DNA from: Arenibacter amylolyticus
GTDB lineage: Bacteria > Bacteroidota > Bacteroidia > Flavobacteriales > Flavobacteriaceae
Assembly: GCF_002150785.1 (NCBI RefSeq)
Contig: NZ_MTAZ01000014.1
Span: 1-64,000, forward strand
DNA: 64,000 nucleotides
Direction of reading: 5' to 3'
In this document: positions 1-64,000 of the stretch, piece by piece
Layout: every line of letters starts with the position of its first letter
Position numbering within the stretch: the first letter of the stretch is position 1
Position numbers and translations under genes: made by a program
The notes under the pieces: model-generated
Databases searched by the model: none
What the model saw: only the letters and a program-made list of their open reading frames with translations
Told to the model about the DNA's origin: nothing

Positions 1-62
1 AGAGGACAGGTAGCCAAATAATGGCTACCTTCCTACTCGATTTAATTCTGTATCTTTTTCAG

Positions 63-1187
63 ATGGGGAATTATGATGTTATTGTAGTGGGTGGGGGCCT
101 GGCCGGATTAACCGCTGCCCTGCATTTGCAATTAAAAAAGGTTCATGTGGCTGTTTTTGAAAGGCAGAAATACCCCCATCATAAGGTTTGTGGGGAATAT
201 CTCTCCAAGGAGGTGGTTCCCTATTTGGAAAGCTTAGGCGTCTGCTTACCCAAGCTTAATAATATTGACCGGATGCTATTGAGTACTGAAAATGGAAGGT
301 CTATTACCACAAAGTTGCCCTTAGGTGGATTGGGAATTAGTAGGGTTCATTTAGATCACGCCCTGTACTCTCAAGCGGTATCAACAGGTGTACCCGTCCT
401 CCAAAGAACTATAACCTCCATTGAATATTCAAATTCCAAATTTACGGTTTTGGACTCCAAGGGAGCGCAATACTCTGCTAAGTTTGTGGTGGGGGCTTAT
501 GGAAAACGGGATGGGCTAGATAAAAATCTGCAGCGCAGCTTTATTAAAGGGAAATCGCCTTGGCTAGGGGTTAAAGCTCATTATAAATCAACTTCCTTTC
601 CCAGTAATTTAGTAGCCGTTCATAATTTTAGAGGAGGTTATGGTGGGCTATCAAAGACAGAAACCGGAGCAATTAATTTCTGTTATTTGGTTTCGTACGA
701 CAGTTTTAAGAGGGAAAAAGATTTGGAGAGCTTTCAGCAGAATGTACTTTGCAAAAACCCGTATTTAAAAGATTTTTTTGAAAGGTCTCAAATGCTATTT
801 GATAAACCTATGACCATAGGACAAATTGCATTTGGTAAAAAGAGCGCCATAACCAACCATATTATACTATGTGGTGACACTGCGGGACTAATTCATCCCT
901 TTTGTGGAAACGGGATGGCAATGGCGGTACATAGTGCAAAAATAGCCTCGCAATTGATTCATCGCTACTTTACGGATTCCAATTATAAAAGGCAGGACTT
1001 GGAAAAAGATTATACTACCCAATGGCAAGCCACCTACGAGAAACGATTATGGATGGGAAGACAATTACAGTCCCTTTTACTGAGTCCCGCAATTTTCCAA
1101 AGGACCATGCAGTTTTTGAACTATTCTCCTTATATTGTTAGTAAGTTGGTCCAAGCCACCCATGGAAAACAAATAGATACGGTATGA
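63..1187 (+). CDS. FAD-dependent oxidoreductase (monooxygenase-like), type III PKS operon
   Basis: Predicted flavoprotein of the geranylgeranyl-reductase/PHBH-like superfamily, expected to oxidise the product of the type III polyketide synthase two genes downstream. A Rossmann motif VVGGGLAG lies at residues 8-15, a HKVCGEYLS segment at 40-48 is typical of the group, and GDTAG at 271-275 belongs to the second FAD-contact region. I chose ATG at 63 because it places the Rossmann strand at the extreme N-terminus as usual; an in-frame ATG at 21 would add 14 mostly hydrophobic residues. The stop overlaps the next start (ATGA), implying translational coupling. Further operon genes may lie left of the window. 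The family is clear; the substrate is inferred from neighbours only. Confidence 0.82.
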   Translation: MGNYDVIVVGGGLAGLTAALHLQLKKVHVAVFERQKYPHHKVCGEYLSKEVVPYLESLGVCLPKLNNIDRMLLSTENGRSITTKLPLGGLGISRVHLDHALYSQAVSTGVPVLQRTITSIEYSNSKFTVLDSKGAQYSAKFVVGAYGKRDGLDKNLQRSFIKGKSPWLGVKAHYKSTSFPSNLVAVHNFRGGYGGLSKTETGAINFCYLVSYDSFKREKDLESFQQNVLCKNPYLKDFFERSQMLFDKPMTIGQIAFGKKSAITNHIILCGDTAGLIHPFCGNGMAMAVHSAKIASQLIHRYFTDSNYKRQDLEKDYTTQWQATYEKRLWMGRQLQSLLLSPAIFQRTMQFLNYSPYIVSKLVQATHGKQIDTV

Positions 1188-1894
1188 ATTTCACCCATCG
1201 ATTTACAGGAAGGGAACTAATGGACGATCATACTTTAGATGTGGCCTCTTTAGAAAAAGTATTGCTAGACATCAATAGGGTGAACAAGCTGTTACATGGG
1301 ACTGCTATCACCCTTAACGCTATACGGAAATTGATTAGGGAATATCCAAAAAGCGCGTATAGCATTATGGATATCGGCTGCGGAGATGGACAAATGCTAA
1401 GGGAAGTGGCCAGATTTTATAAGGATACGGGGATAGGCTTAGTCCTGATAGGAGTAGATCTCAATGAAAAGTCGTTGGAAATTGCAAAAAGAAATTCGTT
1501 GGATTATCCCAACATCTCCTATATAAATCAGAATGTGCTGTTAATGAAAGAGGAGGAGATGCAAGCAGATATTGTTTTGTGCACCCTTACCATGCACCAT
1601 TTTAATAACCAAGAGATTCCAATATTTCTTAAGAAGACTTTGGGGTTGGCCCGGGTTGGGGTGGTGATAAACGATTTACAAAGAAGCAGAATCGCTTATC
1701 AGCTGTTTAGGTTGTATAGTGCAATTTTCATGACAACCGAGGTTGCAAAGCACGATGGACTAGTTTCCATAAAAAGCGCTTTTACCAGATCCGAATTACG
1801 GAAATATGCCAGACAGCTCCCAACGGCACAGCATAATTTAAGTTGGAAATGGGCCTTCAGGTATCTTTGGGTAATCCGATTAAAAAGAGAATAA
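1184..1894 (+). CDS. Class I SAM-dependent methyltransferase, type III PKS operon
   Basis: A 236-residue class I methyltransferase. The SAM-binding motif I (DIGCGDG, residues 63-69) follows a helical N-terminal region, and a later acidic motif, VDLNE near residue 95, fits ribose binding. It probably O- or C-methylates the phenolic or quinone product of the cluster, by analogy with tailoring methyltransferases next to type III synthases; this is inference. Its ATG overlaps the upstream oxidoreductase stop, and the polyketide synthase starts 7 bases after its own stop, so the three are almost certainly co-translated. No signal peptide or membrane segment is apparent. Confidence 0.85.
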   Translation: MNFTHRFTGRELMDDHTLDVASLEKVLLDINRVNKLLHGTAITLNAIRKLIREYPKSAYSIMDIGCGDGQMLREVARFYKDTGIGLVLIGVDLNEKSLEIAKRNSLDYPNISYINQNVLLMKEEEMQADIVLCTLTMHHFNNQEIPIFLKKTLGLARVGVVINDLQRSRIAYQLFRLYSAIFMTTEVAKHDGLVSIKSAFTRSELRKYARQLPTAQHNLSWKWAFRYLWVIRLKRE

Positions 1895-1901
1895 CCGATC
1901 C

Positions 1902-2957
1902 ATGATTCACACAAGAATAGTAACCGTCACCAAGGAAACCCCTGCTTTTAGTAGGGCTACGAAGGAAATATTGCCTCTTGTTGAAAATTGGTTGAGCGGT
2001 CAGCCGGACCGGTATAGACGAAAAGTAATAAAAATATTTGAGGGAGCAGCCGTAGATAAACGGTATAGTATAATGAGTCCAGAGGACGTCTTTACTGCCA
2101 CCTCCTTCGAGGAAAAGAATGATATTTATGTGCGCGAGGTAAAAAAACTAGGGAGTAGGGTACTTTCAAATGCGCTTGAAAAAAGTAACTGGGAGGCTCA
2201 AAGCTTGGATTACATCATAACGGTTAGTTGCACCGGGATTATGATTCCTTCCCTAGATGCTTATTTAATTAATTCACTATCACTCAGAAAAGATGTGGTG
2301 CGGTTGCCAGTAACGGAAATGGGTTGCGCTGCTGGCATTTCTGGATTAATCTATGCCAATAACTTTTTGAAAGCGAATCCTGGTAAAAGGGCCGCCGTGG
2401 TAGCTGTGGAGAGTCCCACCGCCACTTTCCAACTTTCGGATTATTCCATGGCAAATATGGTAAGTGCTGCCATTTTTGGGGATGGAGCAGCCTGTGTATT
2501 GTTATCCTCCGATGAGGATGCTGTGGGACCCAAAATTATAGGGGATGCGATGTACCATTTTAAAGATACCACCCAACTAATGGGATTTCACCTAAGCAAT
2601 CATGGATTAAAGATGATTTTGGACCCTGGGGTTCCCGGAACCATCGCGACCCATTTTCCAGCTATAATCCATCCTTTCCTTGCCAAATTTGGGACTGATA
2701 TTGAAGCGATAGATCATTTAATTTTTCATCCTGGCGGAAAGAAAATAGTGGAGACAGTGGAGCAGTTATTTGGAAAAATGGGGAAAAACGTGGACCACAC
2801 TAGGGAAACGCTACGCTTATACGGAAATATGAGTAGCGCAACGGTGCTCTATGTGTTAGAGCGATTTATGGAAAAGAATATTCCTAAGGGAGAACAAGGG
2901 CTTATGTTGAGTTTTGGTCCTGGATTCTCTGCGCAACGGATACTATTAGAGTGGTAG
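1902..2957 (+). CDS. Type III polyketide synthase (chalcone/stilbene synthase family)
   Basis: Homodimeric ketosynthase of the chalcone/stilbene synthase family, 351 residues, the usual bacterial length. The full catalytic triad is visible: Cys142 in EMGCAAG, His276 in FHPGGK and Asn309 in YGNMSSAT. Such enzymes extend an acyl starter with malonyl-CoA and cyclise the chain to pyrones, resorcinols or phloroglucinols. The adjacent ketosynthase, dehydratase and ACP suggest a fatty-acyl or hydroxyacyl starter delivered from a dedicated carrier protein, giving an alkyl-resorcinol or -pyrone that the flanking oxidoreductase and methyltransferase then modify. That product is inferred, not seen. A 118-base gap separates it from the dehydratase gene. 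Confidence 0.93.
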   Translation: MIHTRIVTVTKETPAFSRATKEILPLVENWLSGQPDRYRRKVIKIFEGAAVDKRYSIMSPEDVFTATSFEEKNDIYVREVKKLGSRVLSNALEKSNWEAQSLDYIITVSCTGIMIPSLDAYLINSLSLRKDVVRLPVTEMGCAAGISGLIYANNFLKANPGKRAAVVAVESPTATFQLSDYSMANMVSAAIFGDGAACVLLSSDEDAVGPKIIGDAMYHFKDTTQLMGFHLSNHGLKMILDPGVPGTIATHFPAIIHPFLAKFGTDIEAIDHLIFHPGGKKIVETVEQLFGKMGKNVDHTRETLRLYGNMSSATVLYVLERFMEKNIPKGEQGLMLSFGPGFSAQRILLEW

Positions 2958-3075
2958 ATTACTCAATTAATAATCCCTAATACTGGAGGAGAGAGGTACT
3001 TTTAATTACCCTTAAGTCCAATATTCTGAACAAAACAGACTAACCGGATATGAAATTAACGATTCAATTGTGCCT

Positions 3076-3522
3076 ATGGATGTACATCATATTTTAATGA
3101 AACTCCCATACGAAGCTCCCTTTTTATTTGTCGATTCAATTATGGAGATTAATGAACAATCTGTTAAGGGAAGCTACACCTTTAAGGAAAACGAATATTT
3201 CTATAAAGGACATTTTAGCGGGAATCCGGTAACCCCAGGGGTAATATTAACAGAGTGTTGCGCCCAAATAGGATTGGTAGCATTGGGGATCTATTTGCTA
3301 GACGAGGAAAATTATAATTTAACCCACCCACAAATAGCCATGAGTGGTAGCGAAATGAAATTTTTCTTGCCAGTATACCCTTTGGAAAAGGTAATAGTGA
3401 GCTCTCAAAAATTATACTTCCGATTCCAGAAATTAAAATGCTCCGTAAAAATGTATAATTCCGAAGGCGATCTAGTCTGTAGTGGAACTTTGTCCGGAAT
3501 GTTTAAAAATAATATACAATGA
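3076..3522 (+). CDS. FabZ-like 3-hydroxyacyl-ACP dehydratase
   Basis: Hot-dog fold dehydratase, 148 residues from ATG 3076; a GTG two codons earlier (3070) is an alternative start. The FabZ signature is intact: His46 in KGHFSGN, then PVTPGVILTE ending in Glu60, the catalytic pair that removes water from 3-hydroxyacyl-ACP. It lies in the type III PKS operon and its stop overlaps the ketosynthase ATG (ATGA). It is more likely a dedicated enzyme for starter or chain tailoring than the housekeeping enzyme, which in Bacteroidota is usually fused to LpxC. The role in this cluster is inferred from position. Confidence 0.85.
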   Translation: MDVHHILMKLPYEAPFLFVDSIMEINEQSVKGSYTFKENEYFYKGHFSGNPVTPGVILTECCAQIGLVALGIYLLDEENYNLTHPQIAMSGSEMKFFLPVYPLEKVIVSSQKLYFRFQKLKCSVKMYNSEGDLVCSGTLSGMFKNNIQ

Positions 3523-4802
3523 AGACTAGGGTAGTAGTTTCGGGATTAGGGGTTTGCGCGCCCAATGGAATTGGACTCACCAATTTCACAAACAGCCTTG
3601 CTTTGGGGAAGAGTGGTATTACCTTCCACCAAGAATTGGCAGATTTGGGCTTTGGATGCCAAATTGCCGGCAAGCCAGCAATTAAAGAGGAACATATGAA
3701 TGCTTACTTTACACCCCTACAACGCAAAGGGTTAAATAGCAGCGGGTTGGTTTATGGGGTAATCGCTGGGATGGATGCTTGGGCAGATGCAGGGCTAAAG
3801 TCCACCGCCAAAGACCATCCAGACTGGGATAGCGGAATTGTATTTGGCACTGGGATACTGGGGACCAATAAGTTTAGGGAGGCCATACATCTTATAGACA
3901 ATAAACAAACCCGCAGATTGGGAAGTACCTCGGTAATGCAGACCATGGCCAGCGGTATAAGCGCCCAATTAGGAGGGGTACTGGGGTTAGGGAACCAGGT
4001 AACCACAAATTCCTCTGCCTGCGCCACTGGAACGGAGGCTATTATTTTGGGCATGGAACGGATTAGGGCAGGAAAAGCCAAAAGGATGTTAGTGGGTAGT
4101 TGTAGTGATAGCGGTCCTTATATTTGGGGCGGATTTGATGCTATGCGCATCCTTCCAGTGCGTTACAACGATAATCCGGAACGGGGCAGTAGACCAATGA
4201 GTGCCTCTGCAGCTGGCTTTGTACCTGGGAGCGGGGCAGGGGCATTGGTCCTAGAGTCCTTGGAGGACGCTCTGGCTAGGGGGGCAAAAATATATGCCGA
4301 ACTCCTGGGCGGTGTCGTAAATAGTGGCGGACAAAGGGGAGGTGGAAGTATGACCGCTCCCAATAGTGAGGCAGTACAACGATGTATTTTAACCGCTTTG
4401 GAAGATGCTGATATTGGCAAAAACGAGGTAGATGTAATAAATGGACATCTTACAGCAACCGCTAAGGACGTAGAAGAAATTAGCAATTGGAGTAAGGCCT
4501 TGGGGCGAAGTGGGAAGGATTTCCCCTTTATCAATACTACTAAGGGGCTAGTGGGTCATTGCCTGGCGGCTTCGGGAAGTGTGGAAGCCGTTGCTAGTAT
4601 ATTGCAGTTCAAGGAAAAGCTGGTGTTTGGCAATATAAATTGTAGTGACCTAAATCCAGCAATTTTAGAAATTGTGGATGCATCCAAAATCCCCTTACAA
4701 ACCTTTTCGTATAATCCCCATATTATTGCAAAAGCCAGTTTTGGTTTTGGGGACGTTAATGCCTGCATTATCTTTAAAGCATATAAACCAGACCAACCAT
4801 GA
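3519..4802 (+). CDS. Beta-ketoacyl-ACP synthase (FabF/KAS II-like)
   Basis: Thiolase-fold elongating ketosynthase of 427 residues. The Cys-His-His triad is complete: Cys168 in NSSACATG, His310 in NGHLTAT and His347 in LVGHCLAASG, so it should be catalytically active. It condenses malonyl-ACP with an acyl primer, here probably on the ACP encoded immediately downstream, whose ATG overlaps its stop (ATGA). Membership of this operon suggests it builds or extends the acyl starter used by the type III synthase. The region around the first His (NGHLTAT rather than the usual NAHGTST) diverges from housekeeping FabF, supporting a secondary-metabolism role. Confidence 0.9.
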   Translation: MKTRVVVSGLGVCAPNGIGLTNFTNSLALGKSGITFHQELADLGFGCQIAGKPAIKEEHMNAYFTPLQRKGLNSSGLVYGVIAGMDAWADAGLKSTAKDHPDWDSGIVFGTGILGTNKFREAIHLIDNKQTRRLGSTSVMQTMASGISAQLGGVLGLGNQVTTNSSACATGTEAIILGMERIRAGKAKRMLVGSCSDSGPYIWGGFDAMRILPVRYNDNPERGSRPMSASAAGFVPGSGAGALVLESLEDALARGAKIYAELLGGVVNSGGQRGGGSMTAPNSEAVQRCILTALEDADIGKNEVDVINGHLTATAKDVEEISNWSKALGRSGKDFPFINTTKGLVGHCLAASGSVEAVASILQFKEKLVFGNINCSDLNPAILEIVDASKIPLQTFSYNPHIIAKASFGFGDVNACIIFKAYKPDQP

Positions 4803-5056
4803 ACAATAAAACCCATTATGAAAGGCTGAAAAAAATTATCGAGGATTATTTACCCGAAGATGTAGCTACCTCAGAAATTAAGGAAAACAGTAATTTTATA
4901 ACAGAACTAAATATTAATTCGGCCAATTTGGTAGATATTGTCCTTGATGTAGAAGATGCTTATGGGATTACTTTTGAAAATGAGGATATGGCCCGGATGG
5001 AAACTGTTAAAGATGCCCTTAGGATTCTGACTCAAAAAATATCGGACAAAGAATAA
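4799..5056 (+). CDS. Acyl carrier protein, type III PKS operon
   Basis: Small acidic four-helix carrier protein of 85 residues. The phosphopantetheine attachment site is Ser41 in INSANLVDIV, corresponding to the DSL motif of typical ACPs but with Asn-Ser-Ala. It overlaps the ketosynthase stop by ATGA and is the last gene before a strong terminator, so it closes the operon. A 4'-phosphopantetheinyl transferase is not encoded nearby and must be supplied in trans. It probably carries the intermediates made by the neighbouring ketosynthase and dehydratase. Confidence 0.85.
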   Translation: MNNKTHYERLKKIIEDYLPEDVATSEIKENSNFITELNINSANLVDIVLDVEDAYGITFENEDMARMETVKDALRILTQKISDKE

Positions 5057-5172
5057 TCATTTTTAAAATTAAGAGTGACGCTATTAGTCTTTCTTCTGAC
5101 GAAATCTGTTGGGGAGGAGACTGGATACGAGAGTATCTATTGGTTTTTATTTGTAGCAATTAGATGAAAAAA

Positions 5173-5209
5173 AACACCCCGAAAACTCATTTTTGGTTTT
5201 CGGGGTGTT
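5173..5209. terminator. Bidirectional rho-independent terminator
   Basis: A 14-bp perfect stem (arms 5173-5186 and 5196-5209) with a 9-base loop, flanked by A-rich sequence on the left and T-rich bases on the right. It sits between the convergent ACP gene and the ribosome hibernation factor gene and can end both transcripts. Confidence 0.88.
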
Positions 5210-5228
5210 CTTAGGAAAGTTCTTTATA

Positions 5229-5528
5229 CTAATGTGTTTTCATTTTTCCCTTCCTTTTTTGCAATTGCCTTTCCAAGTCATCAATGGATTCAGCAATAGA
5301 CATCTCAAACTTTTCGTTGTTGGATTCTGCAAACAATAACGGTCCTGGGGCACTTAGTTTAACACTACAAATAAACCCCTTATTTGAGGCGGAATTTTCT
5401 TTTTTGAAGAACACATCGGCACGAACTATAAAATCATATTTGTCTTCTAATTTCTCTAGTCTTTTTGTTACCATCTCCTCTAAGCGAGCACTGGCTTTTA
5501 CATCAACATACTCAAAATTGATATTCAT
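5229..5528 (-). CDS. raiA: Ribosome hibernation promoting factor, HPF/YfiA family
   Basis: A short-form ribosome-associated inhibitor of 99 residues. Members bind the 30S subunit near the decoding centre and stabilise inactive ribosomes in stationary phase or starvation. The whole length matches the HPF/RaiA beta-alpha-beta fold: an N-terminal strand (INFEYVDVKAS), a helix beginning near residue 12, strands containing RADVFFKKE and ICSVKLSAPG, and a basic C-terminal tail QKRKGKMK. There is no long-form C-terminal dimerisation domain. It appears monocistronic, facing the PKS operon terminator. Confidence 0.9.
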   Translation of the reverse strand: MNINFEYVDVKASARLEEMVTKRLEKLEDKYDFIVRADVFFKKENSASNKGFICSVKLSAPGPLLFAESNNEKFEMSIAESIDDLERQLQKRKGKMKTH

Positions 5529-5637
5529 ATATATCTAGTTTAATAATTAGTTTCACTTAATTTATTAATCTCTAATTCTCAAACATTAATATAGTACTTA
5601 TTTTCATCAAACCCAAGAAAAAAAGACTTCTATGCTT

Positions 5638-7188
5638 TTACAATCCTCCCTTTCTGTTAGGGGCACGTGGTGTTGGCCAAGATCTCTGTATTCCAGTCTT
5701 AAAATCTGTTGGAAGTACAATTTTTTCCTTGGAGGTGGTATTGGGGTCCTCACTTGCCATATAGGTCAAAATTGCTGTTAGAATTACGTTGTTCCTAACA
5801 TCGTCAAAAACAATTTTATCATAGGTATCCAAATTGGTATGCCAAGTATAATTCCAATATGCCCAGTTTAAAGCGGTTAAGTTAAAGGCAGGTGCACCTG
5901 CTGCAATAAACGATGCATTATCCGAACCACCTGTGGCAGGACTTCCTGGGAAATTAGTCTCAATATGTCCAGTGATTTCTTCGGGTACGGCAGATAACCA
6001 GTTAGATATGAAATCATAGGAATGTAAAAATCCCGCTCCGTTAATATTCACTACTCTTCCCGTACCGTTGTCCTGGTTAAAAACGGCCTGAATATTATTG
6101 ACAATCTCAGGATGGTCCTCTACAAATGCTCTAGACCCGTTTAAACCTTGCTCTTCGCTGCCCCATAGGCCTACAAGGATGGTTCTCTTAGGATTGGGAT
6201 AATATTTCTTTAGGATTCTGGCAGCTTCCATCATTACTAAAACACCCGTACCATTATCCGTTGCACCAGTACCACCATCCCAAGAATCGAAATGTGCCGA
6301 TAGAATTACGTACTCTTCAGGCTTTTCAGTTCCTTTAATAGTAGCAATGGTATTAAAACTGGGCATCATTCCTAAGTCTTTGGATTGAGCAACAATTTTT
6401 AATTGAGGTTTACTACCGTGTTCTACCAAGCGGTATAGCATGGTATAATCTTCCAAGGAAATATCTACCGTGGGAATTTTTTTGGTGCTAGCGCTAAAAA
6501 TCTTATTGGCCCCAAATCCCCTAGACCAGTAGGAGGTAACAATTCCTATGGCACCTGCTTCTTCCAAAACCGTAGGTAGGGTACGTCTGTTATGACCAAT
6601 ACGCCTCATGTTTTCTGCCCACTCTTCTCTTTGTAGTTGGCGCTTTTCCTTCATTTTTTCAAAAGACTCTTCCGTTGCAAATTCCTCCCAGTTATAATCT
6701 GGGCGCCCGGTAAGTTCCTTCATATTAATCATTACTAGCTTTCCTTTTACATTGGGTAGCCAAGCTTCAAATTGTGCAGCATTTTCCACCATGGGTAAGG
6801 TTATTAATTCGCCAGTAACTCCTCTCTTACCCGTGCTTGGACTCCAGGCTAACTGGGTTCCGTTTAAGCTTTGTATTCTAGGGTGAACCATATCTATATG
6901 GGTTATACCACGGTCCCATCCACGCCATTCTCCCCACTGTTCATTTTCGGCCGGAATTCCCCATTCCTTGTATTTTTCTACTGCCCAATCTCCAGCCTGC
7001 TGCATCTGTGGTGTTCCTACCAATCGAGGACCAATAACATCTAGCATTTCATGCGCCAACAACTCCAATTGCGAGTTTTCATTGGCCTCCTTTACCATTT
7101 GTTGGATAATTTCCTTGTCTACTTGAGCGAAAGTAAGTTGACCTATGGCAAGGCCAACCACCGTAATAAATAATTTAATTCTCTTCAT
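5638..7188 (-). CDS. Secreted M28-family zinc aminopeptidase/carboxypeptidase
   Basis: Exported co-catalytic di-zinc peptidase of the M28 family, about 516 residues from ATG at 7188. That start gives a clean signal peptide (MKRIKLFITVVGL, cleavage after FAQ); an upstream in-frame start at 7251 would put 21 polar residues before it. A PA-type insert lies in the N-terminal half. Zinc-ligand and catalytic motifs are all present: AHFDSWDGG with ATDNGTG, GSEEQGLNGS with the general-base Glu, GGSDNAS and the final His in TWHTNLDT. It probably trims peptides in the periplasm or medium. The gene stands alone; exact substrate preference cannot be told. Confidence 0.88.
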   Translation of the reverse strand: MKRIKLFITVVGLAIGQLTFAQVDKEIIQQMVKEANENSQLELLAHEMLDVIGPRLVGTPQMQQAGDWAVEKYKEWGIPAENEQWGEWRGWDRGITHIDMVHPRIQSLNGTQLAWSPSTGKRGVTGELITLPMVENAAQFEAWLPNVKGKLVMINMKELTGRPDYNWEEFATEESFEKMKEKRQLQREEWAENMRRIGHNRRTLPTVLEEAGAIGIVTSYWSRGFGANKIFSASTKKIPTVDISLEDYTMLYRLVEHGSKPQLKIVAQSKDLGMMPSFNTIATIKGTEKPEEYVILSAHFDSWDGGTGATDNGTGVLVMMEAARILKKYYPNPKRTILVGLWGSEEQGLNGSRAFVEDHPEIVNNIQAVFNQDNGTGRVVNINGAGFLHSYDFISNWLSAVPEEITGHIETNFPGSPATGGSDNASFIAAGAPAFNLTALNWAYWNYTWHTNLDTYDKIVFDDVRNNVILTAILTYMASEDPNTTSKEKIVLPTDFKTGIQRSWPTPRAPNRKGGL

Positions 7189-7362
7189 TTTTAAGGTATT
7201 AATTGATTTTGAGTTACTAATAAAAAAATACCGGTTGAAATTAGGGATCAATAGGCATTCGAAAAAAGTCGATTCTTAAGAAAATCCTCACACAACAATG
7301 CTACCTAACAACATTTGCTCCCTTGGGAACAGGGTTAGAAAGGTCTTTATATACCGTGCAGT

Positions 7363-7626
7363 TTATTTTTTAATAATCGAATTGATAAACATACGAACTT
7401 CTTTAGGAATATTAAACTCATCAAACTCAAAATTATATACCCTATCCAGGTCCGTTAGTTCTAGATGGTAAGTAAGTGCATCTCTGGCGTTGGTGTTTCT
7501 TTTGGGAGATGTCTTTTGTAGGTGGTGAATCAATTGGGATTTTTCCTTATTATCCATCCTATGTTCCCCCTGGTAAGTCTTTGGGATACCGACAAAGCCA
7601 CCTTCTATAGTCATTTTGTATTTCAT
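7363..7626 (-). CDS. Emfourin-like inhibitor of protealysin-type M4 peptidase
   Basis: An 87-residue cytoplasmic protein matching the emfourin (M4in) pattern: an N-terminal strand with IEGGFVGIPK, a central helix, then DALTYHLEL and a C-terminal segment with FNIPKEVRMFINSI. Emfourins are slow-binding protein inhibitors of protealysin-like M4 peptidases and are typically encoded just after them. Here the ATG (7626-7624) overlaps the peptidase stop as ATGA, so the two are translationally coupled. I rejected a longer in-frame start at 7770 because it would overlap 144 bases of the peptidase gene and lose the family N-terminus. Inhibition itself is inferred from family and linkage. Confidence 0.82.
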   Translation of the reverse strand: MKYKMTIEGGFVGIPKTYQGEHRMDNKEKSQLIHHLQKTSPKRNTNARDALTYHLELTDLDRVYNFEFDEFNIPKEVRMFINSIIKK

Positions 7627-8639
7627 ACTGTAAGGGGAATTATACCCACCGCGGAAAAACTTTCCATAATGGCGGTAGAGGCAGTGTTGCACACCTTTTC
7701 CTCTTTCATTAATTGATTTGCAACCTCCGTAATTACCCCCAACATATCTTGAAAATTGGCAGTACGCCAAAGTTTACGTAAGGTACTAAACCATATTAGG
7801 GAACAGTCATCAATGCCTATGGCCATACAGCTTAAATAAAACGCCTTGTTTGGGATTCCAGAGTTAATATGCACCCCATAATTATCGGAAGCTCCTGTAT
7901 AATAGTTATCCATATGATTAGGCTGACTATCAAATTGGTTGGCTGTGCCAGGAGCTTTCATGGATCGTATTGCTTTTCCGGGAAAATCCCTGCCTACCAC
8001 TGTATCCCCAATAAGCCAATCTGCCTCGGTGATGTCTTGTGCATAAAAACGTTGTTTTATAATAGTTGCAAAAACATCGGAAAAATGCTCGTTCAGGGCG
8101 CCAGACTGTCCCTTGTATTCCAAATTCCCTAAAAATTGGGTTATACCATGGGTGAGTTCATGGGCAACCACATCTATACCAGCTGCAAAATTGGAGAATT
8201 GTACCCCATCGCCATCACCGTAAGTAATTTCATCTCCATCCCAAAATGCATTGTTATAATCCTTACCATAATGTACATTGGACCGAATGGCCATGCCTTT
8301 TCCATCTATAGAATTTAACATAAAGGCTTCCTTAAAATAATCCCTTACATAACCAGAATAATCATAGGCGTAGTTAGTTGTTTTATCCGCTACTGGGGCT
8401 TCTCCCTCACTTCGCGAAATTTTCACCTGTTGCCGATATTCATTTAAACAATCGTAAACAAACCGCTCTCCAGCGCCTTCCAAATCTATTCGTTGAAGAA
8501 GGTTGTTAATGGCCAGGTTTCTGCTTAGGGCAATCCGTTGAGTTTCCAAAAGGGTCTTCTTGCAACTGCTGCTGCCCCGCTTGGCTAATTGTTCCAAGAT
8601 ATAGGGGGGAACAATGCTGCATTTAAATTTTTGGCACAT
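7623..8639 (-). CDS. Protealysin-like M4 metallopeptidase
   Basis: Thermolysin-fold zinc peptidase of 338 residues. The zinc motif HELTH is at 160-164, the third ligand Glu184 lies in GALNEHFSD, and the transition-state His is in DNYGVHINSG. There is no signal peptide. Instead the N-terminus carries a short propeptide with a PPYIL motif at residues 11-15, the mark of protealysin-like peptidases, which are made without a Sec signal. Family members have been linked to actin cleavage and interbacterial or host interactions; the role here is unknown. The downstream inhibitor gene overlaps its stop, which keeps activity in check inside the cell. Confidence 0.9.
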   Translation of the reverse strand: MCQKFKCSIVPPYILEQLAKRGSSSCKKTLLETQRIALSRNLAINNLLQRIDLEGAGERFVYDCLNEYRQQVKISRSEGEAPVADKTTNYAYDYSGYVRDYFKEAFMLNSIDGKGMAIRSNVHYGKDYNNAFWDGDEITYGDGDGVQFSNFAAGIDVVAHELTHGITQFLGNLEYKGQSGALNEHFSDVFATIIKQRFYAQDITEADWLIGDTVVGRDFPGKAIRSMKAPGTANQFDSQPNHMDNYYTGASDNYGVHINSGIPNKAFYLSCMAIGIDDCSLIWFSTLRKLWRTANFQDMLGVITEVANQLMKEEKVCNTASTAIMESFSAVGIIPLTV

Positions 8640-8906
8640 AAGATGCTGGATTAAAGGTTATAGCTACAATTTACCAACATTTTTTCACCTACATATAATT
8701 TTCCTTACCAATTAACCTTTATTATTGCTCTAGAGGCTTTACTACTAGATAAGTACTTGGGTTTAAAGACATGCTTACTTGGGAGTTTTATAGTTTTAGG
8801 GAATAAAACTGCAAACTAGCTGCTAATTAGTTGGTGGATATAGGGTGGAAGGTGGGTTTTTGCAGGATTATTGGTATTATAGGAATAATGTGGTTAAATT
8901 TAGTTT

Positions 8907-8914
8907 TACCTTTG
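8907..8914 (+). promoter_or_regulatory. Bacteroidota -7 element (TACCTTTG) upstream of RNA helicase
   Basis: TACCTTTG fits the Bacteroidota -7 consensus TAnnTTTG, ends 15 bases before the helicase ATG and implies a very short leader. No TTG at the right -33 spacing is seen, so support is partial. Confidence 0.45.
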
Positions 8915-8929
8915 GCCAAAATATAAGAA

Positions 8930-10288
8930 ATGACCACTTTTCAGGATTTAAATCTATCAAAACAAATATTGTACGGAATTGAGGATTTGGGATTTGATTC
9001 CCCAACCCCCATTCAAGAACAATCATTTTCGGTAATCCGATCCGGAAAAGACATGGTAGGAATAGCCCAGACAGGGACTGGTAAGACCTTGGCCTATATC
9101 CTCCCAATCCTACAAGAATTAAAATTCTCCAAGCAAATAAATCCCCGTGTTTTAATTTTAGTGCCCACAAGAGAGCTGGTAGTTCAAGTGGTAGAGAATA
9201 TAAACTCTTTTGCCACCTATACGAGTAGTAGGGTATGTGGAATTTATGGAGGAGCCAATATAAATACACAGCGACAAGCGGTAGCCCAGGGTTGCGATAT
9301 TTTAGTGGCCACTCCCGGACGGTTGTACGATCTTTGTTTAGACCGGACGGTTAAGTTGCGAGATGTGAAAAAGCTGGTGATAGACGAGGTAGATGTTATG
9401 TTAGACCTTGGCTTCCGATTTCAGATTACCAATATTTTGGAATTGCTTCCCTCAAAAAGGCAAAATATTATGTTCTCGGCTACCATGACAGAGGATGTAG
9501 CCAAGCTTATAGAGGACTTCTTTATCAGTCCGGTTAAGGTATCCATCGCCATTAGCGGTACTCCCTTGGCCAATATTGATCAGACTTCCTATGCCGTTGA
9601 AAATTTTTACACCAAAATAAACTTATTGTGTTATTTATTAAAGGACAAGACGCTATATAACAAGGTTTTGATTTTTATTTCAAGCAAAAGAAGTGCCGAC
9701 CGATTATATGAAGCAATGAATGAGGTGTTTGGTGCTGAAATTGATGTGATACACTCTAATAAGACCCAGAATTATAGGTTGCGTTCCATTGATCGGTTTG
9801 ATGAAGGGCAGAATAGGATTTTAATCTCTACGGACATTATGGCTAGGGGAATTGACCTAGATAGAGTGAGTCACGTCATTAACTTTGACACCCCAAAGTT
9901 TCCTGAAAATTACATTCACCGAATTGGAAGAACCGGAAGGGCCAAGCAAAAAGGGAAATCCATCTTATTGTTTACAGAGATGGAAGAGGATTTTAAATCC
10001 AGTATAGAAGCTTTAATGGATTTTTCAATTCCCGTACTAGAGTTCCCTAAGGAAGTAGAAATTTCCGAAAAATTGGCTCCTGAAGAACGTCCTATAGATA
10101 TGGAACTTGCCAAGGCCAACAGAGCTGCCAACGACCAAGAAGGTGGGGGTGCCTTTCATGAGAAATTGGAAAAGAATCAAAAGGTTAATTTGGGAGGATC
10201 CTACAAACGAACTATAGCTAGAAAATATAAAAAACCTCTGACTAGGGGGGATAAGAACGCGGCCAAAAGAAACAAAAACAGAAGGTAG
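8930..10288 (+). CDS. DEAD-box family ATP-dependent RNA helicase
   Basis: SF2 RNA helicase of 452 residues with all motifs in order: Q motif (PTPIQEQ, 26-32), Walker A AQTGTGKT (46-53), PTREL (78-82), the Walker B box here reading DEVD (151-154) instead of DEAD, SAT near 185, and HRIGRTGR in the second RecA domain. The C-terminal tail is basic and disordered-looking (KKPLTRGDKNAAKRNKN), suited to RNA binding, as in RhlE/CshA-type helicases of RNA decay or ribosome assembly. The DEVD variant is tolerated in some bacterial members. The VF530 gene follows after 44 bases and may be co-transcribed. Confidence 0.92.
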   Translation: MTTFQDLNLSKQILYGIEDLGFDSPTPIQEQSFSVIRSGKDMVGIAQTGTGKTLAYILPILQELKFSKQINPRVLILVPTRELVVQVVENINSFATYTSSRVCGIYGGANINTQRQAVAQGCDILVATPGRLYDLCLDRTVKLRDVKKLVIDEVDVMLDLGFRFQITNILELLPSKRQNIMFSATMTEDVAKLIEDFFISPVKVSIAISGTPLANIDQTSYAVENFYTKINLLCYLLKDKTLYNKVLIFISSKRSADRLYEAMNEVFGAEIDVIHSNKTQNYRLRSIDRFDEGQNRILISTDIMARGIDLDRVSHVINFDTPKFPENYIHRIGRTGRAKQKGKSILLFTEMEEDFKSSIEALMDFSIPVLEFPKEVEISEKLAPEERPIDMELAKANRAANDQEGGGAFHEKLEKNQKVNLGGSYKRTIARKYKKPLTRGDKNAAKRNKNRR

Positions 10289-10332
10289 TCTGTGCTTCCC
10301 TTTAGGTAAAATAGTCATAAAATAACAACCCC

Positions 10333-10554
10333 ATGAGTAGTAACGATCCATTGCATGGAAAAACATTAGCGGTGATCCTAGAATCCCTCGTAGATCACTA
10401 CGGATGGGAAGCCTTGGGAACCAAGATAAATATTAGATGTTTTAATCACGACCCTTCCATTAAGTCTAGTCTTACCTTTTTGAGAAGAACACCTTGGGCG
10501 CGACAAAAGGTAGAGCAACTTTACCTAAAAACCGTTAAGAGTCAGCATCCCTGA
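10333..10554 (+). CDS. VF530 family (DUF2132) small DNA-binding protein
   Basis: A 73-residue protein matching the VF530/DUF2132 family along its length: [21 protein letters not shown] at the N-terminus, [24 protein letters not shown] in the middle and a helical C-terminus. A solved VF530 structure showed a small helical fold proposed to bind DNA; the cellular role is not established. It lies 44 bases after the RNA helicase on the same strand, with no obvious promoter between, so it is probably the second gene of that operon. Confidence 0.85.
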
Positions 10555-10799
10555 TTAAAAGACTGCATATCTTAATGCAAGCGAGTGGAAAATGTCGATT
10601 TTCGGCTACTCCTTCCATACAACTTATTTAAGTAACAGGATAAATAAAACGAGCCGTTCTATATGTTGATATTGTGATTTCTAGGAGGGTATTTCAAGTA
10701 AACTCATCCCTAATTGTTTATTATATTATCAACTATAGGCCTATATTAAAAAATTCCTATTTACTTACAGCCCTAATATTATTTCAACCAAAATATATA

Positions 10800-11792
10800 A
10801 TGAAAACACTTAGAGTAGAAGAAGTTTGCCAATTATTAGGAGGAGAGCTTCAGGGAAGCTATGACAAACCCATAACTGGCGCAGAACAATTAGAACGTGC
10901 CCAAAGTTAACAAATCACTTTTATAAGTACCGCCAAATATGCCCGAATCTGGGAAAGTTCGCAGGCTAGCGCAGCCATTGTAGGTGAAAACATATCTATA
11001 TTACCCGGAGAAAATAGAGCTTTTATCAGGGTGGGGAATCCGGACTTGGCAATGGCTAAATTATTGGAGGCCTTGGAGCCTGAGGGCCCTTTGTTGGAAG
11101 ATGAAATTCATCCTATGGCATCGGTTCACCCCACTGCTGTTCTTGGTAATGGATGTAAGGTTGGTGCAGGATGTTATATAGGTAAAAACGTAAGCTTGGG
11201 AGATGGGGTGATTTTGTACCCCAACGTTTCTGTCTTTGACGATTCTACCATCGGAGACCATACGGTAATTTGGTCTGGAACGGTAGTCAGGGAACGTAGT
11301 GTAATTGGTGCCCATTGTATTTTTCACAACAACGTGAGTATTGGTGCAGATGGTTTTGGCTATAGACCTAGTGAAGACGGTAGGGGATTGGTTAAAGTAC
11401 CACAAATTGGAAATGTGATTATTGGAAATTACGTAGAAATTGGAGCTAACTCCTGTGTAGATAGAGGGAAGTTTAGTGCAACTATCATTGGAGACGGATG
11501 TAAAATAGATAATTTGGTGCAGATTGCCCACAACTGTATTTTGGGTAGATCTTGTATCATGGCCGGGAATAGTGGCCTTGCAGGCTCTGTAACTTTGGGG
11601 GATGGGGTAATTATAGGAGGCAGTGCTTCAATAAAAGACCATACCACTATAAACGCAGGTGCAGTAGTAGGTGCCGGATCTGGTGTAATGAATGATGTAT
11701 CTTCCGGGAAAACTGTTTTGGGGTACCCAGCAACGGACGCTAGGGAAATGTTAAAGCAATGGGCAACCTTGAGAAAACTGACTAGGAACTAA
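10800..11792 (+). pseudogene. lpxD: lpxD-like UDP-3-O-acylglucosamine N-acyltransferase with in-frame stop
   Basis: The reading frame from ATG 10800 encodes an LpxD-type protein of about 330 codons, but codon 37 is TAA (10908-10910). The protein resumes in the same frame as QITFIS, exactly the conserved start of the family's N-terminal uridine-binding region, so this is a nonsense change and not a frameshift. Downstream, the hexapeptide-repeat beta-helix and the catalytic His in [10 protein letters not shown] are intact, with a normal C-terminus. LpxD adds the second acyl chain in lipid A synthesis. The gene is not beside lpxC/fabZ-lpxA as in the housekeeping locus, so it may be a dispensable paralogue. 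A restart at GTG 11031 would lack the N-terminal domain. Sequencing error or readthrough cannot be excluded. Confidence 0.8.
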
Positions 11793-11878
11793 ATATAAAA
11801 ACCTGAATTTAATTTAATTTTAAGATAATAGCGCTTATTTTTTTGAGAAATCATTCGTTAAACACCCCTTAAAGTGCG

Positions 11879-11886
11879 TAGTTTTG
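11879..11886 (+). promoter_or_regulatory. Bacteroidota -7 element (TAGTTTTG) upstream of SF2 helicase
   Basis: TAGTTTTG matches TAnnTTTG and ends 27 bases before the helicase ATG at 11914. No well-placed -33 TTG accompanies it, so the call rests on the -7 box and position. Confidence 0.45.
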
Positions 11887-11913
11887 CAACGCTATAATTA
11901 AGAAAAGGAAATT

Positions 11914-13473
11914 ATGTCGGAGATTTCGATTGCAGATGCTATTGTTGATAAAAAAACAGATAAGGAATTATACAGTTACCAAAAAGGGGCGATAGATAAG
12001 ATTTTTGATAAATTTGAAACTGCTCCTGATGATTATCATCTTTTATATCAGTTACCAACCGGCGGTGGAAAGACCGTTATTTTCTCTGAAATTGTTAGGC
12101 AATACCTTAAGCACCATCAAAAGAAGGTGTTAATTATGACCCACCGTCTGGAACTTTGCAGGCAAACCTCCAATATGTTGGATAGTTTTGGGGTTACCAA
12201 TAAGGTGGTAGACAGTAAGGCTAATTTGGACGACCAAGATCAGTATAGCTGTTTTGTGGCCATGGTGGAAACCTTAAATAATAGGCTTCAGGACGATAAA
12301 TTGGATATTTCCGATGTAGGTCTTGTAATTATTGATGAGGCGCACTATAATTCCTTCACCAAACTATTTAAGTTCTTTGAGAGCTCCTTTATTTTAGGGG
12401 TAACGGCAACCCCCTTGAGTTCCAATAAGAACTTGCCAATGAAGAATAACTATGATGAGTTGATTGTTGGGGAAAGTATTCAATCCTTGATAGATAACGA
12501 GTTCTTGGCCAAGGCAGAGTTCTATTCATACAATATGGGACTAACTTCTTTGGAAGTTGGTTCTAATGGGGACTATACCGTAAAATCATCCGAGGATCTG
12601 TACAACAACAGTCAGATGCTGGGGAAACTTTTGGAGGCGTATGAAAAGCATTCCAAAGGAAAGAAAACATTGATTTTTAACAACGGTATTAATACCTCGT
12701 TACACGTATATGAAACCTTTAGGGCGGCAGGATTACCTATTGCCCATTTGGATAATACAGCTACCAAAAAACAACGAAAACAAATTTTAAAGTGGTTTAA
12801 AAACACGCCTGATGCCATTTTAACCTCGGTAAGTATATTGACCACAGGTTTTGATGAACCTACGATAGATACCATTATATTGAACAGGGCAACCAAATCG
12901 CTTACCCTGTATTATCAAATGATAGGTAGGGGTTCTAGGATATTGCAAAATAAATCTACCTTCTCGGTAATAGATTTAGGAAACAATTACCACCGTTTTG
13001 GACCTTGGGGAGCAGATTTGGACTGGCAAGCTATCTTTACCGCACCAAACTTCTATTGGGATAGGATTATTAGTGATGAAGAGCTGGAAAGTACTTTTAA
13101 ATGGGAAATGCCAGAGGCATTGCGCGCAGAGTTTGCTAATACAGAGGACGTTTATTTCGATATTAAGGAAACCTATGTAAACTCGGTAAAGAATGGAGAA
13201 TCGTCCAAAGTAGTATTGGAGCGTTCCATAGAGCAACATGCCAGAATATGCGTAGAAAATAGTGAGGACGTTTATGACGCCCTTGGCCTGGCCAAAATGT
13301 TAGGACCCGATATAGAGGATAGAATACAACGGTATGCCAAATGTATTAGTAAAAGTACCTTTAACTTCCTTAAGTGGCTGAAGGACGATTACCGCAAAAA
13401 ATTGCATTCGTACATACGTCAGAATTTCGACACTATTTATGAAGACATTCACGGGTACCCTCTCGAAGACTAA
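11914..13473 (+). CDS. DEAD/DEAH-box superfamily 2 helicase (COG1061-like)
   Basis: A 519-residue SF2 ATPase resembling the Res/SSL2 helicase core. Walker A TGGGKT is near residues 49-54, Walker B DEAH follows LVIIDEAHYNS near 140, then GVTATP, and motif VI reads QMIGRGSR. The C-terminal 150 residues form an extra helical domain with no recognised catalytic motif. No methyltransferase or nuclease gene is adjacent, so a restriction role is unlikely; a housekeeping DNA-repair or remodelling role is inferred. It has its own -7 box and a terminator about 50 bases after the stop, so it is probably monocistronic. Confidence 0.85.
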   Translation: MSEISIADAIVDKKTDKELYSYQKGAIDKIFDKFETAPDDYHLLYQLPTGGGKTVIFSEIVRQYLKHHQKKVLIMTHRLELCRQTSNMLDSFGVTNKVVDSKANLDDQDQYSCFVAMVETLNNRLQDDKLDISDVGLVIIDEAHYNSFTKLFKFFESSFILGVTATPLSSNKNLPMKNNYDELIVGESIQSLIDNEFLAKAEFYSYNMGLTSLEVGSNGDYTVKSSEDLYNNSQMLGKLLEAYEKHSKGKKTLIFNNGINTSLHVYETFRAAGLPIAHLDNTATKKQRKQILKWFKNTPDAILTSVSILTTGFDEPTIDTIILNRATKSLTLYYQMIGRGSRILQNKSTFSVIDLGNNYHRFGPWGADLDWQAIFTAPNFYWDRIISDEELESTFKWEMPEALRAEFANTEDVYFDIKETYVNSVKNGESSKVVLERSIEQHARICVENSEDVYDALGLAKMLGPDIEDRIQRYAKCISKSTFNFLKWLKDDYRKKLHSYIRQNFDTIYEDIHGYPLED

Positions 13474-13523
13474 TTTTAGAAATTGTAAGTAATATAATAA
13501 TGGGGCTCATCCTCATTTAATAT

Positions 13524-13550
13524 AAACCCTCGCCATAACGGTGAGGGTTT
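13524..13550 (+). terminator. Rho-independent terminator of SF2 helicase gene
   Basis: An 11-bp stem with one G-U pair (arms 13524-13534 and 13540-13550) and a 5-base loop, followed by a T-run. It lies about 50 bases after the helicase stop. Confidence 0.85.
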
Positions 13551-13556
13551 TTTATT

Positions 13557-13858
13557 GGTTTTAGGCGTGAAAAACTCAACCTTATTTTAATAAATAGGAG
13601 TCAAGGACCAGCCAATAGCCCCACCTAATTATAGGGGAGAACTTCCGGGGATAAGGGATGTCCATAAATTCAATCCTACCAATTAGCGTGCCTTCCGTTC
13701 TCTGGGTGGTCTAAATATTATCGGTGGTTATTGTCCGGTGCCTTATGAACCCGATTTTAGGGAGTTGATGAACCAATTTTTTTGTGCCCCATAAAGTGCT
13801 ACTATACAGCGGGTATCCCCCCTGCACTTCCTTAGTATCTAAAATTAGACAGGATATC
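13557..13858. other. Intergenic stretch with no recognised feature
   Basis: About 300 bases between the helicase terminator and the end of the pirin gene. I find no ORF with a believable start, no repeat and no strong hairpin. It may be decayed sequence. Confidence 0.5.
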
Positions 13859-14572
13859 CTAATTAGACATTGGCACCTCCATTAAAAGGACCTTACTGGG
13901 GGCTGTTGCGGTAATATTAATTTTTTCCACCTCCATAATACCAAGTCCGTCCCTTCTTTCCAATGGTAAGTCCTCCACTAATATTGCCCCCTCCAATACA
14001 AATAAATATACTCCGTTATCTCTTTTGTTTAAAGTATAGGTAGTGCTTTTATCCTTCTCAAAATTTCCCATACTAAACCAGGCATCTTGATGTATCCAAA
14101 CCCCTTGATCTTTTGGGTTTGGAGATAAAATCTGATAGAATTCATTCTCAACGGCCAGGTCACTAATCTTAATTTGATCGTACCTGGGAGTTACGTTGGG
14201 GGAATGGGGAAGTACCCATATCTGTAAAAACTGTACCTCCTCAGTTTGGCTAGCGTTGTATTCGCTGTGGTATACTCCAGTCCCTGCACTCATTACCTGA
14301 ATATCGCCCTCTCTTATAAGGGTGGTATTGCCCATACTGTCCTTATGTTCCAAATCTCCTTTAAGAGGAATGGAGATGATTTCCATGTTTTTGTGAGGGT
14401 GCTCACCAAAGCCTTGTCCGGCCGCTACCTTGTCATCATTTAACACCCTTAGCATTCCAAAATTCATTCGATCTTGGTCATAATAGTTGGCAAAACTAAA
14501 CGTGTGGTAAGAATTTAACCAGCCATGGTTGGCATGGCCTCTGCTAGACGCTTTATGTACTACTGTTTTCAT
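13859..14572 (-). CDS. Pirin family protein (bicupin)
   Basis: A 237-residue bicupin of the pirin/YhhW family. The N-terminal cupin contains the metal-binding pattern GEHPHKNMEI (about residues 56-65) and a further His in GTGVYHSEY; the conserved N-terminal segment HGWLNSYHTFSFANY is typical. Bacterial members bind Fe or another metal, and some have quercetin 2,3-dioxygenase activity in vitro; others act as redox-responsive regulators. Substrate is unknown here. A -7-like box lies just upstream on the minus strand. The gene stands alone between two unrelated operons. Confidence 0.9.
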   Translation of the reverse strand: MKTVVHKASSRGHANHGWLNSYHTFSFANYYDQDRMNFGMLRVLNDDKVAAGQGFGEHPHKNMEIISIPLKGDLEHKDSMGNTTLIREGDIQVMSAGTGVYHSEYNASQTEEVQFLQIWVLPHSPNVTPRYDQIKISDLAVENEFYQILSPNPKDQGVWIHQDAWFSMGNFEKDKSTTYTLNKRDNGVYLFVLEGAILVEDLPLERRDGLGIMEVEKINITATAPSKVLLMEVPMSN

Positions 14573-14593
14573 ACTTCATAAAATTTAACAGGA

Positions 14594-14601
14594 CAAAACT
14601 A
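14594..14601 (-). promoter_or_regulatory. Candidate -7 element (TAGTTTTG) for pirin gene
   Basis: Read on the minus strand, these bases are TAGTTTTG, matching TAnnTTTG, 22 bases upstream of the pirin ATG. No matching -33 box is seen. Confidence 0.4.
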
Positions 14602-14847
14602 CAACTAGAATAATTAATCCCCTCGCCGGTTGATAAGTAATGGCTTTAATATCAGTATTGAAAATGGATTGCAATGCCTACAAAATAGCGTATCTCTTTA
14701 TATCATTATAGACTACTAATCCATTAGTTTCAAATTCTAGGTCATTCCAAGAAACTTGTAAATCATCTATTTATAAAAATTAGGTTGAATGGCCAAGTAT
14801 TCAAAAATTTGGGTAAATTAGCTACATACGTAAAAAAAAACCAACCT

Positions 14848-15408
14848 ATGACTACCATTATTATTTTATTGATTTTTATTGTCCTATTAGCCTTTTTCTT
14901 GGTTCATGTTTACAATAAGTTTGTCCGATTTAGAAATTTAGTGAAGGATGCATGGAGCAATATAGATGTTGCTTTGAAACGTCGTTACGATTTAATTCCC
15001 AATTTAGTAGAAACGGTTAAAGGCTATGCCTCCCATGAGAAGTCTACCTTTGATGCCGTTATCCAAGCGCGTAATGAGGCACTAGCAGTGCCTGCGGGAG
15101 ACATCAATACCCAAATAAAGGCCGAACAACAATTGAAACGCAGTTTAGGCGGAATTTTTGCTTTAGTGGAAGCCTATCCAGATCTAAAGGCAAATACCAA
15201 TTTTTTGGATTTACAAGAAAAGTTAAATCATATAGAGGAGAATTTAGAACGTGCCAGAAGGTATTATAACGGTACCGTCCGAGAGAACAATACGTATGGC
15301 GAGAGTTTTCCGGGCGTTTTAGTGGCCGGTATGTTTAATTACCAGAAATATGATTATTACGAGGTAGAAGAAGAAGCTAGAGGTAATGTAAAAGTAAGCT
15401 TTCAATAA
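14848..15408 (+). CDS. lemA: LemA family membrane-anchored protein
   Basis: LemA-family protein of about 186 residues from ATG 14848. This start leads straight into the single N-terminal membrane anchor (IIILLIFIVLLAFFLV); an ATG at 14785 would add 21 residues before it. The conserved block follows: FRNLVKDAWSNIDVALKRRYDLIPNLVETVKGYA, then a long helical domain exposed on one face of the membrane, ending NYQKYDYYEVEEEARG. Function of the family is poorly defined. It is coupled to the DUF2207 gene by a one-base overlap (TAATG); this pairing is recurrent in bacteria and suggests a joint envelope function. Confidence 0.9.
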   Translation: MTTIIILLIFIVLLAFFLVHVYNKFVRFRNLVKDAWSNIDVALKRRYDLIPNLVETVKGYASHEKSTFDAVIQARNEALAVPAGDINTQIKAEQQLKRSLGGIFALVEAYPDLKANTNFLDLQEKLNHIEENLERARRYYNGTVRENNTYGESFPGVLVAGMFNYQKYDYYEVEEEARGNVKVSFQ

Positions 15409-17105
15409 TGGTCTATAGGATTGTACTACTCTTAGCGTTCTTGTGTTGGTCTTTTGGCCATGCTCAGGGCTTTACCGTAAATAATTTTAAGGTAGATATC
15501 ACCATCCATAAAGAGGGATATTTTGACGTGGTAGAAAATTACGATGTAAATTTTGAGGAGCCCAAGCACGGGATCTACAGAACCATCCAAACCTTATATG
15601 AAGTACAAGATTCCACTGGGGCCATTTCCAAAAGAAGAATACAAATTAAAGATATAGAAGTTCCTAATCACAAGTTTGATATTCCCTTCAATTTTATGCA
15701 GAAATATCAAGAGAATCTAGATATCAAGATAGGGGATAAAGACATTACGCTCTTGGGGCCACAGCATTACGAAATTAGGTACAGGGTATACAATGCATTC
15801 ATTTTTGACGAAGCAAATATTCAATTTTATTGGAATATTAAGCCCGATGGATGGGACGCCAATTTCAATCAGATCAGTTTTACTATTAACGTTCCCCAAG
15901 ATGTGTATTTAAGTAAGGAAAACACCTTCTTATATTCTGGGAAAACAGGAACTACTGGGGTGAGTACTGATTTTCAGACCTATTTTACAAATAGCCAATT
16001 TTCTGGTAGCAGCAAATTGGGATCTATTTCTTATCCTGGACAAAGCGTTACCGTATTGATTAAAATGCCCGTTGGAGCCATTGCCGAATATAAGCCGTGG
16101 TGGCCATTTTGGACCAATTACGGCTATGTCTTTCCAGTAGGTATGATGATAGTAGCCTTTTTTTGGGTGTGGCGCATCTTTGGCAGAGATGAGCGGGTAA
16201 TTGCTACAACTACCTATTACCCTCCCGATAATATAGATCCGGCCATGGCAGGATTTCTTATTAACGATAGGGAAGATTATTCAGATTTAATTGCGCTGTT
16301 CCCTTATTGGGGTATGAAAGGACTAATTAGGATAGAAGAGATTTCCAAAAAAGGCATTTTTGGATCCAAGGATACCAAAATAATAAAATTAAAGCCCTTG
16401 CCAGCGGATGCCACTGTGTATGAACGAGAAATATTTAACGGATTGTTCACTGATACAACCACCAAGGAAGAAAAGGATGAAGTATTGATAAGTAGCCTTA
16501 AAAACAGCTTTTATACAAAAATGAACAGTGCAAAGGAGTTACTCAACGAAAAGGCCCAACCATTTTATGAGGGAGAGTCCAAAAAGGTGCAGGGCATACT
16601 TTATGTGGTATTAATATTATTGGCCCTAGCACTCACTGCGATTGGATTGTTTGTATGGGGTTTTATGGGAGCGGCGGCTATGATAATCACTTGTTTGGTG
16701 CTGATTTATCTTAATAAGTATATGATTAAGAAAAATGACAAGGGAAATAGGCTTCTATCCGAATTAAAAGGGTTTAAGCGGTTTGTAAAAGTAGCTGAAG
16801 AAAACAAGTTAAAGATGTTGTTGGAAGAGGATCCCCATTATTTTGAAAGCACCATGGGGTACGCATTGGCATTCGGTATGTTTTCTAGATGGGCCAAAAA
16901 ATTTGATGCTTTAAATTTACCTCCCCCAAATTGGTATATTGGCCAAAGTGGAATGAGTATGCACGGATTCTCCAAATCCTTTTCCAGTTCTATGTCTCAG
17001 GCGCAATCCAATATGGTAAGCATTCCTTCCAGTTCGGGAGGGGGTTCTTCCGGTGGCGGTTCTTCCGGTGGGGGATTTGGCGGTGGCGGTGGTGGCAGTT
17101 GGTAA
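15408..17105 (+). CDS. DUF2207 domain membrane protein, partner of LemA
   Basis: A 565-residue envelope protein. It has a signal peptide (VLLLAFLCWSFGHAQG), an extracytoplasmic beta-rich DUF2207 domain to about residue 220, a membrane segment near 240 (YGVFPVGMMIVAFFWVW-like stretch), a cytoplasmic region, two closely spaced membrane segments near 400-430, and a C-terminal tail of repeated SSGGG/GGGG motifs ending in GGSW. The Gly-Ser tail is a known feature of this family. Function is unknown; linkage to LemA by a one-base overlap implies a shared pathway. No catalytic residues are recognised. Confidence 0.88.
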   Translation: MVYRIVLLLAFLCWSFGHAQGFTVNNFKVDITIHKEGYFDVVENYDVNFEEPKHGIYRTIQTLYEVQDSTGAISKRRIQIKDIEVPNHKFDIPFNFMQKYQENLDIKIGDKDITLLGPQHYEIRYRVYNAFIFDEANIQFYWNIKPDGWDANFNQISFTINVPQDVYLSKENTFLYSGKTGTTGVSTDFQTYFTNSQFSGSSKLGSISYPGQSVTVLIKMPVGAIAEYKPWWPFWTNYGYVFPVGMMIVAFFWVWRIFGRDERVIATTTYYPPDNIDPAMAGFLINDREDYSDLIALFPYWGMKGLIRIEEISKKGIFGSKDTKIIKLKPLPADATVYEREIFNGLFTDTTTKEEKDEVLISSLKNSFYTKMNSAKELLNEKAQPFYEGESKKVQGILYVVLILLALALTAIGLFVWGFMGAAAMIITCLVLIYLNKYMIKKNDKGNRLLSELKGFKRFVKVAEENKLKMLLEEDPHYFESTMGYALAFGMFSRWAKKFDALNLPPPNWYIGQSGMSMHGFSKSFSSSMSQAQSNMVSIPSSSGGGSSGGGSSGGGFGGGGGGSW

Positions 17106-17136
17106 TATTGTCCAAAACTAAGCTTAGAATAAGGAC

Positions 17137-17165
17137 TTGGTTATAGGTTCTTATGGTTACCTTTG
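17137..17165 (+). promoter_or_regulatory. Bacteroidota promoter (TTG-N18-TACCTTTG) for EamA transporter
   Basis: TTG at 17137-17139 and TACCTTTG at 17158-17165 are separated by 18 bases, the expected spacing for the Bacteroidota housekeeping sigma factor. The transporter ATG is 31 bases further on. Confidence 0.65.
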
Positions 17166-17196
17166 CTGCTTCTTTTAAACAGCATCTATTATTGTA

Positions 17197-18120
17197 ATGA
17201 CTAAAACCAAGCACCCCTTTATGGTTATATTGGCATTCTTTGCCATCTATGTAATTTGGGGTTCCACCTATTTATTCAATAAAATCGCGGTACAGGAATT
17301 ACCCCCTTTTATGCTGGCCTCGGTGCGATTTACCGTAGCTGGCCTCCTGATATTTCTGCTATGTAAGATATTGGGAATTCCACTGACCATAACTAGAAAG
17401 CAGTTGAAAAACTGTATTATAGCGGGATTCCTATTTTTATCGGTAGGTAATGGTTTTGTAGTGTGGTCCTTGCAATATGTAGATAGTGGATTGGCAGCCT
17501 TGGAGATTGCAGCCCAACCCTTAGTAGTCTTGTTATTGATGCGTATTTTACAGGGTAAAAAAATTATGCCCATGTCCCTCTTGGGGGTGGCTTTAGGGAT
17601 TTTGGGTATTTTCCTTCTTGTAAGCCAAAATCAGATAGTAAGTAACGAGAATACCTTAGTGGGAATGGCCATGATATTTATGTGTATGTTAAGTTGGGCT
17701 TTTTCCAGTCTATTTGTAGCCAGAGCAGACCTCCCTACCAATTACTTTGTGAATACAGGCTTTCAGATGTTCTCTGGAGGGATAATTTTAATGATTGGAA
17801 GTCTAGTTATTGGTGAGCCATGGAGTCTACCTTCCCAATGGAGTAGTACTGTGCTATATTCCTTGGGATTCTTAATACTATTTGGCAGTATTCTGGCCTT
17901 TACGGCTTTTAATTACCTGCTAAAGATCGTTTCCCCAGAAAAAGTGGCCACCTCCACCTATGTAAATCCTATCATTGCCCTGCTTTTGGGGTGGTTGTAT
18001 TTGGAGGAGCAAATAACTACACAGTCGGCCATTGCGGCCCTTGTTTTATTAACCGGAGTCTATTTTATTAATACCAAGAAGAAATTAGTGCTGTTTAGTC
18101 GGTTTTCCTCTAAAAATTAA
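17197..18120 (+). CDS. EamA/DMT family transporter
   Basis: A 307-residue inner-membrane protein with about ten hydrophobic segments arranged as two EamA repeats, the drug/metabolite transporter fold. The first repeat begins FAIYVIWGSTYLFNKIAV and the second MIFMCMLSWAFSSLFVAR; the loop sequence SPEKVATSTYVNPIIALLLGW before the ninth helix is highly characteristic of YedA/RhaT-like exporters. Members export amino acids, nucleosides or metabolites; the substrate cannot be told. It has its own promoter, is on the same strand as the LemA pair, and is probably transcribed separately. Confidence 0.9.
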   Translation: MTKTKHPFMVILAFFAIYVIWGSTYLFNKIAVQELPPFMLASVRFTVAGLLIFLLCKILGIPLTITRKQLKNCIIAGFLFLSVGNGFVVWSLQYVDSGLAALEIAAQPLVVLLLMRILQGKKIMPMSLLGVALGILGIFLLVSQNQIVSNENTLVGMAMIFMCMLSWAFSSLFVARADLPTNYFVNTGFQMFSGGIILMIGSLVIGEPWSLPSQWSSTVLYSLGFLILFGSILAFTAFNYLLKIVSPEKVATSTYVNPIIALLLGWLYLEEQITTQSAIAALVLLTGVYFINTKKKLVLFSRFSSKN

Positions 18121-18380
18121 TATTCTTAGGCAAACTCTCTTGATATTGCATCAGCCATCCATAAAAAACTCGCATTTAAAGCTGTTTATCTTTTTAGGAT
18201 TATTCTAAATTCCAAATCCCTTGAATATGAGTAGATAGGAGAAAAGGTACTGATTTTCAATTTTTTCCAAAAACAAGCGATATGTAATACATTGCTATTT
18301 GGGTGAAAAATTAACAAATCCATAGCAATTATCTTAAAATGGTATTGGTTTCTAAATTCTTAGATATTTCCCCCCGCAGC

Positions 18381-18413
18381 TTTGCCCAAGGCATTTAAGA
18401 ACCTATAAGTTTG
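18381..18413 (+). promoter_or_regulatory. Bacteroidota promoter (TTTG-N21-TAAGTTTG) for FKBP gene
   Basis: TTTG at 18381-18384 and TAAGTTTG at 18406-18413, 21 bases apart, match the Bacteroidota consensus well. The FKBP start at 18451 is 37 bases downstream. The remaining 260 bases upstream to the EamA stop hold nothing I recognise. Confidence 0.7.
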
Positions 18414-18450
18414 CATATTATTAATTGAATTATTATTACAATTTTTGGTT

Positions 18451-18879
18451 ATGAGTAAAGTAAAAGCGAACGATACGGTAAAGGTACATTACACTGGTAA
18501 GTTGAGCGACGGGACAGTTTTTGATAGTTCTTTGGAAAGGGAACCCATTAATGTCACCTTGGGTCAAGGAAGTCTTATCCCAGGATTTGAAAAGGGGTTG
18601 ATAGATATGGCCCCCAACGAGAAGAAAACCATCACTATCCCCAAAGAAGAAGCGTATGGTGAAGTTAGAAAAGATATGTTCCACCCTGTAAAGAAAGAGG
18701 AATTACCTGCAGACGTAAAACCTGAGGTAGGTATGGGCCTAGTAGCTACTAGTCCAGACGGTGTGGAAAACCAATTAAGGGTAGCTGAAGTGCATGAAGA
18801 TCACATCATCATTGATGCTAATCACCCATTGGCTGGTCAAGATTTAACTTTTGAGTTAGAACTTGTTAGCATAGGATAA
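18451..18879 (+). CDS. SlyD-like FKBP-type peptidyl-prolyl isomerase (copy 1)
   Basis: A 142-residue cytoplasmic prolyl isomerase/chaperone with SlyD architecture. The FKBP half-domain contains VKVHYTGKLSDGTVFDSS and LIPGFEKGL, interrupted by an insert-in-flap domain (about residues 70-120) that confers chaperone activity, and closes with GQDLTFELELV. The His/Cys-rich nickel-binding tail of E. coli SlyD is absent. I chose ATG 18451 over an upstream TTG at 18445. A very similar paralogue lies at 24791. It has its own promoter and terminator. Confidence 0.92.
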   Translation: MSKVKANDTVKVHYTGKLSDGTVFDSSLEREPINVTLGQGSLIPGFEKGLIDMAPNEKKTITIPKEEAYGEVRKDMFHPVKKEELPADVKPEVGMGLVATSPDGVENQLRVAEVHEDHIIIDANHPLAGQDLTFELELVSIG

Positions 18880-18931
18880 TCAATCTATAATACGTATTAG
18901 TACGTATTGCAATATAGTATAGGATTTAAAG

Positions 18932-18963
18932 AGAAGAGGCCACTTATTTAAGTGGCCTCTTCT
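18932..18963. terminator. Bidirectional terminator between FKBP and TonB receptor genes
   Basis: A perfect 14-bp stem (arms 18932-18945 and 18950-18963) with a 4-base loop and T-run, located between two convergent genes. It can serve both strands. Confidence 0.9.
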
Positions 18964-18982
18964 TTTATGGAGTTGATTTAAA

Positions 18983-21886
18983 CTAATTAAGAGTAAAATT
19001 CAATCTGGCAAATAGGAATCTACCGCCTATTCCAAATTGTTGTGCTCTTCTAGACCAATCAAATCGGCCGTCACTCCTATTGCCAAACTCTTCTTTGGCC
19101 CTGTCCGGGTATACATCAAATAGGTTATTGGCACCAAGTGTTAGGGTGATAGATTCTGTGGCCTTGTAGCCTACAGAAAGATCGGTTACTAACTTTTCAC
19201 TAAATACTTGCTGATTGGCCACCGTGGTGGTTGCTTCCGTTACCTCCCCGAAATACACATTCCTTAGGAAGATTACAAACTTATCGGAGGTAAGGTTGTT
19301 GGAGAGGTTAAACTTGGTTCGGGGAACCGCTTCCTCTAAATACACCCTACTATCCTCAGGGAAATAGGTGCCTACCAAGCCTGCATCACTCAAAATTTTG
19401 GAAGCATTGATTGGCCCTACTTGTTTAGTTTTTGAAAAGGTACCTGCAAGGTCGGATTTCAACTTCCAATTGGCTCCCAAATTGGTATCATGGGTTACCA
19501 CTATATCCAACCCTTTAGATTCCGTATCAATTGCGTTGGCAAAGAAAGAAGCTGCAGTGGCATTGGCTTGTCGCAACAAGTTGAACAATTCCAGTTGTGC
19601 ACCGGAATAGGTTGCAGGAACGCCACCGCTTCCTGTACCCGCATCGGCCGTAGGGGCAAACTGCCCTGTATAAACCACGCGGTCATCTATAGATACAAAG
19701 TAGCCGTCTACGGTTACCGTAATCTTGGCATCCGGGAATTTAGCGGTTAGTCCAAGACTTATACTTTGGGAAGTTTCCTCCTTTAGCTGAGGAATTCCCA
19801 AAAGCTTAGCCGCCCTACTGTCATTGGCAAAGGTTCCCACTTCCTGAGGATTACCCTCATTGTCAAAAATAGTGGAGGTGGAGTTAAAGTTAATTTGGTG
19901 TAAGGAGGGGGCTCTGAATCCCGTATTTAATGCACCTCGAATATTTAGGTTATCGGTAGCTTTATATCTCCCGGCCAATTTAAAATTAATCGTGGAGCCA
20001 AAATCGCTGTAATTCTCATATCGGGTCGCAAAACTAGCAAGAAATGCCTCGGAGAAGTCGGCCTCCACATCAAAATACCCAGCAACACTACTGCGCTCCC
20101 TAGATAATTCGTTTTGAGGAGCAAATCCGGGGAATACCTGGGATCCACCTGGTCTGGAATTTCCAAAGAAATCTTTTGAAGGCTGTTGGGAAGCTAGGGT
20201 AATTCGTTGACCATCGGCGGTATATTGCGAGTAAGAAGCTTCCTCCCCAGCTATAATGTCGTAATTTTCTACCCTGTATTCCGCTCCAAAGGCGATATTG
20301 AGGCCAGACATGACATCGTCAAAAAATTGGGTGATGTCTAAATTGGAGGTGTTTTGTGCGAATGAGAATCCACCAGCATCAAACAGGGTAGGGGAAGCAT
20401 TCTGCAGCGAGGCATTAAAGGTATTCCCAATGGTGTATAAAAAGGCATTTTTACCATAGGTGTTGCTTAAGTCCACATTCCAGTCCCCAATCATTCCTTT
20501 TATTCCTAGGGAAAACGATTGGTCTTTAATATGTGAGTTTATCTCTGGTAGAAACCCGTTAATATAGGCAGGGGTAAAGGTTCTACTCTGATTGGGCAGC
20601 CTGTAAAATCCGGCAGAATTTCCGGTTCTAGCGCTAATTCCTGCAAATGAGTACAATTCAGTACCATTGTTATCTAAAGGCATGGAGAAGTTTGCAAATA
20701 AACGGCCCCCTCGTAACGAGGATTGACCAACTCTCATATTAAAATCACTTCTTTGCAAACCTCTGGCAGCTAGTTCGGCAGTGGTTGCATCGGCACTCAA
20801 TACAGTTCTCAATTCTTCTTTGGTGGTGGCACCGTTTCTATTGATACCTGCCTGATCTGCATACTGAATTACATCGTTTACATCGTCGTCCAATAACTTA
20901 GTAATATCATAGCCATCGGCATTGGCCACCCGTTCTACCGTATTATACAGGTTAAAGATTTCTCCTTCCCATTCTTTCATCCTGCTGTACTCTTTTCGCA
21001 CGTCAAAATCTCCAGAAAGGGTTATAAAACCACCATTATCTCCCAATGGTATTCCATAGCTGGCGGCCACATTGGTAGTTTCGCCATCTACCCCTCCAGT
21101 TTGGTCATTAGCCTCTTTGGTGAAATTAGCCCCAGTAGTTACAGTGGTGGTAAGTTCGTTCACATTTTTATTCAGGATGATATTGATAACCCCAGCAATT
21201 GCATCAGAACCATATTGTGCTGCTGCTCCATCGCGCAATACCTCTATACGCTGAATGGCCGCTGCAGGGATAGCATTTAAATCCGTACCAACACTTCCAC
21301 GACCAAAAGTACCGTTCACGTTAATTAAGGAAGAGGTGTGTCTTCTTTTGCCATTGATAAGCACTAAAACTTGATCCGGGCCCAAGCCTCTTAGGGAGGC
21401 AGGGTCTATATGGTCTGTACCATCGGATATGGTTTGTGTATTGGAGGTGAATGAAGGGGCAACATAATTTAATATCTGATTTAAATTTACCTGGGGTGCC
21501 ACATTATTCAGCTCTTTCATAGAGATTACGTCTACTGGGACCGTACTTTCTGTAGCCGTCCTATTGGGATTCCTAGATCCTACAATAATTACCTCAGATA
21601 GAGCTACCCCAGAGGTTAATGTAATATTCATTACGGACTGGCTAACCCTAACCTCCTTAGTTTCATAGCCTATATAAGAAACCTTAAGAAGGTCTCCAAT
21701 AGCAGCTTCTATGGTGAAATTACCATCAAAATCGGTGGTTGCACCTATGGTGGTACCAACAATTACAATGGATGCACCTGGTAGCGGCCCTCCACCCTCT
21801 TCGGTAACCGTTCCGGTGACCTGGGCATTGGTTAGGCCAATTGCCCCCATAACAAATGCAATCAAAACTAAATAGTGCTTTTTCAT
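18983..21886 (-). CDS. TonB-dependent outer-membrane receptor with CarboxypepD_reg-like N-terminus
   Basis: A 967-residue outer-membrane receptor. Order of parts: signal peptide (MKKHYLVLIAFVMGAIG, cleavage after NAQ), a carboxypeptidase-regulatory-like domain (about 25-100, GTVTEEGGGPLPGASI), a plug domain with VLVLINGKRRHTS and IERIEVLRDGAAAQYGSDAIAGVINI, then a 22-strand barrel ending in a C-terminal aromatic strand (RLNFTLN). It imports a large or scarce ligand with TonB energy. There is no SusD-like gene next to it, so it is not a standard polysaccharide-locus SusC; the ligand is unknown. It is monocistronic here. Confidence 0.93.
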   Translation of the reverse strand: MKKHYLVLIAFVMGAIGLTNAQVTGTVTEEGGGPLPGASIVIVGTTIGATTDFDGNFTIEAAIGDLLKVSYIGYETKEVRVSQSVMNITLTSGVALSEVIIVGSRNPNRTATESTVPVDVISMKELNNVAPQVNLNQILNYVAPSFTSNTQTISDGTDHIDPASLRGLGPDQVLVLINGKRRHTSSLINVNGTFGRGSVGTDLNAIPAAAIQRIEVLRDGAAAQYGSDAIAGVINIILNKNVNELTTTVTTGANFTKEANDQTGGVDGETTNVAASYGIPLGDNGGFITLSGDFDVRKEYSRMKEWEGEIFNLYNTVERVANADGYDITKLLDDDVNDVIQYADQAGINRNGATTKEELRTVLSADATTAELAARGLQRSDFNMRVGQSSLRGGRLFANFSMPLDNNGTELYSFAGISARTGNSAGFYRLPNQSRTFTPAYINGFLPEINSHIKDQSFSLGIKGMIGDWNVDLSNTYGKNAFLYTIGNTFNASLQNASPTLFDAGGFSFAQNTSNLDITQFFDDVMSGLNIAFGAEYRVENYDIIAGEEASYSQYTADGQRITLASQQPSKDFFGNSRPGGSQVFPGFAPQNELSRERSSVAGYFDVEADFSEAFLASFATRYENYSDFGSTINFKLAGRYKATDNLNIRGALNTGFRAPSLHQINFNSTSTIFDNEGNPQEVGTFANDSRAAKLLGIPQLKEETSQSISLGLTAKFPDAKITVTVDGYFVSIDDRVVYTGQFAPTADAGTGSGGVPATYSGAQLELFNLLRQANATAASFFANAIDTESKGLDIVVTHDTNLGANWKLKSDLAGTFSKTKQVGPINASKILSDAGLVGTYFPEDSRVYLEEAVPRTKFNLSNNLTSDKFVIFLRNVYFGEVTEATTTVANQQVFSEKLVTDLSVGYKATESITLTLGANNLFDVYPDRAKEEFGNRSDGRFDWSRRAQQFGIGGRFLFARLNFTLN

Positions 21887-22181
21887 ACTTGGTGGTTTTT
21901 AGTTATTAATGCTAGAAGTTAAGAATTTTTAGATGACAATCAATATGTTAGGATGTTAATTTGGTGAAATTGCTTCTCGGGAAAAGTGTAAAAAGCACAT
22001 GGGAGAGGGCATATAAAACTTATTTACTTATTAAAATAAGAGGAGCTTCATACGATGAATATTTTTGATAAAAATGAATGGTAATTTCAATTTTGCTGAA
22101 AATTTAGAGTAAATTTAGTTTAGAAATTTTGGATAAAGTAAAAATACATTTATTCAACTTCATAAATTGAAATACATAGCT
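21887..22181. other. Divergent intergenic region, TonB receptor and cold-shock genes
   Basis: About 295 AT-rich bases between two divergent transcription units. I find no consensus -7 box for the receptor and no repeat. The promoter for the rightward unit lies at its right end. Confidence 0.45.
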
Positions 22182-22189
22182 TATCTTTG
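22182..22189 (+). promoter_or_regulatory. -7 element (TATCTTTG) immediately before a small ORF
   Basis: TATCTTTG is an exact TAnnTTTG match. It ends 10 bases before ATG 22200, so a transcript started here would have only a few leader bases before the small ORF. A TTG at 22167 is too close for canonical -33 spacing. Confidence 0.5.
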
Positions 22190-22199
22190 TAAAAGTCAC

Positions 22200-22322
22200 A
22201 TGAGTAGAGGTAGGTTTATAAAACCTAATTATTACTTGGAATGGTCTTTACAAGGGCCATGGGAAAAGCGAAATATCGATTGGTGTTTTTTAGACGACTA
22301 CCCTCATGGAATATTATATTAA
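22200..22322 (+). CDS. Putative 40-residue small protein upstream of cold-shock gene
   Basis: A short ORF of 40 codons plus TAA between a -7 box and the cold-shock-domain gene, whose ATG is 15 bases after its stop. The composition looks protein-like: rich in Trp (4), Tyr (5) and charged residues, beginning MSRGRFIKPNYY and ending DDYPHGILY. I do not recognise a family. It may be a genuine small protein or a leader ORF that controls translation of the cold-shock gene. Placement directly after a promoter and directly before a gene argues against chance, but an ORF this short can arise randomly. Confidence 0.45.
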   Translation: MSRGRFIKPNYYLEWSLQGPWEKRNIDWCFLDDYPHGILY

Positions 22323-22337
22323 CAATTAAATCAAGGA

Positions 22338-22787
22338 ATGGCAAAATCGCAACAAACGTATAATAAAAGCGAAAAAGAAAAAAAGCGTTTAAAGAAGAGA
22401 GAAGAAAAGCAAAAGAGGAAATTGGCCAGAAAGGCGGAGGCTAAAGATAATCCAGGAATTCAATTTGCCTATGTAGACCATGATGGCAATTTAACTGATA
22501 CGCCACCAGATCCATCTGAAAAGGTAGAGATTGATGCTTCTACCATAGAAATAGGGATTCCAAAGAAGGAAGAGGGAGATGAGGAATTTGATCCGCTAAG
22601 AAACGGGAAAGTGTCCTTTTTTGATCACTCTAAAGGATTCGGATTTATTATCGATTCTGAAAATAACGAAAAGTACTTTACCCATATTAGCGGTATTATT
22701 GACGAAATAACGGAAAACGACAAGGTATCCTTCGAATTAGAAAAAGGGATGAAGGGAATGAACGCGGTCCGAGTAAAGAAGATTTAA
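22338..22787 (+). CDS. Cold-shock-domain protein with lysine-rich N-terminus
   Basis: A 149-residue two-part protein. The first 40 residues are almost entirely Lys/Glu/Arg (KEKKRLKKREEKQKRKLARK) and likely disordered or coiled; residues about 88-149 form a cold-shock domain with RNP1-like KGFGFI and an RNP2-like FTHIS motif. It probably binds single-stranded RNA as a chaperone. The domain resembles the stand-alone CspA at 50886 but with a long N-terminal extension, an arrangement common in Bacteroidota. It may be co-transcribed with the small ORF 15 bases upstream. Confidence 0.88.
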   Translation: MAKSQQTYNKSEKEKKRLKKREEKQKRKLARKAEAKDNPGIQFAYVDHDGNLTDTPPDPSEKVEIDASTIEIGIPKKEEGDEEFDPLRNGKVSFFDHSKGFGFIIDSENNEKYFTHISGIIDEITENDKVSFELEKGMKGMNAVRVKKI

Positions 22788-23266
22788 TTTTCGAAATTTA
22801 TACTTCAACATATTAGTACCATCGGAATAGCATATAAATTACATCAAAATGTAGTTTTAGTGTTATTCCGATTTTTTTTTTTGGGAAGGTTACTAAATTA
22901 AACGGTTTGTCATTCTAGGATTTAGCCAACTAGCCAGCCTTCCTTTCTGCAATACCTGCTCTCTCTCTCTCTCTCGCTCTCTAAATAGAGGTTTTACATT
23001 TTTTAAATAAACATAAAGAGGCTTATTATTACGCTTTGAGTTGAATCTACCGTTGAAATTTAACTCATTAAATGACAGCATCTTTTTATGCTGTATTCTA
23101 CACTTCTTACTTTCAGAAAACTGCCTTATACCTTTTATAACGAATTGGTGGGGCAAAGGGTTATTTTTCACATTCTTAGGGCTTTTATTGTGCATACTCC
23201 CAAATAACTTTTATCTTTTGTCTCACTTTATGATTACCTGAAATAACCGCTAAATATTGAGACATT
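22788..23266. other. Intergenic region with CT microsatellite, no supported gene
   Basis: Nearly 480 bases between the cold-shock and serine hydrolase genes. It contains a dinucleotide tract at 22959-22982 and otherwise nothing I recognise. A 100-codon minus-strand ORF here reads through the tract as alternating Arg-Glu and has no family match I can name. Confidence 0.5.
22959..22982. repeat. (CT)n simple sequence repeat with one interruption
   Basis: About eleven CT dinucleotides interrupted once by CG. Such tracts are prone to slippage and can drive phase variation when inside genes or promoters; here it is roughly 285 bases upstream of the serine hydrolase start. Confidence 0.8.
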
Positions 23267-24547
23267 ATGAAGAAATTATTCAACTTAAATGTATTATTAA
23301 TATTCCTGCTATGGGTGTCTTTTGGACAGACCCAAAATCTTGCTTCTTCCCTCCCAGAAGAAGTAGGGATGTCTACCCAGAGGTTAAACCTACTTTCCAC
23401 GGTGATGGAGCAGTATGTAAAAGATGGGAAAATGGCAGGGAATGTTACCTTGGTCGCCAGGAAAGGCAAGATTGTTTATCATAAGGCCTTTGGACATGCC
23501 GATATAGAGGCTGATAGGGAAATGAAAACGGATGCTATTTTTAGAATTGCATCCCAAACCAAGGCAATCGTTAGTGTGGCCATTATGATTCTTCAGGAGG
23601 AGGGAAAACTTTTAATTGCCGATCCTATTGGTAATTATTTACCTGAATGGAAATCGACTACCGTGGCACAGAAAACCGATAATGGAGGGTATGAGCTTGT
23701 ACCCGCCAAAAGAGAAATTACTATTAGAGATCTGCTTACACATACTGCGGGGATTGGATACGGACATGGTTTAGCGAAAGAGCAATGGAAAGCTGCAGAA
23801 ATCCAAAACTGGTATTTTGCCGACAGGGACGAACCCATTTCAGCAACGGTTGCCCGCATGGCCAAATTACCCATGGATGCCCAACCGGGAGAACGGTTTG
23901 TATATGGATATAGCACTGATATTCTAGGGGTGATTGTTGAAAAGGTTTCTGGACAGTCCCTAGATCAATTTCTTAAAGACCGTATTTTAGACCCTTTAGG
24001 AATGGCGGACACCTATTTTTACCTACCTGAAAACAAGGAAGATAAATTGGCTACCTCCTATATGGCACATAGTGGTAAAGCTTTAGAACGAGCACCAAAC
24101 CCTGGGCTGGGGGTGGGGCAGGGGCATTATGTAAAAGGGCCACGGAAAAGTTTTTCTGGTGGAGCAGGGCTCCTCTCAACCTCCTTGGATTATGCTAAAT
24201 TCTTGCAGATGATGCTCAACGACGGAGCCTATAATGGCAAACAAATCTTATCCCCTAAGACTGTAGAATTAATGATTTCGGATCACGTGGTATCTAGAGA
24301 TATTCCCTATTCTGGTAGAAGTGGAACCGGATTTGGCCTTGGGTTTTCCATTACTAAGGATATTGGAATGCGTGGAGAACCGGGTTCCGTAGGAACTTTT
24401 GAATGGGGCGGTGCGTATGGATCCACTTATTGGGTAGATCCCGTGGAGGAATTGGTTGTGGTGTACTTTAAACAACTTATCCCTACTAATGGGGTGGATG
24501 ATCACGCCAAATTGAGAAACCTAGTATATCAGGCAATTGTAGAATAA
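23267..24547 (+). CDS. Serine hydrolase, class C beta-lactamase/esterase family
   Basis: Exported 426-residue member of the beta-lactamase-related (PF00144) family. A signal peptide (MKKLFNLNVLLIFLLWVSFGQTQ) precedes the domain. The nucleophile motif SQTK (Ser96, Lys99) and the tyrosine motif YST, in FVYGYSTDILG, are present; the third box is replaced by a Gly-rich EWGGAYGST segment. Without a clear KTG box it is more likely an esterase, D-aminopeptidase or peptidoglycan-related hydrolase than an antibiotic-resistance enzyme. Substrate unknown. It is monocistronic. Confidence 0.88.
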   Translation: MKKLFNLNVLLIFLLWVSFGQTQNLASSLPEEVGMSTQRLNLLSTVMEQYVKDGKMAGNVTLVARKGKIVYHKAFGHADIEADREMKTDAIFRIASQTKAIVSVAIMILQEEGKLLIADPIGNYLPEWKSTTVAQKTDNGGYELVPAKREITIRDLLTHTAGIGYGHGLAKEQWKAAEIQNWYFADRDEPISATVARMAKLPMDAQPGERFVYGYSTDILGVIVEKVSGQSLDQFLKDRILDPLGMADTYFYLPENKEDKLATSYMAHSGKALERAPNPGLGVGQGHYVKGPRKSFSGGAGLLSTSLDYAKFLQMMLNDGAYNGKQILSPKTVELMISDHVVSRDIPYSGRSGTGFGLGFSITKDIGMRGEPGSVGTFEWGGAYGSTYWVDPVEELVVVYFKQLIPTNGVDDHAKLRNLVYQAIVE

Positions 24548-24742
24548 GTTGTTAGCTGCGTCAAATATAGTATGGATTGGATACGAAAATTAGATCGTAC
24601 GCATAACCTTAATTAGGATTAATGTTTAATCTATTTATTAAACTCAGTGTAAATTCTGCCAGTGATTAGGAGTAAATTGTTAAGCTTCTGCAAACTATCT
24701 AGAATTTTTTACCCATTATTCTTTTAAAAATGTAAAATCCCA

Positions 24743-24750
24743 TAGTTTTG
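24743..24750 (+). promoter_or_regulatory. -7 element (TAGTTTTG) for second FKBP gene
   Basis: TAGTTTTG matches TAnnTTTG and lies 40 bases before the ATG at 24791, the same distance class as for the paralogous FKBP gene. No -33 TTG is visible. Confidence 0.5.
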
Positions 24751-24790
24751 TTACACATGATAACCGTAAAAATTAGGAGATTTAAATTTT

Positions 24791-25219
24791 ATGAGTAGAG
24801 TAAAAGAAGACGACACGGTGAAGGTTCATTACACCGGCAAATTAAAAAATGGACAGGTTTTCGATAGTTCTTTACAAGGAGACCCCTTGGAAATCACCCT
24901 AGGAAAAGGATTGTTGATTCCGGGATTTGAGAAGGGATTGCTAAATATGAAGGAGAAGGAAAAGAAAACCATCAGTGTTCCTAAGGAAGAGGCTTATGGG
25001 GATATTATTAATGAATTGTTTCACGAAGTTGGGCTCAATCAACTTCCCCCAGAAATTGAACCAGAAATTGGGATGGCCCTGATGGCCGAAGGTGAAGACG
25101 GGACCAAAAATCACTTGCGCATTACGGATGTCAAAGAAAACACCGTAGTACTAGACGCTAACCACATACTTGCTGGTCAAGACCTGACCTTTGAATTAGA
25201 ATTGGTTGAAATAGTATAG
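24791..25219 (+). CDS. SlyD-like FKBP-type peptidyl-prolyl isomerase (copy 2)
   Basis: A 142-residue paralogue of the protein at 18451, same length, collinear throughout, and sharing the FKBP blocks DTVKVHYTGKL, LIPGFEKGL, PKEEAYGD and the C-terminal LAGQDLTFELELV. The divergent part is the insert-in-flap region (about 80-115), which recognises unfolded clients, so the two copies may differ in client range. No metal-binding tail. It has its own -7 box and terminator and is not in an operon. Confidence 0.92.
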   Translation: MSRVKEDDTVKVHYTGKLKNGQVFDSSLQGDPLEITLGKGLLIPGFEKGLLNMKEKEKKTISVPKEEAYGDIINELFHEVGLNQLPPEIEPEIGMALMAEGEDGTKNHLRITDVKENTVVLDANHILAGQDLTFELELVEIV

Positions 25220-25241
25220 AGGTTATTTTACCTTACCATAG

Positions 25242-25273
25242 AAAAGCCCGACTAGATAATTAGTCGGGCTTTT
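25242..25273. terminator. Bidirectional terminator between FKBP copy 2 and topB
   Basis: A perfect 13-bp stem (25242-25254 with 25261-25273), 6-base loop, A-run on the left and T-run on the right, between convergent genes. Confidence 0.88.
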
Positions 25274-25297
25274 CTATTATGGTCCTAGTTCCAACTA

Positions 25298-27592
25298 TTA
25301 TTGGGACTCCTTTAGAATTTTAAGAACTAAATCTTTGGTCAGCTGTTTTCCATTGGCCTTGATCTTTAAATCTTCAAAAGAAAATCTAAAATCACATCCC
25401 TCACGGAAATTACTACAGCCGTATGCCGATTTCCCTTTTACAATTTCTCCCGACTTGCATTTGGGGCAAAGGGGGACTTCCTTTTTCGGACTAGGCGCTA
25501 CCTTGGGTTCTAAACACAACTTAAACGCTTCATCAAAACGAAGCAAACCTTCAACTTCCTGCTCGTTATTGTGTTTAAACCCTTTGAGATTTACGGTACA
25601 TCCCTTTGTTAATAGCCTTAGGAATTGATTTTCGGAGATGGTCTTTCCGTGAATAGCAAACGGCAACAAAAAATCACAACCAGATTTATAGGCGCTGCAG
25701 CCGTAGGCCGACTTCCCCTTTAGAAGTTTGCCCTCCTTACATTTGGGGCAGCTAGTTCCTTGTACCTCTTTTTTCTTTTTTACCGATTTTTTTTGGTCGG
25801 ATTTTGGAACAGCAGTGGTATGGGAGATATTGGCGCGCTTGGTTTCACTCCGCACTTCGTAGACCAATTGATCTACCATGCGTTTCATATTCTTAATAAA
25901 AACAGCAGCACTAAACTCACCTTTCTCTATATCTTTTAATTGCTTCTCCCATAGACCTGTTAGTTCGGCCGATTTAAGTAGTTCGTTCTGTATGGTATCT
26001 ATAAGTTGAATCCCTGTAGTGGTAGGTAATACCTGTTTTTTATTTCGTTTTATATACTTGCGCTTAAAAAGGGTCTCAATAATACTTGCCCTGGTAGAGG
26101 GCCGGCCAATCCCATTTTCCTTCATTAATTCGCGCATTTCTTCATCATCCACTTGTTTCCCCGCGGTTTCCATAGCCCGTAATAAAGTGGCTTCAGTAAA
26201 TTGTTTGGGTGGCTTGGTCTCTTTCTCCATAAAGGAAGGTTCGTGGGGTCCTTTTTCCCCCTTCACAAAACTGGGTAAGACTCCCGCTTCCCTTTTCCCC
26301 TTGCCATCGGGTGTATCAAAAACAATTCTCCATCCCTTTTTTAGGATTTCTTTTCCCGTAGCCTTAAAATTAATGGTGGTCACTTTTCCTATGACCGTGG
26401 TATTGGAAACTTCGCAATCCGTATAAAATGCAGCAATAAATCGCCTTACAATAATATCATATACCTGTTTTTGGGCAGGATTCATGTTAATTTCCACCCC
26501 AGTCGGAATAATGGCATGGTGGTCTGTAACCTTTTTATCATTAAATACCTTGGGAGATTTTTTTATCTTCTTACCTAATAGAGGAGTACATAATTCTTCA
26601 TACATGCTTAGATTGCGTAGAATCCCCTCTATTTTGGGATACATATCATTGGGAAGAAAGGTGGTATCTACCCTTGGATAGGTTACTGCTTTTTGCTCGT
26701 ATAGTTTTTGAACGATTTTTAGGGTTTCATCGGCCGAAAAACCAAATTTAGTATTACAATACACCTGTAATCCAGTAAGGTCGAATAATTTTGGAGCATA
26801 TTCCTTTCCCTTTTTTTTCTTGATGGACACAATCTCAAAATCGTGCTCCTTTACCTTGGCCGCTACGGCTTCCCCTTCCTCTTTCTTTAGAAACCGGCCT
26901 TCCTCATAACTAAATGTAGTTTCCCGGTATAAGGTTTGTAGTTCCCAATAGGGTTGGGGTTTAAAATCTTCAATCTCCTTATACCTGTTTACTACCATGG
27001 CTAGGGTAGGGGTCTGTACCCTGCCCACCGATAGCATTTGTTTGTATCCCCCATGTTTCACAGTATAGAGTCGGGTTGCATTCATCCCCAACAACCAATC
27101 CCCAATGGCTCGGGAGAATCCGGCATAGTAAAGCTGGTCATAATCTTCCGAGGGTTTTAGTTGGGAGAATCCTTCTTTTATTGCTTCGGTAGTTAGGGAA
27201 GAGATCCACAGTCGTTTTACCTCCCCCGTATAATTGGCCTGATTGATAACCCATCGTTGGATGAGCTCTCCCTCTTGCCCAGCATCCCCGCAGTTGATTA
27301 CCAACTCTGCCTTTTTAAAAAGCTCCTTTACAATATTAAATTGTTTTTGAATTCCTGGGTTATCTGCTACCTTGGTCTTAAACTTGTCTGGGAGCATCGG
27401 TAAATTATTAAGATCCCAACTTTTCCAATGTGGCTTATAATCCTTGGGTTCCAATAAAGTACATAGATGTCCAAAGGTATAGGTTACCGCATAGCCGTTG
27501 CCTTCAAAATACCCATCATGTTTGGTGTTGGCACCTAAAACTTGGGCAATCTCTCTAGCTACACTAGGTTTTTCAGCAATACAGACCTTCAC
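25298..27592 (-). CDS. topB: DNA topoisomerase III (type IA)
   Basis: Type IA topoisomerase of about 764 residues. I prefer the GTG at 27592, because it gives the standard N-terminus VKVCIAEKPSVAREIA (TOPRIM strand); an upstream TTG at 27628 would add 12 residues outside the family. The TOPRIM acidic motif, the GRVQTPTLAMVV segment and the catalytic tyrosine in TYPRVDTTFLP are present. Two C-terminal cysteine modules (CPKCK...GCSAYKSGC and CPKCK...GCSNFREGC) resemble topoisomerase zinc ribbons and aid single-strand binding. It relaxes and decatenates DNA. The gene is monocistronic and not linked to a conjugative element here. Confidence 0.93.
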   Translation of the reverse strand: MKVCIAEKPSVAREIAQVLGANTKHDGYFEGNGYAVTYTFGHLCTLLEPKDYKPHWKSWDLNNLPMLPDKFKTKVADNPGIQKQFNIVKELFKKAELVINCGDAGQEGELIQRWVINQANYTGEVKRLWISSLTTEAIKEGFSQLKPSEDYDQLYYAGFSRAIGDWLLGMNATRLYTVKHGGYKQMLSVGRVQTPTLAMVVNRYKEIEDFKPQPYWELQTLYRETTFSYEEGRFLKKEEGEAVAAKVKEHDFEIVSIKKKKGKEYAPKLFDLTGLQVYCNTKFGFSADETLKIVQKLYEQKAVTYPRVDTTFLPNDMYPKIEGILRNLSMYEELCTPLLGKKIKKSPKVFNDKKVTDHHAIIPTGVEINMNPAQKQVYDIIVRRFIAAFYTDCEVSNTTVIGKVTTINFKATGKEILKKGWRIVFDTPDGKGKREAGVLPSFVKGEKGPHEPSFMEKETKPPKQFTEATLLRAMETAGKQVDDEEMRELMKENGIGRPSTRASIIETLFKRKYIKRNKKQVLPTTTGIQLIDTIQNELLKSAELTGLWEKQLKDIEKGEFSAAVFIKNMKRMVDQLVYEVRSETKRANISHTTAVPKSDQKKSVKKKKEVQGTSCPKCKEGKLLKGKSAYGCSAYKSGCDFLLPFAIHGKTISENQFLRLLTKGCTVNLKGFKHNNEQEVEGLLRFDEAFKLCLEPKVAPSPKKEVPLCPKCKSGEIVKGKSAYGCSNFREGCDFRFSFEDLKIKANGKQLTKDLVLKILKESQ

Positions 27593-27805
27593 GTTTGTTT
27601 CTATTTTTAGTGGGTGCAAAATACTCAATTTTCACCGAATGGCTAATGCTTTCCTAAGTATCAAGTTTTCAGTAAACTTCCCCGTATTTTACTTTAGTTT
27701 CCATGTACAAACATCTTTAATATAGGACGGTTAAATTATTATAATCTTTAATAATCAGTAAATAGTGAAAAATTTAACACAGGAAATAAGCTGGTTTTTT
27801 TTCGT

Positions 27806-27826
27806 TTATCGTAATATTGCAATAAA
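27806..27826. promoter_or_regulatory. Candidate ArsR operator upstream of arsR
   Basis: An imperfect inverted repeat, ATCGTAAT next to ATTGCAAT (6 of 8 matching as arms), lies 15-35 bases upstream of the arsR ATG, where an autoregulatory ArsR site is expected. Assignment is by position and symmetry only. Confidence 0.4.
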
Positions 27827-27839
27827 GAGATACAAAGGA

Positions 27840-28169
27840 ATGGGACTTACCAAATCAGAGAAATTTACCGACCATCAGAATGCCATCGCATTGGTAGCCA
27901 AGGCTTTTGGACATCCTGCAAGAATTGCAATTCTACAGCATATGTTTAAAATGGAATCTTGTATTTGTGGTGATTTGGTAGAGGAAATTGGCTTAGCCCA
28001 GCCTACCATTTCCCAGCATCTTAAGGAATTGAGAAATCTGGGACTTATAAAGGGAACCATAGAAGGAACCCGTATATGTTATTGCATAGATCAAGATAAA
28101 TGGGAGGAGATAAAAGTAATGTTCCAAGACTTTCTAAAACAAAATCCAGTTAACGATACCTGTTGTTAG
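27840..28169 (+). CDS. arsR: ArsR/SmtB family metalloregulator
   Basis: A winged-helix repressor of 109 residues from ATG 27840; an in-frame GTG at 27765 would add 25 residues that do not fit the family. The helix-turn-helix reads ISQHLKELRNLGLI, preceded by the metal-sensing ESCICGDLVEE (a C-x-C pair in helix alpha3, as in arsenic sensors) and a C-terminal CC. It should repress this operon and be released by arsenite or antimonite. The next two genes, DUF6428 and an arsenate-reductase-like phosphatase, form the usual flavobacterial ars group. Confidence 0.88.
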   Translation: MGLTKSEKFTDHQNAIALVAKAFGHPARIAILQHMFKMESCICGDLVEEIGLAQPTISQHLKELRNLGLIKGTIEGTRICYCIDQDKWEEIKVMFQDFLKQNPVNDTCC

Positions 28170-28217
28170 TAATGGTTGACTTATTTAATTCAAATTAAAA
28201 AACTAAAAAATATTATT

Positions 28218-28691
28218 ATGACACTGAGAGAAATAAAATCGCATTTACAGTCTTTGGATACTATTGCTTTCCAACTGCCCAACGGCCAATTTGTACCCAG
28301 CCATTTTCACGTAACAGAGGTTGGAAAAGTGCACAAACACTTTATAGATTGCGGGGGTACCGTGAGGGAAGAAGAGGTTATTAATTTTCAGCTCTGGGAA
28401 GCAAATGATTACGATCATCGAATTCATCCAGAAAAATTGAGTCAGATCATCGCGCTATCGGAAAAAACCTTGAATTTAAAAAACCATGAGATTGAGGTGG
28501 AATATCAAGGAGATACCATAGGGAAGTATGGGTTAGAATTTAACGGCAGCCACTTTATACTTACCAATAGGCAAACAGATTGTTTGGCAAAGGACAATTG
28601 TGGAGTCCCAGAGACCAAACAGAAGATTAAGTTAGAGGAATTGGGTGCCAATCAGCAGAATGCCTGTGCTCCTGGATCGGGTTGTTGCTAA
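28218..28691 (+). CDS. DUF6428 family protein of ars operon
   Basis: A 157-residue cytoplasmic protein of the DUF6428 family, found next to arsR in Bacteroidota. Visible features are the N-terminal block FQLPNGQFVPSHFHVTEVG, IDCGGTVREEEVINFQLW, and a cysteine-rich end (NACAPGSGCC) that could bind arsenite. Function is not established; a metalloid-binding or chaperone role is inferred from the cysteines and neighbours. It lies 48 bases after arsR, and its end overlaps the upstream edge of the phosphatase gene region by proximity (11 bases). Confidence 0.8.
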   Translation: MTLREIKSHLQSLDTIAFQLPNGQFVPSHFHVTEVGKVHKHFIDCGGTVREEEVINFQLWEANDYDHRIHPEKLSQIIALSEKTLNLKNHEIEVEYQGDTIGKYGLEFNGSHFILTNRQTDCLAKDNCGVPETKQKIKLEELGANQQNACAPGSGCC

Positions 28692-28702
28692 TAAAATTCT
28701 AT

Positions 28703-29314
28703 ATGGTATTTAATAAAATTAAAGCATTTTTGGAATGCGTGGACCTAAAGTCCATCCCAGAAGATAGAAAAATGAGACTACAATCTTTAATAGATCATTT
28801 AAAGTCTCAAATGCCCCATGCGGAAATCATTAATCTAAACTTTATCTGCACCCACAATTCAAGAAGGAGTCACTTATCACAGGTTTGGGCACAAGTGATG
28901 GCCTACCACTTCCAATACAATAAAATCCAATGTTACTCTGGGGGGACAGAGGCCACTGCCATTTTTCCCATGGTAATTAACACCTTGGAGAACACCGGCT
29001 TTGTCATCAATAAATTGTCGGAAGGTACTAATCCCATATATGCTATTAAATATGCGCCTAACCAGCTGCCAATAATCGGGTTCTCCAAAGCTTTCGATCA
29101 TAGTTTTAATCCTATTAGCCAATTTACAGCAGTCATGACCTGTTCTGAAGCCAACGAAGCCTGTCCAGTAATTACAGGTACAGAGAATCGGATTTCATTG
29201 ACCTATGAAGATCCAAAATTGTTTGACGACACTTCACTGCAAGAGGAAAAATATTTGGAACGAAGTACCCAAATTGCCACAGAACTATACTATGTTTTTT
29301 CAAATTTGAGGTAA
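28703..29314 (+). CDS. Low-molecular-weight phosphatase-like arsenate reductase
   Basis: A 203-residue protein of the LMW protein-tyrosine-phosphatase fold. The active-site P-loop CTHNSRRS has the CX5R(S) signature, and a second cysteine pair in MTCSEANEACP corresponds to the redox relay cysteines of thioredoxin-linked ArsC. It is therefore probably an arsenate reductase rather than a tyrosine phosphatase. It is the last gene of the arsR group; no arsenite exporter (ArsB or ACR3) follows, which is unusual. Start chosen at ATG 28703 rather than an upstream in-frame TTG-type start that overlaps DUF6428. Confidence 0.83.
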   Translation: MVFNKIKAFLECVDLKSIPEDRKMRLQSLIDHLKSQMPHAEIINLNFICTHNSRRSHLSQVWAQVMAYHFQYNKIQCYSGGTEATAIFPMVINTLENTGFVINKLSEGTNPIYAIKYAPNQLPIIGFSKAFDHSFNPISQFTAVMTCSEANEACPVITGTENRISLTYEDPKLFDDTSLQEEKYLERSTQIATELYYVFSNLR

Positions 29315-29443
29315 TTAGTAATAGCATATCTTTAAAAAGACAGAGGTGGTGCCAGGAGGTTCTGTTTATCACTAGCTTTTATGGAATGACTAGGTTTTTG
29401 CAATGGATTTATTAAATTTAAAAGATTTTCTTAAAGATAAAAT

Positions 29444-30142
29444 ATGAGACGTACTTCCCTTGTTTGTTCCTTTTTATTAGCGGTAGTGGTATGCCATGCC
29501 CAAAAATCCATTGAACTTTTTAATGGTAAAGACCTGTCTGGTTGGCATATAGACATACCCGATATGGATAATAATCCAAAGGCGATAACACCGTTTATAG
29601 TACGTAATCAACAACTGGTAAGTCTTGGTGAACCTCGTGGTCACTTAATTACGGACAAGCAGTATGCCGATTTTAGGTTGAATGTAGAATATCGATTTCC
29701 GGGGAAACCAGGAAATTGTGGAGTATTGGTCTTTGCCTCAACCCCAAGGGCCCTTTATGGTATGTTCCCTAAATCTATTGAGGTGCAAATGATGCATGAA
29801 AATGCGGGCGATTTCTGGTGCATTGTTGAAGATATTACTACAGACAATATGGAGGAAAGAAGGGGACCTAAGGCAGATTGGGGCATCACCGAAGGAAAAT
29901 TGCGAAGGATAAAAAACTTAACTGAGGGCTCGGAAAATGCCTTAGGAGAGTGGAACTATATGACCATAGAGTGTCTTAACAATGAAATAAAGGTCTGGCT
30001 AAATGGTGATTTAGTAAATCACGGGTATAATGCTACGGCCAGTAGTGGACAGATAGCGGTACAGGCGGAGGGAGCAGAAGTCGAATTTCGAAAAATAACC
30101 CTTACACCTATTAAAGAGTTAAGTATGCAAGAACCTCAGTAA
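29444..30142 (+). CDS. DUF1080 / 3-keto-disaccharide hydrolase family secreted protein
   Basis: Exported 232-residue protein with a signal peptide (RRTSLVCSFLLAVVVCHAQ) and one concanavalin-like DUF1080 jelly-roll: it begins ELFNGKDLSGWH and includes YRFPGKPGNCGVLV, EVQMMHENAGDFW, EWNYMTIECLNNEIKVWLNGDLVN. Some members hydrolyse 3-keto-glycosides; many are of unknown function. It shares its 3' terminator with the convergent small-ORF array. A 129-base gap separates it from the ars genes, so it is probably a separate unit. Confidence 0.88.
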   Translation: MRRTSLVCSFLLAVVVCHAQKSIELFNGKDLSGWHIDIPDMDNNPKAITPFIVRNQQLVSLGEPRGHLITDKQYADFRLNVEYRFPGKPGNCGVLVFASTPRALYGMFPKSIEVQMMHENAGDFWCIVEDITTDNMEERRGPKADWGITEGKLRRIKNLTEGSENALGEWNYMTIECLNNEIKVWLNGDLVNHGYNATASSGQIAVQAEGAEVEFRKITLTPIKELSMQEPQ

Positions 30143-30163
30143 ATGCAGGTTATTTTAAATTTT

Positions 30164-30199
30164 AAAAAGGATTGGCCCCTAATTGGATCAATCCTTTTT
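30164..30199. terminator. Bidirectional terminator between DUF1080 gene and small-ORF array
   Basis: An 11-bp stem (30164-30174 with 30189-30199), 14-base loop, A-run on the left and T-run on the right. It follows the DUF1080 stop by 21 bases and on the minus strand lies 41 bases after the last ORF of the array, so both converging transcripts would end here. Confidence 0.82.
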
Positions 30200-30240
30200 T
30201 ATTGAAGGATTTCTTTTTACTACATAAATACTCATAAAAA

Positions 30241-30354
30241 TTAACGATTAAAATTTCTGTATTGTGCCCATTGTACTCTTTTACAGTCCCTAAAGGAGGA
30301 GAAGTAGTTAAAGGTTTTAGACTCGGTTGCTGTTTTTGAACTGGATGCTCTCAT
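30241..30354 (-). CDS. Tandem small basic peptide, copy A (37 aa)
   Basis: A 37-codon ORF, ATG 30354-30352 to TAA 30243-30241. The peptide is hydrophilic and strongly basic (about 8 Lys/Arg against 2 acidic residues), begins MRASSSKTATESKTF, has one cysteine (Cys24) and an aromatic-basic end with W29, Y32 and F35. No signal peptide or membrane segment. Protein sequence is identical to copies B and C. It is the most distal copy of the minus-strand operon and is followed by the shared terminator. Variable codons: F18 ttc, S19 tcc, D23 gac, V27 gta. No family recognised. Confidence 0.65.
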   Translation of the reverse strand: MRASSSKTATESKTFNYFSSFRDCKRVQWAQYRNFNR

Positions 30355-30389
30355 GATTTTTGATGTTTTTAGGTGGATAGTGATTTTAC

Positions 30390-30503
30390 TTAACGATTAA
30401 AATTTCTGTATTGTGCCCATTGCACTCTTTTACAGTCCCTAAAGGAGGAAAAGTAGTTAAAGGTTTTAGACTCGGTTGCTGTTTTTGAACTGGATGCTCT
30501 CAT
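30390..30503 (-). CDS. Tandem small basic peptide, copy B (37 aa)
   Basis: Middle copy of the identical 37-residue peptide, ATG 30503-30501 to TAA 30392-30390. It differs from copy A at two codons only, F18 (ttt) and V27 (gtg), both synonymous. The 36-base spacer upstream of its ATG contains a conserved 24-base block shared with the A-B spacer, perhaps a translation or processing signal. Function unknown. Confidence 0.65.
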   Translation of the reverse strand: MRASSSKTATESKTFNYFSSFRDCKRVQWAQYRNFNR

Positions 30504-30539
30504 GATTATTATATTTTTTTAGGTGGATAGTGATTTTAC

Positions 30540-30653
30540 TTAACGATTAAAATTTCTGTATTGTGCCCATTGCACTCTTTTACAATCCCTAAAGGAAGAA
30601 AAGTAGTTAAAGGTTTTAGACTCGGTTGCTGTTTTTGAACTGGATGCTCTCAT
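30540..30653 (-). CDS. Tandem small basic peptide, copy C (37 aa)
   Basis: First copy in transcription order, ATG 30653-30651 to TAA 30542-30540. Encodes the same 37 residues as A and B; relative to B it differs at S19 (tct) and D23 (gat), again synonymous. Its ATG is only 5 bases after the TAG of the 42-residue ORF upstream, so the two are likely translationally coupled, unlike A and B which have 35-36-base leaders. Function unknown. Confidence 0.65.
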   Translation of the reverse strand: MRASSSKTATESKTFNYFSSFRDCKRVQWAQYRNFNR

Positions 30654-30658
30654 GATTA

Positions 30659-30787
30659 CTATATGTTTATGTGAATATTTATTCTTTTGGTTCCATTTCT
30701 TTGGTCGTACCACCTGTCAGTAACCCAACCAAGTTTGCTTTTAAAATATATTTTAGGTCTTCTTAAATGTGGGTATACCGTTTCCAT
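30659..30787 (-). CDS. Putative 42-residue basic small protein leading the array
   Basis: A 42-codon ORF, ATG 30787-30785 to TAG 30661-30659, just upstream of the three identical small ORFs on the same strand. It is rich in basic and aromatic residues (9 Lys/Arg, 3 acidic; VYPHLRRPKIYF, LGWVTDRWYDQRNG). No signal peptide, membrane helix or known motif. Its similar size and charge to the repeated peptide, and the 5-base gap, suggest one functional unit. I do not recognise a homologue, and an alternative reading frame across the same bases also lacks stops for about 27 codons, so the coding call is tentative. Confidence 0.45.
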   Translation of the reverse strand: METVYPHLRRPKIYFKSKLGWVTDRWYDQRNGTKRINIHINI

Positions 30788-31111
30788 GTTGTATGTTTTT
30801 TGATGGTTTACACGATTAAGACGAAGGATGAATATTTTTGTTACAGTACTATGTATAAAAAGGTACCTTTTTATGATTTAATTAACACCTTTGGTTGTTG
30901 AATCCTATTAAATAGGGGGTCGGTGTTTTTGTGTGTTATGTAGATTTGCGGATCCTTGGTGTTTTCAAGCTATCCCTTCAGTAGGGGATGACGCTTCATT
31001 GTACTATGATTAAATTTTGGAGGTTACTTTAAATAGGGTCCATTTTCTTCTATTGAAAATTATATTGTATCTTATAGGGTATAACAGCCACTTTCCTAAA
31101 CTTTATATAAA
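30788..31111. other. Intergenic control region between small-ORF array and pcm
   Basis: About 320 bases between divergent units. It holds a perfect 20-base palindrome centred on GGTACC at 30855-30874 and a two-part hairpin at 30884-30927 (outer arms 30884-30889 with 30922-30927, inner arms 30904-30908 with 30912-30916) followed by T residues on the plus strand. No TAnnTTTG box is found on either strand. These structures are candidates for control of the array. Confidence 0.5.
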
Positions 31112-31816
31112 ATGCGTATTTCGTATCTTTTAGTAGTGAGCTCCATTTTTTGTATGCTAACTAATTCTGTGGCACAAGAAGACAGGGCTTTAGAAAGAAA
31201 AATCATGGTAGAAAGACAACTTATAGCGAGGGGTATCAAAGACCCTTCCACCTTAGAGGCAATGAAACAAGTGCCTAGGCATAAATTTGTGCCTAAAAAG
31301 ATTGCAAAGCAGGCGTATAGCGATTATGCCCTTCCCATAGGCAATGAGCAGACCATTTCCCAACCGTATATTGTAGCATTAATGACCGAAGCACTAGCGT
31401 TGGGTTCAACAGACAAGGTACTGGAGGTTGGCACCGGGTCTGGCTACCAAGCGGCGGTATTGGGCGAAATTGTAAATTCGGTATATACCATAGAGATTAT
31501 TCAAGACCTAGCTCAATCGGCTAAAGAGCGGTTAGATTCCTTGGGGTACAACAACGTTACCGTTAAATGGGGAGACGGCTATCACGGATGGCCAGAAAAT
31601 GGCCCCTTTGACGGGATTATGGTTACGGCCGGTGCCGAAGAAATTCCCGAACCTTTAATTTCCCAATTAAAAGTAGGTGGGCGTATGGTGATACCTGTGG
31701 ATGATAGGGACGGAACTTATTTAATAAAAATCACTAAAAAAGCTAATAAACTTAAGAAGAAGATTCTGGCTCCGGTACGATTTGTCCCCTTCACAAGGGA
31801 TAAAAGGGATCATTAG
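31112..31816 (+). CDS. pcm: Protein-L-isoaspartate O-methyltransferase with signal peptide
   Basis: PIMT of 234 residues that repairs isoaspartyl residues using SAM. The core is intact: ERQLIARGI, PRHKFVPKKIAKQAYSDYALPIGNEQTISQPYIVALM, and SAM motif I VLEVGTGSGYQAAVL. Unlike the E. coli cytoplasmic enzyme it begins with a Sec signal (MRISYLLVVSSIFCMLTNSVAQ), so an exported or periplasmic enzyme is predicted; how SAM would be supplied there is unknown. No surE or other usual partner is adjacent. Confidence 0.9.
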   Translation: MRISYLLVVSSIFCMLTNSVAQEDRALERKIMVERQLIARGIKDPSTLEAMKQVPRHKFVPKKIAKQAYSDYALPIGNEQTISQPYIVALMTEALALGSTDKVLEVGTGSGYQAAVLGEIVNSVYTIEIIQDLAQSAKERLDSLGYNNVTVKWGDGYHGWPENGPFDGIMVTAGAEEIPEPLISQLKVGGRMVIPVDDRDGTYLIKITKKANKLKKKILAPVRFVPFTRDKRDH

Positions 31817-31871
31817 TTGCTTGTTTTGGATATGGTACTAAGGCGGGGGCTCTCTTAAATAGGAGCATCAT

Positions 31872-32465
31872 TTAAATTAAGTTAGTAATTGCTGCTAGGG
31901 GAGCCACTTCGCCAGGTTCTAGATCCCACAATCCAATATTTCCAATTCGCACCCTTACTAACCTCACTGTGGGAAAACCCACTGCTGCCGTCATCTTACG
32001 CACCTGTCTAAACTTTCCTTCGGTAAGGATTATACTTATCCAGGAAGTGGGCCGGTGCCGGCCAATTCTAAGTTTGGAGTTTGGTTCAACTAGATTAGGA
32101 GGCTCATTTAATAAGGAGATTTCTGCTGGTTTGGTAGTATATCTTTTTCCATGAAACCCAATTTCCACCCCATTTTGTAGCGCTTCCAATGCATTGGTAG
32201 TGATATCACCATCTAATTGTACATAGTATTCTTTTTCTACCCCCATACGATTAACCTGGTCACTTAGTTTCCCATCGGTAGTAAGGAGAAGGAGTCCCTC
32301 AGATTTTTCGTCTAATCTTCCAATGGGCATAATTAGAGGAGGGAAGGGATAAAACTCCCCAAGAAATCGCTTTTTTCTGGCCTCCTTGGAGTCATTGGAG
32401 GTAAACTGACTAAGGACGCCAAAAGGTTTGTGTATTTTAAAGTGAACATGGGAATCTACCATCAT
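31872..32465 (-). CDS. rluE: RluE-like 23S rRNA pseudouridine synthase
   Basis: A 197-residue RsuA/RluB/E/F-family pseudouridine synthase without an S4 domain, most like RluE, which modifies U2457 of 23S rRNA in E. coli. The catalytic Asp is in PIGRLDEKSEGLLLLTTDG; the N-terminal HFKIHKPFGVLSQFT and C-terminal EGKFRQVRKMTAAVGFPTVRLVRVRIG are diagnostic. I chose ATG 32465 (a second ATG follows at 32462) over an upstream start at 32546, because a good promoter lies at 32505-32535, inside the longer version. Confidence 0.88.
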   Translation of the reverse strand: MMVDSHVHFKIHKPFGVLSQFTSNDSKEARKKRFLGEFYPFPPLIMPIGRLDEKSEGLLLLTTDGKLSDQVNRMGVEKEYYVQLDGDITTNALEALQNGVEIGFHGKRYTTKPAEISLLNEPPNLVEPNSKLRIGRHRPTSWISIILTEGKFRQVRKMTAAVGFPTVRLVRVRIGNIGLWDLEPGEVAPLAAITNLI

Positions 32466-32504
32466 CGGAAGTTTAGAATCGGGATTTTGAAATAAAATGA
32501 AAGA

Positions 32505-32535
32505 CAAAGCTAAATTAAAGACGCAAGGAAACCAA
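32505..32535 (-). promoter_or_regulatory. Bacteroidota promoter (TTG-N20-TAGCTTTG) for rluE-like gene
   Basis: On the minus strand, TTG at 32535-32533 and TAGCTTTG at 32512-32505 are 20 bases apart. The start codon at 32465 is 40 bases downstream, which also decides the gene start. Confidence 0.65.
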
Positions 32536-32853
32536 GGGTAGTACAAGGAAGATGTACATGGGAGTAACGTTATCTATTAAGGTAGACATAAAATCATGGG
32601 ATAATTAGATACTCTTTATCCTGTTATAATGAGGGACTTACTTGCACAATACCAGGAAGTTTGGTAAATTTACTTGTATCCCCATGATGATTTTCATGTT
32701 CAGCAAACTGGAATTCACCATGAATGCTCCAAGTAATTAAAAGAGCAGGCTATTTAGTAAAAGGGAGAACAGACGAAGTCATCCCCTCCCATTTTTTTTC
32801 ACTCCCTCCCTGATTATTATATATCTTGTTTTTTGAACTAAAATCTATGTACC

Positions 32854-33459
32854 ATGAAAAAAATTATCATCCCAATTTTTGCCTTGCTGTTAGTTGGATT
32901 TAATCTTGCGGATTCCCCATTAACAAAGGCAGAACGGACCCGTGCAATTAAGGAAATGAACAAGAGCTCTCAGCATTTAACTAAGACGGTAAGAGGACTT
33001 AGTGAGGCGCAATTAAATTTTAAAATGAATCCGAACTCCTGGTCTATAGCTGAAAACACGGAACATATTGCACTTTCTGAAAGCATCATATTTGAAATGT
33101 TGGAAAACCTATTAAAGGAACCTTCAAATTCAAACAGACGTTCGGAAGTTAATTTATCAGATGACGCAGTGTTAGGCATAATCACTGATAGAAGCAATAA
33201 GATTAAGACCCAAAAGCCCTTTGAACCGTCCGGAAAATACGGAACTCATGAAGCAGCGCTAAAAGCATTTAAGAGTAAAAGGAAGGATAACATAAAATTC
33301 ATTAAGAAAACGCAAGAAGACCTTCGAAACCGATATGCCGAATTTCCCTTTGGTACTATAGATGCCTATCAGCTTATACTCTTTATGTCTGGACATACGG
33401 AAAGACATACGCTTCAAATAGAAGAGATAATGGCGCATGCGGACTTTCCATCCAAATAG
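32854..33459 (+). CDS. Exported DinB/YfiT-like metal-binding protein
   Basis: A 201-residue four-helix-bundle protein of the DinB superfamily. The three metal-binding histidines are visible: one in ENTEHIALSE and two in SGHTERHTLQIEEI near the C-terminus. An N-terminal hydrophobic stretch (IIIPIFALLLVGFNLA) suggests export, uncommon for the superfamily, which includes bacillithiol-linked transferases. Function unknown. It has about 300 bases of gene-free sequence on each side and is monocistronic. Confidence 0.82.
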   Translation: MKKIIIPIFALLLVGFNLADSPLTKAERTRAIKEMNKSSQHLTKTVRGLSEAQLNFKMNPNSWSIAENTEHIALSESIIFEMLENLLKEPSNSNRRSEVNLSDDAVLGIITDRSNKIKTQKPFEPSGKYGTHEAALKAFKSKRKDNIKFIKKTQEDLRNRYAEFPFGTIDAYQLILFMSGHTERHTLQIEEIMAHADFPSK

Positions 33460-33670
33460 GGAGCGTAAGGCATTAAGCTACGCTGATATGCTTAATTAAA
33501 ATCAGCCTACATTGTAGTGATGAAGGAGTTTTTAAGGGATGGAAAACAGGTATATCAACCCCATTATTATGACCCTTGTAAAGTGTTTATTCCTATTAGT
33601 ACTGCTATTCCCTCAGGGAATGCTGAAACCTTATGCTTAGTGAGATTTTCTACCTAATATTGTGAAAAAT

Positions 33671-33719
33671 GTTTCCTGTAAGCAATACCTATCCAATTTA
33701 ATATATTGCTATAGGAAAC
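33671..33719. promoter_or_regulatory. Long inverted repeat upstream of Fur-family gene (candidate operator)
   Basis: Arms at 33671-33687 and 33704-33719 are near-perfect inverted copies (GTTTCCT...AGCAATA pattern, about 15 of 16 matching with one extra base) around a 16-base centre. The repeat lies 25-73 bases upstream of the Fur-type ATG. It may be a dual operator for the regulator, or a transcript hairpin. Confidence 0.6.
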
Positions 33720-33743
33720 TGAAAGTTTGCAGTATATTAAGGT

Positions 33744-34157
33744 ATGAAAGAATCTGAAAGACAATTAAAAGAATTTGGTATTCGGCCAACGGCTATGCGA
33801 ATTTTGGTCCATCAATTTATGAGCGGTCAAACGTCGGCCGTGAGTCTCTCTGCTGTGGAAGATAATTTTGAAAAATCGGATAGAACCACCCTCTACCGCA
33901 CCCTTAAAACATTTGAGGAAAAATGTATGGTCCACCAAATAGATGATGGCACGGGTATTCCAAAATACGCACTTTGTAATCACGATAGGGATGAAGGAAA
34001 ACATGCAGATCTTCATTTACATTTTCATTGCACGGAATGCAACCAAACCATTTGCTTAACTGAGCATAGAATTCCAACCATTCACCTTCCGGACGGATTT
34101 GTCCCTGAAGACATAAATATGTTGGTTAAAGGTATTTGCGATAATTGTAATCATTAA
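33744..34157 (+). CDS. Fur-family metal-dependent transcriptional regulator
   Basis: A 137-residue Fur-superfamily repressor. The winged helix spans residues about 10-80 (RPTAMRILVHQF ... TTLYRTLKTFEEK); the metal-binding region follows with LHLHFHCTECNQTICL and a second Cys pair in ICDNCNH, forming the structural zinc site. Subtype (Fur, Zur or PerR) cannot be fixed. It is 57 bases upstream of a P1B-4 metal-exporting ATPase on the same strand, which suggests metal-excess control of export. The inverted repeat just upstream is a plausible autoregulatory site. Confidence 0.88.
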   Translation: MKESERQLKEFGIRPTAMRILVHQFMSGQTSAVSLSAVEDNFEKSDRTTLYRTLKTFEEKCMVHQIDDGTGIPKYALCNHDRDEGKHADLHLHFHCTECNQTICLTEHRIPTIHLPDGFVPEDINMLVKGICDNCNH

Positions 34158-34214
34158 ATGCACTGCCATTGCACGTACATAAGTGGTATTTTTGGGGTAG
34201 AATTATTTTAATAA

Positions 34215-36209
34215 ATGGAAACGAAAAAAGTGCAAATTATTAAAAGCCCCGCCTGCAACGAACATCACCATGGAGGAGTTTTTGGAGAAAAAACTGAATT
34301 GTATTTTGCTATTTTAAGCGGTGTATTTTTCTTTTTAGGAATTATTCTATCCAAACTAACCCAACTTCCAGAATGGACCTCCCTCAGCAGCTACATAATT
34401 GCCTATCTTTTTGGAGGTTACTATACCTTACTAGGAGCGGTAGTTAAAATAAGGAAAGGGGAGTTCGAGATTGATTTTCTAATGATAGCTGCCGCCTTGG
34501 GAGCTGCTTATATTGACAGTTGGGCCGAAGGGGCATTACTACTATTCCTTTTTAGTTTGGGGCATGCTTTGGAGCACCACGCATTAAACAAAGCAACAAA
34601 ATCTATAGAAGCGTTGGGAGAGCTATCTCCAAAAACCGCTTTAGTAAGAAAAGGAAATACTACAGTGGAAATAGCTGTAGAAGACTTAAAAATAGACGAT
34701 ATTATAGTTGTAAAGCCCAATAGTCAAATATCGGCAGATGGTGTTATAGTAAAGGGGAGTAGTAGTATAGATCAATCTTCCATTACCGGAGAAAGTATTC
34801 CTGTAGACAAAACTGCTATCGATCCAGAAAGAAAATTACCCGATTTTGACAAAATAGAGGCCTCCCATGTAGTTTTTACGGGGACTCTAAATGGGGATAA
34901 CCTGATAGAGGTACGGGTATTAAAACTAAGTAAGGACACCACCATTTCTAGATTAATTAAAATGGTGAGCGAGGTAGAAACTAAGAAGTCGCCCACTCAG
35001 CTGCAAACCAAAAAGTTTGAAAAATGGTTTGTGCCCGCAGTCATTAGTTTAGTAACCACCTTGTGTTTTGCCCATTTGGTTATAGATGAAACGGTTAGGG
35101 AAAGTTTATACAGGGCCATTAGCGTATTGGTAGCCTCCAGTCCTTGTGCATTGGCCATTTCTACTCCCAGTGCTGTATTGAGCGCTATTGCCAGAGGGGC
35201 TAAAAAAGGAGTCCTTATCAAAGGTGGTCGCGCCTTGGAGGATATGGGTACCCTTAAAATAATTGCCTTTGATAAAACAGGAACACTTACGGAAGGAAAA
35301 CCAAGGGTAACCAATCTACTACCTCTAAACGGTTTCAATAAGGAGCAGTTTTTAGAACTGGTGTTAGATGTAGAGAGTTTAAGCAACCACCCCCTAGCCA
35401 GGGCCATCGCCAAGGATATAAAAGGGGAGTACAGGATTGAAAATAAACACAAATCCTCCAATCTACAAGCGATTCAAGGGAAAGGGGTAACAGCTCAATA
35501 CAATGGGAGTCAGGTTTCTATTGGAAATGTACCAATGATGGAGGATGCCCAGATAACAGTAGATGCAAAAACGCACGGACAAATGGATGAGCTGCTGCAA
35601 AATGGAAATACGGTGATGCTGGTGGGTTACCAGAATACCTTAATTGGTCTAATTAGTGTAATGGATGTCCCCAGAAAAACTGCAGCCTCAACTTTAGAAC
35701 GTTTGAAAAGGATAGGCATTAAGCAAATGATAATGCTGACTGGAGATCATCAACGGGTAGCCGCTTCCATAGCCAAGCAAATTGGATTAACCGACGCCAA
35801 AGGCAATTTACTACCAGAAGATAAGGTTAAAGCCATTGAAGAGCTAAAAAAGCTTAACAAAAAGGTTGCCATGGTAGGGGATGGGGTAAATGATGCGCCT
35901 GCTATGGCTATTAGTACCGTGGGGATTGCAATGGGAGCTGCTGGTAGTGATGTGGCCCTAGAAACAGCAGATGTAGCCCTTATGTCCGATAAAATAGAAA
36001 GCCTTCCCTTTGTAATTGGACTAGGGAGAAAGTCTAGACAAATAATTAAACAAAATCTATGGATGAGTATGGGGGTTGTCGCTTTATTGGTGCCCGCTAC
36101 TATTTTCGGATTCGCCAATATTGGTGTTGCCGTAGCAATCCATGAAGGTTCTACCCTTGTGGTGGTTTTAAATGCCCTTAGGCTACTTCGTTACGATCTG
36201 GAGGAATAG
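34215..36209 (+). CDS. P1B-4-type heavy-metal-translocating P-type ATPase
   Basis: Metal efflux ATPase of 664 residues. Motifs: TGES actuator loop near 190, phosphorylated Asp353 in DKTGTLTEGK, the HP locus in SNHPLARAIA, and GDGVNDAPA. The transmembrane metal site is SPC (309-311) instead of CPC, together with HEGST (from 643) in the last helix; this pair defines the P1B-4 subgroup, which exports Fe(II), Co(II) or Zn(II), as in PfeT/CtpD/CoaT. There is no N-terminal HMA domain, only a short His-rich start (EHHHGG). The adjacent Fur-family regulator points to iron, zinc or cobalt. Confidence 0.93.
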   Translation: METKKVQIIKSPACNEHHHGGVFGEKTELYFAILSGVFFFLGIILSKLTQLPEWTSLSSYIIAYLFGGYYTLLGAVVKIRKGEFEIDFLMIAAALGAAYIDSWAEGALLLFLFSLGHALEHHALNKATKSIEALGELSPKTALVRKGNTTVEIAVEDLKIDDIIVVKPNSQISADGVIVKGSSSIDQSSITGESIPVDKTAIDPERKLPDFDKIEASHVVFTGTLNGDNLIEVRVLKLSKDTTISRLIKMVSEVETKKSPTQLQTKKFEKWFVPAVISLVTTLCFAHLVIDETVRESLYRAISVLVASSPCALAISTPSAVLSAIARGAKKGVLIKGGRALEDMGTLKIIAFDKTGTLTEGKPRVTNLLPLNGFNKEQFLELVLDVESLSNHPLARAIAKDIKGEYRIENKHKSSNLQAIQGKGVTAQYNGSQVSIGNVPMMEDAQITVDAKTHGQMDELLQNGNTVMLVGYQNTLIGLISVMDVPRKTAASTLERLKRIGIKQMIMLTGDHQRVAASIAKQIGLTDAKGNLLPEDKVKAIEELKKLNKKVAMVGDGVNDAPAMAISTVGIAMGAAGSDVALETADVALMSDKIESLPFVIGLGRKSRQIIKQNLWMSMGVVALLVPATIFGFANIGVAVAIHEGSTLVVVLNALRLLRYDLEE

Positions 36210-36396
36210 ACTAGATACACTGGTAGTTTCGGGAATTTCGTATTGGCAGTAAATCTTTAAATCGTCATTTTTAATTGATTCTCCTATAAGTTATTATGCG
36301 AATAATTTGTACCTTAAGTAGGCCTAATTAAGGATAAGGGAGGACGGTAGAAAAGGCTCTTTCACAATCCTTGGTTTATACTAAAAAAAAGAGAAG

Positions 36397-37449
36397 ATGG
36401 GAACAATAAAAGCTTATGGAACCAACGCTGCCGCTGAAGATTTAAAACCGCTATCTATTAAGCGAAGGGATGTTGGCAACAAGGATATTAAAATAGACAT
36501 TACCCATTGTGGAGTTTGCCATAGTGATATTCATACGGCCCGAAATGAGTGGAAAAACACCACCTACCCTGTGGTGCCGGGACATGAAATAATTGGACGT
36601 ATCGTAGAAGTGGGGAGTGATGTGAAAAATTTTAAGCAGGGCGACTTGGTTGGTGTGGGGTGTTTGGTAGATTCTTGTCACCACTGTCCGCCTTGTCAGG
36701 ATCATTTGGAACAATTCTGTGAAAATGGCCCTACGTTTACTTATAATAGTAAAGATAAACACCTTAAGGGACAACAGACCTATGGGGGATACTCCACATC
36801 GGTGGTGGTAGACGAGCAATTTGTGTTGCGGATCCCCGAACAAATTGACCCCGCCGCGGCCGCGCCCCTTTTGTGTGCCGGTATTACCACATGGTCTCCC
36901 CTCCGTCATTGGAAGGTGGGAAAAGGTGATAAAGTGGGAGTCGTTGGTTTGGGTGGTTTAGGGCATATGGGGGTGAAATTTGCAAATGCACTTGGAGCCG
37001 AAGTGGTTATGATTACCACCTCCCCAAATAAAGCCAAGGATGCCAAAGCTCTGGGAGCCCACAAGGTACTGATATCTAAAGACCAAGAAGAAATGGATGC
37101 TCATAGAAATAGTTTCGACTTTATTTTAAATACTATCCCGGTAGGTCATGAGATGGATCCATATATATCCCTCTTAAAAATTGACGCTACCATGGTATTG
37201 GTGGGGGCGGTAGAGCCCTTAAAACCTTTTCACGGTGGAGGTATTATAATGGGAAGAAAGCGCATAGCGGGATCCTTGATAGGTGGAATTAAAGAAACCC
37301 AAGAGATGCTCGATTTTTGTGGAGAGCACCAGATTGTATCGGATATTGAGCTTATTAAAATGCAGGATATTAATACCGCCTATGAACGAGTTATTAATTC
37401 CGATGTAAAGTATCGGTTTGTTATAGACATGGAATCCCTTAAAGATTAA
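36397..37449 (+). CDS. Zinc-dependent alcohol dehydrogenase, cinnamyl-alcohol/YahK type
   Basis: Medium-chain NAD(P)-dependent alcohol dehydrogenase of 350 residues. Catalytic zinc ligands are in CGVCHSDIH and PGHEIIG, the structural zinc site in CLVDSCHHCPPCQDHLEQFC, and the nucleotide fold in VGVVGLGGLGHMGVKFA. The family reduces a broad range of aldehydes, usually with NADPH, so an aldehyde-detoxifying role is likely. It stands alone with a 187-base upstream gap and converges on the DUF481-like gene. Confidence 0.92.
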   Translation: MGTIKAYGTNAAAEDLKPLSIKRRDVGNKDIKIDITHCGVCHSDIHTARNEWKNTTYPVVPGHEIIGRIVEVGSDVKNFKQGDLVGVGCLVDSCHHCPPCQDHLEQFCENGPTFTYNSKDKHLKGQQTYGGYSTSVVVDEQFVLRIPEQIDPAAAAPLLCAGITTWSPLRHWKVGKGDKVGVVGLGGLGHMGVKFANALGAEVVMITTSPNKAKDAKALGAHKVLISKDQEEMDAHRNSFDFILNTIPVGHEMDPYISLLKIDATMVLVGAVEPLKPFHGGGIIMGRKRIAGSLIGGIKETQEMLDFCGEHQIVSDIELIKMQDINTAYERVINSDVKYRFVIDMESLKD

Positions 37450-37589
37450 ATCTTTACCGGATTTATCCTCAACCGTTTTCGGAAGTTTAAAAATCAATAA
37501 CCTCAAGGCAGGCCAAGGAGGCATAGGACAACACCCCCCATAACATTGGCACCCCTGTCTGGTTGTTACGGGGAACATTCACATCTTAT

Positions 37590-38381
37590 TTAGTAGGTAA
37601 ATGTAATTCCTAAACTTAAATTGGAGGACCGGTCAATATCGTTTACCGCAGAAAAACTACTGTAAAAATAATTATAGAGTGCAGAAAGGCTTATAACTTT
37701 GGACAAGGGTAATTCTGCTTTCATCTGTAATAGGATTCGATGGTTTCCAAAGTCGTTGTACAATGGCTGAAAGTATATGGTTTCCGTTAGATTTAAAGAA
37801 GTTTCTTTAAAGGAATGCGTTGCAGAAAGGTAGCTACTGTTTCGGTGGTTGTAAAACTGCTGCCCCGTATCTGCTATTTTCTCTATTTCATACATATATG
37901 CATTGCCAAAATATACCCGAGTCATTTCTGAAGAAATCAATTTTAATCGGATTCCAGCGCCAACGAGGTTTCTAGAAGTTATGGTAAGCTTAGTATTGTT
38001 CTGGTTTTGGATAAAAGCTTCAACACGAAACAAGGAGGTTAGTTTCTGATTGTACCGCAGGTGAAAGAACCAGGAGTTTTGAAAATCCTTTTCGTTACTT
38101 CTAATAAGCTTATAATTTCCAATAAAGAAAAATATTTTTTGTAGGTCTTTTGTTTTAAATTGAGTGGTTAAGTTAGAGCCTATCTGAAATAAATAATCCC
38201 CGTTATTATCGGTATAATTAAACAATAAATCGCTCTTTAATGCAAACCGGACAGAATCACTTTGCATCCTTTTGGATTCTATGTTCACCAACTGCGCATT
38301 TACACCATTAGATAGGAAGTATATAAGCGTGATAAGTAGTGGCTTTAAGTAATAAAACTTAGCTGTTCCAATTAGTTCCAT
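37590..38381 (-). CDS. DUF481-like outer-membrane protein
   Basis: A 263-residue exported protein of predicted beta-barrel character. A hydrophobic segment (LITLIYFLSNGVNAQ) acts as signal peptide, followed by alternating amphipathic strands, many ending with aromatic residues (WFFHLRYNQKL, TRVYFGNAYMYE, SLSALYNYFYSSF), and a C-terminal strand LGITFTY typical of barrel insertion. The pattern resembles DUF481/YdiY-like proteins. Function unknown; the family call is moderate. Confidence 0.65.
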   Translation of the reverse strand: MELIGTAKFYYLKPLLITLIYFLSNGVNAQLVNIESKRMQSDSVRFALKSDLLFNYTDNNGDYLFQIGSNLTTQFKTKDLQKIFFFIGNYKLIRSNEKDFQNSWFFHLRYNQKLTSLFRVEAFIQNQNNTKLTITSRNLVGAGIRLKLISSEMTRVYFGNAYMYEIEKIADTGQQFYNHRNSSYLSATHSFKETSLNLTETIYFQPLYNDFGNHRILLQMKAELPLSKVISLSALYNYFYSSFSAVNDIDRSSNLSLGITFTY

Positions 38382-38750
38382 ATACTATTACATTCCCTAT
38401 TTTAACCGTTTATCATTGACAGAAGAAAAGATAGGAATTCTTTTATTTTATTGAACTATTAAGCTACCAAGCCAATAATACAGCTATGTTTTAATGGATC
38501 GGTAAATCTTTATATAGTCTGGGTAAATATAAATAATCCTTTCCTAAACGCTATTCAAAAATATTCCCACTGTAGCGGTACACCATCTTGTAATAGTAGT
38601 AGATTTCCCTAATCCATTTTTAGTTCAGTATGAAAGGGTAATAGTCACTGCAGATCTTTGATTCCTTAAAAATTGGTATCCTCGATATTACTAGGACCAA
38701 TCATTGCATTTTGACTATCTTTGGTAATTACGATTTAAAACGAAGAGTAA
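38382..38750. other. Intergenic region with -7 box before M3 peptidase
   Basis: About 370 bases between divergent genes. TATCTTTG at 38716-38723 matches the -7 consensus 28 bases before the peptidase ATG. Otherwise I see no ORF, repeat or hairpin of note. Confidence 0.45.
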
Positions 38751-40865
38751 ATGAAAAAAGCATCTACAATTTTAATGTTAACCGTCTTGTTTACTGCGTG
38801 TAACAACTCTAAAGACAAAAGCAAGGGGACGCTCTCAGATCCTTCTGAGAATCCGTTGTTGGTAGAATCTAACCTACCTTATTACGCCCCCGATTTTACA
38901 CAAATTAAAAACAGCCACTTTAAGCCTGCATTATTACAAGGGATAGCAGAGCAAAAGGAGGCCTTGGAAAAAATTGCTAACAACCCGGAAGCAGCAACTT
39001 TTGACAATACTATATTGGCATTGGAAAAGAGTGATGCTACTTTAAATAGGGTGCGAAATGTATTCTACGCCCTCACAAGTGCCCATACCAATGACACCAT
39101 CCAGGCGGTTCAAGTAGAGATGGCCCCTAAATTTGCAGAATTACGTGATGCAATTTACCTAAACGATAAACTCTTCCAAAGAGTAAAGTCCCTTTACGAA
39201 ACCAGGGAAAGTTTGAAATTGGATGCAGAGTCGTTAAAGTTATTGGAAAACTACTTTGAAGATTTTGAAATTGCCGGCGCGAATCTGCCTGCCGATAAAA
39301 AAGAAACCCTAAGATCTTATAACTCCAGATTGGCCACTTTAACCACAAAATTCAATAAAACCTTATTAGAGGCCAATAATGCAGGAGCGGTGATTTTTAC
39401 CGATAAATCCGATTTAGCAGGTCTTTCGGAGGCGCAACTAAAGGGTTTAGAAAATGAAGACGGGGAAGGATGGAAGGTTCCTCTTCAAAACACTACTCAG
39501 CAGCCCTTATTGCAAGCCATGGAAAACAGGGAAAGTAGGGAAAAGCTTTTTTCTGCTGCTTGGCATAGGGCCGATGGTTCAGACTATGATACGAAAGCGC
39601 TTATTATTGAAATAGCCGAATTACGCGCTAAAAAAGGGGCTTTGCTTGGTTTCGCTAACTATGCCGAATGGAGCTTGCAGAATACCATGGCCAAAAATTC
39701 TGAAAATGTGATGGAATTCTTTAATGGTCTGGTTCCTGCTGCAACCGCCAAAGCAAAGGCTGAAGCTGCGGAGATACAACAAATGGTGAAGCAAAAAGGG
39801 GGCGATTTCACCTTAGAAGCTTGGGATTGGAACCACTATGCAGAAATGGTGAGGATTGCAAAATATGACTTGGACGAAAATCAGATCAAGCCCTATTTTG
39901 AGTTGAAGACCGTTTTGGAAAAAGGCGTTTTCTATGCGGCCGAAAAATTATACGGTATTACCTTCAAGGAAAGGACAGATATTCCAACCTATCATGAAGA
40001 TGTGATGGTTTACGAATTGTTTGAAGAGAATGGGGATCCACTAGGCCTTTTCTATGCAGATTTCTTTTCTCGTCCTAGTAAGCGGGGAGGGGCTTGGATG
40101 AGTAATTTTGTTACCCAATCCAAATTGTACAACAAAAAGCCGGTAATCTACAACGTGTGTAATTACCCAAAACCAGCTGCGGGAGAACCAGCACTTTTGA
40201 CCTATGATGAAGTGAGCACCATGTTCCATGAATTTGGACATGCCCTTCACGGCTTTTTTGCAGATCAGCAGTATCCTTCACTTTCTGGGACATCAGTATC
40301 TAGGGATTTTGTTGAGTTCCCGTCTCAGTTTAATGAGAATTGGGCCTTATATCCAGAAATATTGAAGAATTATGCCCTTCATTACCAAACTGGAGAGACT
40401 ATTCCGCAAGCGTTGATAGACAAGATTAAAAAATCTGGCACCTTTAATCAAGGATATAGCCTAACTGAAAATTTAGCTGCTTCCAATTTGGATATGCAAT
40501 GGCACACCATATCAGCAGATACCACAATTGAGGATGCCAATGCCTTTGAAAAAGAGGCCTTGAGTAAAACAAAACTCGATGTGGTAAAAGCAGTACCACC
40601 ACGTTATAGGTCTACCTATTTCGCTCATATTTTCTCTAGTGGTTATGCTGCTGGTTATTATTCTTACCTATGGACGGAAATGCTGCACCACGACGCTTTT
40701 GATTGGTTTGAGAACAATGGCGGACTTACACGTGAAAATGGACAGCGATTTAGGGATATGATCCTTTCTAGAGGAAACACCTTACCATTGGAAAAAATGT
40801 ACGAGGATTGGAGAGGTGGAGCGCCTAAAATTACACCTATGCTAAAAGCAAGGGGCGTACAATAA
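38751..40865 (+). CDS. dcp: M3-family peptidyl-dipeptidase (Dcp-like) lipoprotein
   Basis: A 704-residue zinc metallopeptidase that removes C-terminal dipeptides. The zinc motif HEFGH is at 493-497 within STMFHEFGHALHGFFA, with the further ligand Glu in the following helix; downstream blocks FVEFPSQFNENW and FAHIFSSGYAAGYYSYLW match peptidyl-dipeptidase Dcp. A lipobox (LFTACNNS, Cys17) predicts membrane anchoring, usual for Bacteroidota copies and unlike the soluble E. coli enzyme. It works in peptide scavenging. Monocistronic. Confidence 0.93.
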   Translation: MKKASTILMLTVLFTACNNSKDKSKGTLSDPSENPLLVESNLPYYAPDFTQIKNSHFKPALLQGIAEQKEALEKIANNPEAATFDNTILALEKSDATLNRVRNVFYALTSAHTNDTIQAVQVEMAPKFAELRDAIYLNDKLFQRVKSLYETRESLKLDAESLKLLENYFEDFEIAGANLPADKKETLRSYNSRLATLTTKFNKTLLEANNAGAVIFTDKSDLAGLSEAQLKGLENEDGEGWKVPLQNTTQQPLLQAMENRESREKLFSAAWHRADGSDYDTKALIIEIAELRAKKGALLGFANYAEWSLQNTMAKNSENVMEFFNGLVPAATAKAKAEAAEIQQMVKQKGGDFTLEAWDWNHYAEMVRIAKYDLDENQIKPYFELKTVLEKGVFYAAEKLYGITFKERTDIPTYHEDVMVYELFEENGDPLGLFYADFFSRPSKRGGAWMSNFVTQSKLYNKKPVIYNVCNYPKPAAGEPALLTYDEVSTMFHEFGHALHGFFADQQYPSLSGTSVSRDFVEFPSQFNENWALYPEILKNYALHYQTGETIPQALIDKIKKSGTFNQGYSLTENLAASNLDMQWHTISADTTIEDANAFEKEALSKTKLDVVKAVPPRYRSTYFAHIFSSGYAAGYYSYLWTEMLHHDAFDWFENNGGLTRENGQRFRDMILSRGNTLPLEKMYEDWRGGAPKITPMLKARGVQ

Positions 40866-41217
40866 TTAATTTAAAATAGGTTCTTCTATTAACTCAGGAC
40901 AAGCCCATGAGGTGCTGGATGAAAAAAAACCTATAATTTTCAGCTCTCCGTCTCTATGGAACGGAGGGTATTTAAATCTTACATAGTGCGTAAAAGGGAC
41001 CTGAATAAGGTCCCTTTTTTATACTTTAAAAGTGAGATACTGCCAGATACCTGTTGTAGGGAGTTCCATAAAATAACGTTTCATTTCTTTGGAATGTAAG
41101 ACAGTATTGCTACCCCCTACTTTTTAAATAAATCTAGGGTACCCAACAAGAGCTTTATTATAATATATTTATGGCATTAATAGATTAATCGCGCTAATTT
41201 AGTGCCAGCCTAAATGT
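40866..41217. other. Intergenic region after dcp with two hairpins
   Basis: About 350 bases. A small hairpin pairs 40946-40951 with 40961-40966, and a terminator lies at 40992-41018. Nothing else is recognised before the aminotransferase gene. Confidence 0.45.
40992..41018 (+). terminator. Rho-independent terminator downstream of dcp
   Basis: A 10-bp stem (40992-41001 with 41009-41018), 7-base loop and T-run, about 125 bases after the dcp stop. Confidence 0.82.
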
Positions 41218-42093
41218 ATGTATCCTATGAATAATTCATATCCTAAAAAAGTTTACCTAAATGGGGACATTCTAGATTCCCAATCTGCCAAAATTTCCAT
41301 TTTTGATAGGGGATTTTTATTCGGGGATGGAATTTATGAGGTGATGGTAAAGATTAATGGACAGTTTTTTTATAGAGATGCCCATCTTAAGCGTTTGGCT
41401 GAGAATCTGCGCACCATAAAAATCGACTTTGATACCAGCAACCTAGTAGCGGAAATTAACCGCTTGCTTAGGGCATCAGATTTAGCGGATAAAGACTGCT
41501 TGTTGTACATGCATGTGAGTAGGGGAGTTGCTCCCAGGCAGCATAATTACCCTAAGGCTATAACTCCTACCGTAATGATGTATGCCACACCAAGGATCTT
41601 GCCAGAAATTAATACGATGAAGGCTTCCGTAGTGACTTCTGAGGATGTTAGATGGGGCAGATGCGATATAAAGATGACTTCTTTATTAGGCAATGTGATG
41701 GCCAATGAACATGCGATGCAACAAGGCTGTTTTGAAAATATACTTATCAGAAATGGGGTGGTAACAGAAGCTTCCCACTGTAATGTCTTTTTTGTAAAGG
41801 AGGGGGTGGTTTACACCCATCCGGCCGATAGATTTATCTTGAATGGTATTACTAGGCAATTAGTCCTGGAGCTTTGCCAGCAATTAGGTCTGGAAGTACG
41901 GGAAGAAGGAGTTCCTCAAAAAGAACTATTGAAAATGGACGAAGCATTCTTAACAGGGACTACCACCCAGATAGCATCTATAAGGCAACTGGACGACCAT
42001 TTTTATTACCACGGAGAAAACGTGGGGGAAATCACTAAAAAGCTTCAGGAGGCATTTTTAAAATTAAAGAATAATCATAAGCAATTAACCTAA
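41218..42093 (+). CDS. Class IV aminotransferase (D-amino-acid transaminase-like)
   Basis: PLP enzyme of the fold-type IV class, 291 residues. Signatures: ISIFDRGFLFGDGIYEVM near the N-terminus, the PLP-binding Lys in DIKMTSLLGNVMAN, the substrate-side block EASHCNVFFVKEG, and DEAFLTGTTTQIASI. The overall pattern is closest to D-alanine/D-amino-acid transaminase; branched-chain or aminodeoxychorismate lyase activity cannot be excluded. A second ATG at 41227 is possible. It is followed by a terminator, so it is monocistronic. Confidence 0.87.
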   Translation: MYPMNNSYPKKVYLNGDILDSQSAKISIFDRGFLFGDGIYEVMVKINGQFFYRDAHLKRLAENLRTIKIDFDTSNLVAEINRLLRASDLADKDCLLYMHVSRGVAPRQHNYPKAITPTVMMYATPRILPEINTMKASVVTSEDVRWGRCDIKMTSLLGNVMANEHAMQQGCFENILIRNGVVTEASHCNVFFVKEGVVYTHPADRFILNGITRQLVLELCQQLGLEVREEGVPQKELLKMDEAFLTGTTTQIASIRQLDDHFYYHGENVGEITKKLQEAFLKLKNNHKQLT

Positions 42094-42116
42094 TTTAAAC
42101 AAGTTAGGCTCTCTAG

Positions 42117-42137
42117 AATCCCTTTTAAAAAGGGATT
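42117..42137 (+). terminator. Rho-independent terminator of aminotransferase gene
   Basis: A 9-bp stem (42117-42125 with 42129-42137) with a tight loop followed by T-rich sequence, 23 bases after the stop codon. Confidence 0.78.
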
Positions 42138-42229
42138 TTTTTGTTTTAAATAGAATATCCGATTTTAGGAACTCAAAAACACCTAATTAGTCTTATAATT
42201 TAATTAAAATCACTAACTTGTATAAAAAT

Positions 42230-43342
42230 ATGCCTATGCCAATTTACATGGATCGTCATGACATTCCCGAATCCATTACCGCAGAACACGTGGCAAAAAT
42301 GCATAGGGAAGATTTAAAAATCGAACACCTTTATAATTGCAAGGGAATGACCTATTGGTGCGATGAGAAAAGACGTACCGCCTTTTGTTTGATAAAAGCA
42401 CCCAATAAAAAGGCCATCCAAGACATGCATAACCATGCACACGGTGATGTTCCCCATAGAATTATTGAAGTGGACGGAAGCATTGTAGAATCTTTTTTGG
42501 GGCGGATTGAAGATCCTAAGAAATCTCAAAACACCACGTTAAATATCATCAACGACCCCGCTTTTAGAACCATAATGGTGATACGATTACGCGTGGTTAA
42601 ATTCAATTCCGCACATTCTAAACAATTTCAACAAAAGATACAATCAAACATTACGTCCATTTTAACCTCCATAGCTAAATTAAAAGGGCGTATAGTTAAA
42701 CAAAAATCAGATTATTTTCTAGCCTCCTTTTCTTCCGTCAGCAAAGCCGTGCATTGTGCCCAGGGAATTTACACTCAGCTTACGCCACTGGCCTCTAATG
42801 GAGGTAAAGATGCCCAATTGAGCATCGGACTGCATGCGGGAGTACCTGTTACTGAGAAAGAAAGTATTTTTGAGGACACTATTAAACTAGCAGAGCGATT
42901 TAGCGCTCTTATTCATGATAAAGTTGTGCTATCTCCGGAGGTAGGGGAGTTATACGAAAGTGAAAACTTAAATGTAAAACTAACCCATAAGTATATAAAG
43001 ACGCTCACAACAGGAGAGGAAAAATTAGTGGATCGCATTATGGATTATACTGAGAAGGAATGGCATAATGCAAGCTTCAGTTCCAATAATTTCAGTAAGA
43101 ACTTAGGATACAGTAAGTCCCAATTATATAGGAAAATGCAAGCCCTATGCGGAAAGTCGCCCAATAGCTTTATAAAGGAGTACCGCTTGGAAAGGGCACT
43201 GGAGCTGTTAAGAAAAAACAATAAGAATATTTCGGAGACCGCCTTTACCACTGGCTTTAATAGTCCAGCCTATTTTTCAAAATGTTTTATGGATAGGTTT
43301 GGCATCCTTCCTTCCAGCTACATTCAAAATTACACCGTTTAG
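42230..43342 (+). CDS. DUF4242 / degenerate cyclase-like / AraC-type HTH fusion regulator
   Basis: A 370-residue three-part protein. Residues about 1-95 form a DUF4242 (nickel-binding-like) ferredoxin fold with PMPIYMDRHDIP and DMHNHAHGD. The middle, about 120-270, resembles a class III nucleotidyl cyclase fold (RIVKQKSDYFLASFSS, LSIGLHAGVPV) but lacks the metal-binding Asp pair, so it is probably a sensor. The C-terminal 90 residues are an AraC-type double helix-turn-helix (LGYSKSQLYRKM, ISETAFTTGFNSPAYFSKCF). It should be a ligand-responsive transcription factor; its targets are unknown. ATG 42230 chosen; 42236 also possible. Confidence 0.8.
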   Translation: MPMPIYMDRHDIPESITAEHVAKMHREDLKIEHLYNCKGMTYWCDEKRRTAFCLIKAPNKKAIQDMHNHAHGDVPHRIIEVDGSIVESFLGRIEDPKKSQNTTLNIINDPAFRTIMVIRLRVVKFNSAHSKQFQQKIQSNITSILTSIAKLKGRIVKQKSDYFLASFSSVSKAVHCAQGIYTQLTPLASNGGKDAQLSIGLHAGVPVTEKESIFEDTIKLAERFSALIHDKVVLSPEVGELYESENLNVKLTHKYIKTLTTGEEKLVDRIMDYTEKEWHNASFSSNNFSKNLGYSKSQLYRKMQALCGKSPNSFIKEYRLERALELLRKNNKNISETAFTTGFNSPAYFSKCFMDRFGILPSSYIQNYTV

Positions 43343-43714
43343 TTGTTGACACCCATAATATTAGGTTGCTTACATTTTGTTGTTTTTTGAACCAAAATTA
43401 GCTGCTCCTGCCTTATATTATCAATATTTTTACATTAAAGCAGTGTTTATCACCCAAAAACAGCTAGTGTTCTTTTTAAAGAAACTTGTAGTGGTGCCGT
43501 TATAAAACTGCTACGATGTAATACTCCCCCTCGTATAAAATAAAAAACCAACCGCCCTTGTTTTACTGATTCGACACTTCCCACACCTCGTAGAATATTA
43601 TGAGCGGGAATGATAAAATGGTTGCACAATTCCTCCAATCTATACTTTTGGAAGACTGTAGAGTTGGAGGGAATCAACTAGTTAATTATTGTATTAACCT
43701 CTAAATTCCAAGTC
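43343..43714. other. Intergenic region with no supported gene
   Basis: About 370 bases between the AraC-type gene and the cupin gene. A 75-codon minus-strand ORF (43450-43677) has no recognised family. No repeat or terminator-like hairpin was found. Confidence 0.4.
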
Positions 43715-44197
43715 ATGAATTACAAGATCAATTTTTTAAAAATTAAAACAGTCTTGCTGCTATCCATCTTTTTAATTGGATGTGAAGTTTACGGACAGGA
43801 GGAAATGAAAATGGGGGAAGAATCCTCGCAGTTAAGAACCCATGAGGACAAGGAGCTGCAGTGGGGACCCTGTCCAGATTTTATGCCAGTTGGTTGTACC
43901 ATAGCAGTTTTGCATGGAGATCCGTCCAAAAAAAATGTGGATATTTTCTTTAAAGTTCCGCCAAACTATGACATTCCCGCACATTATCACAGTTCTGCAG
44001 AGCGAATGATTCTTGTTTCAGGTGAATTACAAGTTACCTATGAAGGCGAGAAGGAGAAAATAATGAAAGTTGGCACCTATGCATATGGACCTGCCAATAA
44101 ACTACATACCGCAAAATGTCTCGGGAAAGATCCATGTGTGCTTTTTATTGCATTTGAAGAACCCTTGGATGCTTTTCCAAAGGTCACTAAGCATTAA
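43715..44197 (+). CDS. Exported cupin-domain protein
   Basis: A 160-residue single-domain cupin with a signal or lipoprotein leader (VLLLSIFLIGCEVYGQ; possible lipobox IGC). The metal-binding cupin motif 1 is PAHYHSSAERMILVSGEL with two His and a Glu, and motif 2 is TYAYGPANKLHTAKC. It may bind a metal and small ligand in the envelope; substrate unknown. It is 59 bases upstream of an FAD-linked oxidase on the same strand and may be co-expressed. Confidence 0.83.
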   Translation: MNYKINFLKIKTVLLLSIFLIGCEVYGQEEMKMGEESSQLRTHEDKELQWGPCPDFMPVGCTIAVLHGDPSKKNVDIFFKVPPNYDIPAHYHSSAERMILVSGELQVTYEGEKEKIMKVGTYAYGPANKLHTAKCLGKDPCVLFIAFEEPLDAFPKVTKH

Positions 44198-44256
44198 TTC
44201 ATCAATAATGCTAATAGAAAAAGAATAATAAAAACGAACAGTTAAATTATTGAATT

Positions 44257-45639
44257 ATGGAAATGGTTGTAGATATGGATACGGGTATTGTAGCCTCCTT
44301 TACGGAGCAAATAAAGGGGGAGGTAATTATGCCGTCTCACGAAGATTATCATCGTAGCAGAAAGGTATATAACGGGATGATAGATAAAAGTCCTGGAATG
44401 ATAGTAAAATGTGTTGATGTAGCCGATGTAATAGCCTCCGTTAACTTTGGGCGAGAAAACAACTTATTGATTGCCGTGAGATCTGGGGGACACAATGGAG
44501 GTGGTTTGGGAATATGTGATGATGGCCTGGTTATAGATTTATCGGGTCTCAAAAATGTCCGCGTGGATACCTCCAATAATACGGTACGGGTAGGCGGGGG
44601 CAACCTATGGGGCGAGGTAGACCATGCTATCCATGCCTTTGGATTGGCTATTCCCTCAGGAATAATATCTACCACTGGCGTTGGGGGCCTAACACTTGGT
44701 GGAGGAGTAGGACATCTTTCCAAGAAATTTGGACTTACCATTGATAACTTGTTGGAGGCCGATATGGTCTTGGCGGATGGTAGTTTTGTAACGACAAACA
44801 AAGATCAACACTCAGATTTATTCTGGGCCATCCGTGGGGGTGGAGGAAACTTTGGGGTGGTAACCTCCTTTAAATTTCAGGCTCATCCCATTAAAACTGT
44901 AATTGGTGGGCCAACCCTATGGCCAATAGAACAGGTAGCGGAAATTATGGCGTGGTACGATAAATTTATCAGGAGTGCTCCGGATGATCTAAATGGATTT
45001 ATAGCTACGATGGTTATACCTGGACCTCCTTTTCCAGAATTCCTACACAATAAACAGTTTTGTGGAATTGTGTGGTGTTATACTGGGGATCCCGATAAAT
45101 TTGACGCGCTCTTTAAAGAGGTTTTGGATCTTAACCCCATATTTCAACATGTTGGAGAAATGCCGTATCCTTCTATTCAAACTTTATTTGATAACATGCT
45201 TCCTCCAGGCCTGGAATGGTATTGGAGGGCCGACTTTTTTAATGAATTAGGGCAGGAAATACGGGAGGCTCATTTGGAATATGGTTCTAAAATTCCGACC
45301 GTTTTATCCCAGATGCATTTATACCCAATACTAGGTGCTGCCAGTAGAGTTGGGCCAGAGGATACTGCCTGGGCCTATAGGGATGCTAGCTATGCGGGTG
45401 TTATTGTGGGGGTAGACCCTAATCCAGAAAATAGGGAGCTCATCACAGATTGGTGTAAAAATTATTGGAAAGCCCTTCATCCGTATTCGGCAGGAGGAGC
45501 CTATTCAAATTTTATGATGAATGAGGGACAAGATCGGGTAAAAACTAGCTACCGACACAACTATGATCGACTGGTAAAAATGAAGCAAAAATACGATCCC
45601 ACTAACTTGTTTAAGGTCAATCAAAACATAAAACCATAA
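44257..45639 (+). CDS. FAD-linked oxidoreductase (berberine-bridge-enzyme-like)
   Basis: A 460-residue VAO/BBE-family flavoprotein. The FAD-binding PCMH domain contains the covalent-attachment histidine in VRSGGHNGGG and the loop TGVGGLTLGGGVGHLSKKFGLTIDN; the C-terminal BBE segment is YDPTNLFKVNQNI. The cysteine that gives bicovalent FAD in plant BBE is not present at the usual site, so a single covalent linkage is expected. Members oxidise alcohols, sugars or phenols with O2. No signal peptide is apparent. Substrate unknown; the upstream cupin may share its pathway. Confidence 0.88.
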   Translation: MEMVVDMDTGIVASFTEQIKGEVIMPSHEDYHRSRKVYNGMIDKSPGMIVKCVDVADVIASVNFGRENNLLIAVRSGGHNGGGLGICDDGLVIDLSGLKNVRVDTSNNTVRVGGGNLWGEVDHAIHAFGLAIPSGIISTTGVGGLTLGGGVGHLSKKFGLTIDNLLEADMVLADGSFVTTNKDQHSDLFWAIRGGGGNFGVVTSFKFQAHPIKTVIGGPTLWPIEQVAEIMAWYDKFIRSAPDDLNGFIATMVIPGPPFPEFLHNKQFCGIVWCYTGDPDKFDALFKEVLDLNPIFQHVGEMPYPSIQTLFDNMLPPGLEWYWRADFFNELGQEIREAHLEYGSKIPTVLSQMHLYPILGAASRVGPEDTAWAYRDASYAGVIVGVDPNPENRELITDWCKNYWKALHPYSAGGAYSNFMMNEGQDRVKTSYRHNYDRLVKMKQKYDPTNLFKVNQNIKP

Positions 45640-45728
45640 GAATTGATCTTATTAATATAAGCATTGTAGAGTTACGTTCCAGAATTTACTCAGGTAGTTA
45701 AAAAAGGAAGAGTTTGACTATAAGTAGT

Positions 45729-45770
45729 GGTTTAGCCTCTATTTTTCCCAAGTGAAATAGAGGCTAAACC
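45729..45770. terminator. Perfect 16-bp hairpin between convergent genes
   Basis: Arms 45729-45744 and 45755-45770 are exact inverted copies around a 10-base loop. There is no T-run on either side, so it may end transcription from both directions by a less standard route or protect 3' ends. Confidence 0.6.
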
Positions 45771-45809
45771 TGCTAATTACCCATTATAGCGTAATATAAT
45801 TGTAATAAC

Positions 45810-46490
45810 CTATTTACTTAAGGCCTCTAGTAGCTTTTCTGCCACTAATTTGGAGGAAGCGGGATTTTGCCCTGTAATTAAATTTCCATCTTGAAGCGCA
45901 TAAGCCTCCCAATCTCCCGCTTTGGAATAGATACCTCCCTTTTCCTTTAGCATATCCTCTACCAAAAATGGAACCACATCCTTAAGTTGAACCGCAGCTT
46001 CCTCAGAATTGGTAAATCCCGTTACTTTTTTTCCTTTTACCAAAGGACTGCCTTCACTGCTAGTAACCTCTTTTAGTGCGGCTGGTGCGTGACAGACAAA
46101 AGCAATAGGTTTCTTTTGATTATTAAAACTTTCAATAAGTTGAACAGACGTACTATCCGTTGCCAAATCCCATAAGGGACCGTGACCACCTGGATAAAAA
46201 ACGGCGTCATAATCACTAGCTTTTATATCGGCTAATTTATGGGTGTTTTTAATTTTTTCCTGCGCCTCCGGATCCTTCTTGAAACGCTCCGTATCCTCCG
46301 TACGCGCATCTGGAGTGTCACTGCTGGGATCAATAGGGGCAGGGCCACCTTTGGGGGTAGCCAAGGTTATGGTTGCGCCCTTATCCAATAAGGTATAGTA
46401 GGGATTGGCAAATTCCTCGATCCAAAAACCCGTTTTCTTGCCAGTGTCGCCCAATTTATCATGGGATGTTAATACAAATAATATGTTCAT
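45810..46490 (-). CDS. DJ-1/PfpI (Hsp31-like) type 1 glutamine-amidotransferase-fold protein
   Basis: A 226-residue DJ-1/PfpI superfamily protein. The nucleophilic-elbow cysteine is in AFVCHAPAAL, with GGHGPLWDL and an acidic residue upstream (NPYYTLLDKGATI region), matching Hsp31-like glyoxalase III/deglycase proteins. It probably detoxifies methylglyoxal or repairs glycated groups. It is the third gene of a minus-strand set with an MDR reductase and a TetR regulator, all consistent with reactive-carbonyl defence. Confidence 0.88.
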   Translation of the reverse strand: MNILFVLTSHDKLGDTGKKTGFWIEEFANPYYTLLDKGATITLATPKGGPAPIDPSSDTPDARTEDTERFKKDPEAQEKIKNTHKLADIKASDYDAVFYPGGHGPLWDLATDSTSVQLIESFNNQKKPIAFVCHAPAALKEVTSSEGSPLVKGKKVTGFTNSEEAAVQLKDVVPFLVEDMLKEKGGIYSKAGDWEAYALQDGNLITGQNPASSKLVAEKLLEALSK

Positions 46491-46538
46491 CTTCTTAATT
46501 TTTTAGATTAGTAATTCATTTATCGATTATTAAAATCA

Positions 46539-47537
46539 TTATGCTTTAACAATCATTTTCCCTTTGTTCTTTCCTTTAAAAAGGTCTAGAAATGCTTGGG
46601 GCGTACTTTCAAATCCCTCTACAATAGTTTCCGTATAGGATAACTTACCCTCTGCTAGCCATGTTGCTAATTGTTCTATTGCTTCAGGGAATTTGTCAGC
46701 GTAATTAGAGACGATAAACCCTTGCATTAAGGCACTATTTTTAATTAGGAAGGGCTGTACACTTATACTTTTCGGTAGTTCGGTATTATTATATACGGAA
46801 ATAGCACCGCAAATAATCATCCGTGCAAATCGGTTAATGTTAAAGAGTACTGCATCGGATATGGGTCCGCCTACATTGTCAAAATAAATATCAATTCCAT
46901 TGGGACAGGCTTTTTTCAGCGCGGCAGTCATATCTTCGGTACTGTTGTAATTTATAGCGACATCAAATCCAAAATCGGATTCCAGCATTGCTACCTTCTC
47001 ATCCGTACCTGCTATACCCACTACTTTGAGACCTAATATTTTTCCAATCTGTCCCACAACGCTTCCAACGGCCCCTGCAGCTCCCGAAACCACTAAGGTT
47101 TCTCCCGCTTTTGGTTTTCCAATTTGTGTAAGGCCGAGATAGGCGGTAAGTCCCGTCATACCCAATATGCCCAAATAAGCACTAAGGGGAGCCTTATTTC
47201 CGTCTATTTTTAATAAGCCCTCTCCTGTGGAAATTTGACTCGTTTTCCATTCTAACATCCCAGATACAAATTCCCCTTCTTTAAACTGATCGTTTTTGGA
47301 ATCCACTACTTTGGCAACCACGCCAGAAGTGATAGGTTTCCCCAATTCAAAAGGAGGGATATACGATTTGGCATCGCTCATTCTACCCCGTAAATAGGGG
47401 TCTACGGATATATAAGTGGTTTCCAAAATCATTTCTCCCTCCTGGGGTTGCAGTTCTTCCTCTGTGCTTATAAGTTTAAAATCCGATAAAGTGGGGGTGC
47501 CCACAGGGCGCTGGTTTAATAGTATTGTTTTTGTCAT
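46539..47537 (-). CDS. NADP-dependent MDR-family oxidoreductase (CurA/leukotriene-dehydrogenase type)
   Basis: Zinc-free medium-chain reductase of 332 residues. It begins with the family block LNQRPVGTPTLSDFKL, has YISVDPYLRGRMSD, the nucleotide motif VVSGAAGAVGSVVGQIGKILG and YFDNVGGPISDAVL. Relatives reduce alpha,beta-unsaturated ketones and aldehydes with NADPH. It sits between the DJ-1-like gene (48 bases downstream) and the TetR gene (70 bases upstream) on the same strand, suggesting a three-gene electrophile-response operon. Confidence 0.92.
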   Translation of the reverse strand: MTKTILLNQRPVGTPTLSDFKLISTEEELQPQEGEMILETTYISVDPYLRGRMSDAKSYIPPFELGKPITSGVVAKVVDSKNDQFKEGEFVSGMLEWKTSQISTGEGLLKIDGNKAPLSAYLGILGMTGLTAYLGLTQIGKPKAGETLVVSGAAGAVGSVVGQIGKILGLKVVGIAGTDEKVAMLESDFGFDVAINYNSTEDMTAALKKACPNGIDIYFDNVGGPISDAVLFNINRFARMIICGAISVYNNTELPKSISVQPFLIKNSALMQGFIVSNYADKFPEAIEQLATWLAEGKLSYTETIVEGFESTPQAFLDLFKGKNKGKMIVKA

Positions 47538-47607
47538 AATGTTCTATTTTAATTCAATTATTATTGAATACTGATTATTATACTTAATAAGGAGTTTTTA
47601 GCTTAAC

Positions 47608-48201
47608 TCATTTAAATCTATTTGGAACCGATATACTGTTCCATGCTGCCCGGTACGCTTGTTCCAAATCTACCTCATCTATTTTAAAGGCACCTCGGTT
47701 TTGCATCACCATAAGAAAAGACAATGGGTTTATAGTATATGCGTAGAGTAGGTAGGGGGAAATGGGTTTAATAATACCTTCCTTTTGTCCGCGCTCCCAT
47801 AAATCTAATAGCGGCTGCAAATGCACCAATCCTTTTTGTCTACTATCCTCCGAAATCATAGGGGTATTGTCGCATTGGGCTAAAAACAAAGCTTCTTCTG
47901 TTTCCTTTAGCTTGAAATCGGCAATCCGCCTCCAGATAATTTCAAATCCGGCTTCTACCGGTAATTTAGGATCATAGTTTTCAAAGGCATAGGAAGTAAA
48001 TTGCGATTTTACTTCCAAGTATACCTTGTTTACTAAATCTTGCTTGTTTTCAAAGTATAGGTAAATAGTAGCTGGGGACACATTGGCCATTTTTGCAATT
48101 TTGGACATTGGGGCAGCATGAAAGCCATTGTTGTTTACTAAACTGATAGTCGCTTCCATTAAAGCATTCCGTTTATCAATACTTTTTTTAAGTTTTACCA
48201 T
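47608..48201 (-). CDS. TetR/AcrR family transcriptional regulator
   Basis: A 197-residue TetR-type repressor. The N-terminal helix-turn-helix is MSKIAKMANVSPATIYLYFENKQDLVNKVY; the rest is a helical ligand-binding dimerisation domain of the usual length. It is the first gene of the minus-strand set with the MDR reductase and DJ-1-like protein and probably represses them until an electrophile binds. A palindrome upstream fits a self-operator. ATG 48201 gives the expected short basic N-terminus. Confidence 0.9.
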   Translation of the reverse strand: MVKLKKSIDKRNALMEATISLVNNNGFHAAPMSKIAKMANVSPATIYLYFENKQDLVNKVYLEVKSQFTSYAFENYDPKLPVEAGFEIIWRRIADFKLKETEEALFLAQCDNTPMISEDSRQKGLVHLQPLLDLWERGQKEGIIKPISPYLLYAYTINPLSFLMVMQNRGAFKIDEVDLEQAYRAAWNSISVPNRFK

Positions 48202-48251
48202 AACATATTGGATTAAGGTGGTTTACCATCCATATATTGGAGATATAAAAC

Positions 48252-48293
48252 CAAAGGTATTGCGAAAGTAGCAAAACTGAATGAACATTCATT
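48252..48293 (-). promoter_or_regulatory. -7 box and palindromic operator of TetR operon
   Basis: On the minus strand TACCTTTG (48259-48252) matches TAnnTTTG, 51 bases before the TetR ATG. At 48280-48293 a 14-base palindrome (AATGAA, CA centre, TTCATT) overlaps the -33 position, where a bound repressor would block polymerase. The rest of this 324-base gap is unremarkable. Confidence 0.6.
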
Positions 48294-48525
48294 TTTCTAA
48301 TCCGACTTTAACAGGAAATTAGTACCGTGTGAAGCCTTGGTAAAAGGGGACTATAGTATGCGATTGTGCAAAATAAACTGGGGGAATAACTGTTGGGGGA
48401 GATTAAACTTATATCTCTTCAAAACAAGTAGGATGGGTATTTAAATTTTTGGATGAAATTTTAGCTGTTTAAAGATAATGAATAAGGATAAGATAAAATT
48501 ATGCGCCTTGTGTTTATAGTGCGTG

Positions 48526-48861
48526 TTAGTATAATATATTATCAAGGTGCTGACGCAATCTATCTTCACTTAAAAGAAAGTTCTTATCCGTTTTAAACAC
48601 CGTCATAACCTCCTGTTTAATTTGGCTTAGTTCTTTATAGGAATAATCGAATACAGCAATACCATTTTCAATTTTCTCTATACAACTGTCCTCATCATCA
48701 TTTAAAAATTCGGCATACACGCGATCAAAGGTTCCCCCGTCAATTTTAGATTTTATAAATTCCAATTCTTCGGCCGACACCCTAGCGTCTGCATTGGCAC
48801 AAAGCAGCAAAATATAAATTTTCAATTCTGTTTTAGACCAGTGGAATCTGTTGTTTTTCAT
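48526..48861 (-). CDS. Small TerB-like helical protein
   Basis: A 111-residue soluble, all-helical acidic protein. The N-terminal WSKTELKIYILLLCANADARVSAEELEFIKSKI block resembles the TerB/DjlA-N fold, where acidic residues bind divalent metal. No membrane segment or signal. Function unknown; tellurite resistance should not be assumed. It stands alone between the TetR operon and the NhaC gene. Confidence 0.6.
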   Translation of the reverse strand: MKNNRFHWSKTELKIYILLLCANADARVSAEELEFIKSKIDGGTFDRVYAEFLNDDEDSCIEKIENGIAVFDYSYKELSQIKQEVMTVFKTDKNFLLSEDRLRQHLDNILY

Positions 48862-49094
48862 GGTCGCATCGTTTTTTAACGTTCAGATAATAATGACCTC
48901 ACAGTCTTTTTAGCTTTTTTTATTCTCATAATTATACAGGCATAGCCTCCCATAGACTGAAGCGCTTATATAAAGCATTATCCAACTAAAATCCAAGAGG
49001 TTCGGGACGAAGGGAGCCTATTGGTGTCCGAAAGAATAGTTTATATTATCGAAGGATAAAATCACTATAAAATACAGCTCCCAATTGCAGGTAT

Positions 49095-50414
49095 CTAATT
49101 AACAAGGGCTTGTCTTTTGCCGAATAATGGCCTAATACCGATAAAAAGTAGCGTCCAAATTAAAAGAATATAAAGGTACCAGCTGTTAGAGATGAGTTCT
49201 AAATAATCCAATCTTCCTTTCGAAAGGCTTAAAATCATCAATACCTGTGCACCATAAGGTAGTAGTCCTTGTGATATACAAGAGAAAATATCCAAGATAG
49301 AAGCAGTTTTCTTATTGTCTAACCCGTAGTCATCGTTTATTTTTTTGGCAATAGATCCTACAATTATAATAGATACCGTATTGTTTGCGATCGCCATATT
49401 AACGCTTGCTACCAAGGCTCCAATGCCATACTGTGCAGAAGCTTTACCTTTTATTAGGCCCTTTATCTTTTCAAGAATATAGGCAATCCCCCCATTTTTT
49501 GCTACCAAAGCAGCCAAACCACCTGAAAGAAGAGACAACAAGAATATTTCCGTCATATTGGTAAATCCAACATAAGCAATCTTAGTCGATTCCAGTAGCG
49601 TGAAATCCCCATACAGGATTCCTAGTGCGCCACCGGACAGAACACCTAAAAGCAGCACTACAAAAACATTAACCCCTAAAACAGATAGGGCAATAACCAA
49701 TAAATAAGGCATAATTTTTATAGCGGAATAGTTTTGGGAAACCACTTCGGCATCTTGGTCCTGGACCCCCAATCCTTGAATAATGAGGATTAGGATAGTG
49801 AAAAGTGCAGCCGGTAGGGCAATTTTAATATTCTGTTTAAACTTATCACTCATCTTACAGCCAAGAGATTGGGTAGCTGCAATTGTGGTATCGGAAATTA
49901 ATGATAGGTTATCTCCAAACATGGCGCCCCCCAATAAGGCACCGCACATAATTGGGAGGGAAACATTACCAGCATCGGCAAAGCCTACTACTATTGGCGC
50001 CAAAGCGACTATAGAGCCTACGGAGGTCCCAGTGGATATGGATAAAAAGGAGGCTATAATGAAAATTCCAAAATAAATATATTGGAGGTCTATATAATGT
50101 AATCCAAAATTAACAATGGCATCTACACTACCTGTAGCTTCGGTGATAGCGGCAAAAGCCCCGGCCAAGAGATAAATAAGGCACATGGTCAGTATCTTAT
50201 CATCTCCACATCCTTTCAGCAGCGTCCCAATTTTAGAATTTATAGACCGTTTAAAAATTAAAAAGGCAACTATAATTCCGGCAATAACCGCTATAGGGGA
50301 AGGTAAAGCGTAAAAATCATTTAGGTAGATCCCAGCGCCTAAGAAAGTAAATACAAAAACCAATAGAGGAATTAAGGCTGAAAAATTGGGGCTGGGCTGT
50401 TTTAGGGATGCCAT
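49095..50414 (-). CDS. nhaC: Na+/H+ antiporter, NhaC family
   Basis: A 439-residue polytopic membrane protein with about eleven hydrophobic segments. It has the NhaC-family hallmarks: GAFAAITEATGSVDAIVNFGL, FLSISTGTSVGSIVALAPI, PIMCGALLGGAMFGDNLSLISDTTIAAT and a C-terminal half with IANNTVSIIIVGSIAKKI and SCISQGLLPYGAQV. It exchanges Na+ (or possibly an amino acid or organic ion, since the family includes lactate/malate antiporters) for protons, which suits a marine organism. Monocistronic. Confidence 0.88.
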   Translation of the reverse strand: MASLKQPSPNFSALIPLLVFVFTFLGAGIYLNDFYALPSPIAVIAGIIVAFLIFKRSINSKIGTLLKGCGDDKILTMCLIYLLAGAFAAITEATGSVDAIVNFGLHYIDLQYIYFGIFIIASFLSISTGTSVGSIVALAPIVVGFADAGNVSLPIMCGALLGGAMFGDNLSLISDTTIAATQSLGCKMSDKFKQNIKIALPAALFTILILIIQGLGVQDQDAEVVSQNYSAIKIMPYLLVIALSVLGVNVFVVLLLGVLSGGALGILYGDFTLLESTKIAYVGFTNMTEIFLLSLLSGGLAALVAKNGGIAYILEKIKGLIKGKASAQYGIGALVASVNMAIANNTVSIIIVGSIAKKINDDYGLDNKKTASILDIFSCISQGLLPYGAQVLMILSLSKGRLDYLELISNSWYLYILLIWTLLFIGIRPLFGKRQALVN

Positions 50415-50885
50415 TTGATATGTTTAATGGAATTTCAAAAAGAAGCGGGTTGGCCATGGAAATAGGGGTAACATTGGTTCCAAATCCATTTGGCTTATCC
50501 CTTTAGCACCTTGCTCGTTAATGCAGGTTGCTATCCCTTTTTGGAGATTCTTGATAATTAAGTGGGCAAAAATAACCCTTTACCTTACAACAGGTCTCTA
50601 AAAATGGGATTTTTATTTTATGGGTTCATAGGTTTCATCTTAGCTACGGTGGCTAAAGGTTAAAAACAGTGGGAGTCTTAGGGAAAGAAGGCTTTAGGTG
50701 GGGTAGCTACTAAGATTTACAGAGGATATTTTGTAGCAAAAAAAAGGATAAGGGCTGAGATTCCTGCTCTAAAAAATAGGGCAAATTTGAAAAAAAAATG
50801 AAATAAATCAAATAAATTACTGAATTCTAAATTATTGTCACCACATTTGCATACTTAAAGTATTTACAATTTAATTATTATTACA
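50415..50885. other. Divergent intergenic region, nhaC and cspA
   Basis: About 470 bases. On the minus strand a TATTTTTG box at 50574-50567 could serve nhaC. Toward cspA there is CACATTTG at 50842-50849, one base off the -7 consensus, leaving a leader of roughly 30 bases. No other ORF or repeat is recognised. Confidence 0.4.
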
Positions 50886-51080
50886 ATGAACAAAGGAACA
50901 GTAAAATTCTTCAATGACACTAAAGGTTTTGGTTTTATCACTGAAGAAGGCGTAGAAAAAGATCATTTTGTACACATCTCTGGATTAATTGACGAGATTC
51001 GCGAAGGCGATGAAGTTTCTTTTGATCTTCAGGAAGGTAAAAAAGGATTGAACGCAGTAAACGTAAAAGTAATCGACTAA
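50886..51080 (+). CDS. cspA: Cold-shock protein, CspA family
   Basis: A 64-residue single cold-shock domain. RNP1 is KGFGFI and RNP2 is DHFVHIS, the RNA-contacting aromatic motifs; it begins MNKGTVKFFNDT and ends GLNAVNVKVID. It melts RNA secondary structure at low temperature or in growth transitions. It matches the C-terminal domain of the protein at 22338. It has a strong terminator and is monocistronic. Confidence 0.95.
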   Translation: MNKGTVKFFNDTKGFGFITEEGVEKDHFVHISGLIDEIREGDEVSFDLQEGKKGLNAVNVKVID

Positions 51081-51100
51081 GATATATTTGAATGTTTATA

Positions 51101-51129
51101 AAAGCCTGTCACGTAATGTGACAGGCTTT
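51101..51129 (+). terminator. Rho-independent terminator of cspA
   Basis: A 12-bp stem (51101-51112 with 51118-51129), 5-base loop and long T-run, 20 bases after the cspA stop. It may also serve the convergent PycTM-like gene. Confidence 0.92.
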
Positions 51130-51169
51130 TTTTTTGCCTTTTAATCGGGGATTGGCTTTTTGGGAAGCC

Positions 51170-51763
51170 TTATTCAGATAGAACCGAAATAAAAATTCCG
51201 GAAACTAGTAAAAGAAACAATAACAGGAGGCTAAAAGCCAAGAAGCGAATAGCTCTATTTACAAGTTTAAATTTTGCATCGGCGATTTTAGAATTAACAT
51301 AAATTTGCTGTCCCAATTGATCAAAAAGCTCCACCTCATCCAAACTAACCTTATAAAAGGTTTTTGAAAATTCTTTTATCCCACCATACTTGGTAATTAC
51401 ATCTTCGAAAAAAAACATATTCTTATCAAATTTCCCCTCAATCTTGGGCATAAAACAGCGAATACTAAAATAAATAGACGCTATGGTAAGGCAGGTCCAT
51501 ACTGCCATTAATAGGTAGATATAGGTATACTCCTTGGCTGTAGACAAAATGTGAGCATGATTTAGATAAATAATATTAAACAAAATACCATAAAAAGAGA
51601 GAATGAGTCCGGCCTTTATTTCCGAGGCTTTAATGAGTCCAAAGACATAATTGATACTTCCCCAATAATGATCTACCAAGTCTTCCGTATGGCTTCCTCT
51701 TCTATAGGGTGGCATTAGTTTTTCTGTATGTAATTCTTTTGGTGGTTGCTGTGGTTGGTCCAT
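51170..51763 (-). CDS. Pycsar-effector-like (PycTM/DUF5706) membrane protein
   Basis: A 197-residue membrane protein matching the DUF5706/PycTM pattern: an N-terminal amphipathic helix ending in ASEIKAGLILSFYGILFNIIY, a second hydrophobic hairpin (YTYIYLLMAVWTCLTIASIYF), a cytoplasmic FFFEDVI...EFSKTF region, and QIYVNSKIADAKFKLVNRAIRFLAFSLLLLF before the last membrane segment. In Pycsar phage defence such proteins are cyclic-pyrimidine-activated and disrupt the membrane. No PycC-type single-domain cyclase is directly attached; the nearest cyclase gene, at 52497, is on the other strand. Defence function here is unproven. Confidence 0.75.
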   Translation of the reverse strand: MDQPQQPPKELHTEKLMPPYRRGSHTEDLVDHYWGSINYVFGLIKASEIKAGLILSFYGILFNIIYLNHAHILSTAKEYTYIYLLMAVWTCLTIASIYFSIRCFMPKIEGKFDKNMFFFEDVITKYGGIKEFSKTFYKVSLDEVELFDQLGQQIYVNSKIADAKFKLVNRAIRFLAFSLLLLFLLLVSGIFISVLSE

Positions 51764-52039
51764 AAATCAAAGCTTATATATCTATTAAGGGGGTATTGCT
51801 CCAACACCTTTATGCAAGAACTACTACAAGATACTAAATACCCTTCATTAAATTGTTTTACAGATTCTCCTTTCCTCATTTTTTTCATAGACTTAATGAG
51901 TTGTTTTGAGCCAATTTGTTACATTGGATAATTAATAACTCCCTTCCGGACATTAAAAGGGGTGATTCGTCCTAATTTTAGACCTACCAAAGTATTTGTA
52001 TACTACTTTAAGGAGAATAATGTATAAATATGTCCGACT

Positions 52040-52525
52040 ATGTGTACCTCTAAGAACTATTTCGTTTTATTAGTAATGGCATTGCTGATGTTCCAAGGTA
52101 TTACCTATGCACAAATTACACATGTTGTAACCCTGCACGTAGATCCGGAGTATTTGGACCAGGGCAACAACAAGAAAGCTTATTCCTTTACAGTAAGCGA
52201 TGAAACTGAAACAGAAAATGAAGATGATCCTGAGACCTTCACTATTATTGTAAATGAAGAGGATGAAATTGCTTGGGAAGGTGTTACCAAAGAGGGAGAG
52301 GCTATAGATATAGAAGCAATAATCATAGAAGATGATGTTGACAATCCCCACCGAAGAAATATATTTAGAAGTAGAAAGCTTAACGGTAGAAGGGGGCAAG
52401 ATCACCCTAGAAAAAAGGTGAAAGGGAAGGTAAAAAAGAACACTAAGGGCAACACGTATAAATACATCATTCAATTTAGTCTAGAGGGTAATACCTATGA
52501 AATTGATCCGAAAATTAGGGTGTAA
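52040..52525 (+). CDS. Secreted hypothetical protein with acidic and basic halves
   Basis: A 161-residue exported protein, unrecognised. A signal peptide (FVLLVMALLMFQGITYAQ) is followed by a highly acidic middle (SDETETENEDDPETF, IIVNEEDE, IIIEDDVD) and a very basic stretch near 118-145 (RRNIFRSRKLNGRRG, KKVKGKVKKNTKG), ending in a short strand-rich tail. Its last 29 bases overlap the start of the TPR-cyclase gene in another frame, so the two are co-transcribed. A periplasmic partner or ligand sensor for the cyclase is possible but is inference only. Confidence 0.7.
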   Translation: MCTSKNYFVLLVMALLMFQGITYAQITHVVTLHVDPEYLDQGNNKKAYSFTVSDETETENEDDPETFTIIVNEEDEIAWEGVTKEGEAIDIEAIIIEDDVDNPHRRNIFRSRKLNGRRGQDHPRKKVKGKVKKNTKGNTYKYIIQFSLEGNTYEIDPKIRV

Positions 52526-54389
52526 GTCTAATTCTCCTATTGGTTGGTGTACTTCCTCCGTCTATGGGAACCTATGGCTTTGTCTTAAATTAAGGATTTT
52601 CTACTTTAGCCTATGCCTAGCATGTTCTTCCATTAGCTATGGCCAGAATCAAATTATTGCCGATAGTCTTGAGTCCATCTATCTTTCTGGTAACTATGGC
52701 CCTCATGATCGCCTACAGATTTTAGCCGATTTGGCAAAATATCACCCTATCCCTGAAAAGTCCTTACTCTATAGTGAAGAACTCCTAAAAACAGCCTTAG
52801 AACTTGATAGCACGCGGTATATATTTACTGCTTATAAAGAAAAGGGAAATTCACTTAGACTAAAGGGAGATCTTAGTGAGGGATTGGCCAGTTACTTCAA
52901 GGGGGTAGAACTTGCAAAGAAGGAAAATTTAATCCAAGAACTGGGCTTGATGTATATCGCCATTGCCAATGTGTATTCCATTATGGGGAATCACAGCAAC
53001 ACCATTTTAAATTACAAGAATGCCATTGAAATAATGAAGGAACTGAAAGATTCCTTGAATTATGCCGTAGCCTTGGAAAATCTAGGAGATGAATACAACG
53101 TGAATATGGCTAAGCCAGATTCAGCCTTAATATTTTTTAAGGAATCTGGAGCTATTTTTAAAGCCTTGGATTACAAAACTGGCTTGGCATATAACTTAGG
53201 GAATATTGGATTGGCCTACGCCCAATTAGGAGAACCTATCATTGCGGAAAAGAAAATCTCCGAGGCCATTACCCTTTTGGAAACCCTGGGCGATTACTAT
53301 CCTATTTGTGTTTATCTCACCTATATGTCTGACATCTACATGGAACGAAACGATTGGGATGCTGCCTTGGGTTATGCCCTTAATAGCCTAAAACTTGCTG
53401 AACAATACGAGCTAAAAGATCAAATAAGTGCTGCCTATTTACAACTTTCAGATTTATACGACAAAAAAGGGATGCCTAGTGAGGCCTTTGATTATTACAA
53501 ACAACATATTGTTTACCGGGATAGTGTAAAGAACATAACAGCCGTTCAACAAATGGCCGATATGCGCACCAAATATGAGGTATCTCAAAAGCAAATAGAA
53601 GTAGACCTCTTAAACCAGCGTCAAAAAACCCAACAGGTAATTGTTATTGCAACGGCCATCGCCTTATTTTTAATTGGGCTTTTGGCTTTCGGACTCTATA
53701 GGCGTTATAGATATATAAGAAAAACAAAACAGATCATAGAGCGTGAGAGGGACCGATCGGAAAAGCTACTTCTCAATATACTCCCCGAAGAAACTGCCGC
53801 AGAATTAAAGCTAAATGGAAGTGTAGAAGCCAAAAAGTTTGAATCCGTTACTGTATTGTTCACAGATTTCGTAGGGTTTACCCATTATGCCGAAAATTTA
53901 CCTCCCGAAAAACTGGTAGAAAGTATAGATTTTTATTTTACCAGGTTCGATGAGATTATGGAAAAATATGGGTTGGAGAAGATAAAAACCGTAGGGGATG
54001 CCTATATGTGTGCAGGCGGACTCCCTTTTCCCTCCGAGGATCACGCCTGTAGAATGATACGGGCTGCTTTTGAAATTCGCGATTTTGTTATAAATGCCAA
54101 AAATGCCCAACAAGAATCGGAAGCTAGGTTTAATATCCGAATAGGGATTCATACGGGACCTGTTGTTGCAGGAATCGTAGGGACCAAAAAATTCTCTTAT
54201 GATATTTGGGGAGATACGGTAAATGTAGCCTCTAGAATGGAATCTATGTCCGTCCCGGGGAAAATCAATATTTCACAAAACACCTACGATTTTGTAAAAT
54301 CGGATTGTAAAAGTGACTATCGAGGGGAAATCCAGGTGAAAAATCACGGGAAGATCCGCATGTATTTTGTAGATGAATGTAATTTATAG
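52497..54389 (+). CDS. TPR-repeat membrane adenylate cyclase (class III)
   Basis: A 630-residue sensor cyclase. Order: a long polar N-region and signal-like segment (RIFYFSLCLACSSISYGQ), a TPR array from about 50 to 360 (exported), a transmembrane helix near 380-402 (VIVIATAIALFLIGLLAFGLY), a signalling helix, then a class III cyclase domain at about 445-625. Metal-binding Asp residues are in LFTDFVGF and KTVGDAYM; the Lys of that second motif and the Asp of YDIWGDTVNVASRM specify adenine, so the product is predicted to be cAMP. The architecture is common in Bacteroidota. It overlaps the upstream secreted-protein gene by 29 bases. The start is uncertain. Confidence 0.87.
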   Translation: MKLIRKLGCKSNSPIGWCTSSVYGNLWLCLKLRIFYFSLCLACSSISYGQNQIIADSLESIYLSGNYGPHDRLQILADLAKYHPIPEKSLLYSEELLKTALELDSTRYIFTAYKEKGNSLRLKGDLSEGLASYFKGVELAKKENLIQELGLMYIAIANVYSIMGNHSNTILNYKNAIEIMKELKDSLNYAVALENLGDEYNVNMAKPDSALIFFKESGAIFKALDYKTGLAYNLGNIGLAYAQLGEPIIAEKKISEAITLLETLGDYYPICVYLTYMSDIYMERNDWDAALGYALNSLKLAEQYELKDQISAAYLQLSDLYDKKGMPSEAFDYYKQHIVYRDSVKNITAVQQMADMRTKYEVSQKQIEVDLLNQRQKTQQVIVIATAIALFLIGLLAFGLYRRYRYIRKTKQIIERERDRSEKLLLNILPEETAAELKLNGSVEAKKFESVTVLFTDFVGFTHYAENLPPEKLVESIDFYFTRFDEIMEKYGLEKIKTVGDAYMCAGGLPFPSEDHACRMIRAAFEIRDFVINAKNAQQESEARFNIRIGIHTGPVVAGIVGTKKFSYDIWGDTVNVASRMESMSVPGKINISQNTYDFVKSDCKSDYRGEIQVKNHGKIRMYFVDECNL

Positions 54390-54430
54390 GAAGTAAGAAA
54401 GCTTCAAAGCAGTAGTCGTCAGCATCTACC

Positions 54431-55324
54431 TCACTCTACCAATCTATTAAGTAGCGCCTCAATTAAATCGCTATTGGTAGAGATGGTTGTGCTATACTTC
54501 TCCAGTCTTTTTCCAAAATCATCGGTCTCCACAACGGTTACATGGATGTCAAAATAACCGTAATCCCTTACCTTGTTATGGCGGTCTACAGACACTGGGA
54601 GCAAGGGGAACCAATTATTTTGATGTTTTGCTAGCATAGGACTGTTTTCATCGTATGGATTGCCTATCTCCATATTGGAGAAACGATATTCAAAACTGGC
54701 AATTTCTTTTTTATTGAATGATTGACCGGCATCTACCCAGGTAGAAACCAAACGTACAGTGAGCAATACATCCAAATTTTCATCGCCTTGGTTTAATTTG
54801 GCTTTCGCAAAATACACGGCAACCTCCGTTGGGTTTAAGGACATAAAAGTTTTTTCGGGATTTAAATCGAAGTGAAAAATAAAATTACTGGCAAGTTCAG
54901 ACGTGGTAGTATTTTCCTCTTTGTGGGAAATCCTTGCGTATCTTCTCAATTCAAAACCCCTGTATTTTGGAAGTAAAATATTCTCTCCACTCCCAGGGAT
55001 ATAAAAGTCATTCCCAGATCTACTTTCGGCATACGAAGCCGTATATTTTTGCGCTTCCTTATGGATCAATGTTTTTGTACCGCTAACTCCCCACTTAATA
55101 ACCTGGGGTATAAGTAAGCCAAAAATAGGAGTCATTAACCCTTGGTTTTCCTCTGTTACCAAGGAATCTTCTGCTTTCAGAAGTATCAGCTCCACTTCCT
55201 CTCCTTTAACCGCATAAGAATTCTTGTAAGCTCTACAGCCCACCAATAAAACAATAGAGAGGAAAAGGATACTCCCTTTTTTCACCAGTATTGAGAATGG
55301 TAGATATGAATAATATGGCTTCAT
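54431..55324 (-). CDS. Hypothetical lipoprotein
   Basis: A 297-residue predicted lipoprotein from ATG 55324: SILFLSIVLLVGC gives a lipobox with Cys about residue 34. An in-frame ATG at 55372 would add 16 residues. The mature part has no domain I recognise; it contains GLMTPIFGLLIPQVIKWG, an RYARISHKEE segment and regular strands such as SNFIFHFDLN and VAVYFAKAKL, suggesting a beta-rich envelope protein. It converges on the cyclase gene. Function unknown. Confidence 0.7.
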   Translation of the reverse strand: MKPYYSYLPFSILVKKGSILFLSIVLLVGCRAYKNSYAVKGEEVELILLKAEDSLVTEENQGLMTPIFGLLIPQVIKWGVSGTKTLIHKEAQKYTASYAESRSGNDFYIPGSGENILLPKYRGFELRRYARISHKEENTTTSELASNFIFHFDLNPEKTFMSLNPTEVAVYFAKAKLNQGDENLDVLLTVRLVSTWVDAGQSFNKKEIASFEYRFSNMEIGNPYDENSPMLAKHQNNWFPLLPVSVDRHNKVRDYGYFDIHVTVVETDDFGKRLEKYSTTISTNSDLIEALLNRLVE

Positions 55325-55716
55325 ACTAATTGGGTCTTTTAGAGGGGGAAGTGCAGCACTAGCGGGTTTCATTTTATAGAGACCCCTATAAATTTAATAA
55401 ATTATGACCCAAGACCATCATTATCCACTTCAAAGCTTTTAATTTATTTATTGAAAAAGGATATAAGCAGTTTACACTTTGCCCTAATCACTGGTATCGA
55501 TTAAATATAGCTGCTACCCTCTATTAATCGTTGGGTTATGCCTATATTTATTCTATCAGGAGACAAGGTTTCACTTTAGAATATTTGTCTATGGCAGGGA
55601 AAGATAAATGATAAATATGGGTAATGGACCTCATACAAACCATGTATTATGCACAGATCTCCGTTCGTTTCAGGTGACGATAGTGCAAAACTATATAAAT
55701 CTATTAGAAGCTATTT
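55325..55716. other. Divergent intergenic region, lipoprotein and cardiolipin synthase
   Basis: About 390 AT-rich bases without a supported ORF, repeat or consensus promoter. Confidence 0.4.
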
Positions 55717-57171
55717 ATGAATTGGATATTAATCGTGGAATTTGCCTACCTACTCTTAGTATTTTTGGTGGTCCTCCGCGTGCTGTATGACACCCGAAGT
55801 GGGGCAAAGGCACTTGCGTATATCCTATTCATTGGCCTCATTCCGATTGTGGGTATATTGTTCTATTTCTGGTTTGGGGTCAACTATCGGAAAAGAAAGC
55901 TCTATACCAAAAAAATAGTACAGAACGATAAATGGCGTGCAGGGATAAAAAATAGGATTTTCACCTATTCTTCCGGAATATTGAATTCTGGACTCATCCC
56001 AGATAAGCATCGGAACCTAGTAGAATTTATCCGCAAGTCTAGCTACAGCCCTTTAACCGGCAACAATACAGTGAAGCTTTTATTTAATGGAGAGGAGAAA
56101 TTTCCACAACTCCTTAAAGCTTTAGAGGCTGCCCAGTCTCACATTCACATAGAATATTATATTTATGAGAACGATGCAACAGGGAATGCCATAGCACAGG
56201 TATTGATTAAAAAAGCACAAGAGGGGGTGGAAGTCCGTTTCTTGTACGACGATTTTGGAAGTCATAACCTAGGGACCCAGTTTCTAAGAAGATTAACCGA
56301 TGCTGGTGTAGAGACAGCCCCCTTCTATAAAATAAAATGGTACGCCTTGGCCAGTCGCCTTAACTACCGCAACCACCGAAAAATCATAGTAATAGATGGT
56401 AAAACCTCCTTCATAGGGGGGATCAATATCAGTGATAAATACAGAAACGACACTAAAGAAGGTAAGGGATTGTATTGGCGAGATACTCATTTGATGATTC
56501 AAGGCAATGCTACACTATACTTACAATACGTATTTCTGTGTGATTGGAATTTTTGCAGTGAAAACAAGTTGGAATTTATGCACAAATATTTCCCACCCAT
56601 AGTAGAGGAGGGGGAGATTGCGCAAAAATTGGTGCAAATTGTGCCATCTGGGCCCGATTCTACCTTGCCCGTTATTTATTACTCCTTAATTCAGGCAATT
56701 GGGGCTGCAAAAGAGCAAATATTAATTACCAGTCCCTATTTCATTCCTGGAGAGAGTTTAATGGATGCACTTATTATAGCTGCAAAAAGTGGGGTAGTGG
56801 TAAAAATATTGGTCCCTGGTATTTCGGACTCCAAAATGGTGAATACAGCCGCTACGTCTTATTATACCGAGTTATTGCAACATGGGGTACGGATATACCA
56901 GTACAACAAAGGATTTGTCCATGCAAAAACTATGGTGATAGATGGGGAATTGGCAATTGTGGGTTGGGCAAATATGGATTATAGAAGCTTCGACCTTAAT
57001 TTTGAAGTGAACGCCATGCTTTACAGCGATCATTTTGCAACTAAAATGCAAGATGCTTTTATGGAAGATTTAAAACATTCCATGGAGATAAATGCCCTTA
57101 ACTGGTTGCAACGGCCAAAGTATGTCCATTTATGGGAGCGAATCGTACGCCTGCTTTCCCCATTTCTGTAA
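55717..57171 (+). CDS. cls: Cardiolipin synthase
   Basis: Phospholipase-D-type cardiolipin synthase of 484 residues, joining two phosphatidylglycerols. Two N-terminal membrane helices (ILIVEFAYLLLVFLVVLRVLY and LAYILFIGLIPIVGILFYFWFG) precede two HKD domains: NYRNHRKIIVIDGKTSFIGG and GFVHAKTMVIDGELAIVGWANMDYRS, each with the His-x-Lys and downstream Asp. Length and order are standard. It stands alone and keeps membrane lipid balance. Confidence 0.94.
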   Translation: MNWILIVEFAYLLLVFLVVLRVLYDTRSGAKALAYILFIGLIPIVGILFYFWFGVNYRKRKLYTKKIVQNDKWRAGIKNRIFTYSSGILNSGLIPDKHRNLVEFIRKSSYSPLTGNNTVKLLFNGEEKFPQLLKALEAAQSHIHIEYYIYENDATGNAIAQVLIKKAQEGVEVRFLYDDFGSHNLGTQFLRRLTDAGVETAPFYKIKWYALASRLNYRNHRKIIVIDGKTSFIGGINISDKYRNDTKEGKGLYWRDTHLMIQGNATLYLQYVFLCDWNFCSENKLEFMHKYFPPIVEEGEIAQKLVQIVPSGPDSTLPVIYYSLIQAIGAAKEQILITSPYFIPGESLMDALIIAAKSGVVVKILVPGISDSKMVNTAATSYYTELLQHGVRIYQYNKGFVHAKTMVIDGELAIVGWANMDYRSFDLNFEVNAMLYSDHFATKMQDAFMEDLKHSMEINALNWLQRPKYVHLWERIVRLLSPFL

Positions 57172-57416
57172 ATCACCTACATAACCATTTAATTGATTAA
57201 ATAGCTAGTAATTAGGTTGTTGCTAGCCTTTAAGGAAGTAGAGATTTAAACGTTTTTTAATTCAAGGAATAAAACAATGGATTTAATGGACCCAACATTT
57301 TGCTAATTCCTATATCTGTAGTAATTTAATGTATCCCGAAACACTTAATGGCTCAACTACCTAAACAGCTCCATTTTTTTTGGAGTTGTAATGGTTAACA
57401 ATTAAACAACTGATAA

Positions 57417-58430
57417 ATGAAGGCAATAGGATTTAAACAATCGTTACCCATATCCGATCCAAATAGTTTTATAGAGTTCGAAATAGAAAAGCCTAAGCCA
57501 AAAGGACACGATCTATTGGTGAAAATAGCTGCTATCTCTGTGAACCCGGTCGACTTTAAGATTAGGCAGAGTGCTGCCAAGAATACGGTCTTAGATACTC
57601 CCAAGATTATTGGCTGGGATGCTGTTGGTACGGTAGAAGAAGTCGGTGATAAGGTATCCAAGTTTAAGGTAGGGGACCAGGTGTATTATGCGGGGGACCT
57701 AACCAGAAGTGGAAGCAATGCTACTTATCAATTGGTAGATGAGAGAATTACTGGTTTTAAACCACAAAAGCTAAGCCTTGCAGAAGCTGCTGCAATCCCA
57801 TTAACCGGATTAACGGCATGGGAAACGCTATTTGACCGTATAAGGGTAGACCCAATAACCGATCAGGGGAAAACTGTATTGATAATAGGAGGTGCCGGTG
57901 GCGTAGGGTCTATTTGTATACAATTAGCCAGAAAGGTGGGAAATTTAACCGTAGTTGCTACCGCATCTAGGCCCGAGTCTGCACAGTGGTGTACAGCTCT
58001 AGGCGCTAATCATGTAGTAGATCACCGCTCGTTACAGGAAGAGTTGGACAAATTAGGGCATAGCCAAGTAGATTATATTTTAGATTTTGTTGATCTAAAA
58101 GCCTATTGGGAAGTGGCCGCAGAAATTATTAAGCCTCAGGGACATATAGTGTCCATTACCGGTAGTACTGAACCCTTGCATTTAAATCTGCTGAAAAATA
58201 AAAGTGTTACTTTCTCTTATGAGTTTATGTACACCCGCTCTATGTACCACACCGATGATATGGACAAGCAGCATCGGATTCTTAATAAAATTGGCCGACT
58301 ATTAGATGCTGGTAAATTAAAGCCCACCTTAAATACTACCCTAACAGGTTTTACTGTTGCTAATCTAAAAAAAGCACATCAACTACAGGAATCTGGTAAA
58401 AGTATCGGAAAAACTGTGATTCTATACTAA
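57417..58430 (+). CDS. Zinc-free quinone oxidoreductase-like MDR protein
   Basis: Medium-chain reductase of 337 residues in the quinone oxidoreductase/zinc-binding alcohol dehydrogenase-like family. Landmarks: IGWDAVGTVEEVGDKVSKFKVGDQVYYAG, AAIPLTGLTAWETLF, and nucleotide motif LIIGGAGGVGSICIQLARK. Zinc ligands are absent. It likely reduces quinones or enals with NADPH. A 9-bp hairpin with a T-only loop (57365-57373 with 57381-57389) lies 28 bases before the ATG and could be a cis-regulatory element. A terminator follows. Confidence 0.9.
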   Translation: MKAIGFKQSLPISDPNSFIEFEIEKPKPKGHDLLVKIAAISVNPVDFKIRQSAAKNTVLDTPKIIGWDAVGTVEEVGDKVSKFKVGDQVYYAGDLTRSGSNATYQLVDERITGFKPQKLSLAEAAAIPLTGLTAWETLFDRIRVDPITDQGKTVLIIGGAGGVGSICIQLARKVGNLTVVATASRPESAQWCTALGANHVVDHRSLQEELDKLGHSQVDYILDFVDLKAYWEVAAEIIKPQGHIVSITGSTEPLHLNLLKNKSVTFSYEFMYTRSMYHTDDMDKQHRILNKIGRLLDAGKLKPTLNTTLTGFTVANLKKAHQLQESGKSIGKTVILY

Positions 58431-58433
58431 TAT

Positions 58434-58466
58434 AAAGCCATCTTCTCTATTAAGGTAGATGGCTTT
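58434..58466 (+). terminator. Rho-independent terminator of quinone oxidoreductase gene
   Basis: A 10-bp stem (58434-58443 with 58457-58466), 13-base loop and T-run, directly after the stop codon. The next 275 bases to the hsp20 gene hold nothing recognised. Confidence 0.82.
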
Positions 58467-58743
58467 TTTAATCCTATCATTCAAAGAAGTTTAGCCTAGA
58501 AAGGTTAGGTATACGACAATATCTCAAATAGGCAAATTGTTTAGAGGAAGAAACTGTAAAGGCGTCAAAATGACAGTGTTACGAGGTTTTTATGCCTTAA
58601 TTACACCGGTGTTTTCTGCAATTAAGTCAGCTCAACTCTAAAGAAATATTAAAATCCGTATCCGTTTCCGTCCTATGCCAATTTGGTATTTATTTTGCTT
58701 GTAATAGTAATGAATTTATTGTTTAACTTAAATCTTAATTATT

Positions 58744-59226
58744 ATGAGCACTTTAGTTAATGTTCCTAAGAACGGAGGTTTGACAAGCAGAAATTCATCT
58801 AAAACTTCAAACCTTCCAGTCTGGTCTTCTTGGATCGACGAATTTTTTAACGGTGGGTTACCTTCAGTACTTTCCCAAAATTTCAATTCGGGTATAAGTC
58901 TTCCTATGGTAAACATCAAAGAAACTGCTGAAGCATATTTTGTTGAGATGGCCGTACCTGGTCTAAATAAATCCGATTTTAAAATAGACATCGATAATCA
59001 AGTACTTTCCATTTCCGCTGAACTAGAAGAGGAGAGTGAGGATAAACAAGAGAATTACACCCGTCGTGAATTTGGTTACTCCTCCTTTAAGCGAAGTTTT
59101 AACTTGCCCGAAACTGTAAACGAAGAACATATAGAGGCTAAGTATAACGAGGGAATCTTAAGCGTTCATCTCCCAAAAAAGGAAGAGGCAAAACAAAAAC
59201 CTGTAAGAACTATCAAAATCTCCTAA
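58744..59226 (+). CDS. Hsp20/alpha-crystallin small heat-shock protein
   Basis: A 160-residue small heat-shock protein. The alpha-crystallin domain spans about 55-150: PMVNIKETAEAYFVEMAVPGL, the ISAELEEESE strand, RREFGYSSFKRSFNLPETV and the EGILSVHLPKKEE strand. The C-terminal RTIKIS carries the I-x-I anchor used in oligomer assembly. It holds unfolding proteins for refolding. It has its own terminator; a small lipoprotein gene lies 182 bases downstream. Confidence 0.93.
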   Translation: MSTLVNVPKNGGLTSRNSSKTSNLPVWSSWIDEFFNGGLPSVLSQNFNSGISLPMVNIKETAEAYFVEMAVPGLNKSDFKIDIDNQVLSISAELEEESEDKQENYTRREFGYSSFKRSFNLPETVNEEHIEAKYNEGILSVHLPKKEEAKQKPVRTIKIS

Positions 59227-59239
59227 GAAGAGAGGATTC

Positions 59240-59262
59240 AAGGGAGCTACTGAAGCTCCCTT
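59240..59262 (+). terminator. Rho-independent terminator of hsp20 gene
   Basis: A 9-bp stem (59240-59248 with 59254-59262), 5-base loop, with outer AGAGG/CCTCT pairing and a T-rich tail, just after the stop. Confidence 0.8.
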
Positions 59263-59408
59263 TCCCTCTTTTATAAAATGTTTTACCCTAATCGGTACTA
59301 ATTTTAAAGGTGACAAGGAAGTAATTGGGGAGTTTAGTCCACCTGCTTCACTCGTTTAAAAGTATATCGAAAAGACCCCTTTGATACGTAATGCTAAAAT
59401 AATTTATT

Positions 59409-59933
59409 ATGAAAAAATTAATCGTACTAATAGTATTCGCATTGTTAACTACAGCTTGTAAAGGACAAGAGAAAAACAAAATTGCCGACCACAAAAAAGA
59501 ACAAATCGAAAAAATTACTGAACAACCAAAAGGAACTTGGAGGGTAGATAAGGAATTTGATGAACATGGAAACCTAATACGATACGATTCCATTTATTCT
59601 TGGTCGTCCATAGATAATTATGGAGGCTGGCCCCAAACCCATCCGGATAGTATATTACAGTCTTTCCGTTCCAAGTTCAATAGGAGCTTTAAAGAGTGGG
59701 AGGGATTTGGAAACCTATTTGTTGAAGATTCCCTCTTTACCAATCAATTCTTTAACGAAGGGTTCTTTGAAAGCGAATTTGGTAAAGATTTCATGGACTT
59801 GGATAGGGTTAGGGAGCGTATGGAGACTTTGCAGCGTCAATTCATGAAAAGATATGGGGCTCAATTAGATTCCATCCAAAATATTGAGTCTCAAACTGGG
59901 GATAAACATTCAAAGACATTTTTGGGCATCTGA
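59409..59933 (+). CDS. Hypothetical lipoprotein downstream of hsp20
   Basis: A 174-residue predicted lipoprotein (LIVLIVFALLTTACKGQ, lipidated Cys17). The mature part is charged and aromatic, with repeated Phe (EGFGNLFVEDSLFTNQFFNEGFFESEFGKDFMD) and a C-terminal helix with Arg/Asp (LDRVRERMETLQRQF). No domain recognised. Placement after hsp20 recurs in flavobacteria in my recollection, suggesting envelope stress, but this is inference. Confidence 0.7.
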   Translation: MKKLIVLIVFALLTTACKGQEKNKIADHKKEQIEKITEQPKGTWRVDKEFDEHGNLIRYDSIYSWSSIDNYGGWPQTHPDSILQSFRSKFNRSFKEWEGFGNLFVEDSLFTNQFFNEGFFESEFGKDFMDLDRVRERMETLQRQFMKRYGAQLDSIQNIESQTGDKHSKTFLGI

Positions 59934-60040
59934 TTAATTGCACCTATTCCTTAGGAAGATCAGGTGCACCCATCAATGTTAAGGGAAGGGATAAGGTTAA
60001 CATAGGTCATTCCTTAAATAAACAAGTTAGCTGACTTCAC

Positions 60041-61351
60041 TTATTCTACGTTTGGAAGTTTATAACTTTTATAGGCGCCTAAAATTCCGAACAAGGAAAG
60101 AACTAAAACCACTCCTTCTGTGGAAATTATAGATGCTAAAGCACTAATTCCCCCTGTTACCAAGAGAATAAGGCCTATAATGGTATTACTTACTGATACA
60201 TAGTCGGTACGTTTATTTCCTCCTGCCATGTCCACAATATAGGTCTTACGTCCCAGGCGTACTCCACTATGTGCTATTCCCAATAAAAAAAATGCCGTAG
60301 GATATAGCCAAGAGGCATTTCTTAGGAAGGGAACATAAGAGATTAGGAAGAACATTATTACTCCTAGCATGGAAGCAATTATGGCAGAAACCACCATTAC
60401 ATTCTTACTGGAAACATCGGCCATCCTTCCCCAGATAGGAGCACTTAATATGGAAGCTAGTCCATTTACCAAGATAAATAACCCCAATAAATAGCCTTCC
60501 TTTCCCAATATTTCTTGTGCAAGCAACACATAAAAGGGCGCGGTTAGCGCAGAACAAAGTAAAAGCGATCTTGCAATGATAAAGTTTCTGAAGTTTTTAT
60601 CGCTGCGTACAATATTCAATCTTTCCATAGCTTCTTTCCATCCGTTTTTCCCTCCTGAAGTTTCTCCGGGAAACTCCCTGATCATGGCATAGATTATTGC
60701 AGCAATCAACCACATACTAGCTGCGAAAAATAGGGTGTAGCTATAAAAGGTAATGTCTGCGCCATTTTCGGATTGATACATTAAATAGAGTCCGGCCAAC
60801 AATACCAAAATCCCAGAGGCGGAAGCGGTATATCCCTTTAGCTTCCCTCTTTTTTGTTTCGGAATGGTCTTTCCCAATACATCTTTGGAGGCAACAGAAC
60901 ACAGTCCCCTGGACAAACTGAAAAGGATTAGAAACAACATAATTATCCAACCGGCCTTGCTACCCGTAGTATAAAGTGTAACTAAACCAATAGCCGTTAC
61001 ACTAAGACATTGCAAAATACTACCCATCACATAGACCCACTTTCTTCTTTCTTTGGTTCTAATATAACTTGCAATCACAATCTGAGGAAGCATAGAACCC
61101 GATTCACGTACTGGTACAATAAAACTGATTAGATAAACCGGGGCATTCACATAGCTCATTACCCAAGTTAAGACCGTTTTGGGATTGCTTAGGGTATCAC
61201 CAAGTTTGGTAAAGGTATTGCTGAGCATTATTAAAAAATAATTTTTGGGCGTGTATTGACAAGCTTCCTCATTGATCTCTTTACAAGATCGTGCATCCTC
61301 CTCGTTATTCAAGTAATCATATAAATCTTCGGTCCAACGCATTTTGTTCAT
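60041..61351 (-). CDS. MFS transporter
   Basis: A 436-residue major-facilitator protein with about 11-12 hydrophobic segments after a 35-residue soluble, acidic N-terminal extension (NKMRWTEDLYDYLNNEEDARSCKEINEE) that is unusual for the fold. Conserved loops include IASYIRTKERRKWVYVMG and ILSAPIWGRMADVSSKNVM, the latter a variant of the MFS GxxxDR motif. Substrate unknown. It is divergent from the CIA30 gene and monocistronic. Confidence 0.85.
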   Translation of the reverse strand: MNKMRWTEDLYDYLNNEEDARSCKEINEEACQYTPKNYFLIMLSNTFTKLGDTLSNPKTVLTWVMSYVNAPVYLISFIVPVRESGSMLPQIVIASYIRTKERRKWVYVMGSILQCLSVTAIGLVTLYTTGSKAGWIIMLFLILFSLSRGLCSVASKDVLGKTIPKQKRGKLKGYTASASGILVLLAGLYLMYQSENGADITFYSYTLFFAASMWLIAAIIYAMIREFPGETSGGKNGWKEAMERLNIVRSDKNFRNFIIARSLLLCSALTAPFYVLLAQEILGKEGYLLGLFILVNGLASILSAPIWGRMADVSSKNVMVVSAIIASMLGVIMFFLISYVPFLRNASWLYPTAFFLLGIAHSGVRLGRKTYIVDMAGGNKRTDYVSVSNTIIGLILLVTGGISALASIISTEGVVLVLSLFGILGAYKSYKLPNVE

Positions 61352-61521
61352 TTGATAAGTAAAATGGTAAAGTAGCTATATTTTAAATTCGCCCTAAAAT
61401 TAATGCATTTGACCCTTACCCGTACGGTAGAAACTTTAAATGCACATATAGACGCATTATTCAAGTAAATATGTTATGATATCTTTCTAGTAATCAATAT
61501 ATTAAACTAATCAAAGTTCAG

Positions 61522-62061
61522 ATGAAAATTTTAATAGTTCTAATGGTTAGTATCATGTCTCAAGTAACCTCCATGCTTATCTTTGATTTTAAGAACACCA
61601 AGGATCTTTCAAATTGGGTTGTAGTAGATGATGGGGTTATGGGCGGATTGTCGCAGGGGTCAATAAAAATGAGTGCTGCGGGGAATGCAATTTTTACAGG
61701 TACGGTTCGCTTAGAAAATAATGGCGGATTCTCCTCTATGCGTTATGAGTTTACCTTAACGGAAGCTTCTAACTTTAAGGGGGTTAAACTTAGAATTAAG
61801 GGAGATGGAAAATCCTTTCAGTTCCGGATAAAGGAAAAAAGCTCCCAACGATATTCCTATATCCAAAACTTTATCACCTCTGGAGAATGGGAAACTATTA
61901 CTATCCCTTTCTCTGAATTTTATCCGGGTTTTAGGGGAAACCGATTAGACATTCCTAAATATTCCGGAAAGGAAATGCAAGCGATTTCAATTTTAATCGG
62001 TAATAAAATTGAGGAGTCCTTCTCACTGGAAATTGAGAAAATATTGCTGTATGCCCACTAG
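61522..62061 (+). CDS. CIA30 family protein
   Basis: A 179-residue protein of the CIA30 (complex I intermediate-associated protein 30) family, a galactose-binding-like jelly roll. Signatures: WVVVDDGVMGGLSQGS, FTGTVRLENNGGFSSMR, LRIKGDGKSFQFRIK and ISILIGNKIEESFSLEIEKI. An N-terminal hydrophobic stretch (ILIVLMVSIMSQVTSML) may be a signal peptide. Bacterial functions are unknown and need not involve complex I. Confidence 0.87.
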   Translation: MKILIVLMVSIMSQVTSMLIFDFKNTKDLSNWVVVDDGVMGGLSQGSIKMSAAGNAIFTGTVRLENNGGFSSMRYEFTLTEASNFKGVKLRIKGDGKSFQFRIKEKSSQRYSYIQNFITSGEWETITIPFSEFYPGFRGNRLDIPKYSGKEMQAISILIGNKIEESFSLEIEKILLYAH

Positions 62062-62410
62062 CTGTTCTAAAAAGAGATTTAAATATAAAGTATTACCATC
62101 GCAAGGGGAATCCATGAACTAGACGCGGTTGTGATGCCATAGAATTAGTTTATTACAGGATAGAGTAAAGACCTTCTACCAATTTTAGAGGACCTTTATT
62201 GTAGTTTATATCTTGATTAATCCATTCAAATAATTCATTTTTCGGTAGTTATAATAAACAAAACTTCACAAAATACTTCTGCTAAACTTCATCGTACCCA
62301 CCTTCAAATTCAGCGGTTTATGAATAGCGCCAGCAAATGAAGCGGTTGTAACCTATTTCTATTGGGAGAACCGTAGAATTATTGTAAATTCAGACAAATA
62401 TCTATCGCTT
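62062..62410. other. Intergenic region before transglutaminase-like gene
   Basis: About 350 bases with no supported ORF, repeat or strong hairpin and no consensus -7 box. Confidence 0.4.
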
Positions 62411-63793
62411 ATGAAACGTCATCCACTATTTTGGGCATTGTTCCTTGCCATTTTCACTGCTTGTAATTCCTCCGAAAAACAAAAAAAAGGCGATAATCCG
62501 ACAGTAGTAAGGGAGGCTCCCAAGGTGGTTACAGCAGATATAGAAGAAGGAATTAAAGCGAATATTGCTAAAAAAGTGGCCGAAGGGGATGGCTATTTTC
62601 ATATGTCTACAGAGGATAAGGAGTTACGCCTACAATTGGTACGTGTACATACGGAATATCTTTCTAATTTAGGTCCCCAGCGGCATTTTGCTTGTGTAGA
62701 TCTAGCCGATATTAACGGGGATGTATACGATGTTGACTTCTTTTTGGACGGGGATCCGGGAAATATGTCAGTAACAGAAACCACCTTACACAAACTAAAT
62801 GGAAAACCATTTTACAGTTGGAAACAGCGGGAGGATAAAACTTGGTACAGGGTTCCGGTGCAAGATGCCTCTCCAGATTTATTGGGTGTAAAGGAAGGTA
62901 AAGATCAATTTGAATTTCATTACGAAGTAACATTTCCAGAGATTAAGGAGGCTGCTAGAATATGGGTACCTATGCCCCAGACAGATCGCTTTCAAACGGT
63001 AAAATTGCTACGTATAGATACTCCAGTAGAACCCCAGCAATTGCGTGATAAACAGTACGACAACTCCGTGCTTTTTTTAGCCTTGTCCCCGGAGCATAGC
63101 GGAAAGACGATGAAAATAGTCTATGAGGTAGAAAGGCTAGAGAAAATGCCTTATGAAGAGAGTGCGTCTCCCTCTAGATATTTAAATCCAAGTTTATTGA
63201 TGCCGGTGGGTGACCGATTCCAAATCTTGGCCGATTCTATTATTGGAAGCAAACGTACGGAGGGCAAAATAATGCAGGCCAGAGCATTGTACGACTATGT
63301 TATAGATAATATGCGTTATATGAAGTCGGGCACCTATGGTACTGGGGATGCCGTATATGCCTGTGACGCCCTTAGTGGAAATTGTACAGAGTTTCACTCC
63401 TTATTTATATCCTTGGCACGCTCTGCAGGAATTCCATCTAGATTTGCTGTAGGAGCTTCCATTCCATCAGATCGGGATGAAGGAGGAATAGACGGGTATC
63501 ATTGTTGGGCAGAATTTTTTGCGGAAGGAAAATGGTGGCCTGTAGATATTAGTGAAGCTAATAAATACACAGCACTTGCCACCTACTACTTTGGCCGACA
63601 CCCAGCCAATAGAATCGAATTCAGTAAGGGACGGGACCTTCTTTTGGAACCTGGACCTTCTTCTGGCCCCATTAATTTTTTGGCATATCCAGTTATGGAG
63701 ATAGGCAATAGCCCCGCTTTCCCTAAAACGTTTTTCTCATTTTATAGGAAAGTGGTGCCAGATGCCACGGCCAAAACATTAAGCCTAAGATAA
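62411..63793 (+). CDS. Transglutaminase-like (cysteine peptidase fold) lipoprotein
   Basis: A 460-residue predicted lipoprotein (FLAIFTACNSSEKQ, lipidated Cys18). The C-terminal transglutaminase-like domain has the catalytic triad: Cys in DALSGNCTEFHSLFISLARSAGIPSRFAVG, His in YHCWAEFF and Asp in WWPVDISEANK. An N-terminal region of about 150 residues has no recognised domain, then a strand-rich segment (FHYEVTFPEIKEAARIWVPMPQ) typical of these proteins. It probably acts as a peptidase or amidase in the envelope. The next gene converges 20 bases away. Confidence 0.9.
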   Translation: MKRHPLFWALFLAIFTACNSSEKQKKGDNPTVVREAPKVVTADIEEGIKANIAKKVAEGDGYFHMSTEDKELRLQLVRVHTEYLSNLGPQRHFACVDLADINGDVYDVDFFLDGDPGNMSVTETTLHKLNGKPFYSWKQREDKTWYRVPVQDASPDLLGVKEGKDQFEFHYEVTFPEIKEAARIWVPMPQTDRFQTVKLLRIDTPVEPQQLRDKQYDNSVLFLALSPEHSGKTMKIVYEVERLEKMPYEESASPSRYLNPSLLMPVGDRFQILADSIIGSKRTEGKIMQARALYDYVIDNMRYMKSGTYGTGDAVYACDALSGNCTEFHSLFISLARSAGIPSRFAVGASIPSDRDEGGIDGYHCWAEFFAEGKWWPVDISEANKYTALATYYFGRHPANRIEFSKGRDLLLEPGPSSGPINFLAYPVMEIGNSPAFPKTFFSFYRKVVPDATAKTLSLR

Positions 63794-63813
63794 TAAATCA
63801 GGATGGGGTTTTC

Positions 63814-64000
63814 CTAACCTTCTGGATGCTCTCCTTCCTCTTTGGTAGGATGATCTGTACTATCTTTTGCGGGATGCTCATCAGCTTTTTTGGCGGGGTG
63901 TTCGTCCTCCATGTGCTGCTCTTCACCTTCAGGGTGATCTGACTGCACTTCCGTGTTTTCCTTCTTCTTTTGGTCTCTGCAAGAGCTTAAGGATACTGCA
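63814..64000 (-). CDS. Partial lipoprotein with Asp/Glu-His-Pro repeats
   Basis: The 3' part of a minus-strand gene whose start lies beyond the window. The visible 61 residues begin with a lipobox-like VSLSSC, then a Lys/Glu stretch, and carry five (D/E)HP repeats (DHPEG, EHPAK, EHPAK, DHPTK, EHPEG) before TAG at 63816-63814. Such His-rich acidic repeats could bind divalent metals. No family recognised. It converges on the transglutaminase-like gene. Confidence 0.6.
   Translation of the reverse strand, partial: AVSLSSCRDQKKKENTEVQSDHPEGEEQHMEDEHPAKKADEHPAKDSTDHPTKEEGEHPEG

What the first reader, a model, noticed from the sequence alone, without database searches (positions are those of the whole stretch)
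30241..30787. Tandem array of three identical 37-residue basic peptides led by a 42-residue ORF
Seen: on the minus strand, three 149/150-bp units each hold a 114-base ORF encoding exactly the same 37 residues. The four variable columns among the ORFs (codons 18, 19, 23 and 27) are all synonymous third-position changes, while the much shorter spacers have several substitutions and an indel. In non-coding DNA each change would be third-position and silent perhaps one time in four, so four of four by chance is well under 1%. A 42-codon basic, aromatic ORF ends 5 bases before the first copy, and a bidirectional terminator closes the set. Inference: a multi-copy small-protein operon under purifying selection, function unknown; peptide dosage through copy number is a reasonable idea. 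No family known to me matches.
Basis: partly seen in the sequence, partly recalled or inferred. Interest (0 to 1): 0.82.

Follow-up and report, generated by a model that had tools for sequence, protein, structure and literature searches.

The report
Stress-promoter operon of tiny basic peptides
Three identical tiny protein genes and the small gene in front of them form one example of an apparently undescribed, often multi-copy small-peptide operon that recurs across the bacterial family Flavobacteriaceae behind an unusually well conserved, stress-type promoter.

Summary
In detail: three 37-codon ORFs encode one identical peptide, their four variable codons are all synonymous, and a 42-codon ORF ends 5 nt upstream. 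They are real genes (37-mer dN 0.058, dS 0.59-0.82 against a same-genus genome).

The larger finding lies upstream: a GTAC...GTAC palindrome touching TGTAAC-N16-CGTC, the layout of an ECF-sigma promoter. The exact element occurs in 161 of 388 Flavobacteriaceae genomes, usually once. In a complete sample of 60 genomes all 19 sites precede short basic peptides (28-mers ending WN.KRRYR, 43/44-mers or 37-mers, mostly several in a row); in a second set 69 of 80 sites did. Most share a W-x(2-4)-[RK]-aromatic tail.

The GFO_1088/PG0214-family ECF sigma gene has the same -35/-10 before itself in 27 of 30 loci, so it is the best candidate regulator. One phage contig carries the element plus a 19-residue mimic. 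Some arrays of the same peptides lack the element. No Pfam, NCBIfam, PHROGs, PADLOC or PDB family matches.

Inferred: sigma-induced, high-output peptides binding an acidic partner, perhaps RNA or ribosome. Not shown: transcription, the sigma link, the target.

The parts
30820..30849 (-). ECF-sigma-type promoter core: GTAC-TGTAAC (-35) -N16- CGTC (-10)
   Evidence: 44 of 63 37-mer arrays carry the element, 42 with N16 and two with N17
30846..30866 (-). Imperfect palindrome GTAC-N13-GTAC directly upstream of the -35, probable binding site of a second, dimeric regulator
   Evidence: conserved across 126 sites; perfect GTACTAT-N7-ATAGTAC in nine same-genus genomes
30659..30787 (-). 42-aa leader peptide ORF (RPKIYF..GW..DRWYDQ), first gene of the operon
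   Evidence: counterpart in G002; 14 members of its HMM at 137 promoter sites
30540..30653 (-). 37-aa peptide, copy 1
30390..30503 (-). 37-aa peptide, copy 2
30241..30354 (-). 37-aa peptide, copy 3
30164..30199 (-). Terminator-like hairpin between the array and the convergent 3-keto-disaccharide-hydrolase-type gene
   Evidence: MFE -15.6, z -1.78; not listed by the simple scan

Best explanation
The locus is a small-protein operon. An ECF sigma factor, most likely the autoregulated GFO_1088/PG0214-family one (G000:C29:39967-40416), transcribes it from TGTAAC-N16-CGTC, together with an unidentified regulator that binds the adjacent palindrome. The transcript carries a 42-mer and three copies of a 37-mer; ORFs of these families have very strong flavobacterial start contexts, so output per transcript should be high. 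The peptides are short, soluble, strongly basic and end in a conserved W-x(2-4)-[RK]-aromatic tail. I propose that they bind an abundant acidic partner, most likely RNA or the ribosome, during an envelope or oxidative stress. Shown: coding, selection, promoter conservation, the sigma gene's own matching promoter. Inferred: which sigma acts, the stimulus, the partner.
For: Coding: all four copy differences synonymous; against G002 dN/dS about 0.07-0.10 for the 37-mer and 0.14 for the leader; two 28-mers and a 43-mer in nine same-genus genomes have mean dN / mean dS 0.047, 0.032, 0.067 (35, 33 and 36 usable of 36 pairs). Translation: A at -3 in 88% and at -11 to -13 in 86-88% of 320 peptide starts, against 47% and 43-60% at 444 first-M sites of ORFs >=200 aa (some of these starts are surely wrong, which lowers the control) and about 30% at 26,367 ATGs; A at -3, -6, -12, -13 are positive determinants in F. 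johnsoniae (PMC6847099, passages). Promoter: exact element in 161 of 388 genomes, reversed control in 3 of 388; 19 of 19 sites in 60 genomes lead into short W-tailed peptides. Sigma: gene preceded by TGTAAC-N16-CGTC in 27 of 30 loci examined (of 40 found), one base off in the other 3; NF058625 E 4.9e-61; all 17 element-bearing genomes of 60 have it, none of the 20 without it has the element. In 8 of 12 28-mer loci without an exact element the -35/-10 core is present with at most one mismatch, in three of them (G085, G026, G126) although the palindrome is lost.
Against: No RNA or protein evidence exists here. TGTAAC/CGTC is a common ECF signature (recalled) and other ECF factors of the genome were not tested. 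The loose core in the own genome (5 hits) is no more frequent than the reversed control (6 hits), so a regulon beyond the two sites is unsupported. The sigma/element co-occurrence is confounded by phylogeny. 19 of 63 37-mer arrays lack the element, 17 if two more with the exact core alone are counted; in the own genus six divergent 37-type ORFs, in six of eight loci looked at, lie away from it. So the peptides are not tied to one regulator. Binding to RNA or ribosome rests only on charge and size; the AlphaFold model is weak (pLDDT 69, pTM 0.28).
Confidence: 0.6

Rival explanations
1. The peptides are regulators of transcription or proteolysis: feedback modulators that bind RNA polymerase, the sigma or its anti-sigma, as several tiny stress proteins do.
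For: Operon behind an ECF-type promoter that mostly occurs once per genome; a phage contig carries the element plus a 19-aa mimic, and phages often target host RNA polymerase (recalled).
Against: Tandem copies and strong start contexts suggest stoichiometric amounts rather than a regulator needed in small amounts; no partner known.
Confidence: 0.25
2. Type I toxin-antitoxin-like array of small toxic peptides (as Ldr/Ibs work in E. coli, recalled).
For: Tandem near-identical ORFs of about 35 codons in intergenic regions.
Against: Known toxins of that kind are hydrophobic membrane peptides (recalled); these are polar with median net charge +5 to +6. Antisense RNA was not looked for.
Confidence: 0.08
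3. Precursors of a modified peptide, bacteriocin or pheromone.
For: Multi-copy short precursors with a conserved C-terminal segment.
Against: Among the recurrent neighbours of 63 arrays and 80 28/44-mer loci I recognised no peptide-modifying or peptide-export gene; most neighbours were judged by eye, not by family search. ExbD/TolR-type genes do recur beside the 28-mers (29 of 80; one checked in Pfam). No signal sequence seen by eye.
Confidence: 0.06
4. A regulatory RNA or attenuator in which the ORFs are incidental or act in cis.
For: A short independent transcript is expected; the F. psychrophilum paper lists an ECF-type (SM6) promoter before a putative sRNA, Rfp11 (PMC9723704, section 15).
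Against: dN/dS 0.03-0.14 in five ORFs; in the window the next gene downstream is convergent, so nothing lies there to attenuate.
Confidence: 0.04

Closest known systems
GFO_1088/PG0214-family ECF sigma factor (NCBIfam NF058625) and its operon with a DUF4252 gene
   Same: Its gene is preceded by the same TGTAAC-N16-CGTC; family by NCBIfam; DUF4252 gene downstream in the own genome. In P. gingivalis strain FLL361, which I take to be the PG_0686 mutant, PG_0214 to PG_0216 (the last with DUF4252) were up 8.2-10.6 fold under H2O2 (PMC10101095, passages).
   Different: No paper in my searches links it to small peptides; the peptide promoters carry an extra palindrome that the own sigma gene's promoter lacks.
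F. psychrophilum SM6 promoters (PMC9723704: abstract, passages, section 15 part 1 of 2, section 20)
   Same: [quoted passage not shown] one drives an ECF/anti-sigma pair.
   Different: Selected targets shown are T9SS, membrane and other genes and one putative sRNA, no small peptides. Whether F. psychrophilum has the element was not tested.
E. coli Ldr/Ibs tandem small-peptide arrays (recalled)
   Same: Tandem, near-identical ORFs of about 20-35 codons.
   Different: Hydrophobic toxins with antisense RNA; here polar basic peptides with their own conserved promoter.
Small basic stress proteins such as Bacillus FbpA/B/C (recalled)
   Same: Short, basic, induced under stress by one regulator.
   Different: Similarity was not tested directly; no shared family in Pfam or NCBIfam; different regulator and copy pattern.

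Membership tests
ECF-sigma-dependent promoter class | -35 and -10 boxes of ECF type at fixed spacing | tested here: met
   GTAC-TGTAAC-N16-CGTC at the window; 44 of 63 arrays carry the element, 42 with N16
ECF-sigma-dependent promoter class | Transcription depends on the sigma factor | not testable with these tools
   needs RNA and a sigma mutant
GFO_1088/PG0214 sigma regulon | Promoter of the sigma gene itself shares the boxes | tested here: met
   27 of 30 loci strict, 3 with one base change
GFO_1088/PG0214 sigma regulon | Enrichment of the boxes over chance in the own genome | tested here: not met
   5 hits against 6 for the reversed control with the loose pattern
Any catalogued protein family | Match in Pfam, NCBIfam, PHROGs, PADLOC or PDB sequences | tested here: not met
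   not every peptide type was run against every library; best 42-mer hit phrog_11031 E 0.05, best PDB hit E 0.11
Type I toxin-antitoxin peptides | Hydrophobic membrane-spanning toxin | tested here: not met
   median net charge +5 to +6, polar sequences
Type I toxin-antitoxin peptides | Overlapping antisense RNA | not tested
   no transcript data
RiPP or pheromone precursor | Linked modification or export genes | tested here: inconclusive
   none recognised among recurrent neighbours, most of them judged by eye

The most novel reading that the evidence does not exclude
Flavobacteriaceae keep one dedicated alarm operon whose promoter is better conserved than its product: behind it different peptide families with the same basic aromatic tail replace one another, and a phage carries the element and a 19-residue minimal peptide (MLRTSTKSSIWNSRRRYSL) to mimic or hijack the response. 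This would be a new class of stress effector peptide, possibly acting on the ribosome or RNA polymerase in phage-host conflict.
Probability: 0.15. Interest if true: 0.88.

Novelty: new variant of a known kind. Interest (0 to 1): 0.72.

Why it matters
A family-wide, strongly selected set of peptides that are short enough to be missed by routine gene calling would add a new output to an ECF sigma factor whose role in Flavobacteriaceae I found no paper on, and it gives a simple reporter and knock-out test. The near one-to-one relation between element and operon makes the stimulus and the regulator directly findable. The phage copy, if confirmed, points to a cellular target worth hijacking.

Tried and rejected
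Rejected: chance or non-coding repeat (all-synonymous differences, low dN/dS, wide homology). Not supported: phage- or plasmid-borne gene (no match in phage or plasmid records for the 37-mer or 28-mer; the 37-mer tail pattern has 0 hits in IMG/VR; but see L339). General concerted evolution of array copies was tested and not supported (37 of 88 copies are nearest to a copy in their own array; within-array pairs of at least 85% identity have 133 synonymous and 64 non-synonymous codon differences). Family extent: with the 37-mer profile no convincing match outside the family in order and phylum samples of 395 genomes each (best outside E 0.001, several with stops inside, one of E 0.002 without); with the 28-mer profile 4 of 181 order genomes, all in the same family. 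Structure prediction of the 37-mer was weak, so no fold search was run. Of 61 viral contig hits to the promoter pattern only L339 had a peptide-family hit and the upstream context; a second pattern gave 5 hits, again only L339; no relative of its polymerase was found. That family f1 is Flavobacteriaceae rests on equal contig lengths (G350:C2 and a Maribacter vaceletii record, G392:C8 and an Ulvibacterium marinum record).

Rows left out or corrected: 126 of 137 promoter sites lead into peptides, but that set was partly chosen for having 37-mers; the fairer counts are 19 of 19 and 69 of 80 by HMM or 67 of 80 by a W-tail pattern (three of the 13 without the pattern, L263, L289 and L290, are cut by a contig end). 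For one search I fetched 79 regions out of the sites listed, mostly in genomes without 37-mer matches. In one search G102 and G057 gave no peptide by the regular expression used there, and G217 and G136 had no good core. My notes' '45 of 63 arrays' was a miscount (one search lists 44), and a draft statement that four same-genus genomes have neither element nor peptide was too strong: near-matches of the element were not searched there and one of them, G006, has a weak 37-type match (E 0.015).

Full report
Observation. On the minus strand, three ORFs (30540-30653, 30390-30503, 30241-30354) encode the same 37 residues; the four codons that vary are all synonymous, spacers are 36 and 35 nt, and a 42-codon ORF (30659-30787) ends 5 nt before copy 1.

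They are genes. A same-genus genome (G002) has both ORFs, with a single 37-mer, between the same neighbours, a PCMT-type and a 3-keto-disaccharide-hydrolase-type gene. Against it the 37-mer has dN 0.058 and dS 0.59-0.82, the leader dN 0.174 and dS 1.25. The own genome holds a second array, with one 68% identical and one remote copy, next to an AraC/TPR-type regulator. A three-row profile matches 88 of 397 genomes of the family at E<=0.1, 50 at E<=1e-5 by my count. From 60 fetched arrays plus the window, G002 and the second own locus, an iterated HMM collected 152 members in 63 loci, with 1 to 4 copies per locus. Records matching the tail pattern include Maribacter, Ulvibacterium, Croceivirga, Muriicola, Aurantibacter, Pricia and Croceitalea. 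Profiles found no convincing member outside this family in the samples searched.

A shared promoter. The upstream regions of arrays in unrelated surroundings carry the same block: a GTAC-N13-GTAC palindrome that runs into TGTAAC, then 16 nt, then CGTC. This is the layout of an ECF-sigma promoter (general knowledge; the F. psychrophilum study attributes a CGT -10 box to ECF factors, PMC9723704, passages and section 15). 44 of 63 arrays have it, 42 with N16 and two with N17. The other 19 have different upstream regions or only part of the element; six of them lie next to the AraC/TPR regulator and share another repeat.

Mostly one element per genome, before short peptides. In 60 relatives the pattern AGTACTGTAAC-N10..17-CGTCT occurs at 19 places in 17 genomes, each time with N16 (reversed control: 1 place), and all 19 lead into short W-tailed peptides. 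In 388 family genomes the shorter pattern GTACTGTAAC-N16-CGTC occurs in 161 (114 of 237 genera), once in about 140 of them; the reversed control occurs in 3 genomes. I fetched 79 regions, mostly from genomes without the 37-mer: 69 of 80 sites lead into HMM-recognised peptides, 67 by a plain W-tail pattern. Of the 11 without HMM hit, two have divergent short basic peptides (L257 with four tandem copies, L302), four lead into a probably exported 187-188-residue repeat protein (L253 twice, L276, L301), and five lack the upstream element and look like chance.

Different peptides, one tail. Many genera have one to four 28-mers (MRTLNNNQLTGTLNGTKSNQWNTKRRYR type), often followed by a 43/44-mer; ten sites combine 28-mers with a 37-type ORF, which links the families. 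A W-x(2-4)-[RK]-aromatic pattern near the C terminus is present in 130 of 132 28-mers, 38 of 41 44-mers and 117 of 133 37-mers found at promoter sites, and anywhere in 10 of 14 42-mers; median net charge is +5 to +6. In nine same-genus genomes the 28-28-43 operon has dN/dS 0.047, 0.032 and 0.067 and a promoter block of about 50 invariant bases. In the genus, 11 of 18 genomes have the exact element and three more a form with one or two mismatches, all 14 before peptides; the other four have no exact element and no 28-mer match better than E 0.06. Against exclusivity: in that genus divergent 37-type ORFs also occur away from the element (six of eight loci looked at). Among 80 genomes chosen mostly for lacking the exact element, 11 without it still had a 28-mer at E<=1e-8; of 12 such loci examined, eight keep the -35/-10 core with at most one mismatch.

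Strong start sites. Of 320 peptide ORFs, 88% have A at -3 and 86-88% have A at -11 to -13; first-M sites of 444 ORFs of at least 200 aa have 47% and 43-60%, and all ATGs about 30%. The 320 are related sequences, and first-M calling lowers the control. Adenines at -3, -6, -12 and -13 raise initiation in F. johnsoniae (PMC6847099, passages).

Candidate regulator. In the own genome the loose core TGTAAC-N15..17-CGTCT has five hits, no more than the reversed control (6), but one lies directly before an ECF sigma gene that is followed by a membrane-protein gene and a DUF4252 gene. The sigma is NCBIfam NF058625, GFO_1088/PG0214 family. Orthologues occur in 40 of 60 relatives, and 27 of the 30 loci examined have TGTAAC-N16-CGTC before the gene, the other three one base off. 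All 17 element-bearing genomes of that sample have the sigma; none of the 20 genomes without it has the element, a relation confounded by phylogeny. In P. gingivalis strain FLL361, which I take to be the PG_0686 mutant, PG_0214 to PG_0216 were 8.2-10.6 fold up under H2O2 (PMC10101095, passages). SigCH (PGN_0319), which regulates cdhR and hmuYR (PMC5607195, passages), may be the same gene; I did not test that.

Phage copy. One of 61 IMG/VR hits, contig IMGVR_UViG_3300033144_004829, carries the element (with an upstream palindrome of slightly different sequence) and, 29 nt later, a 19-codon ORF MLRTSTKSSIWNSRRRYSL. The contig encodes a phage-type DNA polymerase, a DnaB-like helicase fragment and a phosphoesterase. 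It is a single case.

What it likely does. The peptides look too polar for a membrane role, and I recognised no linked processing genes among recurrent neighbours. A sigma-induced, often multi-copy, strongly translated set of tiny basic peptides fits stoichiometric binding to an abundant acidic partner, and I consider RNA or the ribosome the likeliest; this step is inference only. AlphaFold gave two low-confidence helices.

Known or new. No match worth the name in Pfam, NCBIfam, PHROGs, PADLOC or PDB sequences. Nine text searches of the open-access library listed no paper that I could recognise, from title and abstract start, as treating these peptides; that library lacks most subscription journals. 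ECF-controlled small-protein operons are a known kind (recalled), so I call this a new variant; the peptide family itself appears undescribed.

Noticed in passing
L339:10069-10187 (IMGVR_UViG_3300033144_004829): Phage contig with the host-type promoter element and a 19-codon minimal peptide on the strand opposite to the phage genes.
   Followed up: partly
L253, L276, L301 (promoter sites near 1690 and 2720, 750, 1730 on the strand read): The same promoter drives a probably exported 187-188-residue protein with repeated acidic and FDTSKYLPxNFNALKG motifs; the one copy tested has no Pfam or NCBIfam match.
   Followed up: partly
L013:4991-5280 and five loci with the same neighbours (L052, L064, L070, L075, L079): Second class of 37-mer arrays beside a divergent AraC/TPR regulator, with CRTCATARTTT-like repeats upstream instead of the ECF element.
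   Followed up: partly
L113-L120, match at about position 1500: Divergent 37-type ORFs (for example MKAFDNYRRIPTESNKHVFFSQMKYGKRSQWSALRRFTAAY) in same-genus genomes, away from the element.
   Followed up: partly
L010:1500-1595 (G002): A 37-mer-like frame without a good start, perhaps a decayed copy.
   Followed up: no
window 50464-50562 (-): SAM-I/IV riboswitch above its gathering score.
   Followed up: no
window 27765-29314 (+): ArsR-family regulator gene followed by two genes, the last with a weak low-molecular-weight phosphatase match: perhaps an arsenic-type cluster.
   Followed up: no
28-mer loci, for example L273, L295: 28/44-mer operons often lie between a divergent gene of about 254 codons (35 of 80) and an ExbD/TolR-type gene (29 of 80).
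   Followed up: partly
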